This document shows positions 1 to 45,746 of a stretch of DNA of 45,746 bases, in pieces. This stretch comes from Bacteroidota bacterium (GTDB lineage Bacteria; Bacteroidota; Ignavibacteria; Ignavibacteriales; Ignavibacteriaceae): the NCBI GenBank assembly GCA_021815365.1, contig JAKAGZ010000019.1:1-45746 (forward strand). The letters run 5' to 3'. The translations under genes and the position numbers were made by a program. The notes below the pieces were generated by a model, which did no database searches, was not told the origin of the DNA, and was given only the letters and a program-made list of their open reading frames with translations. Within the stretch, counting starts at the first letter, position 1. Each line of letters opens with the position of its first letter.

Positions 1-2
1 CT

Positions 3-254
3 AATGAAACATTTTTAATATTAGATGGAACAACAGGTCAAAATGCATTATTACAAGCAAAACAATTTATTAAAATTACTGATTTGAATGGATTTATAGT
101 AACAAAATTAGATGGAACAGCTAAAGGTGGAATTATCTTCCAGCTCTGCTCCGAAAATAAAATTCCTGTTAAATATATTGGAGTAGGTGAAAGAATTGAT
201 GACCTTCTGGCATTCGATAAAGACTTATTTATTTCTGCTATCTTCGATAGTTAA
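3..254 (+). CDS. ftsY: FtsY, SRP receptor GTPase, C-terminal fragment
   Basis: Only the last 83 codons are present; the gene enters from the left edge. FtsY is the GTPase receptor that docks the signal recognition particle and its ribosome at the inner membrane. The fragment shows the end of the SRP-GTPase fold: LILDGTTGQNAL, then TKLDGTAKGG (the G4-type guanine-recognition loop) and the closing IGVGERIDDL stretch. It ends a few residues after the LAFD motif, as FtsY does; Ffh would continue into a methionine-rich M domain, which is why I prefer FtsY. It is convergent with the next gene and I see no strong terminator between them. Confidence 0.9.
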   Translation, partial: NETFLILDGTTGQNALLQAKQFIKITDLNGFIVTKLDGTAKGGIIFQLCSENKIPVKYIGVGERIDDLLAFDKDLFISAIFDS

Positions 255-600
255 TCAAAACAAAAGAGTATTAAGTTTACATAATATACATTATCGGACA
301 AGTGCTTGAATAATATTGGTATTTGAGAAATCATTCTCCAATTTATTTTAAATACTGTATTGCTTCTTCATCTGTAATGAATTAAAGCGAATTTTGAATA
401 AGTCTTTAAACTAGATAGAATTAAAATGATATTACAATTATATATTATTTATTTTTAATGATTTATATATTATAGTAAGTGTATAATATAGGTATTAGTT
501 AATTTTTTAGTTTTTATGAAAGTTGCAATTTTCAAGATAGATATGTGACAAATCAGCAACGACTCTGTTTTCTCTGCTTTACTTAACATCAAATGATCCG
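255..600. other. Gene-free convergent intergenic region
   Basis: This is 346 bp between the 3' ends of ftsY and hbd. It is very AT-rich and I see no open frame with a start. A weak inverted repeat (GAGAA / TTCTC with a 4-nt loop) near 326-339 is the only stem noticed, and it lacks the GC content or T-run of a convincing terminator. Confidence 0.5.
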
Positions 601-1452
601 TTACTCATACTTAAAAAATCCTTCACCAGATTTTCTCCCAAGTTTATTTGCTGCCACCATTTTTTTTAGTAATGGGCAAGGACGGTATTTAGAGTCATTA
701 AAGCCTTTATACAGAACTTCCATTATCGAGAGACAAACGTCAAGCCCGATAAAATCTGCCAGAGTCAGCGGTCCCATTGGATGATTCATTCCAAGTTTCA
801 TAACAGTATCTATGTCTTCTGCAGATGCAACATTTTCAAACAAAGCGAAGATTGCTTCGTTGATCATAGGCATTAATATCCTGTTGGATATAAACCCAGG
901 GTAATCGTAAACTTCGACGGGTGTCTTTTCTAATTTTTTTGACAGTTCTTTTATTGTATTGAATGTTGCGTCTGATGTTGAATACCCCCGAATTATCTCA
1001 ACAAGTTTCATTACGGGAACTGGATTCATAAAATGCATGCCTATAAAGTTCTCAGCTCTGCAATTTGCCGATAATTCTGTAATAGAAATTGATGAAGTAT
1101 TTGATGCAAATATCGAATCTTTTTTTATAATCCCTTCAAGTGCACCGAATATTTTTTGTTTAGCCTCTTTATTTTCGTAAATCGCTTCAATTACCAGGTC
1201 AGAATCCACTGGTGTATTCTCGACTCTAATTATTCTGGTTATGCGATTTAATATTTCCTTCTTTTCTGATTGGCTGATCAGTTCTTTTTTAACCTGTCTT
1301 TCTAAATTATTTGAAATAGTGCTGAATGCTTTATCAAGAAGATCAGAATTCATTTCAACCAAATTTACACTGAATCCTTTCATAGCAAATATATGAGCAA
1401 TACCATTTCCCATCGTTCCCCCGCCAATTACTGATATTTTTTTAATTTCCAT
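601..1452 (-). CDS. hbd: 3-hydroxyacyl(butyryl)-CoA dehydrogenase
   Basis: NAD(P)-dependent dehydrogenase interconverting 3-hydroxyacyl-CoA and 3-ketoacyl-CoA (short chain, by length). The 283 residues match the single-function Hbd/PaaH type, without the crotonase domain of FadB. The N-terminal Rossmann motif GGGTMGNG spans residues 10-17. The catalytic segment is SNTSSISI (117-124) with GMHFMNPVP around His140. The C-terminal helical dimerisation domain contains the GPLTLADFIGLD motif. It starts at ATG, 9 bp downstream of the thiolase gene, so the two are almost certainly co-transcribed and act on successive steps of fatty-acid or acetoacetyl-CoA metabolism. No crotonase or acyl-CoA dehydrogenase is adjacent, so the direction of the pathway cannot be read from this window. 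Confidence 0.93.
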   Translation of the reverse strand: MEIKKISVIGGGTMGNGIAHIFAMKGFSVNLVEMNSDLLDKAFSTISNNLERQVKKELISQSEKKEILNRITRIIRVENTPVDSDLVIEAIYENKEAKQKIFGALEGIIKKDSIFASNTSSISITELSANCRAENFIGMHFMNPVPVMKLVEIIRGYSTSDATFNTIKELSKKLEKTPVEVYDYPGFISNRILMPMINEAIFALFENVASAEDIDTVMKLGMNHPMGPLTLADFIGLDVCLSIMEVLYKGFNDSKYRPCPLLKKMVAANKLGRKSGEGFFKYE

Positions 1453-1461
1453 TTTTTATCT

Positions 1462-2640
1462 CTACACATAGTTTTTAACAATAACAGCTGAAGCCTCGCC
1501 TCCGCCGATACAAAGGGATGCTAAACCATATTTTGAATTTCTTCTTTTCATTTCGTGGATTAATGTAACCAGTATTCTCGCACCACTAGCTCCTATAGGA
1601 TGCCCGAGTGCAACAGCTCCGCCATTAACATTTACTTTTGATGCATCTAATCCTAAAATTTTATTTACTGCTAATGAAACTACAGCAAAAGCCTCATTTA
1701 TTTCATAAAGATCTATATCATCAGTACTCATCTTAGCTTTTTTCAAAACCTTAGCGATTGCATCAGCAGGTGCAGTTGTAAACTCTATCGGTGCTTTTGC
1801 ATAGGAAGCCTGAGCTACGATCTCAACCATTGGATTATATCCTAGTTCTTTCGCTTTTTCTTCACTCATTACGAGCAAGGCTGCCGCACCGTCATTTATA
1901 GATGAGGAGTTAGCAGCAGTAACTATCCCAGCATTATCGAATACAGGTTTTAATAACGGAATTTTCTCAAAATTTACTCTGGATGGTTCTTCATCAATAT
2001 CAACAAATATTTCACCTGATTTTGTTTTTACTGGAATCTTCACTATTTCATTACTAAACTTACCTTCCTTTTGTGCATTCAGAGCTTTTGAGTAGGAGCT
2101 TATTGTAAATTGATCAAGCTGCTCTCGCGTAAACTTAAAATCTTTAGCACATGCCTCTGCACAGTTTCCCATATGTATGTTGTTGTACACATCCCACAAT
2201 CCATCTTTGATCACTGAATCGGTAATCTCACCATTTCCCAGCTTATAACCGTTCCTTGCCTTTTGCAATAGGTAAGGTGAGTTGCTCATACTTTCCTGCC
2301 CTCCGGCAATAATGATTTCAGCATCATCACACATTATAGCATGATGTGCCAACATTACAGCTTTGAGTCCACTCCCGCACATTTTATTTATCGTCAGGCA
2401 TTCTGTCTTTTCAGGTAATCCAGCAAAAATTGCCGCTTGCCGCGCTGGCGCCTGCCCTTGACCTGCAGTCAGCACATTACCAAAAATAACTTCGTCAATT
2501 ATATTCTTTTCGATCTTTGAATTTTCAAGTACAGCTTTTATAGCAAAACTACCCAGCTCTGCAGCGCTGTATGAAGACAGGCTCCCTCCAAATGAGCCTA
2601 TTGGGGTTCGTTTAGCTTCCGTAATTACTACTTTTTTCAT
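1462..2640 (-). CDS. atoB: Acetyl-CoA C-acetyltransferase (thiolase)
   Basis: Thiolase II that condenses two acetyl-CoA to acetoacetyl-CoA or runs the reverse thiolysis. All three active-site residues sit where the family has them in this 392-residue chain: nucleophilic Cys88 in NKMCGSG, His347 in GHPIGASG and Cys377 in CIGGGEAS. NEAFAVVSLA supplies the conserved NEAF motif. The ATG has a purine-rich GGCG-type site a few bases upstream. It precedes hbd by 9 bp, consistent with a two-gene acyl-CoA unit. A MITE-like element lies about 100 bp upstream of the start (2739-2852), so the promoter must lie in the short gap between or derive from the element. Confidence 0.93.
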   Translation of the reverse strand: MKKVVITEAKRTPIGSFGGSLSSYSAAELGSFAIKAVLENSKIEKNIIDEVIFGNVLTAGQGQAPARQAAIFAGLPEKTECLTINKMCGSGLKAVMLAHHAIMCDDAEIIIAGGQESMSNSPYLLQKARNGYKLGNGEITDSVIKDGLWDVYNNIHMGNCAEACAKDFKFTREQLDQFTISSYSKALNAQKEGKFSNEIVKIPVKTKSGEIFVDIDEEPSRVNFEKIPLLKPVFDNAGIVTAANSSSINDGAAALLVMSEEKAKELGYNPMVEIVAQASYAKAPIEFTTAPADAIAKVLKKAKMSTDDIDLYEINEAFAVVSLAVNKILGLDASKVNVNGGAVALGHPIGASGARILVTLIHEMKRRNSKYGLASLCIGGGEASAVIVKNYV

Positions 2641-2738
2641 TATAACGCCTTTTTTCGTTCTAGTGATTTGTTATTATTTAATATTTTTATTGTGCAATTT
2701 AAGGAAAATTGTAGTAATAAGCTGACTTAAACTTAATT

Positions 2739-2852
2739 ACTCACCTTACGCAAAACCTTGAAGGTTACTTCATAAAACCTTCGAGGTTGCGCAATGTCGA
2801 CATCCCTCAAGGTCTAAAACAGAGACCTTGAGGGATAATGCATAAGGTGAGT
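2739..2852. repeat. 114-bp palindromic MITE-like element
   Basis: The element is bounded by 14-bp terminal inverted repeats (ACTCACCTTACGCA at 2739-2752; TGCATAAGGTGAGT at 2839-2852; 13 of 14 positions pair). It is flanked on both sides by TAATT (2734-2738 and 2853-2857), a possible target-site duplication. Inside is a perfect 12-bp stem, CCCTCAAGGTCT / AGACCTTGAGGG with a 7-nt loop (about 2803-2833), and an imperfect hairpin built from AACCTTGAAGGTT and AACCTTCGAGGTT. It has no coding capacity. It sits between the 3' end of holB and the 5' side of the thiolase gene and could also act as a transcription barrier. In AT-rich flanks a 5-bp repeat can arise by chance. Confidence 0.75.
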
Positions 2853-2883
2853 TAATTAGCAAAACTACGAATTGAAGTTTATG

Positions 2884-4017
2884 TCAGGTCATATTCTTAT
2901 TCATTTGTGGTGTTGTGAGTGAGGCTAATTCAAACATAATATTAAGAATGATCAGATTTTGGTTAATATTATTTTGTATTGACGATGCCAGCTTGTCTAG
3001 TTTGAAAATTGTTTTCTGCAGATCAATCCCTGGAAAGCGATTGTCAAATTTTTCTAATGTCTCAACGTTCTTTGTAAAATAGTATTCTCTGTTGTTGAGC
3101 CTGAATTTCATTACGTCAGTAAGCCAGATTATCATCATTTGTATTATCAGTTTTAATGACTCTGTTGAATTATCAGATAGAAAATCTGAAAATGTACTTA
3201 AAGCCGAATGATATTTTCGCCCAAAAGAATATCGTAAAATAAATATCGTTTTATCCAGAAGGAGTTCAAAATCATGATCCAGTAATTTCAACGCAGTTGT
3301 AACAGAGCCGGCTGAGAAAGGAGCTACATCTTTTGCAAGTTCGTTTTCAACGTGGAAATATTCTGTTAGTATATTTGCAATTTCATCTTTATCTAAAGGC
3401 TGGAATGGTATCAGCCAGCATCTCGATCTAATAGTCTCTCTTAAAAGATTTGGATATGGTGTACACAGGATAAAAATAATTCCTGCTGGTGGTTCTTCAA
3501 GATTTTTCAACAATGCATTTTGTGATTCGTCATTCATCAAATGCGCATCTGAAATTAAAATTATACGATATTTAATATCACTAAAATTAAATGAAATAAA
3601 TTTATTTATATCTCTGATACTACTTATCTTAATATTCGATGCTTTCGGTATTTGGATCTTATAATATGGGTTACTGATTTTTTTATTTAATTCTTCCCAG
3701 TAATTTTCATTCTCTTCAGCAGAAAGTTTTTCGAATGGTCCTGACGCTTCATTCTCGTTTTTCCCGCGAGGAAGTGGCAGAATGTATTTAATGTAGGGTT
3801 CGTTAAAATTATTAATGAGATTATTCACCACAGCGGCTTCTTCACCGGGCAGGTTATTTGAATTCAATGCCTGAGCAAAACGAATCGCAGTGAAGTCTTT
3901 TCCCACTCCGCTCAAGCCGCTGAATAAAAGGGCATGCGGAACTGAGGAATTTTCAATTAGTTTAGTTAAAGTATTGATTACGGATCTTTGTCCGTAAATA
4001 CCTTGCCAGTTTTGCAT
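2884..4017 (-). CDS. holB: DNA polymerase III subunit delta'
   Basis: Clamp-loader subunit that helps place the sliding clamp on DNA. The 377-residue chain begins with the AAA+ pattern WQGIYGQ...L, a P-loop-like SGLSGVGKDF near residues 33-42, then ISDAHLMNDESQNALLKNLEEPP, the Walker B/SRC-loop region typical of delta' and DnaX. IRSRCW is the SRC motif. The usual four-cysteine zinc module of DnaX-type proteins is not visible. The P-loop ends GKD rather than GKT/S, in keeping with delta' subunits that do not hydrolyse ATP. It begins 15 bp beyond a strong intrinsic terminator for the upstream operon, so it probably depends on read-through or on a promoter overlapping that short gap. Confidence 0.88.
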   Translation of the reverse strand: MQNWQGIYGQRSVINTLTKLIENSSVPHALLFSGLSGVGKDFTAIRFAQALNSNNLPGEEAAVVNNLINNFNEPYIKYILPLPRGKNENEASGPFEKLSAEENENYWEELNKKISNPYYKIQIPKASNIKISSIRDINKFISFNFSDIKYRIILISDAHLMNDESQNALLKNLEEPPAGIIFILCTPYPNLLRETIRSRCWLIPFQPLDKDEIANILTEYFHVENELAKDVAPFSAGSVTTALKLLDHDFELLLDKTIFILRYSFGRKYHSALSTFSDFLSDNSTESLKLIIQMMIIWLTDVMKFRLNNREYYFTKNVETLEKFDNRFPGIDLQKTIFKLDKLASSIQNNINQNLIILNIMFELASLTTPQMNKNMT

Positions 4018-4032
4018 AATTTTATTAGGTAT

Positions 4033-4055
4033 AAAAAAAGCGCCTGAGGCGCTTT
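4033..4055 (-). terminator. Rho-independent terminator of the ctpA-DUF2795 operon
   Basis: On the minus strand an 8-bp perfect stem, AAAGCGCC / GGCGCTTT with a 3-nt loop (4037-4055), runs straight into a seven-T tract (complement of 4033-4039). It begins 3 bp after the stop of the DUF2795 gene and ends before holB. Confidence 0.92.
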
Positions 4056-4058
4056 CGA

Positions 4059-4277
4059 TTAATCATCTACGTTATAAAAGAAATCTTCCTCGGATGGATA
4101 ATCGGGCCAAATATCCTCTATAGATTCATAAGGTTCTTCGGCATCTTCCAACTCCATTAAATTTTCAATTACTTCATATGGGGCGCCGATCCTATCAGCA
4201 TATTCAATTAATTCTTCTTTTGTAGCCGGCCACGGTGCATCATCCAAATAAGAGGCAAGCTCAACGGTCCAAATCAT
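4059..4277 (-). CDS. DUF2795-type small acidic protein
   Basis: A 72-residue, strongly acidic protein of unknown function. The sequence LDDAPWPATKEELIEYA followed by GAPYEVIENL matches the DUF2795 pattern (a short helical fold in which 'P-A-K/T-K-E-E-L' is conserved). The tail YESIEDIWPDYPSEEDFF resembles the conserved form I associate with Bacteroidota and relatives. I choose the second ATG (protein begins MIWTVELASYL) because it has GGAG six bases upstream and homologues I recall begin M-x-W-T; an ATG four codons further up lacks a good site. It is the last gene of a long operon, 16 bp after the M23 peptidase gene and immediately before a terminator. Confidence 0.8.
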   Translation of the reverse strand: MIWTVELASYLDDAPWPATKEELIEYADRIGAPYEVIENLMELEDAEEPYESIEDIWPDYPSEEDFFYNVDD

Positions 4278-4293
4278 AGTTCGCTCCATAAAT

Positions 4294-5232
4294 TTAATTC
4301 TTTAAGTTACTATTTGTTGAATCAAAAAAGCTCACGTCGTCAAAGAAAAATCCTTTTGGATTTTCAAACACTCCATCATGGTGTACTTCATAATGCAAGT
4401 GAGGTCCGGTTGATAAACCTGAATTACCGGTTTTAGCAATCACATCGCCGCGGTTTACTATCTGCCCCTCTTTAACAAGAGTTTTTGACAAATGTGCATA
4501 AACAGATATGTAACCGAACCCGTGATCAATTTCAATGGTAAGACCATATCCCCCTCTGTAACCAACAAAATCTATTTTACCTCTGCCGGCAGCATGCACT
4601 GGTGTTCCTTTGTCTGTGATTATATCAATTCCATCATGCATTCTTTTTATTCCAAGAATTGGATGAAACCTCATTCCGAAGCCATGCAAAGAAATGCTTC
4701 CAGTACAAGGTTTTATTGCAGGAATGGAAGCATATAATTTTTTATTTTCATTTAACTGATTTGCAATTTCATCATACTGCGATTTTTCAAATGATATTTT
4801 TCGTGCAACTTCGTCAGCAAATGAAATTGCACTCTTTAATTTAAATGCTGATTCATCCTTTAAAAAATCTAACGAGTTGTCAAAATAACCACCGCCAACG
4901 CCAAGTTTCTTCTCCTCTTCAGAAATCGGTTCAAGATTTGCTGCAAGTCTTAATTCGGAATCAAACCTGCTCAAACTGTCTATCTGCTTATTAACTGTTT
5001 CAAATTTGTTTGTAACATCAAACAGTTTTTGTTTGAGTATTTCATTCTCCGATTTCAGGGCAATTAAGCTGTTTTCCGGATTCGTAATAGAATCAATAAA
5101 AAAATAAGCTCCAAAAATAAAGGCGCTGAATGTCAAAACTGCTAAAGCGAAGTAAGCTGTAAGCTTCACTTTATAATTTTTGATCTCTATAAACTGTAGT
5201 TTAGATTTAGAAAAGTAATATAATTTTTTCAT
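4294..5232 (-). CDS. M23 (LytM-type) peptidoglycan endopeptidase, membrane-anchored
   Basis: Murein hydrolase acting on peptide cross-links in the periplasm. The 312-residue layout is a short cytoplasmic N-terminus, one membrane segment (about 24-46), a coiled-coil stretch (about 57-95 and 140-165) and a LytM domain (about 180-292). Metal and catalytic residues are all present: His199 and Asp203 in MHDGID, His247 in YAHLS, and His278/His280 in GPHLHYEVH. It should therefore be an active enzyme rather than a degenerate EnvC/NlpD-type activator. It lies between hprK (57 bp upstream) and the DUF2795 gene. Cell elongation or division is the likely context but cannot be assigned from sequence. Confidence 0.9.
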   Translation of the reverse strand: MKKLYYFSKSKLQFIEIKNYKVKLTAYFALAVLTFSAFIFGAYFFIDSITNPENSLIALKSENEILKQKLFDVTNKFETVNKQIDSLSRFDSELRLAANLEPISEEEKKLGVGGGYFDNSLDFLKDESAFKLKSAISFADEVARKISFEKSQYDEIANQLNENKKLYASIPAIKPCTGSISLHGFGMRFHPILGIKRMHDGIDIITDKGTPVHAAGRGKIDFVGYRGGYGLTIEIDHGFGYISVYAHLSKTLVKEGQIVNRGDVIAKTGNSGLSTGPHLHYEVHHDGVFENPKGFFFDDVSFFDSTNSNLKN

Positions 5233-5289
5233 ATATGGATTGGGAATGTATTAAATTAGGTTTAATTAGTCAAGCAGACCTTTTTATTT

Positions 5290-6303
5290 TTATTCAAAAT
5301 CATGTTCAAAATAATCAACGCCCCGAATATCATCATTTCCTTTCCTCGACAGCCTGCTTGCAAGCCGTTTTTCGAAAAATTTTGCAGAATCATAACCATA
5401 ATGCTTCAATAAATAATTCAGACTTATTACCTCAGAAATTACCGTTATATTTTTACCAGCAATTATCGGCAATTTGATGTAAGGAATTTCTACATCTGAA
5501 ATAGTTACAGTGCTTTCATCAAGACCTGTTCGTGTGTACTCAGATTTTTCATCCCAGATTTCAAGCTCTACAACAATTTCCAGACGTTTTTGGTGCCTGA
5601 TTGCCCGGATACCAAACATTTTTTCAACATTTATTAGTCCGAGTCCACGTATCTCCATAAAATGTTTCACAAGATTTGTGCCAGAGCCCATTAAAATTCC
5701 CTCTCCTTTTTTAGTGAGAATTATAACGTCGTCTGCAACTAACCTGTGTCCCCGCTCAACAAGATCAAGCGCGACCTCGCTCTTCCCTATCCCTGATTTT
5801 CCGACAAACAAAACTCCGACTCCATAAACATCAACAAACGAACCGTGTATTGAAATTCTTGAAGCAAACTGATCGTCGAGAAAATCGCTTAAAAGATAAA
5901 TTGTTTTTGTAGTAGGATATTGTGATCCGAAAATTGTGATGTGATGTTTATTTGCCAATTCAAGCAATATCGGGAAAGGTTGATTTTTATCAGTCAGTAT
6001 AATACAAGGAATTTCAAATTTAAAAAGTCTTTCGAGAGTTTGTCTTTTCTTATCATCACTCAAGTGAGCCAGGTATTTCATTTCGGTATTTCCGAAAACC
6101 TGTACTCTTGAATAAGAAAATAGATCAACAAAACCTGCAAGAGCAAGACCGGGCCTGTGCATATTCTGTTCAAAAATTTTGTTATCGAATCCTGATCTGT
6201 CCGAAAGCAATTTTAACTTGAATGTATCTTTCGTTGCTCTGTAAAAAAAATCTACAGAAATATTTTCTTTCTTCGAGATTGCTTTTTGATCTATTTTAAT
6301 CAT
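5290..6303 (-). CDS. hprK: HPr kinase/phosphorylase
   Basis: Bifunctional enzyme that phosphorylates and dephosphorylates a seryl residue of the phosphocarrier HPr, linking metabolism to regulation. In 337 residues the key motifs are His153, the P-loop GKSGIGKS (168-175), the D191-D192 pair and the family signature EIRGLGLINV (217-226). The N-terminal half is the usual less conserved domain. The ATG follows the hpf stop codon directly (no intergenic base), so translation is probably coupled. Neither ptsH nor ptsI is in the window; in many FCB organisms hprK exists without a full sugar PTS, so its target here is unknown. Confidence 0.93.
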   Translation of the reverse strand: MIKIDQKAISKKENISVDFFYRATKDTFKLKLLSDRSGFDNKIFEQNMHRPGLALAGFVDLFSYSRVQVFGNTEMKYLAHLSDDKKRQTLERLFKFEIPCIILTDKNQPFPILLELANKHHITIFGSQYPTTKTIYLLSDFLDDQFASRISIHGSFVDVYGVGVLFVGKSGIGKSEVALDLVERGHRLVADDVIILTKKGEGILMGSGTNLVKHFMEIRGLGLINVEKMFGIRAIRHQKRLEIVVELEIWDEKSEYTRTGLDESTVTISDVEIPYIKLPIIAGKNITVISEVISLNYLLKHYGYDSAKFFEKRLASRLSRKGNDDIRGVDYFEHDFE

Positions 6304-6627
6304 TCATTTAAGCCTTTCAGTATTGATTGCTTTGCGGGAAGCTCTTTTAGCTTTCATTTTCACTAACTGACGGGATAATTTTTCAACCGCAGAACTAACT
6401 GATTTGGTAAAATTATCAGAATTTTCTTTGGCTGTTAAAGTCTGACCAGGTACCTGCAGTACAATTTCTGCGCTTTTGATACTGTTCCTTGGGTTTTGAT
6501 AGCTCAATATAACTTCTGCATTCATAATATCATTATTAAATTTTTTCAGTGATTTTACTTCACTCTGTATATGTTCCTTTAAGGTAAAATGTGCTTTGAA
6601 TTTTCTTGCCGTTATTGAGATATTCAT
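6304..6627 (-). CDS. hpf: Ribosome hibernation-promoting factor, short form
   Basis: Small ribosome-binding protein (HPF/YfiA/RaiA family) that silences 70S ribosomes in stationary phase or stress. The 107 residues cover only the S30AE domain; the long-form C-terminal dimerisation domain is absent. Recognisable elements are the opening MNISITARKFKAHFTLKEHI and the basic tail VKMKAKRASRKA. It lies between xerC (17 bp) and hprK (0 bp) in the same orientation. Coupling hpf to hprK suggests joint response to nutrient state, but this is inference from order only. Confidence 0.9.
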   Translation of the reverse strand: MNISITARKFKAHFTLKEHIQSEVKSLKKFNNDIMNAEVILSYQNPRNSIKSAEIVLQVPGQTLTAKENSDNFTKSVSSAVEKLSRQLVKMKAKRASRKAINTERLK

Positions 6628-6644
6628 AGCGTCCTCCGTTTGAT

Positions 6645-7532
6645 TTATGATTTTGGATGAGCTTTTTTATATGCTGACTTTAACCTTTCAATACTAACGT
6701 GTGTATATATCTGTGTAGTTGATAAATTTTCGTGACCAAGAATTTCTTTCACTGCCCGAAGATCCGCTCCTCTGTCAAGCATATGTGTTGCTGCACTGTG
6801 CCTCAGAATATGCGGGCTTTTCTTTTTTAAGTCTGTTACTTTAGAAAGATATTTGTTAACAATTCTGTAAACATATCGCGGGTATATGCGATTCCCTTTC
6901 CTGCTAATTAGGAAAGCTTCTTTACCTCCGTTATTATTTTTTAATGACTTATATTTTTTGATTATAGGAATTGATTTATCGCCGACTGGTACAATTCTTA
7001 CTTTGTTTCCTTTTCCTCTTACTCTCAAAATTTTTTCCTCCAGGTCAACGTCTATATTATTTAACCTGCAAAGTTCATCAACACGAATAGCACAGCCGTA
7101 AAGAAGTTCAATCATAGCTTTAATTAATCCCGCCTCGTATTCCTCGTTTTCTTCTTCGGCTAATTCATAAGTCTGCAAAATCATTTTTTCTGAAGCAATA
7201 TCAGGCAGCTTTCTGCTGGTCTTAGGATTCGAAATATATGATGCCGGATTGTTTTCAATTATCCCCTGCTGAAAAGCAAATTTGAATACGCCTCTTATTG
7301 CAGCAAGTTTCCTTGAGATAGAATTTTTATTTATTCCATTTTCGTTCAGAGTCATAAGGAAAGATTTGATGAATTTGTCAGAAATACTTTCAGGTTTAAC
7401 TCGTGAATTCTCTGCACAATATTTAATAAATTCTTGAAGGTCAGTCCTGTATGACTTAATAGTATTACTGGAATATCTCCTTAAATTTTCAAGTTCTTCA
7501 AGGTATTTGTCACATAAGGATTTGATATCCAT
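6645..7532 (-). CDS. xerC: Tyrosine recombinase XerC/XerD
   Basis: Site-specific recombinase of the chromosome-dimer resolution type. The 295 residues have an N-terminal SAM-like core-binding domain (about 1-100) and a C-terminal catalytic domain with the complete set: Arg150 in YGCAIRVDEL, Lys174 in RGKGNK, His241 and Arg244 in HILRHSAATH, His267 in LGHENL and nucleophile Tyr276 in TQIYTH. Length and lack of extra domains fit XerC/XerD rather than an integron or phage integrase. No attachment site or mobile cargo is adjacent. It starts 2 bp after topA, firmly within a housekeeping operon. XerC and XerD cannot be separated with confidence here. Confidence 0.9.
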   Translation of the reverse strand: MDIKSLCDKYLEELENLRRYSSNTIKSYRTDLQEFIKYCAENSRVKPESISDKFIKSFLMTLNENGINKNSISRKLAAIRGVFKFAFQQGIIENNPASYISNPKTSRKLPDIASEKMILQTYELAEEENEEYEAGLIKAMIELLYGCAIRVDELCRLNNIDVDLEEKILRVRGKGNKVRIVPVGDKSIPIIKKYKSLKNNNGGKEAFLISRKGNRIYPRYVYRIVNKYLSKVTDLKKKSPHILRHSAATHMLDRGADLRAVKEILGHENLSTTQIYTHVSIERLKSAYKKAHPKS

Positions 7533-7534
7533 TT

Positions 7535-9868
7535 TTACTCTTCTTCAATAATTTCTTGAACTTCTTCCTGAACAACTTCCTCACCGCAGACAGGGCATTT
7601 CAGGTAATTGCCCTTCTTTTTAGTGTATCGTAATTCCATATATTCGGAATCACCGTTTGGGCAAGCTATGGCAGCAGGCTTGTTCCAGCTTACGTAATCA
7701 CACTCAGGAAATCTTGAGCATCCATAAAATAATTTATTCCTTTTTGATTTTCTTTCAACGACTTCACCTTCTTTACATTTGGGACACAGAATGCCAAGAG
7801 TTACATTCTTGATAAAATCGCAATCAGGGAATCTTTCACATCCTATAAATCTTCCGAACTTCCCTTCCCTGTAAACAGTTCTCGCACCGCACTTTTCACA
7901 TTTCTCACCAGTATACTCCGGCTCCTGATTTTGAGAAGCAATCTCCTTAAATGATTTTATGTTTTTACATTCAGGGTAGTTGCTGCAGGCAAGATATTTA
8001 CCGAATCTGCCTACTTTTATTAACATTTCGCCGCCGCATTTATCACAAATGATCTTGTCAATTTTATCTTCTACTTCTTTCAGTGCTTTTGAAAAAGGCT
8101 GATAAAAATCATTTAAAACTTTTTCATATTCATTTTCACCATTTGCAATCTGATCAAGTTCATTTTCCATCAACGACGTAAAACCTTCGTTAATTATATT
8201 TGGAAAATTTTTGACAAGTATTCTGCATACTTCTTTGCCTAATTTTGTAGGAATTAATTTTCTGTTTTCCATTTCAACATATTTCCTGTCCTGGATAGTG
8301 CTTACTATATGAGAATAAGTGCTCGGTCTGCCAATTCCTTTGTTTTCGAGTTCTTTAATCAGCGAACTCTCGGAAAATCTTGCAGGAGGTTTTGTGAAAT
8401 GTTGTGTCTTCAGTAATTTTTCAAGAGCAAGTTTCTGATTTTTTTCAAGCCCGGCTGGTATTCTTTCGTTTCTATATTCTTCTTTTTCTTCAGCATTTTC
8501 TTTTTGCTCGGTAATTTCCTCATAGACCTGCATAAATCCTTTAAATATTACAGTGTTTCCAAAAGCTTTGAATAAATATTCGCCGGAGGAAATTTCCACC
8601 ACTGTAGTTTCGAGTAATGCTGGTGTCATTTGAGAAGAAATGAATCTGTTCCAAACTAATTCATAAAGTTTAAATGCCTTATTTTCAAGGTAAGGCTTTA
8701 CGAATTCAGGAGTATATTTTATTGATGTTGGTCTTATTGCCTCGTGTGCATCTTGAACGTTTGTTTTATTTTTCTTTTCATAGTTATTAGGTATATCTGG
8801 CAAATATTCTTTGCCGTAATTATTTTTTATGTAGTCCCTTGCCTGGGGCATAAACTCATCACTGATTCTCGTTGAATCAGTTCTCATATACGTGATCAAG
8901 CCAACGATTCCTTCCTTTCCCAATTCAACGCCTTCGTACAATCTTTGAGCAAACATCATTGTCTGTTTCGGTCTCATCCCTAATCTTTTTGAAGCTTCAG
9001 CCTGAAGTGTGCTTGTGATAAATGGAGCAGAAGGATTTCTCTTTGAATTTCTCTTTGAAATGTTTGAGATTGTATAATTATCCTTATTTGTCAACTCATC
9101 ATAAATTTTCTGCGCTGTTTTATCATTGGTTATTGCAAAATTATCTTTTAAGAATTCCTTCCAGTCTTCATCAGACATATTCGGCTTCGGAGGAACTTTT
9201 ATATCTTTACCATTAATGCTGAATAGCTTTGCTTTAAAAGTTTCGCCTTTATCAGTGTTAAAGATTGCCCAGATAGACCAGTATTCGGTTGCAACAAATT
9301 TATCTATCAGAGCTTCTCTGTCGCAGATAATTTTTAATGCAACGGACTGTACCCTTCCGGCAGATAATGAATTGCTGCCGGACATTTCAATAACTGCTTT
9401 CCAGAGGAAGGGGCTTATTTTGTAGCCGATAATTCTGTCCATTACTCTTCTTGCACGCTGCGATCTAACCAGGAATTCATCAATACTCCTTGGCTGTTCC
9501 ATAGCTCTTTGAATCCCTGTTTTTGTTATTTCATTAAAAAGTACACGGTAAAGTTTTGAATCATTGGGGATAGTGATAACATCGGCAATATCTTGTGCGA
9601 TGGCTTCGCCTTCCCTGTCGGGGTCTGTAGCGATATATATATTTTTACTTTTAGAGGCGAGTGATTTTATTTTCTTAATCAGATCGCCCTTACCGCGAAT
9701 ATTTAAGTACGTAGCTTTGAAACCATCGTTTACATCAACACCTAATTTAGTCTTGGGTAAATTCCTGATATGTCCGATAGTTGCTTCAACAGTAAAATCT
9801 TTACCGAGATATTTATTTATCGTTTTCGCTTTTGCAGGCGATTCTACAAGCACGAGGTTTTTTGTCAT
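7535..9868 (-). CDS. topA: DNA topoisomerase I (type IA)
   Basis: Relaxes negative supercoils by single-strand passage. The 777-residue protein has a Toprim domain (about 4-113) with TDPDREGE at 81-88, the GYK(I/L)SP region (148-153), and active-site Tyr327 in LITYMRTDSTR. The C-terminus carries a series of four-cysteine zinc ribbons starting with CDKCGGEM, CEKCGART and CPKCKEGE, plus a last, atypical CPNGD...CPVCGEE unit in which one of the first cysteines is missing. It sits between smg (16 bp upstream) and xerC (2 bp downstream). The final 12 residues are almost entirely acidic. Confidence 0.96.
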   Translation of the reverse strand: MTKNLVLVESPAKAKTINKYLGKDFTVEATIGHIRNLPKTKLGVDVNDGFKATYLNIRGKGDLIKKIKSLASKSKNIYIATDPDREGEAIAQDIADVITIPNDSKLYRVLFNEITKTGIQRAMEQPRSIDEFLVRSQRARRVMDRIIGYKISPFLWKAVIEMSGSNSLSAGRVQSVALKIICDREALIDKFVATEYWSIWAIFNTDKGETFKAKLFSINGKDIKVPPKPNMSDEDWKEFLKDNFAITNDKTAQKIYDELTNKDNYTISNISKRNSKRNPSAPFITSTLQAEASKRLGMRPKQTMMFAQRLYEGVELGKEGIVGLITYMRTDSTRISDEFMPQARDYIKNNYGKEYLPDIPNNYEKKNKTNVQDAHEAIRPTSIKYTPEFVKPYLENKAFKLYELVWNRFISSQMTPALLETTVVEISSGEYLFKAFGNTVIFKGFMQVYEEITEQKENAEEKEEYRNERIPAGLEKNQKLALEKLLKTQHFTKPPARFSESSLIKELENKGIGRPSTYSHIVSTIQDRKYVEMENRKLIPTKLGKEVCRILVKNFPNIINEGFTSLMENELDQIANGENEYEKVLNDFYQPFSKALKEVEDKIDKIICDKCGGEMLIKVGRFGKYLACSNYPECKNIKSFKEIASQNQEPEYTGEKCEKCGARTVYREGKFGRFIGCERFPDCDFIKNVTLGILCPKCKEGEVVERKSKRNKLFYGCSRFPECDYVSWNKPAAIACPNGDSEYMELRYTKKKGNYLKCPVCGEEVVQEEVQEIIEEE

Positions 9869-9884
9869 TATTATTATCTGATTT

Positions 9885-10343
9885 TTAATTGATTGTATCT
9901 GATGAATATAATAAAAGTCTGCTGCCCGGTAGAGTTGTTTTATCCAAATTTAAAAACAATGAAAGGATAAGCAGATTTATATCTCCTTTATTAATAGATT
10001 CTTCAGGGAATAATTTTAATTCATCTATGATTTCTTCCAGATCGTTATTCGTTAACAAACCTATATTATAAAAATGCAAAAGATAATTATAATTTTTCAA
10101 TCCAATTTGCATTACTTCATTATTTGAAATTGCTCTTATACTTTTAGACTCTGCCGAACTTTTTTTATCTCCATTAAAGGAATTTTGTCTTTGTTTTTCG
10201 TAAATCCAACTGTATGCAGCAGCAATAACACTGCTGTTATATTCCGCTTCCCTGATAATTGTTTCAGCAGCCTCTTCTCCTGAAATATTTTTCATTTCCA
10301 TTTCGGTTATTTTAGCTAATACTTCTACTACTTTTGTAAGCAT
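9885..10343 (-). CDS. smg: Smg/DUF494 family protein
   Basis: A 152-residue protein of unknown biochemical role. It has the Smg (DUF494) outline: a short N-terminal helix pair, an IIREAEYNSSVIAAAYSWI segment that matches the family's 'G-Y-x-x-x-E-I-x-x-A-x-x-W' block, and a C-terminal YNYLLHFYNIGLLTNNDLEEII block that matches 'G-Y-L-x-x-L-x-x-x-G-I-L-x-x-x-x-x-E'. In many proteobacteria smg lies between dprA and topA; here too it is directly upstream of topA (16 bp), which supports the call. The usual glycine before the E-I block is replaced. Assignment rests on pattern and synteny. Confidence 0.75.
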   Translation of the reverse strand: MLTKVVEVLAKITEMEMKNISGEEAAETIIREAEYNSSVIAAAYSWIYEKQRQNSFNGDKKSSAESKSIRAISNNEVMQIGLKNYNYLLHFYNIGLLTNNDLEEIIDELKLFPEESINKGDINLLILSLFLNLDKTTLPGSRLLLYSSDTIN

Positions 10344-10353
10344 TTACTTTTTT

Positions 10354-10791
10354 TCAATTTAATAAAGTGATTTTATATCTGTTAAGCAATTTATTTTCCA
10401 GCTTTTTCATAATTCTGTAACTTTTCACATCCATATCATCGTAGCCCGCAAGGTGCAGGATGCCGTGTATTATCAGTCTCTGGAATTCCTCATCCAAAGT
10501 ATTTTTATATTTCCTGGAATTTTTATCAGCATCATCTGTAGAAATAAATATTTCGCCATCAATATTTTTTGTATCGCCTGAATAGTTGAACGTAATTATA
10601 TCAGTTGAATAATTATGCTTTAAATATTTTTTATTAATGGCAGTGATCTCCCCCGATGAAATGAAATTAACCGGTAAAGACGATATGCTTAAATTTAATT
10701 CCTGTCTTAAATAATTAACCAGTTTATGCACCCGGCGTTTGTTAATTTTATATTTTTTGTCAGAACTAAAAACTATGAGATTGTTAACCAC
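10354..10791 (-). CDS. ybeY: Endoribonuclease YbeY (rRNA maturation factor)
   Basis: Metal-dependent RNase that matures the 3' end of 16S rRNA and acts in ribosome quality control. The 145-residue length and the STDIITF motif (62-68) are typical. The metal-site block reads HGILHLAGYDDMD: His109 and His113 are conserved, but the third ligand position (119) is Asp instead of the usual His. I recall the same exchange in Bacteroidota YbeY, so it is probably a lineage feature and not loss of function. The start codon is GTG. It is 10 bp upstream of smg and 39 bp downstream of the carbonic-anhydrase-like gene. Confidence 0.88.
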   Translation of the reverse strand: MVNNLIVFSSDKKYKINKRRVHKLVNYLRQELNLSISSLPVNFISSGEITAINKKYLKHNYSTDIITFNYSGDTKNIDGEIFISTDDADKNSRKYKNTLDEEFQRLIIHGILHLAGYDDMDVKSYRIMKKLENKLLNRYKITLLN

Positions 10792-10830
10792 TAAATTCTG
10801 AATTTTATTTTTAAAAACTTTGGTAACAGG

Positions 10831-11400
10831 TCACAAATACCCATTGCTGCTAAGTGAGCCAACGGTTATTTCAGCGTATTTTTTATATCTCTCTGCCGAT
10901 CTTTCAATATCATCCATTTCATTTTTATTAAGGTCTCTTATAATTTTCCCGGGAACCCCTGCAACCAATTTACCTGAAGGCACAACAAAACCCGGTGTAA
11001 CAACCGTTCCAGCAGCTACCATACTTTTTTCTTCAACTACCGCACCATCAAGTATTACAGCTCCCATCCCAATCAGACAAAGATCCTTTAAAATACACCC
11101 GTGCAGCACAACAGAATGACCTATCGTAATTTTATCACCTATTATCAGAGGAAATTTTCCGTTTGTAACATGCAGCATTGAACAATCCTGCACATTTGTC
11201 ATCTTTCCTATTTTAATAAAATGAACATCACCACGGATTACTGTATTATACCAAATGCTGGAATCATTTCCAATTTCTACTTCACCGATGATCTTTACAC
11301 CGGAAGCCAAAAATACATTTTCACCTATAACAGGAAATTTATCCAAATATGGTAAAAGCTTAATTTCTTCTTTTAATCCCTGTATTTTGGCGGCTGCCAT
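10831..11400 (-). CDS. Gamma-carbonic anhydrase-like hexapeptide protein
   Basis: Left-handed beta-helix protein of the gamma-CA/YrdA/PaaY family (189 residues). Imperfect hexapeptide repeats run from about residue 28 to 150. The three zinc-ligand histidines of gamma-CAs are present: His77 (SMLHVT), His95 and His100 (IGHSVVLHG), together with Arg56 and Asp58 of RGDVH. Zinc binding is therefore likely, though many YrdA/PaaY-type members lack demonstrated carbonic anhydrase activity and the true substrate is uncertain. The ATG lies 28 bp inside the 3' end of the DUF3108 gene with a GGA-type site upstream, so the two are translationally linked. Confidence 0.87.
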   Translation of the reverse strand: MAAAKIQGLKEEIKLLPYLDKFPVIGENVFLASGVKIIGEVEIGNDSSIWYNTVIRGDVHFIKIGKMTNVQDCSMLHVTNGKFPLIIGDKITIGHSVVLHGCILKDLCLIGMGAVILDGAVVEEKSMVAAGTVVTPGFVVPSGKLVAGVPGKIIRDLNKNEMDDIERSAERYKKYAEITVGSLSSNGYL

Positions 11401-12194
11401 CCGTTTCGTTTCCAGCTTTTTAATTCTAATGTAATATTTCCCAGGATAACATTCATCTTTGCTTTTATAGGAATTGCTGCCTCATCATTTGAAAACCATC
11501 CTTCAAAATGACCGGTTAACCCGAATATGCTGATAAAATTAGCTTCACCTTCAAGGTGTACACAATCAACATCATAATCTACCGCATCTATTGAAACACC
11601 TTCCCTTTCACCATCAAAGTCAATATCAGTTGTTACTTTTTTTTCATTCATGAAAACCGGGACCTCTTCCTTTTTTCTCTTTCCTGAATTCATTCTTGCA
11701 TAGAATAAAATAGATAGTCCATCCTGGTATTCCTTATCTATATTCCCGGTTGTATCAATCCACGGTTCTTTTTCATTTACTTTACCTTCTCTGACTCTGA
11801 CTTTAGAATGTTTGTAGTCAAAGAAATATTCAGTGTACGAAGTATAATCATCGTGCTTAATCAGACCCCTGAAAAAAGTAGAATAAAAATCCGGGGTCAT
11901 TGTTGTTTCATAAACCTGGTGAAGATGAACAAACGGTATGCTTGGGTAAGAATCAATATCCGCAATAGCACTGTAATAACCCTTACCCCCGATTTCTTTT
12001 TTATCTGTAACCCTGATCTTAATTTCTCCTAATCTCATTACTGAATATTTAACTACATAAACTAATTCTTCACCAACCTCCAGTTTTTTTTCTGAAGAAG
12101 AGCCTGAAATTTTATTATCAGCCTTTAATATTTCAACAGGATATAAAAAGATCAAGGCAGTCAGCAGAAAAAATATTTTAGTTACCGCTTTCAT
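11373..12194 (-). CDS. DUF3108 exported protein
   Basis: A 273-residue exported protein of unknown function. An N-terminal signal sequence (about 1-25, ending in a hydrophobic run before ADNKIS) precedes a DUF3108-type beta-rich domain. Family-like features are GEELVYVVKYSVMRLGEI near the start and the later QDGLSILFYAR followed by VPVFMNEKK. Related proteins are periplasmic or outer-membrane associated. It overlaps the ctpA stop by 4 bp (ATGA) and the following gene start by 28 bp, so all three are one transcript. A role in envelope maintenance is plausible but unproven. Confidence 0.78.
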   Translation of the reverse strand: MKAVTKIFFLLTALIFLYPVEILKADNKISGSSSEKKLEVGEELVYVVKYSVMRLGEIKIRVTDKKEIGGKGYYSAIADIDSYPSIPFVHLHQVYETTMTPDFYSTFFRGLIKHDDYTSYTEYFFDYKHSKVRVREGKVNEKEPWIDTTGNIDKEYQDGLSILFYARMNSGKRKKEEVPVFMNEKKVTTDIDFDGEREGVSIDAVDYDVDCVHLEGEANFISIFGLTGHFEGWFSNDEAAIPIKAKMNVILGNITLELKSWKRNGWQPPKYRD

Positions 12195-13798
12195 TTAAGC
12201 TTAGCCAGGTCCTTTGCTTCTTCAAACAAAGTTAAAGCTTTTTGTGCCTGGTTATCAACCGATAATATAACTTTGTACCAACCTTTATTTTTCCAGAAGT
12301 TCCTGGCTATCTGTGCCTTTAGTCTTGTAGAAATATATTTTTTGTCTGTCTTAAATTCTTTTTCATTAAACTTAATCCCTTTACTTTTGGCAAAGTCAAC
12401 AAAATTATATAAAACATTATCAGTTAACTTAAATTCGTTTACAAATTTTTGCAGGTCGTTGTTATACTTTTCCTTAATTTCCTGCCCACGGAATGAAAAA
12501 TAATTCAAAATAAATTCATAAAAAATATTGTTCTTTAAAAGATCTGTAGTATAAGCAGTAATTTCGGACGCCCTGACAATATAATCCGGCGTTATTCCTC
12601 CCCCGCCGTAAACAACTCTTCCTTCGTTTGTATGATAAACAGGTTTGCTCGTGTCTTTTTCAGCCGTATGGTTAAGATTATCGCCCGGCATCTCCGTTGT
12701 GTCCCCCGCCTCTGAATAATATTCATTACTGTTTTTTAAGCCTTTATAATTTCTCTGAATCAATCTGCCGGACGGTGTATAATACCTTGAAATTGTGAGG
12801 CGGATTGCAGAGTTATCGGGAAGACTGAACTGCCTTTGCACCAAACCTTTGCCGAAAGTTGTCTCGCCAACGATCAACCCTCTGTCCCAATCCTGAATTG
12901 CGCCGGAAACAATTTCACTCGCAGAAGCGCTTCCCTTATTTACCAGCACTACCAAAGGAATTTTTTCATAAGGTGAACTTTTAGACGCATCGTATTCTTC
13001 ATCAAATTCTGTCCTTCGTCCTTTAGTGTAAACAATTTTTTTATTTCCGTCAATAAAAAGGTCAGCAATTTTAACAGCCTGGTTTAAATAACCACCCGGG
13101 TTCCCTCTCAAGTCAAGTATCAGTTGTTTCATTCCTTTACTTTGCAGATCTGCAAGTGCATTTGTTAATTCATCGTAAGTCGTTTCTGCAAATCTTGAAA
13201 CAATAACATATCCTGTATTATGATTTATCATAAAATGAGCATCAACCGAGTAGATCGGAATTTTTTCGCGAGTAATTGTATAGTTAATCGGCTGCCTGAC
13301 ACCTGCCCGCAAAACCGTAACAGTAACTTTTGTTCCTGCTTTCCCTCTCAGCTTTGCTCTTACCTGGTCATTCGTAATTCCAATTGCGCTCTTCCCATCT
13401 ATCTTAATTATTCTGTCACCAGCCATAATTCCCAGCGCTTCGCTCGGGCCGCCAGTTATCGGTGAAACAACAATGAGAGTATCATCAATAACCTGGAATT
13501 CAATCCCTATACCTTCGAAATCGCCGCGGAAAGATTCTTCAATTGTTTTTACCTGGCTTGCAGGAATGTAGACAGAATGCGGATCGAGCTTGCTCAGCAT
13601 CCCGTTAATTGCAGCGTCAACAAGTTTCTGGCTGTCTATCTGGTCAACATAATATTTTTCAGTAAGTGTTAATACATCATTGAATTTTATTATGCTGTCC
13701 CTGAGATTATCTCCTGAAAAAACTTTTTGTATCTGAAATCCTAAAACAATTCCGATAACTAATAAAATTATCGGGAGTGTGAATTGATTCTTTTTCAA
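12191..13798 (-). CDS. ctpA: C-terminal processing protease (S41A)
   Basis: Periplasmic serine protease that trims or degrades proteins from their C-termini. The 535-residue chain has one N-terminal membrane anchor (about 7-25), a PDZ domain (about 90-170, GIGIEF to LRGKAG) and an S41 catalytic domain. The Ser/Lys dyad is Ser292 in NKGSASASE and Lys317 in FGKG, 25 residues apart as in Prc. LDLRGNPGG is also diagnostic. After about residue 400 there is a helical extension common in FCB homologues. It begins at TTG; a GGAG lies 11 bp upstream. It is the first gene of the long operon I infer down to 4.06 kb. Confidence 0.93.
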   Translation of the reverse strand: MKKNQFTLPIILLVIGIVLGFQIQKVFSGDNLRDSIIKFNDVLTLTEKYYVDQIDSQKLVDAAINGMLSKLDPHSVYIPASQVKTIEESFRGDFEGIGIEFQVIDDTLIVVSPITGGPSEALGIMAGDRIIKIDGKSAIGITNDQVRAKLRGKAGTKVTVTVLRAGVRQPINYTITREKIPIYSVDAHFMINHNTGYVIVSRFAETTYDELTNALADLQSKGMKQLILDLRGNPGGYLNQAVKIADLFIDGNKKIVYTKGRRTEFDEEYDASKSSPYEKIPLVVLVNKGSASASEIVSGAIQDWDRGLIVGETTFGKGLVQRQFSLPDNSAIRLTISRYYTPSGRLIQRNYKGLKNSNEYYSEAGDTTEMPGDNLNHTAEKDTSKPVYHTNEGRVVYGGGGITPDYIVRASEITAYTTDLLKNNIFYEFILNYFSFRGQEIKEKYNNDLQKFVNEFKLTDNVLYNFVDFAKSKGIKFNEKEFKTDKKYISTRLKAQIARNFWKNKGWYKVILSVDNQAQKALTLFEEAKDLAKLK

Positions 13799-13822
13799 TT
13801 TTTCAAGTCTCCGCTTAAATTA

Positions 13823-15487
13823 TTACAATACAAATCCGAATGTAAAATATGTTTCCAGAACTTTTTTATAAACAAAATTCTGGAGTGATTGATTTTTATA
13901 AACAACTGTCCCCCCGAAATAGACGTCTTTGATCGGCTCATAATATAATTTTGTGCTTATCCTTCTTGTAATCTCCTTATCTCCGTCAAGAAAAGGCGCA
14001 TCCAGCGCATCAAACTCTCTGTGACCTAAATTTATATTCCCGCCAACATTCCTCTTAACGGTGCCGTCAGGGTTTAACGGGTTAGCTCCGTGAACATAAT
14101 AGCTGAAGCTTGCCGACAATCTCAGTCTGTTGGTAAACCTATAATTTAATTGTGTGAAAAACAATTCACTATTTGGCTGCATAAATGACCCAAGTGAAAA
14201 GCCGCCGTTCGTAAAATTACTGTTTGGTATGCGGTGCGTAAAAACATAGGGGTCCTGCCTTGTGTATTCAAACTGAATTTCAAGAGGTATTATTTTATAC
14301 AGGTTTTCCGAAACCAGTCCTATGTTGTATATAAATTGATTGCCATAATAATTGCTGCCAAGCTTCCCCAGCTCAACGTCGTCTATAAAGAAGACGCCGT
14401 ACAATTTTAATCCTTCAATAGATTTATTATTGTAATCAAAAAATATCATCGAATTATCGCGGTCCTTGCTGCTTTCATTCTGTGCTGTTTTATAGATAGT
14501 AAACGGATTTAAAAATGTAAAGTCGAGAGGTCTGTCCCCGTAAATAATAATTTCGCCTCCGCCGATATTTAAAGCATTCGAAATATTAAATGACAACCTG
14601 TGATAACCGATATATTTTTCAGCAACAAAATTCTGCCCGCCTTGTATTGTATCCATAACAGAGGTCGTGTTGCCTATCAGCTTGCCATGAAAATAAGAAA
14701 CCTCTACCGATTTATATTTTGCATCGAAGTACAAATAATCGAAAATGGGTGCGCTGTTTCCCATTATTGGTTTTACCGGTCCGTAGCCAATATTCATTCT
14801 GTCCCTGCCGAACTTAAATTTCAGAAATTTAAAATCAGCGGTCATATACCCGGCGGTTGTTATATCAAATGAATTAGGTTTATCGAAAGTATTATATTTG
14901 AAATTATACTGCAGGTCTCTTCTGAAAAAGGATGCTTCCCTGTTCCCGAATACAACACCGTTTCCTCCGCGCCAAAAAAAACCGAACTTATCGAAAAATG
15001 ATCCCCTCACCTGGAACTGGTATGAAAGAACAGCCGCAAAAGTTTTCTTTGGAATTCCGGGAAAGCTTTCCAGTATATAATCTGAGTGTCCTGCTGAATT
15101 AAAAAATAAATTTATGTTGTTCGTTGTATCTGAAATGTAGTATAGGTATTTCTGATCCTGCGAGAGGAAATTAAAGTAACCTGAACCGATCAGCCTCTGC
15201 TGTCTTTTCATTGTGCCGAATAATTCAAGCTCAAATTCAGCTTCGTAATCGGTTAAAAGATTTTTATCCGCTTCATCCAGCTTGTCCCGGTTTGCGATTA
15301 CCTCTTTGAGATATCCTGCAATTACTGTTCTTGTTTTGGGAACTTCAAATGAATTGTATCCCTCAATTATATGAAGCGCTTCCATCCTTTCAAGAAAGTG
15401 ATAAACATAGCTGTCTGAAAGTACATATTCAGTCTGAGCTGAAACAGTTATTGTAACAAATAGAAATACCAAAAATATTTTTTTCAA
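13823..15487 (-). CDS. Outer-membrane beta-barrel protein, Wzi-like
   Basis: A 554-residue protein with an N-terminal signal peptide (cleavage near VSAQ, residue 18) and, from about residue 90, alternating beta-strand patterns typical of a large barrel. It ends in strand-like sequence closing with a hydrophobic residue. An N-terminal helical part (SYVYHFLERMEAL..., then LKEVIANRDKLDEADKNLL) and the central RDRMNIGYGP motif recall the Wzi capsule-assembly family in Bacteroidota. I am confident about the barrel, less about the family, and capsule function is not shown: no polysaccharide genes are near. The start is TTG, 24 bp upstream of ctpA. Confidence 0.65.
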   Translation of the reverse strand: MKKIFLVFLFVTITVSAQTEYVLSDSYVYHFLERMEALHIIEGYNSFEVPKTRTVIAGYLKEVIANRDKLDEADKNLLTDYEAEFELELFGTMKRQQRLIGSGYFNFLSQDQKYLYYISDTTNNINLFFNSAGHSDYILESFPGIPKKTFAAVLSYQFQVRGSFFDKFGFFWRGGNGVVFGNREASFFRRDLQYNFKYNTFDKPNSFDITTAGYMTADFKFLKFKFGRDRMNIGYGPVKPIMGNSAPIFDYLYFDAKYKSVEVSYFHGKLIGNTTSVMDTIQGGQNFVAEKYIGYHRLSFNISNALNIGGGEIIIYGDRPLDFTFLNPFTIYKTAQNESSKDRDNSMIFFDYNNKSIEGLKLYGVFFIDDVELGKLGSNYYGNQFIYNIGLVSENLYKIIPLEIQFEYTRQDPYVFTHRIPNSNFTNGGFSLGSFMQPNSELFFTQLNYRFTNRLRLSASFSYYVHGANPLNPDGTVKRNVGGNINLGHREFDALDAPFLDGDKEITRRISTKLYYEPIKDVYFGGTVVYKNQSLQNFVYKKVLETYFTFGFVL

Positions 15488-15574
15488 TTTACTTCAATTT
15501 TTTTAATTCAATTTAATCAATCACTTAAAGATTAACCAAACATACTTGCTATGCTGCAGGCAGGTTTGAAATTT

Positions 15575-15685
15575 CTTTGTGTTACTTTGTGAGTACTTTT
15601 CACATTGTGATCACTTCGTGAGAGTGACTTTGTGAAACAAAAGGATCACAAAGTAGCACTAAGTGCACACAAAGTTCCACAAAAT
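15575..15685. repeat. Array of 8-mers in opposed orientation (ACTTTGTG / CACAAAGT)
   Basis: Forward copies of ACTTTGTG or near variants lie at 15574-15581, 15584-15591, 15613-15620 (ACTTCGTG) and 15627-15634, with a weaker ATTGTG at 15604-15609. Reverse copies CACAAAGT or variants lie at 15647-15654, 15657-15664 (CACTAAGT), 15668-15675 and 15678-15685. Spacing within the reverse set is 10-11 bp, about one helical turn. The two halves could also fold into one imperfect hairpin. It lies between the 3' end of lysS and the start of the barrel gene, and no protein is encoded. Confidence 0.75.
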
Positions 15686-15724
15686 CTTAAAGAGATTTTT
15701 ACTAAATATTATTTGTATTTAACA

Positions 15725-17236
15725 TTATTTTTTAACCTCTGGCTTCATCTGCGGGAAGAAAATTACATCCCTGATTGATGACTGGTTTGTCAACAGCATA
15801 ACAAGCCTGTCAATACCGATTCCAAGCCCTGCAGTCGGAGGCATTCCGTATTCAAGTGCCCTGATAAAATCCTCATCAATCTGATGCGCTTCCTCATCTC
15901 CTTCTTCGCGCAGTTTACTCTGTCCTTCAAATCTTTCTTTCTGATCGATCGGGTCATTTAATTCACTAAATGCATTGCACAACTCTCTTCCGGCTGCATA
16001 TAATTCAAACCTTTCAACCACTCCTTCTTTCGAGCGATGTTTTTTCGCCAGCGGTGAAAGCTCAAGAGGATAATCTATAATGAAGGCAGGCTGAATTAAT
16101 TTCGGCTGCACTGCCGCACTGAATAATTCATCAACTAATTTCATTTTGCCTTCGATTGCTTTAACGTCAGCACCGTATTTTTTACAAGCTGCTTTCAGCT
16201 CATCAACAGAAGCTGTTGAAACTGATACGCCGGTTTCGTCCTTGATAGCATCTATCATCGAAATGCGTTTCCACGGTGATTTGAAATTAATTTGTTTCCC
16301 TTCATAAATAAATTCTGTTGTGTTGAATACTTCAATACATATTTTATTTAACATTTGTTCTACAAAGTTCATCATCCATTCATAATCTTTATAAGGGACA
16401 TACAATTCCATCATAGTGAATTCAGGATTATGAGTCCTGTCCATTCCCTCGTTCCTGAAGTCCTTTGATATTTCATAAACTCCGTTAAAGCCGCCAACGA
16501 TCAGTCTTTTAAGATAAAGTTCATCTGCAATCCTGAGATACAGATCAGTATCAAGTGTATTATGATGCGTGATAAAAGGTCTGGCAGCAGCACCACCGTA
16601 AAGCGGCTGAAGTATCGGGGTTTCGACTTCAAGATAACCGCAGGAATCAAGAAAAGTTCTCATTGAAGAAATTATTTTGCTTCGCTTGATAAATACATCT
16701 CTGATTTCGGGATTCACAATAAGGTCTACATAACGCTGGCGGTAGCGCAACTCTTTATCAGCGAACTGGTCGAAGATTGTTTTATTCCCCTGTTCATCTG
16801 TAATTTCTTTCGCAATCGGAAGGGGTCGCAGAGATTTTGAAAGCAGTTCTAATTTTCTAACGTGTACAGAAATTTCCCCCGTTTTTGTTTTAAATACAAA
16901 ACCTTCAACACCGATAATATCGCCAATGTCCATCAACCTGAAAGCATCATAAGAATCGCCAATATCATCTTTCTTTAGATAGATCTGGATTTTCCCGGCG
17001 TGATCCTGAATATGAGCAAAAGATGCTTTACCCATTCTGCGCAGAGTCATAATTCTTCCGGCTATTTTTACATTTTGTTCTTCACCGTCTTTATAATTAT
17101 GTTTTATTTCATTTGAGTTTGAATCAACATCAAACGAATATGCAAAAGTTTGAAAGCCTTTGCTTTTTAATTCAGCTAACTCTTCAAGCCTTCTTTTTAA
17201 TAACACATTTAATTCCTGCTGAATATTATTATCCAC
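15725..17236 (-). CDS. lysS: Lysyl-tRNA synthetase, class II
   Basis: Charges tRNA-Lys with lysine. The 503 residues match the bacterial class II enzyme: an OB-fold anticodon-binding domain (about 55-150, beginning [14 protein letters not shown]) and a catalytic domain with motif 2 [15 protein letters not shown] and motif 3 [13 protein letters not shown] near the C-terminus. [10 protein letters not shown] is a characteristic linker. The start codon is GTG, supported by GGAGG five to nine bases upstream. It lies 12 bp downstream of dacB in the same direction. The 3' flank carries the ACTTTGTG array. Confidence 0.97.
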
Positions 17237-17248
17237 AATTCCTCCGTT

Positions 17249-18748
17249 TTATTTTCTTTTGAAGTTTGTAAGACGCAGACAAACCAAATCCTGAATATTT
17301 TCTGCGAGCTTTACAGGTACGTTAAAATTATTCCCAATGATCGAAAATGCAACAGGCTCGTTGTCTGCTGTAAAAGCATACCCTGAAAGGCTTCGAACTC
17401 CTTCAAGAAACCCTGCCTTAGCTCTGACGTGGTCTTTCGCATTAGTATTTTGCAGCCTGTCGGCAAGCGAGCCATCTACGCCTGCGATAGATAAAGAATT
17501 AAAAAATGGTATAAAATATTTACTCTTGTACATGTAATTCAAAAGGGTAACGATCTGCCTGGCAGTAACAAGGTTCAGTCTCGAAAGTCCGCTGCCATCT
17601 GCAAGGATCATACTTTCAGGATTTATTCCTATATCTTTAAATATTTTGCTTTCAGCTTTAACACCATTTGTAACAGTGCCGTAACCCTCTTTTTCAAGTC
17701 CTATCGTTTTAAGAAGCTGCTCAGCAAAAAAATTCTGGCTGTTCTTATTAATAACTTTAATTATTTCCTTTAAAGGAGGAGAATAAGTCGTGCATAGTTT
17801 TTTCATTTTAGAATAATCAAGCGGGACAGTTATGTCATCAACGTCCATGGGATAGCCGTGCACTTTAATTCCTTTTTTCTCAAGAACATCTTTTAGAACA
17901 ACCATTGAATATTGAGTCGGGTTGTTAACAGTTACAAAGGTTTTTACAGAGTCATCTTCTCTTATAGTTCCATAGACTGTGACCACGTTCGTTCCTCTCT
18001 CTCTGTAAACGCCGATTGAAGACGTGGAGTCTTTAGGCACAGGTAAAACGTTATTTATAATCACGACATATTTTGTTTGCGGTTGAATTTTTATTTCAGG
18101 CAGTTTAGTTATTTTATCATAAGTCACAATAACATCAACGCAATTATCATTAAATGAAACGGCACTTGACTGTGCTGCAAACCAATTGCTTTCATAGTCC
18201 CACGCCCAGCCGGCTCCAAGCCCCGCATCATCGAATGCATTATCATCACCTATAATATTGCCTGAGATTTCATCAATCCCATAATCAGATAATGAATCAG
18301 CCCAATCGTTAAAAACTTTGTACATATCATCATTATAAAATCTTCCAGAGATTGTTGGGTCTCCTCTTCCCTGTATAACTAAATCTCCTTTCAGAATTGA
18401 ACCGTCTAAGCTTCCATTCAGGAAAAGATTCGTTGAAAATCTGTAGTCGCTGCCAAGTAAAATTAGTCCTGCCGCCGTTGTAAATAATTTGAGATCTGAA
18501 GCGGGCATCAGAAGTTTGTCTTCATTTCTTTTATAAAAATACTCTCCTGTTTCAAGTGACTGAATCATCACACCCCACTGAGCATTGCTGAAATTAGGAT
18601 CATTGAAAATATCGTTTAACTGTTCGCGGAATTCTGCAATAGTAGTGCCTGAATAACCAGGTTTGTTATTTTTAGTTATATCCTGTGCGAATACAAGTGA
18701 GGGAACTATCAATGAGAATAATAAAAATTTTAAAATATTATTTAGCAT
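17249..18748 (-). CDS. dacB: D-alanyl-D-alanine carboxypeptidase/endopeptidase, PBP4 type
   Basis: Periplasmic penicillin-binding protein of the S13 family that trims or opens peptidoglycan peptides. The 499-residue chain has a signal peptide (cleavage near FAQD, about 21). The catalytic SxxK is Ser84-Asp-Leu-Lys87 in MPASDLKLFT and the SxN is Ser337-Gln-Asn339. The third motif, usually KTG, reads Lys444-Ala-Gly446 in VRAKAGFLEG. The large inserted domain between the first two motifs is present (about 100-330), typical of PBP4. The Thr-to-Ala change may alter activity or beta-lactam binding. It overlaps the pseudouridine synthase gene by 11 bp. Confidence 0.9.
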   Translation of the reverse strand: MLNNILKFLLFSLIVPSLVFAQDITKNNKPGYSGTTIAEFREQLNDIFNDPNFSNAQWGVMIQSLETGEYFYKRNEDKLLMPASDLKLFTTAAGLILLGSDYRFSTNLFLNGSLDGSILKGDLVIQGRGDPTISGRFYNDDMYKVFNDWADSLSDYGIDEISGNIIGDDNAFDDAGLGAGWAWDYESNWFAAQSSAVSFNDNCVDVIVTYDKITKLPEIKIQPQTKYVVIINNVLPVPKDSTSSIGVYRERGTNVVTVYGTIREDDSVKTFVTVNNPTQYSMVVLKDVLEKKGIKVHGYPMDVDDITVPLDYSKMKKLCTTYSPPLKEIIKVINKNSQNFFAEQLLKTIGLEKEGYGTVTNGVKAESKIFKDIGINPESMILADGSGLSRLNLVTARQIVTLLNYMYKSKYFIPFFNSLSIAGVDGSLADRLQNTNAKDHVRAKAGFLEGVRSLSGYAFTADNEPVAFSIIGNNFNVPVKLAENIQDLVCLRLTNFKRK

Positions 18749-19445
18749 AAGTTTCTATAGCTTTTTTCACTTCTGGAGATGATAGTATCCTGTAAGTGCC
18801 TGCAGGTATATCAGCAGAAAAAATTCCAAAATGCGTACGGTTCAGTGATGTGACTGAATAGCTAAGTGCTTTGAACATATTTTTTACAAAATGATTCCTA
18901 CCTTCTGTTGTAGTGACTTCTACAATTTTTTTTGTGCTGCGTTTAATAAATTTCAGGCTGGTGAATTTACCCTTTACACCATCAATTAAAATTCCTTTCA
19001 GGAATTTTTGTACGTCATCTTCTTCAAGCTCCCTGTCAAGGGTTACTTCATATTTTCTTGGTACATTATTTTTTGGATGAGTGAGTAAATTTGCAAAGTA
19101 TCCATCGTTTGTCAGCAGAAGAACCCCGGTAGTGTTATAATCGAGTCTGCCGACAGGAAAAATTTTTTCTTTTGTCCTGATCAAATCAATAACTGTTCTT
19201 CTGTTCTTTTCATCATTTGTCGTTGTTACAGTGCCTTTCGGTTTGTTCAGTAAAAAATACAGATGTTTCTGCCGGGCAATTTTTTCTCCATCAAAACATA
19301 CGATGTCTTTTTCAGGATCGACTTTAAACGACAATTCTTTTACGGTTTTGCCGTTTACACTAATTCTTCCCTGCAAAATTAACTCTTCTGATTTTCTTCT
19401 TGATGTGACTCCGCTGTCAGCGATATACTTATTCAGCCTTGTCAT
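18738..19445 (-). CDS. rluB: RsuA/RluB-family pseudouridine synthase
   Basis: Isomerises uridine to pseudouridine in rRNA. The 235 residues carry an N-terminal S4 RNA-binding domain (TRLNKYIADSGVTSRRKSEELI) and a catalytic domain with the active-site Asp102 in GRLDYNTTG; FLLNKPKG and GRNHFVKNMF are also family motifs. I start at the second ATG because AGGAAG lies just upstream and the protein then begins with the S4 motif; an ATG five codons earlier is possible. RluB (23S), RluE/F or RsuA (16S) cannot be told apart reliably from sequence alone, but location after scpAB favours RluB. It overlaps scpB by 17 bp and dacB by 11 bp. Confidence 0.88.
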   Translation of the reverse strand: MTRLNKYIADSGVTSRRKSEELILQGRISVNGKTVKELSFKVDPEKDIVCFDGEKIARQKHLYFLLNKPKGTVTTTNDEKNRRTVIDLIRTKEKIFPVGRLDYNTTGVLLLTNDGYFANLLTHPKNNVPRKYEVTLDRELEEDDVQKFLKGILIDGVKGKFTSLKFIKRSTKKIVEVTTTEGRNHFVKNMFKALSYSVTSLNRTHFGIFSADIPAGTYRILSSPEVKKAIETYAK

Positions 19446-20082
19446 TTTCTTCCTGTTCATCTTTCAATTCATTCTCTGCATTCTCTTCGATCGCATTCAT
19501 CATTATTTTATTTTTTTGTTCGATAAAATCTTCGTCCTGCATTATTTCTTCTATCTCACGCGGCTTTGGCAGATCGCTTAGTTTATTTAATGCAAAATAT
19601 TTCAGAAACTCATCGGTAGTTGCATACAGCAAGGGACGCCCGATTGTCTCAGCCCTTCCTTTAATTGCAATAAGGTTCTTTTCGAGCAATGTATTCATAA
19701 TATAATCGGAGTTTACACCTCTTATTGATTCGAGTTCGGGTTTGGTTATCGGCTGCTTGTAAGCAATAATGGCAAGTGTTTCCAATGCTGCCTGGCTCAA
19801 TCTTCTTTTACTTTTTTCAGAAGATAAAAACCCTACATACTTTGCGTATTCCGGTTTTGTAGCAAAGAGAAAACCTTCTGCAATTCTTACTATTCTGAAT
19901 GAAATATTATTCGCTTCGTAAGCCGCATTGATTTCATTAACGCAGTTTTCTACATCTTCATTGGTAATCTGCGTATCTTCGCCGTCAATTCCTTTAATCG
20001 CCTTTACAAGATCGGCTGCTGAAATAGAATCATCAGAAGAAAAAATTAAAGCTTCAATTATTGAGTTATAAATTTTGTCCAT
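19429..20082 (-). CDS. scpB: Segregation and condensation protein B
   Basis: Winged-helix dimer that joins ScpA and SMC in the bacterial condensin. In 217 residues the typical pieces are EALIFSSDDSISAADL at the start, then RLSQAALETLAIIAYKQPITKPELESIRGVNSD, the strongest ScpB signature, and GRAETIGRPLLYATTDEFL. The last 35 residues are acidic and low complexity. It overlaps scpA by 17 bp and the downstream pseudouridine synthase gene by 17 bp, the classic scpA-scpB-rluB order. smc itself is not in the window. Confidence 0.95.
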   Translation of the reverse strand: MDKIYNSIIEALIFSSDDSISAADLVKAIKGIDGEDTQITNEDVENCVNEINAAYEANNISFRIVRIAEGFLFATKPEYAKYVGFLSSEKSKRRLSQAALETLAIIAYKQPITKPELESIRGVNSDYIMNTLLEKNLIAIKGRAETIGRPLLYATTDEFLKYFALNKLSDLPKPREIEEIMQDEDFIEQKNKIMMNAIEENAENELKDEQEENDKAE

Positions 20083-20794
20083 CGTTAATCTTATAGATTA
20101 TAAATTCATTAAAATCGGGAGACTCTCTAATTCCTATTTGCATCATTTTTACTAATTCCAAAAGAGCTACAAAAGTAATGACTATCCTTATCTTTTCTCT
20201 CATTCCGTTTATCAGGCTCATAAAATGCAATTCAGGAAATTCGTCAAGCTTATCGAGCACGTACTGGATTTGTTCGTCAATAGTGATATTTATTTTCACT
20301 ATCTCGTGAACCGGTTCGGGTTTTAAATTCTCTATTGCCTTCTTGAATGCTTTTGCGAGATCATAAAGAGTTACGTTTTTCAGAAGCACTTCATAGTCAG
20401 GAGGAGTTTCTTTTTCATCGCTGGAAAAATTTCCTCGGAAGCTGAGTTTTCTCTGGTTGGATTCGAGGAACGTCAGCTCCTCTGCCATTTCTTTATATCT
20501 TTTATATTCCAGCAGAGCCTGAATAAGTTCAGCACGAGGATCTATTTCCTCTCCTTTCTCATCAAGTTCTCTTGGCAGCAGCATTCGTACTTTAATGTGC
20601 ATAAGTGTCGAAGCCATCAGGATAAAATCGCCTGCGGTTTCAAGATCGAGCATCTGTATCAGCTTAACGTACTCAAGAAATTCTTTTGTGATCTTTGCAA
20701 TAGGAATATCATAAATATCCAGTTCGTCTCTTTTAATAAAAAAGAGAAGCAGATCTAGAGGTCCTTCAAACTGGTCTAATTTTATTTTATACAT
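20066..20794 (-). CDS. scpA: Segregation and condensation protein A
   Basis: Kleisin subunit of the SMC-ScpAB complex, bridging the two SMC heads. The N-terminal signature LDQFEGPLDLLLFFIKRDELDIYDIPIAKIT (residues about 5-36) is diagnostic; ASTLMHIKVRMLLP follows, and the C-terminal winged-helix part includes VITFVALLELVKMMQI. Length 242 is normal. ATG start, 55 bp after trpS is not involved: trpS lies downstream in lower-numbered order only after the short repeat-bearing gap at 20795-20849. Confidence 0.95.
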   Translation of the reverse strand: MYKIKLDQFEGPLDLLLFFIKRDELDIYDIPIAKITKEFLEYVKLIQMLDLETAGDFILMASTLMHIKVRMLLPRELDEKGEEIDPRAELIQALLEYKRYKEMAEELTFLESNQRKLSFRGNFSSDEKETPPDYEVLLKNVTLYDLAKAFKKAIENLKPEPVHEIVKINITIDEQIQYVLDKLDEFPELHFMSLINGMREKIRIVITFVALLELVKMMQIGIRESPDFNEFIIYKINDGQNL

Positions 20795-20801
20795 TACTTA
20801 T

Positions 20802-20850
20802 AATCTTTTCAATCTTGTAATCTTTTTAATCTTTCATTCTTCCCAATCTT
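20802..20850. repeat. Short tandem array, AATCTT every 8-9 bp
   Basis: Six copies of AATCTT or one-mismatch variants begin at 20802, 20811, 20819, 20828, 20836 (ATTCTT) and 20845, separated by short variable bases. On the transcribed strand the unit reads AAGATT. The array fills the gap between the 3' end of trpS and the start of scpA. It is too short and too irregular for CRISPR and does not code. Confidence 0.7.
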
Positions 20851-21830
20851 CACCCCAGCTTCATTTTGTCATGAACTTCGCTCATTGTCTGCACAGCCTC
20901 TTCCCTTCCCCTTTTCTCCCCGTCAGCAAGTATATCTTTCACTTCATCTAAATTTTTTTCGTAATATTTTCTTTTATCTCTTATAGGCTCAATCAAGTCA
21001 GAAATCTTTGAAGCACACTTCATCTTACAATCCAAACATCCGAGTGCGCCGGTTCTGCAGCCGGCATCAATTTCAGAAACTTCTCCTGCATTAAATTTCT
21101 TATGATAAGAAAAAACGAGGCAAATTTCAGGATTGCCTGGATCGCCTTTCCTGATCTTCTTGGGATCAGTAACAGCTTTTTTCATTTTGGCTTTTACAGT
21201 TTCGGGATCGTCAGAAAGTAAAATTGTATTACCCAATGACTTGCTCATCTTTGCATTGCCATCCAGCCCGGGAAGCCGTGCAAATTTTGTCAGCATCGGT
21301 TCTGGCTCAGGAAAAACATTTCCATATTGATTATTAAATCTCCGTGCAATCTCTCTTGAAATTTCGATATGAGGAACCTGGTCTTCACCAACGGGAACAG
21401 CATCACCTTTGTATAGAAGAATATCAGCCGCTTGAAGCACCGGGTATCCTAAATGACCAAAAATAATATTGTCGATGTGTAAATCCCTTACCTGGTCTTT
21501 CAAAGTGGGATTTCTTTCAAGCCTGTTCACAGTAATTAACATTCCGAAAATAAGATTTAGCTCTGTGTGCTGTTTTATCTGCGACTGCCTGAACATCGGG
21601 CTTTTCTTCGGATCCAATCCGGCAGCAAGCCAGTCTATCAGCATATCAATAGAATCTTCATAAATATTTGTTGTATCGGGATTCGTAGTTAGTGCGTGGT
21701 AATCTGCAATTAAATGAAAATTATTGTACTGATCCTGAAGATTGACCCAGTTTTCCAATGCTCCAACATAATGACCGATATGTAATTTACCGGTCGGACG
21801 CATTCCGCTAAGTATTCTTTTTTTCAGCAT
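20850..21830 (-). CDS. trpS: Tryptophanyl-tRNA synthetase
   Basis: Class I synthetase charging tRNA-Trp. The 326 residues begin LSGMRPTGKLHIGHYVGAL, which contains the HIGH signature, and carry KMSKSLGN later for ATP binding. DILLYKGDAVPVGEDQ and LPGLDGNAKMSKS are typical of TrpRS and not TyrRS. The C-terminal region includes a CRTGALGCLDCKMKC cysteine cluster that I recall from several bacterial TrpRS and that could bind a metal or iron-sulfur cluster; whether it does here is unknown. I see no tryptophan-responsive leader in the upstream bases, which hold a MITE-like repeat instead. Confidence 0.95.
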   Translation of the reverse strand: MLKKRILSGMRPTGKLHIGHYVGALENWVNLQDQYNNFHLIADYHALTTNPDTTNIYEDSIDMLIDWLAAGLDPKKSPMFRQSQIKQHTELNLIFGMLITVNRLERNPTLKDQVRDLHIDNIIFGHLGYPVLQAADILLYKGDAVPVGEDQVPHIEISREIARRFNNQYGNVFPEPEPMLTKFARLPGLDGNAKMSKSLGNTILLSDDPETVKAKMKKAVTDPKKIRKGDPGNPEICLVFSYHKKFNAGEVSEIDAGCRTGALGCLDCKMKCASKISDLIEPIRDKRKYYEKNLDEVKDILADGEKRGREEAVQTMSEVHDKMKLG

Positions 21831-21917
21831 ATTCGAGTAAAAGTTTAGAAAATGATTGAATAAAATAATAATAAAGCGTGTAATAATCTTCTATTTTATC
21901 GGACCTAAAGGAAAATT

Positions 21918-22117
21918 TTAACCCAAATTTTCCATTAGGAAAACCTGTCCGTCCGGCAGGCGGGTTTGCCCTACGGGCAGATAAGCCATAATTCATTTTA
22001 ACAAAAATGATAATGAAGGATCGTTATTCTTCAAAACTAAACGTCAAAATCGTTGATGGCTTGTTCGGGGTTAACCCCGATAAAATCGGGGCATTCCTAA
22101 TGAATTTTTTGGGTTAA
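21918..22117. repeat. 200-bp MITE-like element with 24-bp terminal inverted repeats
   Basis: The left end (21918-21941, TTAACCCAAATTTTCCATTA...) and right end (22094-22117) are inverted copies: 10 outer and 9 inner positions match perfectly and five in the middle do not. Inside are GCCCTACGGGC (21968-21978), the perfect palindrome CGGGGTTAACCCCG (22066-22079) and the hairpin CCCCGAT-AAA-ATCGGGG (22075-22091). No target duplication is evident. The right end overlaps the stop codon of the HNH gene (22114-22116), so that gene ends inside the element. An apparent open frame here is a by-product of the repeat. Confidence 0.7.
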
Positions 22118-22617
22118 GATAGATAAAGATAAGGTTTCCAATTCTCGTCCAATTTTCCAACTACATTCTTGATGAACATAATATGGCTTGGTTTGAAAGG
22201 TTTATAAAGCAAACTGAGATTTGCTTCATCTGGTGTCCTGTCCCCTTTTTTATTGTTACACAAAGTGCATGCACAAACAAGATTCTCCCACGAATCACTG
22301 CCGCCCTTTGCTTTAGGGATTACGTGATCTATTGTCAAAGGCAGATCGCTTCTGCCGCAGTATGCACATTTATATGCATCTCTTCTCAGGATATTTTTTC
22401 GCGTGAGCACAACTTTCTTATATGGAATTGTAACAAAGTGGCTTAAGCGTATTATGCTGGGCCAAGGATAAATCTTTGCAACAGTTCTGAGCTGCTTTCT
22501 TCTGTCCTCAAGTATGAGTTCTGCCTTTCCAAGGTAAATAAGTATTATAGCTTTTTTAATATTACAGATTGTTAAAGGTTCATAGCTCTGATTCAGGATA
22601 AGAACCTTTGCATTCAG
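22114..22617 (-). CDS. HNH endonuclease, non-canonical start
   Basis: HNH-family nuclease of about 167 residues. The C-terminal domain has two zinc-knuckle pairs (Cys84/Cys87 and Cys117/Cys120), the His of LTIDHVIPKAKGGSD (His98) and Asn112 of WENLVCACTLCN. A well conserved N-terminal part (LNAKVLILNQSYEPLTICN, then LIYLGKAELI and YPWPSIIRLS) is fully open upstream of the first GTG (codon 70), so the real protein is longer than the C-terminal 98 residues. Between the upstream in-frame stop (22663-22665) and that GTG there is no ATG, GTG or TTG. CTG at 22615-22617 coincides with the expected N-terminus and is used here; a one-base indel after an out-of-frame ATG just upstream is the alternative. 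Function in vivo is unknown. Confidence 0.78.
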   Translation of the reverse strand: MNAKVLILNQSYEPLTICNIKKAIILIYLGKAELILEDRRKQLRTVAKIYPWPSIIRLSHFVTIPYKKVVLTRKNILRRDAYKCAYCGRSDLPLTIDHVIPKAKGGSDSWENLVCACTLCNNKKGDRTPDEANLSLLYKPFKPSHIMFIKNVVGKLDENWKPYLYLS

Positions 22618-22921
22618 CTTACCATTTACGTGTTTCGAAGATTCGAAGACTAACCTCCTTAATCATTTTTCTCATATATACTAAAATAAATCCTTAAAAT
22701 TAATATTACAACAACCCGGGATGGTTAATGTCACGTCAATTATGTAGTTTCTTTTAAGTTTCCGGTTTAATATCAAAGAATGACTGAATGGCTGAATGTT
22801 GGTCATACAGCCATTCTTCAATCAACCTTCTTACTGTTTTCCGCATTGAACTTCTTCAAATATTTTGAAAACGATTTCAAAGACTGAACAAATAATTAAA
22901 AAGTTTACATAAAACTATCAG
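22618..22921. other. Intergenic region between HNH gene and TonB receptor gene
   Basis: 304 bp without a supported gene. It holds the palindrome TTCGAA-GA-TTCGAA (22634-22647), an AGGAGG on the minus strand (22654-22659) too far from the CTG to serve it, and a hairpin at 22786-22816 described separately. A short open frame of 18 codons starts near 22675 in the frame one base off from the HNH gene and stops just before it. Confidence 0.5.
22786..22816 (-). terminator. Possible terminator hairpin after the TonB receptor gene
   Basis: Perfect 9-bp stem GAATGGCTG (22786-22794) / CAGCCATTC (22808-22816) with a 13-nt loop, about 100 bp beyond the stop of the receptor gene. There is no adjacent T-run on the minus strand, so termination is uncertain. 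GAATGACTGAATGGCTGAATG shows the left arm lies in a short tandem repeat of a 7-8 base unit, so this may be a repeat element instead. Confidence 0.35.
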
Positions 22922-25711
22922 TTATAAAGAAACATTAAGTCTTGTGTAAATATATCTTCCATTAAAGCCGGAAGGAGTAAAGCCGCTGTATTGGAAGATG
23001 CCATTAAAACTATTTTGCTTTATAGTTTTATCAGGGTAAGCATCAAATATGTTGTTGCTTCCTGCAGCTAAGGAAACATTTTTATTTATTCTGTAAGAAA
23101 CTTCCGCATCTGTAGTCCAGACTGGGTTATATGTCTGGTCATAAATTCCACTCACGGTGGGCTGAAAAGCAGTTACAGTTCCGAATCTCAGAACCCTTAC
23201 ATTGAAGTTCCAGGATTTCAGACTGTAATTACCCATAAAGTTCCACGAGGTAAGCGGCTGACTGCGTTCCATTCTTCCCTGCTCAACTCTTCCTATTATT
23301 GGTATGTTTGTTACAGCACGAAGTTCTGGAGGAGTAATAATATCGCCACGGTTAGTTATGTCTGTTTTATTAAAATTCATTGCAACAGTAAATTTAAATG
23401 CTGACTCTTTACTTATCTGAACACCATAACCTGCTGTAACATCTATGCCCTGAGTTTTTGTATTAACAGCATTTGTAAAATACCTTCCTCCGGTTGCCTG
23501 TATACCCCTCGCCTTTAAGAAGTTTTGTACTCCTGTTCCGGTAAAATTCTCAGTTAATACTATTCTGTCTTTTATAGAAATTATATACCCATCTACAGTG
23601 AGGGAAAAATTCTCACTCGATAATGTAAAACCCGCGCTGGTATTTATTGACTTTTCTGCCTTCAGGTCTTTTGCACCTAATGCTTTAGCGACCGTAGTAT
23701 TCACAGGGAAAGTTCCTATTTCAAAAGGAACGCCTCCAATAAAGTTTGTAGCGACAGAAGAGAAATATTCCTGTGCTAATGCCGGTGCTCTGAAACCATT
23801 GCTGATCGCTCCCCTGATTGCAAAGCCTTTGGTGATTTCATACCTGGTAGCTAATTTACCGCTGATCGTGCTGCCGAAGTCACTGTAATTTTCGAACCTT
23901 CCAGCAACACCTAATGTCCACTGAGGTGTAACGTTGTTTTCAAGATCTAGATATATGCCAACGTTAGTTCTCGATTGATTTTGTGCATCCCTTGGAGCGA
24001 AGCCCGGGAAAACCTGTGCACCGATCGGTGCAGCTTTACCGGAATCAGGACCATCTAATATTTTTACTCCACCATCAATATATGAGCTTGGTTCGCCAGC
24101 AACGAGTTTGTAATTTTCCCATCTGAACTCTGCACCTGCTGCAAACGTCAAAGGTGCAGATGTTCCTATATCATACTGATTAACAATATCTATATTTGTA
24201 ATTGCCTGCATAAACTTTAAAGAACCTGCATCAAATTTAGTCGGGCTTTGTGTGCCCATAGAAACGTTAACTGAATTTATAACATTGAAATTAAAAGTAT
24301 TGCCTCCAAAAGATTGGCTTATGTCATAATTCCAACCGTTCCAAAGTCCTTTTAAGCCAGCCACGATTTGCCCGTCATAAATTTTTGCTGAAATTTCCGG
24401 TAAAAATCCATTTGGATAAATTGCTCTAACAGTTCTGTCATCGAGTGCTCTTCTGTAAAATCCTCCAGCGGTACCTGTTCTGTATGTATATCCTCCGAAA
24501 GTATAGAAGTTAAGATTACTGCCTAAAGGAACTTTACCATTAATAAAAGCCCCGGTGTTTTCTGAAACAGCATCTCCCCAGTGGTGATTTAACCTGTTAA
24601 AAGTTGCTTCACGAGGATCCGGCTGACCATTAATTGTAAAATACTGCTGCCGTGGATCTAATCCTGCTCTGTTTGTTGGATTATGTTTTTCATATACAGC
24701 ACTTAAATAAAGTGAGCCGGTTTGTCTGATTGGGAAACCATATCCAAGGTGAAAAGTTCTTGCAAACCCGTCATTTATTTTTACATTGTTAACGCCGTTC
24801 GCCCAAGGAAATGCTGAAGCGTTCTGTCCCGGAGCTAATCCCTCACTGCTCGTATAGCCTCTTGGTTCAGTAGTGCTGAACCCGCCTACAGTTGCGCTCG
24901 CATCAAATCCTATCTTATCTTTTAAAATAATATTTATTACGCCGGCAATTGCATCCGAACCATATTGAGCAGAAGCGCCGTCACGCAGCACTTCAATTCT
25001 CTCGATGGCAGAGGCGGGAATAGAATTAAGATCTACTCCTACTGCGCCGCGCCCTATCGAACCATTAACATGAACTAATGCACTCGGGTATCTTCTTTTT
25101 CCATTGATAAGAACAAGTACGTGGTCAGGGTCCAACCCTCTTAACGTTGCAGGTCTTACCTCATCGGAACCATCAGTAATAGAGTTCTCGGGTGCATTGA
25201 AAGAAGGTATAAGCATTTTTAGCATGCTTCTTGTTTCTGTATACCCGGCATTGTCGATATCCTTGGCAGAAATTACGTCTATGGGAACGGGTGAGTTTAC
25301 TACTGTTCTTGTTGTGGTACGCGTTCCCAGCACGACAACTTCCTGTGTACCAAGCAAGTCAGCATTGAGCTGAAGCGTTAAGTTTAATGTTTTTCCGATT
25401 TCAACAGTAACAGTTTCTGTGATAGATTTATATCCGATATAACTAACCCTCAGTTGATACGTGCCGGCTGGTGCTGGTAAAGTAAAATCACCATTTACAT
25501 CAGCAGCAGAACCAAATTGTGTCCCGACCAGGACAACATTAGCTCCTACTAACGCTTCCCCGGTTTGTGCATCAGTAACGTTTCCTTTTATAGTACCCTG
25601 ACCCTGAGCATTTACCTGCACATTTGCTGCAAGCAAAGAGACAATGAGAAAGACAGAAAAAAATCCTTTTTTCGCCATTCCATATCCACTGACCGTAAAG
25701 ACGTTTGACAT
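22922..25711 (-). CDS. TonB-dependent outer-membrane receptor
   Basis: A 929-residue importer using TonB energy. Order: signal peptide (about 1-35, after AANVQVNAQ), a carboxypeptidase-D regulatory-like beta domain (about 38-120, GTIKGNVTDAQTGEALVGANV), a plug domain (about 125-265, LRGLDPDHVLVLINGKRR and IERIEVLRDGASAQYGSDAIAGVINII), and a 22-strand barrel to the C-terminus. The plug is closer to siderophore/vitamin or catecholate-type receptors than to SusC: no SusD-like lipoprotein is adjacent and the SusC hallmark is not seen. The substrate is unknown. ATG with GAGAGG about 6 bp upstream supports the first Met; a second Met 11 codons in is possible. It is a single-gene unit. Confidence 0.92.
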   Translation of the reverse strand: MSNVFTVSGYGMAKKGFFSVFLIVSLLAANVQVNAQGQGTIKGNVTDAQTGEALVGANVVLVGTQFGSAADVNGDFTLPAPAGTYQLRVSYIGYKSITETVTVEIGKTLNLTLQLNADLLGTQEVVVLGTRTTTRTVVNSPVPIDVISAKDIDNAGYTETRSMLKMLIPSFNAPENSITDGSDEVRPATLRGLDPDHVLVLINGKRRYPSALVHVNGSIGRGAVGVDLNSIPASAIERIEVLRDGASAQYGSDAIAGVINIILKDKIGFDASATVGGFSTTEPRGYTSSEGLAPGQNASAFPWANGVNNVKINDGFARTFHLGYGFPIRQTGSLYLSAVYEKHNPTNRAGLDPRQQYFTINGQPDPREATFNRLNHHWGDAVSENTGAFINGKVPLGSNLNFYTFGGYTYRTGTAGGFYRRALDDRTVRAIYPNGFLPEISAKIYDGQIVAGLKGLWNGWNYDISQSFGGNTFNFNVINSVNVSMGTQSPTKFDAGSLKFMQAITNIDIVNQYDIGTSAPLTFAAGAEFRWENYKLVAGEPSSYIDGGVKILDGPDSGKAAPIGAQVFPGFAPRDAQNQSRTNVGIYLDLENNVTPQWTLGVAGRFENYSDFGSTISGKLATRYEITKGFAIRGAISNGFRAPALAQEYFSSVATNFIGGVPFEIGTFPVNTTVAKALGAKDLKAEKSINTSAGFTLSSENFSLTVDGYIISIKDRIVLTENFTGTGVQNFLKARGIQATGGRYFTNAVNTKTQGIDVTAGYGVQISKESAFKFTVAMNFNKTDITNRGDIITPPELRAVTNIPIIGRVEQGRMERSQPLTSWNFMGNYSLKSWNFNVRVLRFGTVTAFQPTVSGIYDQTYNPVWTTDAEVSYRINKNVSLAAGSNNIFDAYPDKTIKQNSFNGIFQYSGFTPSGFNGRYIYTRLNVSL

Positions 25712-25838
25712 AGATACCTCTCTGTGTTTGTTAATGGTTAATATGTAATTAATCGAACAGGGTTCTCAATAAAAATTATTATCATAAACAAGTCACAACA
25801 AAAAAGAATTACGATAACATTATGAATGAGTAAAAATT

Positions 25839-26222
25839 TTATTTATCTGAATTTTTATAAACGACAGCCATGCAAGCAACATAGTCGCGTGAATGACTAA
25901 TAGAAATTTTTAGGCTTTTGTCTTTTGTTAAAAAGGATTGGAGCTTTCCTTTTAATGTGACAACAGGCATACCATTAGGTTCGTTTGAAATTTCAATATC
26001 CTGCCATGTTGCAACTTCGTGCCAGCCTGTTGTTAAAGCTTTATAGACAGCTTCTTTTGCAGCAAACCTTGCAGCCAGGTGTTGATATTTGCTGCTCTTG
26101 CTCATACAGTAATCCAACTCAGAGTTTGTATAGATTTTGTTCAGGAACCTTTTTCCGTACTTGTCCACGCTGTCTTTAATCCTGTCAATCTCGATTATAT
26201 CTATTCCAACACCTATGATCAT
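25839..26222 (-). CDS. acpS: Holo-[acyl-carrier-protein] synthase
   Basis: Transfers 4'-phosphopantetheine from CoA to the serine of acyl carrier protein. The 127-residue protein starts MIIGVGIDIIEIDRI, with metal ligands Asp8 and Glu57 (RFAAKEAVYKAL) and the ISISHSRDYV segment near the end. I start at this ATG because upstream in-frame codons continue into the ggt gene and have no family similarity. It follows ggt by 25 bp and so is probably the last gene of that unit. No fatty-acid synthesis gene is adjacent. No clear Shine-Dalgarno sequence is seen. Confidence 0.95.
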   Translation of the reverse strand: MIIGVGIDIIEIDRIKDSVDKYGKRFLNKIYTNSELDYCMSKSSKYQHLAARFAAKEAVYKALTTGWHEVATWQDIEISNEPNGMPVVTLKGKLQSFLTKDKSLKISISHSRDYVACMAVVYKNSDK

Positions 26223-26247
26223 AAAACGATTTTCTGTTGATGAGTAA

Positions 26248-27978
26248 TTAATATCTTTCTGCTGATCCGCTGCCTCTGGGATCTGCAGCGCCGTAAATAA
26301 TATGATTGTTATTATCAATCATTATCCCTTCTGCAATACCAAGAATCTTAAAAGTATGCCGCATATCTGCAAGTTTGTATCCCATTTTAATAAGTTTTTC
26401 TTTAGTGTCCTTTGTCAGAGAATATTTTTCAAAATAAATTTCGTCAGGCATCCATTGGTGATGAATTCTCGGCATATCAACAGCTTCCTGGATGTTCATA
26501 TTAAAATCTATGCAGTTCATAATGACCTGTAAGACTACAGTAATAATTGTTGAACCTCCGGGTGAGCCGATCACAATATAAGGTTTGCCATCTTTTAAAA
26601 CAATAGTCGGCGTCATTGAGCTTAACATTCTTTTTTCAGGTTGAATAGAGTTAGCTTCGGTTCCCATCAGACCAAATTGATTGGGTGCGCCAGGCTTAGC
26701 ACTAAAATCATCCATTTCATTATTTAAAAGAAAGCCGGCTCCCGAAACAACTATTTTAGAACCAAAGCCCGAATTAAGAGTTGTTGTTGTGCTTACAGCA
26801 TTTCCGTATTCATCATAGATAGAATAATGTGTGGTCTCCATGCTTTCCTGGTACTTTGAGGGATCTCCGGCTTTTATCTTGCTGGATGGAACAGCTTTAT
26901 CCCCATCGTTCTGAATTTTTTCAAAAATAGTTTTAGCATATTCTTTCGATGTCAATCCTTTCACAGGAACGTTATAAAAATCAGAATCACCGAGATGATA
27001 TGTCCTGTCAGCGTAAACATATTTCATAGCTTCAACAAGCATGTGAATATATTCACTGCTTCCCCAGTCCTCCTGTGTGAAATGATAATTTTCAAGAATG
27101 TTCAGCAATTCGATTAAAGCGATTCCTCCTGAGCTTGACGGCGGCATCGAAACGATTTCGTATCCTCTGTAAGTGCCTGTAACAGGAACTCTTTCAACAG
27201 GCTCATATTTATCAAGATCTTTCTGAGTAATATATCCGCCCATTGACTTGATTTGCTTTACAAGCAGTTCAGCAACCTTCCCTTTATAGAAACCATCTCT
27301 GCCTTTTTCTTTTATCAGTTCAAGTGTCCGGGCAAGATCGGGCTGCTTGAAAAGATCACCTTCTTTATATGCTTTGCCGTTATCAGAAAATATTTTAAAT
27401 GATGAAGGGTATTTCTGAAACAGCGGCAACGTATTCTTAAAAGATTCAGCAGAATGCTGATCAAGCCTCCATCCGTTTTTTGCCAGGTTGATTGCAGGCT
27501 GAATAACATCGGCGAGCTTCATCGTTCCATATTTTTTCAAAACGTAAAGTAAACCTGCAACACTCCCCGGGACTCCTGCAGAAGTTGCCCCTTCCTTGCT
27601 CAGTTCCGGCAAATAATTTCCGTTCTTGTCAAGATACATATTTCTTGAAGCCGTAAGAGGAGCTTTTTCTCTGTAATCTATAGCAACATTTTTACCATCT
27701 TTAAGATGAATAACCATAAAACCACCGCCGCCGATGTTTCCGGCAAAAGGGTAGGTTACGGCAAGTGCAAATCCAACAGCAACTGCCGCATCAACAGCAT
27801 TGCCTCCTTTCTTCATAATTTCCACACCGACTTTTGAAGCAAGCGTGCTTGCTGATACTACCATTCCCTTATGACTTTTAACCGGCTGAGGTACCTCTGC
27901 GTACGTTTGAGAAAAGAGAAATGAAACTATTATAATTATTGATAGAATTTGTTTCCTAAAAAATATTGAGATGTGCAT
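26248..27978 (-). CDS. ggt: Gamma-glutamyltransferase
   Basis: Periplasmic N-terminal-nucleophile hydrolase that cleaves or transfers the gamma-glutamyl group of glutathione and similar peptides. The 576-residue precursor has a signal peptide (about 1-27, FSQTYAE). Autoprocessing is expected before Thr382 in TTHYSIYDEYGNAVS; PFAGNIGGGGFMVIHL and the substrate-binding GSPGGSTIITVV region are present, all typical of the family. The start overlaps the MCE gene's 3' end by 23 bp, so the two are co-translated. It is followed by acpS. Confidence 0.94.
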   Translation of the reverse strand: MHISIFFRKQILSIIIIVSFLFSQTYAEVPQPVKSHKGMVVSASTLASKVGVEIMKKGGNAVDAAVAVGFALAVTYPFAGNIGGGGFMVIHLKDGKNVAIDYREKAPLTASRNMYLDKNGNYLPELSKEGATSAGVPGSVAGLLYVLKKYGTMKLADVIQPAINLAKNGWRLDQHSAESFKNTLPLFQKYPSSFKIFSDNGKAYKEGDLFKQPDLARTLELIKEKGRDGFYKGKVAELLVKQIKSMGGYITQKDLDKYEPVERVPVTGTYRGYEIVSMPPSSSGGIALIELLNILENYHFTQEDWGSSEYIHMLVEAMKYVYADRTYHLGDSDFYNVPVKGLTSKEYAKTIFEKIQNDGDKAVPSSKIKAGDPSKYQESMETTHYSIYDEYGNAVSTTTTLNSGFGSKIVVSGAGFLLNNEMDDFSAKPGAPNQFGLMGTEANSIQPEKRMLSSMTPTIVLKDGKPYIVIGSPGGSTIITVVLQVIMNCIDFNMNIQEAVDMPRIHHQWMPDEIYFEKYSLTKDTKEKLIKMGYKLADMRHTFKILGIAEGIMIDNNNHIIYGAADPRGSGSAERY

Positions 27979-28870
27979 TTACTTTAATTCCTTTATCTTT
28001 TAGTTGTTGTATTAATAATTTAGTAAGATCATTCACTTGTTTGAGAGAGTTGTTCAGTTCATCGAAGAATTCTTTATCGTAAAGAATTTTCCCAAAATTG
28101 TTTTTCTTTTCGGTTGTTTGTAAGGCAAATGAATTAACTGTAGTTAATAAAGTATCAGTTTTCTGAAGAACTGATTTCAGATTTTCCAGCGACGAAGAAA
28201 TATTATCTTTGTTCTCACTTATCAGCTTTTTTGTATCCTGAGCCAAAGTATTGCTGTTTGTTATAAGCTGATTGATAGCCGTTCTGTTCTCACTGAGGAT
28301 TAAATCAAGTTTCTCAGTTGCCTTATTGAAGTTCGCGACTGCACTTTTAATATTCTTGTTAAGCTGTTCATCTGTGAGATAATTATTCAGGGATTTCAGA
28401 GTGACTTTAATATCTTTTAATGATTCTGAAATATCCCCTTGCATATTTCCAACCATTGACATCACATAAGGAATATCAGCATAGAAACTGCCCTGGTGTA
28501 TCTTGTCGTATTCAAAATTTTCATTTGAAGTCCCCGGTCTTACTTCAATTTTTTTACCGCCCATCACATCTAACATAGCCACAGAAAATGATGCGTCTTT
28601 CTTTAGCATTACTTCCTTGTTCAGTGATATCGTGACAAAAACATCATCGCCTTTAACGCTTATCTCTTTAACGTAACCTTCCCTCACGCCGTTAACAGTA
28701 ACGTTATCGCCAGCTTCAAGTCCCGCAACATTTTTGAAAACCAGGGTAGTCAGTTTTTCGTTTGAAACTAAACTGAAATTTTTTGCCCATCCTAAAATCC
28801 AGAGGAATATGAGGATAGCAATAATTACAATTATTCCTACTTTAATTTCAGTTTTTCTTTGATCTTTCAT
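27956..28870 (-). CDS. MCE-domain (MlaD-like) protein
   Basis: A 304-residue membrane-anchored protein. One N-terminal membrane helix (about 12-30) is followed by an MCE domain (about 37-115: LTTLVFKNVAGLEAGDNVTVNGVREGYVKEI) and a long helical, asparagine- and leucine-rich tail (about 140-290), predicted to be coiled-coil. MCE proteins form hexameric rings or tubes that carry lipids across the periplasm, normally with a MlaE-type permease and MlaF ATPase. Neither is in this window. Overlaps of 23 bp with both neighbours (28848-28870 and 27956-27978) make a single unit very likely. Substrate unknown. Confidence 0.85.
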   Translation of the reverse strand: MKDQRKTEIKVGIIVIIAILIFLWILGWAKNFSLVSNEKLTTLVFKNVAGLEAGDNVTVNGVREGYVKEISVKGDDVFVTISLNKEVMLKKDASFSVAMLDVMGGKKIEVRPGTSNENFEYDKIHQGSFYADIPYVMSMVGNMQGDISESLKDIKVTLKSLNNYLTDEQLNKNIKSAVANFNKATEKLDLILSENRTAINQLITNSNTLAQDTKKLISENKDNISSSLENLKSVLQKTDTLLTTVNSFALQTTEKKNNFGKILYDKEFFDELNNSLKQVNDLTKLLIQQLKDKGIKVNAHLNIF

Positions 28871-29237
28871 TATGTCTTCTCTTATCGATAAAATCTTTTA
28901 TGTTTTTTAATTCAGCAGATGTGACCTGGCTGTCGGCAATTACATAGTTAATCAGGTCAAAAAATGTTTTCAATGAGTCACCTGAAATTTCTTTAATGTT
29001 ATCAGCCTCCTCTATATAATTTTTGACCAGCAATTTAAGAGAATCTTTCCTCGGGCTTTCTTTCAGATATTTAAGTTCCCTGTTAAAGTCGTTTAAGAAT
29101 ATTGGTGCAATTATTTTTCTGCCCGGCTTAAATATGAAATCATTAAATTTATTCTGTAAAATATATGTAATGGCAGCCACAAGAATAGTAACAGCAATTA
29201 TAATCTTTAAAAAACAGCCTTTCTTAGTTTTGGGCAT
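28848..29237 (-). CDS. Small membrane protein of unknown function
   Basis: A 129-residue protein that I do not recognise. Features: basic N-terminus (MPKTKKG), one hydrophobic membrane segment (about 9-27, FLKIIIAVTILVAAITYIL), then a charged, helical, lysine- and glutamate-rich domain, and a basic C-terminus. It lies between a CNNM-type protein gene (1 bp apart) and an MCE gene (23-bp overlap). The arrangement suggests a partner or assembly factor for the MCE protein, but this is inference from order. Confidence 0.75.
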   Translation of the reverse strand: MPKTKKGCFLKIIIAVTILVAAITYILQNKFNDFIFKPGRKIIAPIFLNDFNRELKYLKESPRKDSLKLLVKNYIEEADNIKEISGDSLKTFFDLINYVIADSQVTSAELKNIKDFIDKRRHNERSKKN

Positions 29238-29238
29238 A

Positions 29239-30528
29239 TTATTCAGTAATTATCTTTTCGATCAGGATTTTTTTAATTCTCTTATTAGCTATTTCTTTCA
29301 CGGTAAATTTATAGTTTCCCAGGTAAAATGAATAGCCTTCTTTTGGTATATGCCCTGCATGGTTAAGAACCATTCCACCAACTGTTTCAAAATCTCCGTT
29401 CTCTGGTTTAATATTTGTATTTAAAAGCTCGTTTAGTTCACTGATAGTCAGTTTTGCAACAACCAGGTATACATCCTGAGATATTTTTACAACCGGGTTT
29501 TCTTCCTTGTCATATTCATCTCTTATTTCACCGATTATTTCTTCGAGGATGTCTTCAAGAGTTATCAGACCTGCTGTTCCGCCGTACTCATCAACAACGA
29601 CAGCGATGTGCATTTTTTTAGCCTGAAATACCTGCATAAGATCATTTATCATTTTTGTTTTTGGAACGAACAAAGCCTTTCTCACAATTGAGTTAAGTGA
29701 AAAATTTTTTTGAGCGTCAGGGTTTTTTATTACAGGTAAAAGGTCTTTCGCATAAATAATACCGATTATATTATCCAAATCATTTTTATACAAAGGCAGC
29801 CTGCTATGGGCAGATGAGTTGATTATCTCAAGCAGCTCACCCAGCTTTGTATCATCAGAAACAGCAACAATATCAAGGCGTGGTGTCATTACCTGCTGAA
29901 CAGAAACAGAGCGGTAATTTACTATGCTGTGTATTAACCCGTGTTCTTCTTCGATAATAGTTCCTCTTTCACGGCTAAGATTTGCAAGCTCTGCCAGCTC
30001 ATCCGGTTTCATCGCTACTTTTGTCTTATCGAACCTGAATTTTGAAACTGAAAGCTTTATTACTTCGGTTATAATTTCGGACACAGGGTAAAGAATTGTG
30101 CTGATAAAATAAAGAGGCAGTGCACAAATTTTTGAGTACCTGACGGGATTTTTAGCTGCCAGCACTTTTGGGATAAGTTCTCCGAAAATAACGATTAAAA
30201 GTGTGAGCAAAATTATCTGTAAAGTCAGAGCAAGCTCGTTTGATATTAAATATCGTTCTGCAAATTCAATTGCAAGAGAAACAGAAATAATTGACGCAGC
30301 AACATTAGCAACAGTATTTCCTATCAGTATAGTAACGAGTAATCTGCGGGGAAATTGCAGAAGCCGGAAAATATACCTGCCGCTCATAGTTACCGGAGCG
30401 GCAGATAATTCCTTCTTCAGACTTTTTCTGTTCAGAGAGAACAGCGCAATCTCTGAGCCGGAAAAAAAAGCGGAGGCAATAAAAAGTATAAGGAGAGTAA
30501 TTAATTTATATTGCCAGTCAATGTCCAA
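29239..30528 (-). CDS. CNNM/CorC-family membrane protein (DUF21 + CBS pair + CorC_HlyC)
   Basis: A 429-residue protein often annotated as hemolysin-like. Order: a DUF21 membrane domain with about four helices (residues 5-160, with GNTVANVAASI and FGELIPKVLA), two CBS domains (about 200-330; VMTPRLDIVAVS opens the first), and a C-terminal CorC_HlyC domain (about 345-425, VGGMVLNHAGHIP). Family members are linked to magnesium/cobalt efflux; direct transport is shown only for some. The start is TTG. It sits directly upstream of the small membrane protein gene. Confidence 0.93.
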   Translation of the reverse strand: MDIDWQYKLITLLILFIASAFFSGSEIALFSLNRKSLKKELSAAPVTMSGRYIFRLLQFPRRLLVTILIGNTVANVAASIISVSLAIEFAERYLISNELALTLQIILLTLLIVIFGELIPKVLAAKNPVRYSKICALPLYFISTILYPVSEIITEVIKLSVSKFRFDKTKVAMKPDELAELANLSRERGTIIEEEHGLIHSIVNYRSVSVQQVMTPRLDIVAVSDDTKLGELLEIINSSAHSRLPLYKNDLDNIIGIIYAKDLLPVIKNPDAQKNFSLNSIVRKALFVPKTKMINDLMQVFQAKKMHIAVVVDEYGGTAGLITLEDILEEIIGEIRDEYDKEENPVVKISQDVYLVVAKLTISELNELLNTNIKPENGDFETVGGMVLNHAGHIPKEGYSFYLGNYKFTVKEIANKRIKKILIEKIITE

Positions 30529-30563
30529 AAATTAAAATTGTCCTGTATAATTGAACATAATAA

Positions 30564-30986
30564 TTAAAACGGCAGATCCTCGTTGCTTTCAACCTGTACG
30601 TCAGGTTCACTTACGCTGCTGCTTTCAGCAGATTCGTAGCTTGAAGCACCTGAGCCAGCAGATTCAAGAGGGATCAGCTTGTCTATGACTATATCAGTTG
30701 AATATCTTTTATTTCCGTCCTTGTCTGTATAGTCTCTTTTTGTTAATCTTCCTTCTACATAGAATTTTTTTCCCTTCTTAAGGTTTTCTTTGTAGAAATC
30801 AGAAAGATTGAAGCCAACGCAATTATGCCACGTGGTCTCGTTCACATAGTTGCCATCCTTACCTTTATAGCTGTAAGTTGTGGCTATTGAAAACGAAGTC
30901 ACAGACACATTGTTCGTTGTAAACCGGGTTTCGGCATCCCTGCCAAGGTTTCCGATCAGCATGATCCTGTTGAGTGAAAAAGCCAT
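30564..30986 (-). CDS. ssb: Single-stranded DNA-binding protein
   Basis: Binds and protects single-stranded DNA during replication and repair. The 140 residues have an N-terminal OB fold (1-105; LNRIMLIGNLGRDAE, then TTWHNCVGFN and FYVEGRLTKRDY), a serine/glutamate-rich linker (about 108-130) and the conserved acidic tip ending EDLPF that binds partner proteins. The ATG has AGGGAG a few bases upstream. It is separated from the SPOR gene by 81 bp of AT-rich DNA and is a single unit as far as I can tell. Confidence 0.96.
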   Translation of the reverse strand: MAFSLNRIMLIGNLGRDAETRFTTNNVSVTSFSIATTYSYKGKDGNYVNETTWHNCVGFNLSDFYKENLKKGKKFYVEGRLTKRDYTDKDGNKRYSTDIVIDKLIPLESAGSGASSYESAESSSVSEPDVQVESNEDLPF

Positions 30987-31067
30987 TTTGAACTCCCTTG
31001 TTTTATTAAAAAAAATGATTTCGAATTCAAAATAATAATTTTTTCTTTAAAACCAATAGTTAATAAA

Positions 31068-31514
31068 TTATTTTGTAACTGTTAAGATCCATGCATCTTT
31101 AAATTTATAATTTTTCCATAATTCATTTCTTACTCTTTCGGCTTCCTGTTTTTCTGAATATGGCGGGGATAACTGAACAACATAGAGATTCACATTATTA
31201 CTGAATGAGATCTCAATTTTATTTTTCAGTTCTTTCCTGGCAGCATCCGCAAATTCTTCAGCTTTTTCTTTAGTCGTAAATGCCCCTATCTGAACAATGT
31301 AATATTTTACCTCGAGTTCCGGCGGCGAAACTTTTGGCTGCACTTCAAGAGTATCTTTTTGAGTGGGAGCCATTGGCTGATCAAATACATAAACAGAATC
31401 AGACTTTGGATTTTGTTTTTGTTCTTCAGTTACCTGTTTAGTGCCTCCGCAAGCGCTTAGCAATAATGGCAGAGCAAATACTGCTGCAGTAGTTATGAAT
31501 TTAATTTTAGTCAT
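31068..31514 (-). CDS. SPOR-domain lipoprotein
   Basis: A 148-residue lipoprotein with a lipobox LLSAC (Cys22) after a hydrophobic signal sequence, a short linker (about 25-60) and a C-terminal SPOR domain (about 66-145; KYYIVQIGAFTTKEKAEEFADAARKEL, then NLYVVQLSPPYSEKQEAERVRNEL). SPOR domains bind denuded glycan strands of septal peptidoglycan. A role in cell division or envelope linking is expected from the domain. It is divergent from the TPR gene at 31685. Confidence 0.9.
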   Translation of the reverse strand: MTKIKFITTAAVFALPLLLSACGGTKQVTEEQKQNPKSDSVYVFDQPMAPTQKDTLEVQPKVSPPELEVKYYIVQIGAFTTKEKAEEFADAARKELKNKIEISFSNNVNLYVVQLSPPYSEKQEAERVRNELWKNYKFKDAWILTVTK

Positions 31515-31684
31515 ATTTATTCACAATTAATTTTGAAAATAAAAGTTGATAAATTAAAATAATCTATTCCGGTTCTGAATCAAAATACCTAATGGAAAGT
31601 TTTATTGCTTATGGCAAAATAGCGAAGTATTTTTCATTGTAATTTTAAAAGACTATTTTCCCAAAAAATTAAAAAGGCAAAAAT

Positions 31685-32464
31685 ATGAAAAGAAGATATT
31701 TCGCTTTCATTTTCATGCTATTTATTTTCTCATGCAGTATTGCGTTGCCGCAAACCGCTGATGAGCTGGTCAAACAAGGTGATGCGCTGATTGAAAAGTT
31801 TGATGATCAGGGTGCATTACAAAAATATCAGCAGGCAGATAAATTAAGCCCGAACAACTGGGATATACTCTGGAGAATAAGCAGGGCTTATGTTAATATT
31901 GCAAATCACATGCCCGATAACACCAGTGAACAAAAAGATGCGCAGCTTGCAGAATATCAAAAAGCATTTGAGGTCGCTGACAGGTCAGTCAAGCTGGCTC
32001 CTGATCAATCTGTAACATATTTACGGCGTGCAATTGCTAACGGCAAAATTGCCCTTTTCAAAGGTGTGTTCTCTGTCGGCGGAGTTGTTAATGCCGGCAG
32101 AGAAGACTGCGAGAAGGCAATCAAACTCGGTAACGGCGGTAATTACATTCAGGCAATAGCACATTACGTTCTCGCAAGAACAAACGCAAAGGTCAGCGAG
32201 AAAAGTAAAATATTAAGGTGGCCCCTTGGTTTAGCCTGGGCTGATAACGAAACTGCCATCGTAGAATATAATAAAGCTATCGCACTTTACCCTAACTTCA
32301 GAATGTTTTATCTCGATCTTGCACGTTCACTGATCAGAGAAAACGAATATGCTAAAGCACGCGAAATGTTAAATAAAGTACTGAGCAGCCCAAAGCAGGA
32401 AGAAGATGATGACAGGAGAATAACTGAAGCTAAGGAGTTATTAACAGAGATCAGCAACAAATAA
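31685..32464 (+). CDS. Exported TPR protein, RMDN-like
   Basis: A 259-residue secreted or periplasmic protein with a signal peptide (about 1-22, FSCSIALPQ) and TPR-like helical repeats across the rest. The repeat pattern (WDILWRISRAY, then a central insert, LGLAWADNETAIVEYNKAIALYPNFRMFYLDLARSLI, EYAKAREMLNKVL) resembles the family known in eukaryotes as regulator of microtubule dynamics (RMDN); bacterial members exist but are uncharacterised. It is one of only a few plus-strand genes here, with a short weak ribosome site. It is followed by a bidirectional terminator. Confidence 0.75.
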   Translation: MKRRYFAFIFMLFIFSCSIALPQTADELVKQGDALIEKFDDQGALQKYQQADKLSPNNWDILWRISRAYVNIANHMPDNTSEQKDAQLAEYQKAFEVADRSVKLAPDQSVTYLRRAIANGKIALFKGVFSVGGVVNAGREDCEKAIKLGNGGNYIQAIAHYVLARTNAKVSEKSKILRWPLGLAWADNETAIVEYNKAIALYPNFRMFYLDLARSLIRENEYAKAREMLNKVLSSPKQEEDDDRRITEAKELLTEISNK

Positions 32465-32482
32465 TTTTTGATTTATTATTAT

Positions 32483-32514
32483 AAAAAAGTCCCGCATTTA
32501 GCGGGACTTTTTTT
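32483..32514. terminator. Bidirectional rho-independent terminator
   Basis: Hairpin AAAAAAGTCCCGC / GCGGGACTTTTTTT with a 5-nt loop (ATTTA), A-run on one side and T-run on the other, so it can stop transcription from both converging genes (TPR gene + and SGNH gene -). Confidence 0.93.
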
Positions 32515-32520
32515 GTTGCT

Positions 32521-33939
32521 TCAGAAAAACAAATGCTTATAAAAGTCAGGGTCTATATAGGTATTAATATCCATATAATTGATAGCCACCCTCTTAGCTA
32601 AGTTTAAGCTGCCGGGGATAGTGGAAACATCAATCAAAGGATAGGTTGAACCGAACTTTGAATTAATTACTTTCAAAAATTCGTTGGCTATTATTGCCTG
32701 CCCCTGGTTTGTCGGATGAACACCATCCAGGCTGAACAAACCTCCGGTTACAAACGTAGTTGTAAAAGTAACACCGTTAAAACTTGTACCACCGGTTGCA
32801 TCATTAGCGCGTATCTGGTTGAACATTGTATTTATGTTAACCAACCCAAAACCTTTTGCGCCGGCTACTGCAGAAATTGTAGTGTTGAATGCTGCAGTTG
32901 CATTTTTAGCTGTTGTAATTTCTGATGGATCAAGAATCAAAGCATCAGGCCAGGGATTTTTGGGATCTAATCCAAAAGCTTTAGTAGTATCCAAAATTCC
33001 TCCAGCGATCAACAGTGTTATATCTACCTTGTTATCTCTGTAGAATTTTCCAGTTGGAGTACCAATTAAACTAGCATAACTTTGCCCGACAAGAGTGATT
33101 AATGCACTGTAATTAGCCAGTGAAGAAATTGGTAATGCAGTACCGTTATATTGACCATGTGCCTGGTAATACATCCCATTAATTCCAAGTGAGCTAAGCT
33201 TTAATGCAATACCAGGTCCCACTGTTGTAAAAAATGGAATAGCCGTAACATCAGGAATGTTTGCAACAACTACTTTGGCACCGGTAGCTGCTAAACTGTC
33301 AGCTAACTGCGAAAATAAAAATGCAAATGTATTAGCATCGGTAGGAGAAGACGGTCTTACTCCGCCGCTGGTAGCGAATCCAAGAACATCATTATTGCCA
33401 ATCCATAATGTAATTAAAGAAGGGCTTTGAGCTTTAGCCTGAACAAATTGTGTTCCCTTACCTCTTAAGATAATATCTATGAAGGGGCTTTTTGAATATG
33501 ATGTAGCTGTAGTCTTGGAATTCATCACATCAGCTAAGACGATGCCGGGTATCCCAAGATTATTGTACGGCTGAGGATTAGTCAGGAACAATGGCACTCC
33601 TGAACTTGGCTCTACAGCAGTAACAAATGGACTGAGTGAAACAATTTTAATTTTTCCCCCAATGCCCGGCTCTGAAATTAACGGCTGGCTGAAGGCACCG
33701 TTGCCGCCTTGCTTGGCGATCAGGTTTGGATAAGCATACGCCTGCGCACCCATATATAAAGCACTGGATTGATATCCTGCAGTTAAGCTGTTGCCGATGG
33801 CAACATAACGTGATAAATCAACGCTTCCGCTTACAGGAGATTGCGGCGTTGGTCCTGTTAAGACTGATCTGTCTTCACAGCCATGAAATATTGCTGCTGT
33901 TAGCAGGAATATTAAAACTATATTTATTTTCTTTTTCAT
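32521..33939 (-). CDS. SGNH/GDSL hydrolase lipoprotein
   Basis: A 472-residue outer-membrane-type lipoprotein. A signal peptide with lipobox AIFHGC gives Cys21 as the lipidated residue. The hydrolase blocks are visible: block I GNSLTAGYQ with catalytic Ser51, block III GNND (in LWIGNNDVLG), and the DxxH block DGVHPTNQG near the C-terminus. The enzymatic substrate is not evident; lipase/esterase or acyl hydrolase is likely. It is 23 bp downstream of the FadL-type porin gene, a pairing known in related bacteria and consistent with lipid hydrolysis and uptake. Confidence 0.88.
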   Translation of the reverse strand: MKKKINIVLIFLLTAAIFHGCEDRSVLTGPTPQSPVSGSVDLSRYVAIGNSLTAGYQSSALYMGAQAYAYPNLIAKQGGNGAFSQPLISEPGIGGKIKIVSLSPFVTAVEPSSGVPLFLTNPQPYNNLGIPGIVLADVMNSKTTATSYSKSPFIDIILRGKGTQFVQAKAQSPSLITLWIGNNDVLGFATSGGVRPSSPTDANTFAFLFSQLADSLAATGAKVVVANIPDVTAIPFFTTVGPGIALKLSSLGINGMYYQAHGQYNGTALPISSLANYSALITLVGQSYASLIGTPTGKFYRDNKVDITLLIAGGILDTTKAFGLDPKNPWPDALILDPSEITTAKNATAAFNTTISAVAGAKGFGLVNINTMFNQIRANDATGGTSFNGVTFTTTFVTGGLFSLDGVHPTNQGQAIIANEFLKVINSKFGSTYPLIDVSTIPGSLNLAKRVAINYMDINTYIDPDFYKHLFF

Positions 33940-33962
33940 AATTAATTATCCTTTTCAAAAAA

Positions 33963-35204
33963 TTATAAACTATATGATAAACTTATTGAAGCCAGGTTTG
34001 CATAAGAATTATATGTGCCGTTAAACGGCGAGTTACCCTGCGTATAATATTCTTTTGAATTGGTAACAGTTAACTCGCTGGCTCTTATAAACAAATAAGA
34101 AAGATTTACTCCAAGATTATTCATCAGTTTATAATCAACACCGATGCTGAAGCCTAAACGATTTGCTTCTGGCAGTGATGGATTTACATATTCTGGTTTA
34201 ACAGGATTTTTGTCAAAATATATTCCACCCTCTAATTTGAAAACATCATTAACAGTGTACTCAGCACCGAATCTTACTATGAATGAATTATCATAAAGCC
34301 TCGGCTTCGAAATGTCCTTATATTTCGGATCAGCAAAATCTGCTGCTAAAGTATCATAGCTTGACCATCCCACGTATTGAAAGTCAGCGCTTAATTTTAA
34401 TTCAGGCATTACATCGTAAGCAACGCCGACAGCTAAGTTAATCGGGGTGGTTAACTTTGCAGTAACATCTCCGTTTGGAAGCTGCGATGCTAACTGTGGA
34501 GCGCCTGTAGTCGTTGCCGTTCCTTTAAAGGTGTATTTAACCTGGCTGTGGAACGAAGCGCCGAATGATAAACGCGGTGTTGGTTTAAACATCAGACCGA
34601 AATTATAGCCAAAGGCAGAATTATCTTTCCCTTTCAAAGTTGCAAAGGCATCACCAGGGAAAGGCGTCTGCGGTGATTTTGATGTTATCGTAACGTCTGC
34701 CCAGCTAAAAACAAAACCTGCACTAAGAGAAAGCTGATCAGAAACCTTATAAGCCACAACAGGAGAAATTGTAAATACCTTCAATGATGTTTCAATAGCA
34801 AGATATTTACCTACCCAGTTATCATCCCATTGTGTACCAAGACCGAAAGGACTCGTAAACCCGATCCCCGCAGCAAAATTTTCATTGAAGCTGTGAGAAA
34901 CCCAGAAATGTGAAGGGAAAAAATATTGTTTTTTCATATCGTATTGTGTGATGTCCGGGGACACACCTCTGAAAGTTGAAACCGGTGCAATCAGAGTTGT
35001 ACCAAACAGAAAATTTGTACCTCTCATTTGCGTCAGCCCGGCTCCGTTGAAATATATGGCTGATGGATCATTGGCAATTGCAGTAAAAGCTCCGCCCATA
35101 GCCATTGCTCTGGCAGAATGTTCATTGATCTGAAATCCGCCAGCAAAAAGATTACTGACTGTTACAGTAATAAACACTACAAAGGCACCCAACTTTAGTT
35201 TCAA
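33963..35204 (-). CDS. OmpP1/FadL-family outer-membrane transporter
   Basis: A 413-residue beta-barrel of the long-chain fatty-acid/hydrophobic-compound porin family. After the signal peptide (about 1-21) the mature N-terminus reads GGFQINEHSARAMAMGGAFTAIANDPSAIYFNGAGL, the FadL signature: an N-terminal helix plugging the barrel. Alternating strand patterns run to the C-terminus, ending SYSL. The start is TTG with AGGAGG 5 bp before it, which makes it convincing. The adjacent SGNH lipoprotein gene suggests it imports products of extracellular lipid breakdown. Confidence 0.93.
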   Translation of the reverse strand: MKLKLGAFVVFITVTVSNLFAGGFQINEHSARAMAMGGAFTAIANDPSAIYFNGAGLTQMRGTNFLFGTTLIAPVSTFRGVSPDITQYDMKKQYFFPSHFWVSHSFNENFAAGIGFTSPFGLGTQWDDNWVGKYLAIETSLKVFTISPVVAYKVSDQLSLSAGFVFSWADVTITSKSPQTPFPGDAFATLKGKDNSAFGYNFGLMFKPTPRLSFGASFHSQVKYTFKGTATTTGAPQLASQLPNGDVTAKLTTPINLAVGVAYDVMPELKLSADFQYVGWSSYDTLAADFADPKYKDISKPRLYDNSFIVRFGAEYTVNDVFKLEGGIYFDKNPVKPEYVNPSLPEANRLGFSIGVDYKLMNNLGVNLSYLFIRASELTVTNSKEYYTQGNSPFNGTYNSYANLASISLSYSL

Positions 35205-35276
35205 GTTACCTCCTATTATTAACTCGTGTTGAAGTATATGTTTGATAGAACAAGAAAATATTTGCCTGAGAAAACA

Positions 35277-35777
35277 CTAAGCAATCGAAAAAAGTTTCGC
35301 GCCTTTTTCAACGGTGCTGCCTTCTGAAATATAGATATTCTTAATTATGCCGGAGGCAGGCGCTTTTATATCGTTTTCCATTTTCATCGCTTCAAGAATA
35401 ATGATTGATTCTCCCAACTTTATATTATCGCCTGGTTTTCTTTTTATTTTTAAGATCATCCCGGGCATTGGCGCTTTAATTTCTCTTAAATGATGTACAG
35501 AGCCTTGCTGTTCAATTACCTTCGTAGCTCTTTCTTGCAGTGAGGTTCTGACTAACGTCTCGTATGTATATCCCTCTAATGAGACTAAATATTTATCGCT
35601 GTTAATTTTTACTGCTGAAATATCGTAAATTTTTTGATCAATTAGCAACCTGTATGAGTAATTTTTTATTCTGATCAGTTCATAATGATGTGGTCTGTCA
35701 TTGATGGTAATTTCTGAATTTTCAGAGATTTTTACTAAATTCTTTTTATCCTTCACCGTAACAATGTACTCATTCAT
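35277..35777 (-). CDS. Biotin carboxyl carrier protein of acyl-CoA carboxylase
   Basis: A 166-residue protein with an N-terminal beta-rich segment (about 1-90) and a C-terminal biotinyl domain (about 97-166) carrying the biotinylation motif EAMKMEN with Lys132. The N-terminal segment resembles the BT linker domain found in alpha chains of propionyl- or methylcrotonyl-CoA carboxylase, and not the proline-rich linker of AccB. With the biotin carboxylase gene overlapping by 8 bp this looks like an alpha chain split into two genes. No carboxyltransferase is in the window, so the acyl substrate is open. Confidence 0.87.
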   Translation of the reverse strand: MNEYIVTVKDKKNLVKISENSEITINDRPHHYELIRIKNYSYRLLIDQKIYDISAVKINSDKYLVSLEGYTYETLVRTSLQERATKVIEQQGSVHHLREIKAPMPGMILKIKRKPGDNIKLGESIIILEAMKMENDIKAPASGIIKNIYISEGSTVEKGAKLFSIA

Positions 35778-37266
35778 ACTCTAACTCTGTCCATTTATTC
35801 AAACCATTTGTTGTTTTCGCAGTTATGCTTTGTGGGGCAGCCTGCTGTTTTAATATAGCCGCAACAGCAGCAGCTACCTCATCAAGCTCCTTATTCCTGG
35901 AAGTCTGGTCATTCTGAAATTTATTTACCAGCCCTTCTTTTTCGATAAAGTTAATATCAAAATCTCCATTAATGAATTTACTATTCTCAAAAACTTCAAG
36001 CAAAAAAGGAATGTTATTTGTAACACCTGAAATCCTGAATTCCTTCAACGCCCCGATCATCCTCGAGATAGCACCTCTCCTATCCTGTGACCATGAGATT
36101 AATTTAGCCATTAAAGGATCGTAATAAACAGAAATATCTGAACCGCTTGAAAAACCTGCGTCTGCTCTTATGCCCGGACCAGCAGGCAAATCAAATTCAA
36201 TTAATTTGCCGGCAGCAGGCAGAAAATTATTTTCAGGATCTTCTGCATATATTCTGCTCTCGATAGCGTGACCTTTAATTGAAATTTCTTCCTGGCTGAA
36301 TGAAAGTTCTCTTCCCGATGCGATGTATATTTGTTCTTTAACAAGATCAATACCGGTTATTAATTCTGTCACCGGATGTTCAACCTGCAGCCTTGTATTC
36401 ATTTCAAGAAAATAAAAATTTTTTTCTCTGTCCATTAAAAATTCAACTGTACCGGCATTAAAATAACCGCAGGCTTTTGCGGCGTTGATCGCAGCAGAAG
36501 TAATTTTTTTTCTTGTTTCATCATCAAGGAAAGAAGAAGGAGCTTCCTCAATTATTTTCTGGTGTCTCCGCTGTATCGAACATTCTCTTTCAAAAAGATG
36601 TGCAAAATTTCCATGCTTATCTGCAATGATCTGAACTTCGATGTGTTTCGGATTTTCGATAAATTTTTCAATGTAAATTGAGTCATCAGCAAAAGCTTTT
36701 TTTGCTTCTCTTTGAGTAGCTTCAAAAGCGTCAGCAAATTCTATTGCAGAAGAAATTTTGCGCATTCCTTTACCGCCTCCGCCGGCTGAAGCTTTCAACA
36801 AAACTGGGTAACCAATTTCATTCGCTGTTTTAATCCCGTCTTCAAAATTTTTTATTGGCTCAGTTGTACCGGGAACTATCGGAACGTTATGCTGCTTCAT
36901 CAGTTTACGAGCTGCGGTTTTACTTCCCATTTTTCTAACAGAATCTGCGGACGGTCCGATAAAAACTATCCCTGCTTTTTCAACTTCTTCAACAAAGCCG
37001 GCATTTTCAGAAAAGTAACCGTAACCAGGATGTATTGCATCAGCTTTGATTTCTTTTGCGAGGCTGATAATTTTATCTTTATTAAGGTAAGACTCAGAAG
37101 ACGGAGCCGGACCGATCAAATAAGCTTCATCGGCGAGCGATGCGTGAAGGGAGATTTTGTCTGCTTCAGAAAATATTGCTGCAGACGTGATACCCAATTC
37201 TCTGCATGCTCTGATTATTCTTACTGCTATTTCACCCCTGTTGGCAATTAAAATTTTCCTGAACAA
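35770..37266 (-). CDS. accC: Biotin carboxylase subunit
   Basis: ATP-dependent carboxylation of biotin, the first half-reaction of acetyl-, propionyl- or methylcrotonyl-CoA carboxylase. The 498 residues show the family order: LIANRGEIAVRIIRACRELG at the start, the ATP-grasp glycine loop KASAGGGGKGMRK, and FLEMNTRLQVEHPVTE. About 40 residues beyond the usual AccC end form a degraded extension (QDRRGAISRMIGALKEFRISG region to the end). The start is TTG. It lies 1 bp after mutS2 and overlaps the carrier gene by 8 bp. Symbol accC is used for the domain; the substrate specificity of the complex is not known. Confidence 0.92.
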   Translation of the reverse strand: MFRKILIANRGEIAVRIIRACRELGITSAAIFSEADKISLHASLADEAYLIGPAPSSESYLNKDKIISLAKEIKADAIHPGYGYFSENAGFVEEVEKAGIVFIGPSADSVRKMGSKTAARKLMKQHNVPIVPGTTEPIKNFEDGIKTANEIGYPVLLKASAGGGGKGMRKISSAIEFADAFEATQREAKKAFADDSIYIEKFIENPKHIEVQIIADKHGNFAHLFERECSIQRRHQKIIEEAPSSFLDDETRKKITSAAINAAKACGYFNAGTVEFLMDREKNFYFLEMNTRLQVEHPVTELITGIDLVKEQIYIASGRELSFSQEEISIKGHAIESRIYAEDPENNFLPAAGKLIEFDLPAGPGIRADAGFSSGSDISVYYDPLMAKLISWSQDRRGAISRMIGALKEFRISGVTNNIPFLLEVFENSKFINGDFDINFIEKEGLVNKFQNDQTSRNKELDEVAAAVAAILKQQAAPQSITAKTTNGLNKWTELEYE

Positions 37267-37267
37267 T

Positions 37268-39622
37268 TTAGTCCTTGCTTAATTCGACAATCGTGATACC
37301 ATCACCGCCAATTTCTATAGGCGCAAAATAAAAACCCTTAACTTTCGGATGTCCTTTTAAAATATCGTTTACAATTTTTTTAAGAGCACCGGTTCCTTTA
37401 CCGTGAAGAATTTCCACCCTTTCTATTCCTGAAGCGTAAGCATCATCTACAAACTTAATTATTTCAAACTCGGATTCCGCTGCTCTCTGTCCTCTTATAT
37501 CAAGACGGATATTTGTCTGCTGATTTGAATAACTGCTAAACCTGTTGTAATTACTTTTTGCCTTCTGTGCTTTAGCAGGAACAAGAGATGAAATGTCTGA
37601 AGTCATTTTCATCACTCCGACCTGCAGGACAGCTTTTTTCTTTGCTTCGTTTATTTCTATTATTTCACCGATAGTCTCAGTGCCGCTGACAGAAACAAAA
37701 TCGCCCGTAGTAAAATTAGCTTTTTCTTCCCTTAATTCCATATTCTCTTTTTCTAGTTGGCGGTTTTTTGTCTTTAACTCATCAACAAGTTTTTTTGCTG
37801 ATTTAATGGACTCGCTGCCGGCTTTAGTTTCCCTGAGTTCCCTGATAACGTTTTCGACTTTTCTGTTTACATCCCTTAAATACTCGGCAGCCTCTCCGCT
37901 TGCTTTTTTTAATATGTCTTTCTTTTCTTTATTGAGCTTATCCAGGTTTTGCCTGTAGAGGTTAGATAGTCCTATTAATCTTGTATTTTCAATTTCAAGC
38001 TTTTTAAGTTTTTCCTGCAGCTCGAATGACCTGGCTTCAATTTCTGAAAGGAATTTTTCGATATTATGTTTATCAATGTCGAGATTTTCTTTTGCTGTCC
38101 TGAGTATTTTCTCATCGAGCCCAATCCTTCTTGCTATTTCAAAAGCATAACTTGAGCCGGGGATCCCTTGTCTGAATTTGTATGTAGGCTTTAATAACTG
38201 ATGATCGAATTCCATTGCAGCATTTTCAAATCCCTCAAGATCATTTGCAATCAATTTTAAGCTGCCGTGATGAGTTGTAGCCAAAACCGAAGCTCCTTTT
38301 TCTTTCAGCTCGATTAAAAAAGCTGTCGCAAGAGCTGCACCTTCCGATGGGTCAGTACCAGTCCCGATTTCATCAACTAACACAAGCGATTCAGTATCTG
38401 AATTTTCTAAAATCCTTTTTATGGCTGACAGATGAGAACTGAATGTTGAAAGATCATCTTCGATTGACTGTTCATCGCCGATGTCTATCAGAATATTTTT
38501 GAATATATTAAAATTTGAATCTGGACTTGCAGGAATGGGAATTCCGCATTGTATCATCAGAGCCAGCAGCCCGATTGTTTTAAGAACTACAGTTTTACCG
38601 CCGGCATTTGGACCAGTAATAATGATAATATGCCTTTTGCCAATTGTAATACTGAGTGGAACAGTATTTTCTTTGCCAAGTCTTTTCAGCAGTAACGGAT
38701 GCCTTCCCTCAATTAATTTAAATGGTTTTTCATTATCAAGCTCCGGGAAGCACCCAATAATTTCTATTGAGTATTTAGCTCTTGAAAAAATTGAATCTAT
38801 ATAAGCAAGTGCTGAAAGAGAATCCTTTAACTCATTACTGACTGAAGCAATTTTCTTCGTAAGCTCTCTTAATATTCTTTCAATTTCTCTTTTCTCTTCA
38901 AAAGACAAGGAGAGTATATCATTATTCAGGTCTAATGTTTCTTCCGGTTCAATATAAACAGTTTGCCCGGTTGAAGATTCGGAATGAATAAAACCTCTTA
39001 TATGTCTTTTGTGCTCGGCTTTGACAGGTATAACAATTCTTCCGTCGCGCAATGTCAGGTAATCTTCTCTGACAATATCTTTGTCAGCCAAGTTTTTAAT
39101 AATACGGTTTACAGATTTTATCAGTTCATCTTTTTTAGAATTAATCTCTTTCCTTATATCAGCAAGCTGTTTACTTGCAGAATCTTTTATATCTCCATTG
39201 TCGTTAATAATGTTCTGGATATGTCGTTCAAGCAGTTTATCTGAGAATAATTTTTCAGAAAGAGCTGATAATTCGCCGGCAGTGTCTTTATTGTTCTTAA
39301 GATATTGTGAAGTTAATCTTGAGATGACCAGCAAATTTAAAATGTCAGGTATTCTTTTACTTTCAAGAACACTACCTTCGATCTTACTTCTTGAAAGCTC
39401 TTCACTAATATCAGGTAAAAAATTTAACGGGGGATGTTCTCTCTCAATCAGAAGCCGCTTTGCCTGTTCTACATAAAGGCATTCGTTTTTAATTTCGCTC
39501 AAATGTTCCAAGGGTTTCGCAGTTAAGATTCTTGACTTGCCGTTGTCAGTAACGCAGTAAGCTGAAATGTGCTTAAGTATTTTTTGAAATTCTAATTTTT
39601 CAAGTACCGTCTCGGAGATCAT
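37268..39622 (-). CDS. mutS2: MutS2 endonuclease/ATPase
   Basis: MutS-related ATPase with a C-terminal nuclease domain, implicated in suppressing recombination and in ribosome rescue; not mismatch repair. The 784 residues contain the MutS core with Walker A GPNAGGKT (about 338) and Walker B region VLVDEIGTGTDPSEGAAL, a long coiled-coil (about 515-640), a KOW-like part and the C-terminal Smr domain with LDIRGQRAAE and HGKGTGALKK. No MutS1-type mismatch-recognition domain is present. It overlaps cvpA by 4 bp and is followed after 1 bp by the biotin carboxylase gene. Confidence 0.96.
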   Translation of the reverse strand: MISETVLEKLEFQKILKHISAYCVTDNGKSRILTAKPLEHLSEIKNECLYVEQAKRLLIEREHPPLNFLPDISEELSRSKIEGSVLESKRIPDILNLLVISRLTSQYLKNNKDTAGELSALSEKLFSDKLLERHIQNIINDNGDIKDSASKQLADIRKEINSKKDELIKSVNRIIKNLADKDIVREDYLTLRDGRIVIPVKAEHKRHIRGFIHSESSTGQTVYIEPEETLDLNNDILSLSFEEKREIERILRELTKKIASVSNELKDSLSALAYIDSIFSRAKYSIEIIGCFPELDNEKPFKLIEGRHPLLLKRLGKENTVPLSITIGKRHIIIITGPNAGGKTVVLKTIGLLALMIQCGIPIPASPDSNFNIFKNILIDIGDEQSIEDDLSTFSSHLSAIKRILENSDTESLVLVDEIGTGTDPSEGAALATAFLIELKEKGASVLATTHHGSLKLIANDLEGFENAAMEFDHQLLKPTYKFRQGIPGSSYAFEIARRIGLDEKILRTAKENLDIDKHNIEKFLSEIEARSFELQEKLKKLEIENTRLIGLSNLYRQNLDKLNKEKKDILKKASGEAAEYLRDVNRKVENVIRELRETKAGSESIKSAKKLVDELKTKNRQLEKENMELREEKANFTTGDFVSVSGTETIGEIIEINEAKKKAVLQVGVMKMTSDISSLVPAKAQKAKSNYNRFSSYSNQQTNIRLDIRGQRAAESEFEIIKFVDDAYASGIERVEILHGKGTGALKKIVNDILKGHPKVKGFYFAPIEIGGDGITIVELSKD

Positions 39623-40140
39623 TTCGAACTATTCTTTTCATTAAGATAATCTTTAAACATTTCCCTGGTTTTAGGTGTAAATTTATTTAAATAATCTATT
39701 GCAGCAGGAAGTATTTTATAAACCTTATCGTATAAAAGTGATGACCTTGCTGCTTTATTACTCGGAATTTCAAAAACATTAAGCAGGAAAAAAGCAGCGC
39801 TAAGGAAAAATAATATCTGCACCGCACCAATAACGCCGCCTAAAACCTGGTTGAGGAAATTATTTACTTTATCAAAAGGATGTATCAAACGTTTCAGAAC
39901 AGAAAATATGATCATCACGCCGATAAAAATTATTACTGCCGCAACGATCTTCGAAAGATAAATTTCCATTCCGGTAACAGATTCAATAAGCTTGCCGAAC
40001 CTTTCATAAAATAGAGTCGCCAGGATAATAGACAAAACAAAGCCAACGAACCCAACTATCTTTCTTACAAAACCATCCTTGAATCCAAGTATATATCCAG
40101 CAAGGATGACAACTATAATTATGAGATCAAGAATTGTCAC
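39619..40140 (-). CDS. cvpA: CvpA-family membrane protein
   Basis: A 173-residue protein with four predicted membrane helices (about 2-20, 27-46, 63-83, 99-122) and a short soluble tail. DLIIIVVILAGYILGFKDGFVRKIVG matches the N-terminal CvpA pattern. CvpA was named for colicin V production but is widespread and has been linked to envelope integrity and bile-salt tolerance; the exact role here is unknown. The start is GTG and overlaps the yqeY stop by 4 bp. Confidence 0.88.
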   Translation of the reverse strand: MTILDLIIIVVILAGYILGFKDGFVRKIVGFVGFVLSIILATLFYERFGKLIESVTGMEIYLSKIVAAVIIFIGVMIIFSVLKRLIHPFDKVNNFLNQVLGGVIGAVQILFFLSAAFFLLNVFEIPSNKAARSSLLYDKVYKILPAAIDYLNKFTPKTREMFKDYLNEKNSSK

Positions 40141-40589
40141 TTTGCGCTCAAAAATTTTTCAACGATGTTTCTAACAGTTTTACCATCGGCTTTGCCTTTT
40201 AAGCTTTTCATCACTTCGGGCATAAGTTTCGGAAAATCTTCTTTGGATTTTGCCCCGACCTGCTCTGCTATTTTTTTAACTTCATTTAAAATCTCTTCTT
40301 CAGAAAGCTGCTTTGGGAGATAAGCCTGGATTATTTCCAGCTCTTTCTCTTCCTTTGATGCAAGGTCTTCTCTGCCCGCCTTACGATATTGTTCGATCGA
40401 ATCCTTTCTTTTTTTTGCTGCTGAGGTGAGCAATTTAATTTCTTCATCTGGAGTAAATTCTTTCCCTGTTCCGCTTTTTTCAAACTCTAAAATCAAAGCT
40501 CTTATTGACCTGATTGTTTCCAGCTTTAATTTATCTCCTGACTTCATTTCAGTCTTAATGTCTTCAACTATTTTTTCTTTTAATCTCAT
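40137..40589 (-). CDS. yqeY: GatB/YqeY domain-containing protein
   Basis: A 150-residue helical protein of the YqeY family, similar to the C-terminal tail domain of the amidotransferase GatB that binds tRNA. RLKEKIVEDIKTEMKSGDKLKLETIRSIRALI and EELEIIQAYLPKQLSEEEI are typical. Stand-alone YqeY may act with tRNA or in amidation, but its function is not established. It is the first gene of the yqeY-cvpA-mutS2-biotin carboxylase unit, which has 4-bp and 1-bp junctions. Confidence 0.9.
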   Translation of the reverse strand: MRLKEKIVEDIKTEMKSGDKLKLETIRSIRALILEFEKSGTGKEFTPDEEIKLLTSAAKKRKDSIEQYRKAGREDLASKEEKELEIIQAYLPKQLSEEEILNEVKKIAEQVGAKSKEDFPKLMPEVMKSLKGKADGKTVRNIVEKFLSAK

Positions 40590-40677
40590 AACAGATAGAA
40601 CCTCGCTGTTGTTTTACTTCGCTGTAAAAATATGAAATATTTTATTTAGAAATCGTGCACTAATGTTGGTTGTTTAA

Positions 40678-41421
40678 TCAAACTTTAAACCGGTGAGTCA
40701 GTTCGATAATATTGCCAGTAACGAAATGGTAGTTCATAAAAATGCTGTGTATTAATTCCCCGATTTCATCCGGCTTCATCAAACTTTCAAAGTCAGCATC
40801 TTTTCCTCCTACGTTATCACTTTGGCTTGCCTCGCTGCGAAGCGGGCGGACCAGCATCCATTCCCTGTTGGCTTTTGTATCAATAATATAAGGAGCGATT
40901 GCATTTACTGATAGCCTTATTTCTCTCCCTTCGAGAGCTAATGTTTTTACAAGATGAATCAGGGATGCTTTTGATATTCCGTAAGCAGCTTTTTTAGCTT
41001 CGGGATTCAGCCCTGTAAAAGCTGCTGTAAAACAAATTGATCCTGAAGATGACTGCGCAACAATTCTGGAAAATTGTTTTGCGAGAAAAAGACTTGTTTT
41101 GAAATTAATATTGAACATTTTTTCAATATCATCATCAGATGTTTCCCATATCGTCTTCCCTCCCAGGTAACCTCCAATAGTGCTGAAGAGAAAAAAAGTT
41201 TTATCTTTGCCGGGCGAAATTTTATCAAATGCCTTTGAAACATTTTCTTCTTTTGAAAGGTCGTTAACGATTATCTGCTTAACATTTTTACCAGGGGTTT
41301 TAACATCATTAAAATTAAAATCAAAAAGAAAAACTTCATCATAATCTTTTTGAAGTAACGTACGGGTAACACCTTCTCCAAGCGCACCGTTAGCTCCAAA
41401 TATCAATAATTCCTTTTTCAT
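40678..41421 (-). CDS. Short-chain dehydrogenase/reductase with inserted segment
   Basis: A 247-residue NAD(P)-dependent SDR. The glycine-rich cofactor motif is GANGALGEG (residues 9-17) and the catalytic pair Tyr147/Lys151 lies in AAYGISKAS. Sequence near the end (DTKANREWM...ADFESLMKPDEIGELI) resembles SDRs related to dihydropteridine reductase, but between Met189 and the ADF motif about 17 extra residues occur whose DNA forms a GC-rich palindrome (see 40798-40854). The rest of the chain is normal. Substrate unknown. ATG start; it stands apart from the neighbouring kup gene by 26 bp. Confidence 0.88.
   Translation of the reverse strand: MKKELLIFGANGALGEGVTRTLLQKDYDEVFLFDFNFNDVKTPGKNVKQIIVNDLSKEENVSKAFDKISPGKDKTFFLFSTIGGYLGGKTIWETSDDDIEKMFNINFKTSLFLAKQFSRIVAQSSSGSICFTAAFTGLNPEAKKAAYGISKASLIHLVKTLALEGREIRLSVNAIAPYIIDTKANREWMLVRPLRSEASQSDNVGGKDADFESLMKPDEIGELIHSIFMNYHFVTGNIIELTHRFKV
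40798..40854 (-). repeat. In-frame palindromic-repeat insertion within the SDR gene
   Basis: These 57 bases encode LVRPLRSEASQSDNVGGKD after Met189 of the SDR. The DNA is unusually GC-rich for this genome and includes a hairpin (GCC-CGCT tcgc AGCG-a-GGC). The first part, GTCCGCCCG, resembles GTCCGTCCGG within the repeat at 21918-22117. In related SDRs two residues separate the corresponding Met and ADF, so about 17 residues are extra; that comparison is from memory. Confidence 0.55.
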
Positions 41422-41447
41422 AATTCATTACTCCTTTTACTTAAATT

Positions 41448-43271
41448 TTATAATTCAAGACGTGTTTCAACACCGTGAAGTTTATTGTACGGCAGAGTAT
41501 AAAATCTGACAAAAGATGGAGTGATCCTTTTCAGGAACGCATATATTTTAAGCAATGGTTTGCCGGTAGAGATATCTTCTACACCGTAAAAAATTACTTT
41601 TTCATTTACGCCGTTCTTATTCAGTAGAGCCTGGATGTCAAGTATTTCCATATATCCGCCTTCGATAATAATACCTGACAGACCATGTGCGATATTTTCT
41701 ACTCTCTTAAAATTTACTCCGTATGGTTTATCGGTAGTGTTGATTGAAACAAGGATATTATTTTCGTAAATAATATTTCCTCTGATTATACAATGAACCA
41801 TGTAAGGTGGAATTTCTTTTAAATTCTTTGTAAAGAAAAGTGCTGTTCCTTTTATATTATTTCCCAAACTGTATATCTGGTTGTAGCTGACAATAAATGT
41901 TTCTATAGGAAGTGCCCTGAATGAGCGGTACATTTTTTTGTTTCCACCCTCCCATAATTTTATTATAAAGAACGGGATAGCTGCAATTACAATTGACCAG
42001 TAACCTCCGTACGGAATTTTGTTCAGTACTGCTGCAAGGAAACCAGCTACAACAATAAAAACAAAACAGGCGACAGCCATTTTTAAGTAATTTTTTTTAA
42101 GCTTAAAAATCCAGATCATAAAAATTGAACTGATCGTCATCGTAGCGGTAACAGCAAGTCCGTATGCTGCGGCAATATTTTCTGACTTACGGAAAAAAAG
42201 TATCATACACAAAACGGCGGTCAGCAGCCCCCAGTTTACTATTCCGATGTAGATCTGGGATTTTAACTGTTTTGAAGTAAACTTTACTTTCAGCAAAGGG
42301 AAAATTCTTGTAGTGATTCCCTGGTACACGAGTGACATTATCGCACTGATCATTGCCTGTGAGGCAATAATTGTTGCGAGTAATGTCAGGATTAAAAATG
42401 GAATGTATGCTATTTCAGCAATAGATTTTACCATAGCAAAAAGGATCGAAACTTTGCTGCCGGTTCTTAAGACATAAGCACCTTGCCCGAAGTAATTAAT
42501 TACAAGTGAAAAGAAAACAAAATACCATGCGTGTCTGATCGGGTTTCCACCCAAATGTCCCATATCCGCATAGAGAGCTTCGCCGCCGGTTGCACAGAGA
42601 ATAATATCGCTTAAAACAAAAAATCCAACAAAGCCATTGTGCAATAGAAATTCAACTCCATACATTGGATTAACTGCTAGTAAAATATCCGGAGTTCGAA
42701 CTAATGAAATTATTCCTGTTAAGAAAAGCGAAGCGAACCATAATAGCATAATTGGTCCAAAGGATGCTGACACTTTATCTGTGCCGAGATACTGAAAAGA
42801 AAAAAGAAGTAGTGTAATTATGCAGGTAATTATTATTACTGTTGTTACACTTATATGACCTATGCCAGGGATCAGTTCAAGTCCCTCAACCGCAGAAAGA
42901 ATACTTATCGCAGGCGTGATTACACCATCGCCCATCAGCAATGAAACCCCTATGTAGCCAAGGAATGTTGCAAAGGCAATTTTTCTGCCTGATTTAAGTG
43001 AGCCAGTCAGAATTTCTTTCAGAACAATTATTCCCCCTTCTCCTTTAATGCTGAGGCTCATTGCAAGCCAGGCATATTCCACAGTAACCAGAATAATAAG
43101 CGTCCAGAATACGAGCGATAAAACACCCATAAGATTTTCAGCAGTTGGCTGTGTGAGTGCAAAGATAATTGTTAATGTATAAATGGGACTTGTACCAATA
43201 TCCCCGAAAACCAACCCCGCTGCTTTTGTTATATCTTTAAATGAAGAGAACTTTCTTCTATTTTTTTGCAT
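41448..43271 (-). CDS. kup: Kup-family potassium uptake protein
   Basis: A 607-residue potassium/proton symporter. About twelve membrane helices occupy residues 12-430, with the signature GDIGTSPIYTL near the N-terminus and MLLMGDGVITPAISILSAVEG in helix 3, both typical of Kup. The last 170 residues are cytoplasmic, with mixed alpha/beta character. The stop is 27 bp from the SDR gene start. The divergent solute-binding lipoprotein gene begins 309 bp away. Confidence 0.94.
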   Translation of the reverse strand: MQKNRRKFSSFKDITKAAGLVFGDIGTSPIYTLTIIFALTQPTAENLMGVLSLVFWTLIILVTVEYAWLAMSLSIKGEGGIIVLKEILTGSLKSGRKIAFATFLGYIGVSLLMGDGVITPAISILSAVEGLELIPGIGHISVTTVIIITCIITLLLFSFQYLGTDKVSASFGPIMLLWFASLFLTGIISLVRTPDILLAVNPMYGVEFLLHNGFVGFFVLSDIILCATGGEALYADMGHLGGNPIRHAWYFVFFSLVINYFGQGAYVLRTGSKVSILFAMVKSIAEIAYIPFLILTLLATIIASQAMISAIMSLVYQGITTRIFPLLKVKFTSKQLKSQIYIGIVNWGLLTAVLCMILFFRKSENIAAAYGLAVTATMTISSIFMIWIFKLKKNYLKMAVACFVFIVVAGFLAAVLNKIPYGGYWSIVIAAIPFFIIKLWEGGNKKMYRSFRALPIETFIVSYNQIYSLGNNIKGTALFFTKNLKEIPPYMVHCIIRGNIIYENNILVSINTTDKPYGVNFKRVENIAHGLSGIIIEGGYMEILDIQALLNKNGVNEKVIFYGVEDISTGKPLLKIYAFLKRITPSFVRFYTLPYNKLHGVETRLEL

Positions 43272-43580
43272 TTAATTTCAACGTGCTAAAAAGTTTATAA
43301 TTAACAATAGAACCTTTTATTGAATGAAAAGATAAAAATTATTCAGCACATTATATAAAAATATAATTAAACCCAAATTTTACTACAATAAATTTAACAA
43401 AACCTTTTTACTGATTAAGAACCTTAGTAACGATAAATCACTATAACAACATGAACCTTATTACATTATTTATAAATTTTGCCAATTGATTTGTTATTCA
43501 TAAATTAGCTGCATAAATGAAAACCTTATCTCAGAATTATCTATGAAGCGATGAATTATAATAAAATATCAGGACCAACA
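43272..43580. other. Divergent promoter region between kup and the solute-binding gene
   Basis: 309 bp, strongly AT-rich, that must hold promoters for both divergent genes. I see no strong sigma-70 or Bacteroidota-type (TTTG / TAnnTTTG) pair; TAAATTTTG near 43468-43476 is close but has a misfit spacing. An open frame running into the next gene upstream of 43581 is not believed to be translated. Confidence 0.45.
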
Positions 43581-45242
43581 ATGAAAAATTTCAAATTATT
43601 TATTCTGTATGTTTTTATTTCGCTTGCAGCATTTAACTGCAAAAGCGGAAATCAGCCTGAAAGAAATAATACAGTTATAATCGGAATTTCTTCTGATATT
43701 GAAACATTCAACCCGTTATATTCTTTCAATATAAACGAAAGTTATATAACTGATCTGATGTACATCTCGCTGGTGCAGCATCATTGGAATTCAGCTTCAG
43801 GAGAAATTGATAATAAACCGATGCTTGCCAAAAGCTGGGAATGGAACAAGGACTCAACAACGATAACAATTAACCTGAGAGATGATGTAAAATGGTCAGA
43901 CAGCTCGAACGTTACTGCCGATGATATTACATATTCTTTCGATCTCTATTCCGATCCCCAGGTTAACAGCCGTTTTTTCGGAACCTTTAAAAATTTCTAT
44001 GCAGATAAAGACAACCACATTAACATAAAAAAAACATTTGAAGTTATATCACCATACAAATTAAAAATTCATTTTCTACCCGGATCGGTTCCAAGTTTAT
44101 TCAGTATAGACCTTCCAATACTTCCAAAACACATTTATGAAAAAATTAAAAGAAAAGATATTGAACATTCAGAAGTAAACTTTAAGCCTGTTACAGACGG
44201 CGCTTATTACCTCGCCAACTGGGAAAAAAATCAATCCGTAATCTTAAAAGCAAACCCTAACTCCTTCCTGCATAAAAAGAATGGCATCGGTGAAATTATT
44301 TTCAAGATAGTTCCGGACTACAACACCAAACTCCTGCAATTAAAAAATGGTGAGCTTGATCTTATAACTGATGTAAACCCCGATGACATTGCTTCACTTA
44401 AATCACAGGGCAATGTTGCAGTAGTTCCGATAAAAGGCAGAGAGTACGATTATATCGGCTGGAATAATATTGACCCCATACAATTTAAAAAGAACAGGAA
44501 GATCGTTCCCAACCCGCTCTTTGGTAAGCCAAATATCAGGAGAGCTTTGACTTATGCTTTAAATCGAAATGAAATAATTGATAACTTTCTCTATAACCAG
44601 GGCGAAATTGCCAACGGACCGGTAGCACCAATTTTCAAAAGTATTTTTGATTCGACAATTACTCCTTATGAATATAATCCTGAAAAAGCTAAAGAGATTT
44701 TTGCCAGTGAAGGATGGCATCCCTCCCCCGTTGACGGCATACTTGTAAAGAACGGGAGAAAATTCAGCTTTAAATTATTTATGGGCACGGGGGTTCCCAG
44801 ACGCGATTTTGCGATGACTGTATTTAAAAATAATCTGAAAGCTGTCGGTGTTGATGTTCAGATTGAAAAGATGGAGATGAGCAGTTTTATACAGAAATTA
44901 TTTACAAGAGAATTTGATTCCTGGATAGCCGGATGGTCCGTTCCAATACCAATTGAATTAGCGCCATACTGGCTTTCAGATATAAATAAAGCGCCGTTTA
45001 ATCTCTCAACTTACAATGATAAAAAAGTAGATCAACTGCTGGACAAACTTGAAACAAAAATTTCAAAGCAGCAGCAGATCAGGATTTACAAAAACATTCA
45101 ACAATTAATTCACGAAGACGAGCCGGTATCTTTTTTGTACTGGGTTAACAAAATCGTTGCTTACAATAAAAGGATCAGGAACATCAGCATAAACCCGCTC
45201 GGCGCAGTAAACAACTGCTGGGAATGGGAAATAAGGAAGTAA
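43581..45242 (+). CDS. ABC-type peptide/nickel solute-binding lipoprotein (family 5)
   Basis: A 553-residue extracellular solute-binding protein. I start at the ATG at 43581 (MKNFKLFILYVFISLAAFNCK) because AGGA lies six bases upstream and a signal peptide begins there; an upstream in-frame ATG adds ten residues without a signal. The lipobox, LAAFNC, has Asn in place of the usual Gly/Ala/Ser at -1. The rest is SBP_bac_5: IETFNPLYSFN, DVKWSDSSNVTADDITYSFDLYSDP and NIRRALTYALNRNEIID motifs, typical of oligopeptide/dipeptide binding. No permease or ATPase genes lie in the window, so it is an orphan here; the transported ligand is not known. Confidence 0.9.
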   Translation: MKNFKLFILYVFISLAAFNCKSGNQPERNNTVIIGISSDIETFNPLYSFNINESYITDLMYISLVQHHWNSASGEIDNKPMLAKSWEWNKDSTTITINLRDDVKWSDSSNVTADDITYSFDLYSDPQVNSRFFGTFKNFYADKDNHINIKKTFEVISPYKLKIHFLPGSVPSLFSIDLPILPKHIYEKIKRKDIEHSEVNFKPVTDGAYYLANWEKNQSVILKANPNSFLHKKNGIGEIIFKIVPDYNTKLLQLKNGELDLITDVNPDDIASLKSQGNVAVVPIKGREYDYIGWNNIDPIQFKKNRKIVPNPLFGKPNIRRALTYALNRNEIIDNFLYNQGEIANGPVAPIFKSIFDSTITPYEYNPEKAKEIFASEGWHPSPVDGILVKNGRKFSFKLFMGTGVPRRDFAMTVFKNNLKAVGVDVQIEKMEMSSFIQKLFTREFDSWIAGWSVPIPIELAPYWLSDINKAPFNLSTYNDKKVDQLLDKLETKISKQQQIRIYKNIQQLIHEDEPVSFLYWVNKIVAYNKRIRNISINPLGAVNNCWEWEIRK

Positions 45243-45626
45243 CTCGATGCACAATGAATTCCTGACTTCTTACAGGCTACTCGAAAGAAAAAAAGACTCT
45301 TGGTAAGCCATTGGTTTATTAGACTTACTTATATAGGAATCCCCAATATATTTTTGATTACGGTATAATGCTGTTACTGCTATAACCCGCCTGCTTTCGC
45401 CGAAGCAATACTTCAGACTATCTGTACGAAGCGTTTCGCGTAGTCAGACTTCGCGCAGGCAATCACGACTGCTGAAACACTTTTAAACAGCAAAAAAAAT
45501 GCCAGGTACAAAGACGTTGTCAAATCAATTCTTTTAGTTAAATATTTTTAATAATAATTATTCGGCTCTTAACTTTTTACTTACTTGTCCGGCTTTGACG
45601 GATTAAAGAGGTTAGGCTTTGTGCTT
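45243..45626. other. Gene-free region with a palindromic repeat
   Basis: 384 bp. A 72-bp GC-rich repeat (45389-45460) has GCCTGC / GCAGGC ends and inner GACTA / TAGTC arms; its left end AACCCGCCTGC (45384-45394) is the complement of GCAGGCGGGTT found in the element at 21918-22117. A 10-bp inverted repeat AAGAGGTTAG / CTAACCTCTT (45606-45615 and 45653-45662) spans the end of the next gene. I see nothing else that is coding. Confidence 0.6.
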
Positions 45627-45746
45627 TTAAAGATATTTCTTAAAAAATAATGCTAACCTCTTAAAAAATTCTTCATTTGCAATCCACTCAGGACTATTTG
45701 CGCCACCGTGTTCAGCATTTGGAATAATCCACAAATCACAATGACT
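45627..45746 (-). CDS. Alpha/beta hydrolase, C-terminal fragment
   Basis: Only the last 39 codons are present; the gene continues beyond the right edge. The sequence includes LWIIPNAEHGGANSPE followed by FFKRLALFFKKYL, matching the region around the catalytic His (in EHGG) and the final helix of alpha/beta hydrolases. The subfamily and substrate cannot be determined from the fragment. Confidence 0.75.
   Translation of the reverse strand, partial: SHCDLWIIPNAEHGGANSPEWIANEEFFKRLALFFKKYL

Follow-up and report, generated by a model that had tools for sequence, protein, structure and literature searches.

The HNH endonuclease gene and its missing canonical start codon

Where does translation of a gene begin if its reading frame holds no ATG, GTG or TTG in front of the conserved part of the protein? 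This question is raised by a minus-strand gene of an Ignavibacteriaceae genome, located in the window (the whole stretch of DNA analysed here, 45,746 nucleotides). Bounded by the TGA at 22663-22665 and the stop codon at 22114-22116, the frame is uninterrupted, and the first canonical codon in it is the GTG at 22408-22410, which is codon 70 if the CTG at 22615-22617 is taken as the origin of the count. No ATG, GTG or TTG lies ahead of this GTG; both the sequence and the list of open reading frames confirm what an earlier sequence-only reading of the locus had stated. In that list, which lets each frame start at the first ATG, GTG or TTG after a stop, the sole HNH entry is the GTG form (22114-22410, 98 amino acids), the very shortening to 98 residues that the same reading had expected from a standard annotation.

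From the upstream stop codon the gene reads TGA TTA AGG AGG TTA GTC TTC GAA TCT TCG AAA CAC GTA AAT GGT AAG CTG, and the conserved core LNAKVLILNQSYEP starts at 22617, at the CTG. The protein matches the Pfam families HNH_5 (PF14279, 57.6 bits, cut-off 27.5) and HNH (PF01844, 57.0 bits, cut-off 21.4) above the curated cut-offs, and the HNH stretch covers residues 99-147 of the open frame. According to these matches the window gene encodes an HNH protein. The features of the gene are:

22663-22665, minus strand: in-frame upstream stop codon TGA, six codons ahead of the TTC
22654-22660, minus strand: Shine-Dalgarno sequence AAGGAGG, with 6 nt from the end of GGAGG to the TTC
22645-22647, minus strand: TTC, proposed UUC start codon
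22618-22644, minus strand: codons 2-10 (ESSKHVNGK), class-specific linker
22117-22617, minus strand: conserved HNH core, from LNAKVLILNQ, first codon CTG, with the Pfam matches HNH_5 and HNH
22114-22116, minus strand: stop codon TAA

Judged from the comparison of related genomes, a start at the TTC at 22645-22647, which would give a protein of 177 residues in the window, is very probable.

A Shine-Dalgarno sequence followed by TTC is conserved in the class Ignavibacteria

The search in the family and order covered 59 genomes including that of the window and gave matches in 56 of them; no match to the HNH gene was found in the remaining three (G005, G015 and G035). Two further genomes (G022 and G037) were dropped, since the match was confined to the short HNH stretch, leaving 54 loci that were read. 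All 54 contain an in-frame TTC 9 to 11 codons ahead of the core and behind a purine-rich stretch. The script used here required GA or AG directly after the TTC and a distance of 7-13 codons to the core, and every locus passed. Searches of the class and the phylum yielded matches in 191 of 197 and 226 of 296 genomes, respectively, of which not all were read: 133 genomes of the class (the 54 and 79 further ones, from 24 families) and 26 genomes of the phylum outside the class. A scan of named genomes added 80 loci, labelled Ignavibacteria, Ignavibacteriales, Kapaibacterium, Kryptonia, KSB1, unspecific Bacteroidetes and a few others.

Outside the family and order set the site was found by looking for TTC, which biases the result toward TTC, and a count of all codons served as control. 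With one row per genome, it recorded the in-frame codons between the upstream stop and the core that lie 4-11 nt behind a Shine-Dalgarno-like tetramer. Among the 133 class genomes TTC was recorded in 130, GAA in 52, GTC in 51 and AGT in 18; ATG, GTG or TTG taken together were recorded in three, and at the conserved start position a Shine-Dalgarno sequence is followed by a canonical codon in these three genomes only. In the three genomes missing from the TTC count (L133, L139 and L342) a TTC is present in frame, and the Shine-Dalgarno sequence ahead of it is poor. All 24 families contain at least one genome with the Shine-Dalgarno sequence and TTC: it is present in four of five genomes of family f6, three of five of family f9, and all genomes read of the other 22. 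The same arrangement was found in 52 of 56 further named, non-redundant loci, and the four loci without it are KSB1 records from outside the class. Since 82 of the 133 class genomes lack any in-frame ATG, GTG or TTG from the upstream stop up to where the core begins, the missing canonical start is more than a chance finding. Less in keeping with a start at the TTC, 31 of 163 loci contain an in-frame canonical codon ahead of the TTC and after the upstream stop, and 39 contain one between the TTC and the core, in some of them at the core itself.

It also fits less well that an exact GGAGG is lacking in 64 of the 163 loci. In the 99 loci that have it, the spacing to the TTC is bimodal, with 5-6 nt in 54 loci and a rather long 9-10 nt in 37. 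The codon after the TTC is mostly GAA or GAG (74/163) or AGC or AGT (61/163).

This comparison bears out the proposal of an HNH gene with a non-canonical start, as do the Pfam scores, and it shifts the position of that start. The homologue alignment suggested earlier for locating the N-termini was carried out, and the conserved signal that it revealed is the TTC behind the Shine-Dalgarno sequence, ten codons upstream of the CTG. The CTG had been placed at the expected N-terminus; it is indeed the first codon of the conserved core, but homologues have CTT, CTC, CTA, TTA or TTG there. Because the codon varies, CTG is not a conserved start. An ATG eight bases ahead of the CTG and out of frame is present (22623-22625), as had been noted, and together with the CTG itself it is what could speak for a CTG start or for a recent indel or assembly error in the window genome. 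However, the same lack of a canonical start recurs in many separate Ignavibacteria assemblies, including the single-contig genomes G001, G018 and G025, which excludes an indel or assembly slip as the general cause; length changes among the assemblies of relatives are whole codons. We regard a CTG start or such an error in the window genome as having next to no probability.

Programmed frameshifting from an upstream reading frame with a canonical start was also considered. Such a frame is open through to the TTC in 74 and 56 of the 163 loci for the two other frames, but neither frame is general and no such reading frame is shared between the loci. The frameshifted start that had been suggested thus lacks support as a general mechanism, and we consider it highly improbable.

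Outside the class the gene starts differently. In 28 of 30 loci (24 of 26 from the phylum, four of four from KSB1) an ATG is located within six codons of the core; of the remaining two phylum loci, the ATG of L157 is 18 codons away on the upstream side, and in L162 a GTG sits at the core. In KSB1 and in other Bacteroidota, where most loci read have such a nearby ATG, the small HNH proteins share the orthologous core with the class gene, whereas the class gene has the added linker and the UUC.

The HNH stretch is also similar in sequence to the HNH domain of IscB and Cas9 (TbaIscB, E 3.1e-18), with the match limited to the HNH part of the window protein. Membership in these families was rejected, with NCBIfam scores of 72 bits against a cut-off of 175 for IscB, 46.6 against 375 for Cas9d and 26.1 against 100 for Cas9.

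Protein-type constraint sets in after the TTC

The linker between TTC and core is 9 to 64 codons long in the 163 loci, most commonly 10 (74 loci) or 13 (34 loci), and the Shine-Dalgarno sequence and TTC are kept. For 20 independent pairs with ten-codon linkers, the ratio of synonymous to non-synonymous changes in the linker is 39:21 in frame, compared with 8:49 and 4:53 in the other frames; over the 11 codons upstream it is 19:91 in the same pairs. When 50 pairs with mixed linkers were counted, the ratios were 79:116 for codons +1 to +9 and 34:230 for codons -10 to -1, a contrast weaker than in the 20 pairs and of the same sense. The comparison shows that protein-type constraint sets in just after the TTC, and none is seen before it. 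The TTC itself is unchanged in all 50 independent pairs, while codon +1 differs in five, in four of them synonymously. Since the gene bodies use both phenylalanine codons (TTT 398, TTC 324), a plain phenylalanine codon at this site would be expected to vary. Relatedness in these counts is handled only by the pairing and the tally over families.

An in-frame stop is present at codon -2 in 32 of the 163 loci, which limits the start to codon -1, the TTC or a later codon. Codon -1 in these 32 loci is GTC in 21, GAC in five, GCA in three, and GAT, ATC and GAG in one each. The TTC might be a regulatory RNA or DNA motif, with the start at another nearby codon such as codon -1. GTC at this position in 73 and GAC in 25 of all 163 loci would agree with this, and GTC is a proven start codon in sigR of Streptomyces (PMC5472188). 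But 23 codon forms occur at -1 in the 163 loci, and in the window the GTC is only 3 nt behind the GGAGG. An RNA motif is also not apparent from structure prediction: the consensus fold of 73 TTC-anchored sequences has no pairs. We consider a start at a neighbouring codon improbable.

The strand of the window folds no better than shuffled sequences (z -0.16). A match to Rfam mir-1422 near the site (22.8 bits, cut-off 60) was taken as chance.

Coupling to or re-initiation from an upstream gene, with the quality of the start codon mattering little, was weighed as well. In 79 of the 163 loci a same-strand open frame of at least 60 codons ends between -60 and +40 of the TTC, in many cases at -3. 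The window is without such a gene; its upstream neighbour, a TonB-dependent receptor gene, ends about 270 nt away. Moreover, coupling gives no reason for a fixed TTC. It may help at loci with an adjoining upstream frame but cannot explain the window, and as the explanation of the start it is very unlikely.

Proposed initiation at UUC

The comparison between genomes shows a Shine-Dalgarno sequence, a conserved TTC, the onset of constraint behind it and ATG starts outside the class. A class-wide non-canonical start at UUC is the most likely explanation, and with high confidence we propose from these alignments that the HNH gene of the class Ignavibacteria starts at a UUC behind its Shine-Dalgarno sequence. 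UUC pairs with the CAU anticodon at the middle base only. The ordinary initiator fMet-tRNA with this anticodon would nevertheless be used at the UUC, and the Shine-Dalgarno sequence would make up for the missing codon-anticodon pairs. The 16S rRNA of the window genome carries CACCTCCTTTCT. Three of its tRNAs have the anticodon CAU, and one of the three, judged by eye, has the features of an initiator (C at position 1, GGG/CCC in the anticodon stem).

The infC gene, which codes for IF3, starts with AUU, AUC or AUA and is autoregulated by IF3. By analogy, IF3 probably holds the output of the HNH gene low; when IF3 is scarce the output would rise, and the putative nuclease would in this way be kept rare. 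Taken jointly, a UUC start, the use of the ordinary initiator tRNA and control by IF3 are somewhat better supported than not. Of 30 infC loci read in relatives (L303-L332), 29 start behind a Shine-Dalgarno sequence with ATC (22), ATT (six) or ATA (one); in three of the 30 a TTG occurs as well, in frame and ahead of the domain. Like the HNH gene, infC has a non-canonical start behind a Shine-Dalgarno sequence that is kept over wide groups, and it does so in the same genomes. The AUN codons, however, deviate from AUG in the third base alone and drift between ATC, ATT and ATA, whereas the UUC of the HNH gene differs at two bases and drift is unseen.

As a control, folK was read in 30 loci from 59 matched genomes; in 29 of them a canonical codon lies in frame ahead of the domain or where the domain begins. 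Judged by infC and folK, weak starts are at hand in these genomes without being general. In folK of the window genome itself (L399 and L372, around 15388, G000 contig C83) the open frame contains no ATG, GTG or TTG before the domain, and an ATA lies behind a purine-rich stretch.

Another parallel is sigR of Streptomyces, whose GTC start is repressed by IF3 (PMC5472188); the start codon is GTC in 32 and GTT in two of 34 species in the same source. Like UUC, the sigR start has two mismatches to the initiator anticodon and is conserved in its group, and the strong Shine-Dalgarno sequence of sigR is AGGAGGTG in that source. The sigR start concerns one genus and was shown by experiment, whereas that of the HNH gene concerns a class, another codon and a different gene and is based on comparison. 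In vitro, UUC formed no initiation complex when IF3 was present, which counts against a UUC start; in favour of one, UUC complexes proceeded to 70S without IF3 and hardly with it (both PMC7907450). The predicted mean unpaired values for the Shine-Dalgarno sequence (0.36) and the TTC (0.32) are lower than those of the flanks (0.51-0.54); the site is predicted to be the more paired part, which is less fitting for a start.

A merely weak start would leave the fixed UUC unexplained, since the starts of infC here and of sigR drift and UUC was not seen to do so among the sequences compared. This leaves two options: a specific reader for the exact triplet, or an overlapping signal by which the triplet is held in place. 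In the first case UUC would be read by a tRNA other than the usual one, for example the elongator Phe-tRNA(GAA), or with the help of a class-specific factor. Such a reader would account for a triplet that is fixed while infC, with its near-cognate starts, varies within the group, and tRNA-Phe matches UUC fully. On the other hand, the window genome has one tRNA-Phe(GAA), with an ordinary sequence, and no second initiator-type tRNA with the anticodon GAA was found among its 41 tRNA hits. ARAGORN named 40 of these hits; the remaining one, whose 3′ end is listed as N, reads as Leu-type with the anticodon CAA. We know of no bacterial precedent for a UUC start read by a non-initiator tRNA. Overall, a non-usual reader seems unlikely. 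It is equally unlikely that initiation of this one gene depends on UUC being recognised exactly, instead of on a mismatch that the initiator tRNA tolerates, and that this has been so ever since the class arose. The start signal would then lie outside the AUG codon family, perhaps with Phe-tRNA or a special factor as its reader.

Few natural non-canonical start codons have been characterised. Searches of the open-licence PMC literature yielded no report of a natural UUC start in bacteria or of the start of this HNH gene. If true, a class-wide UUC start would widen the natural set of start codons, and gene finders limited to ATG, GTG and TTG would shorten the HNH protein in much of the class. 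The gene would also provide a natural mRNA for testing to what extent a Shine-Dalgarno sequence can stand in for codon pairing and how IF3 discriminates among start codons, and the contrast of a fixed UUC with infC starts that drift within the group raises a pointed question.

Search for other UUC starts

We scanned 817,700 bases, approximately 26% of the window genome, for frames of at least 80 codons with a TTC behind a strong Shine-Dalgarno sequence that lack a canonical codon both upstream and over the following 25 codons. This gave nine TTC cases, of which two share a frame. Near the start, the coding score is highest for the HNH frame (3.8). Two further frames without Pfam match are weakly positive, L221 (2.4 near the start, 6.2 for the whole frame) and L218 (0.4 and 6.9), and the frame of L220 scores 42.8 overall and -5.3 near its TTC. 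The scan is insensitive: the HNH frame itself reaches 0.04 per codon and was missed by a stricter version.

Surroundings of the HNH gene

Downstream of the HNH gene and on the same strand are trpS (20850-21830), scpA and scpB. Among the 90 loci with long flanks, relatives of trpS follow the HNH gene in 79 and relatives of scpA in 75. The upstream same-strand frames that end near the TTC in 79 of the 163 loci often code, by eye, for a small membrane protein or an NlpC/P60-like protein. In many relatives (L003-L015, L074, L075, L083, L084 and others) a small gene, missing from the window, ends at or near the Shine-Dalgarno sequence of the HNH gene; by eye its product is a membrane protein that has two hydrophobic segments. 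At 21938-21971, on the downstream side of the HNH gene, the window contains a GC-rich element resembling an inverted repeat (CTGCCGGACGGACAGG), of which one further copy is present in 771,954 other bases of the window genome.
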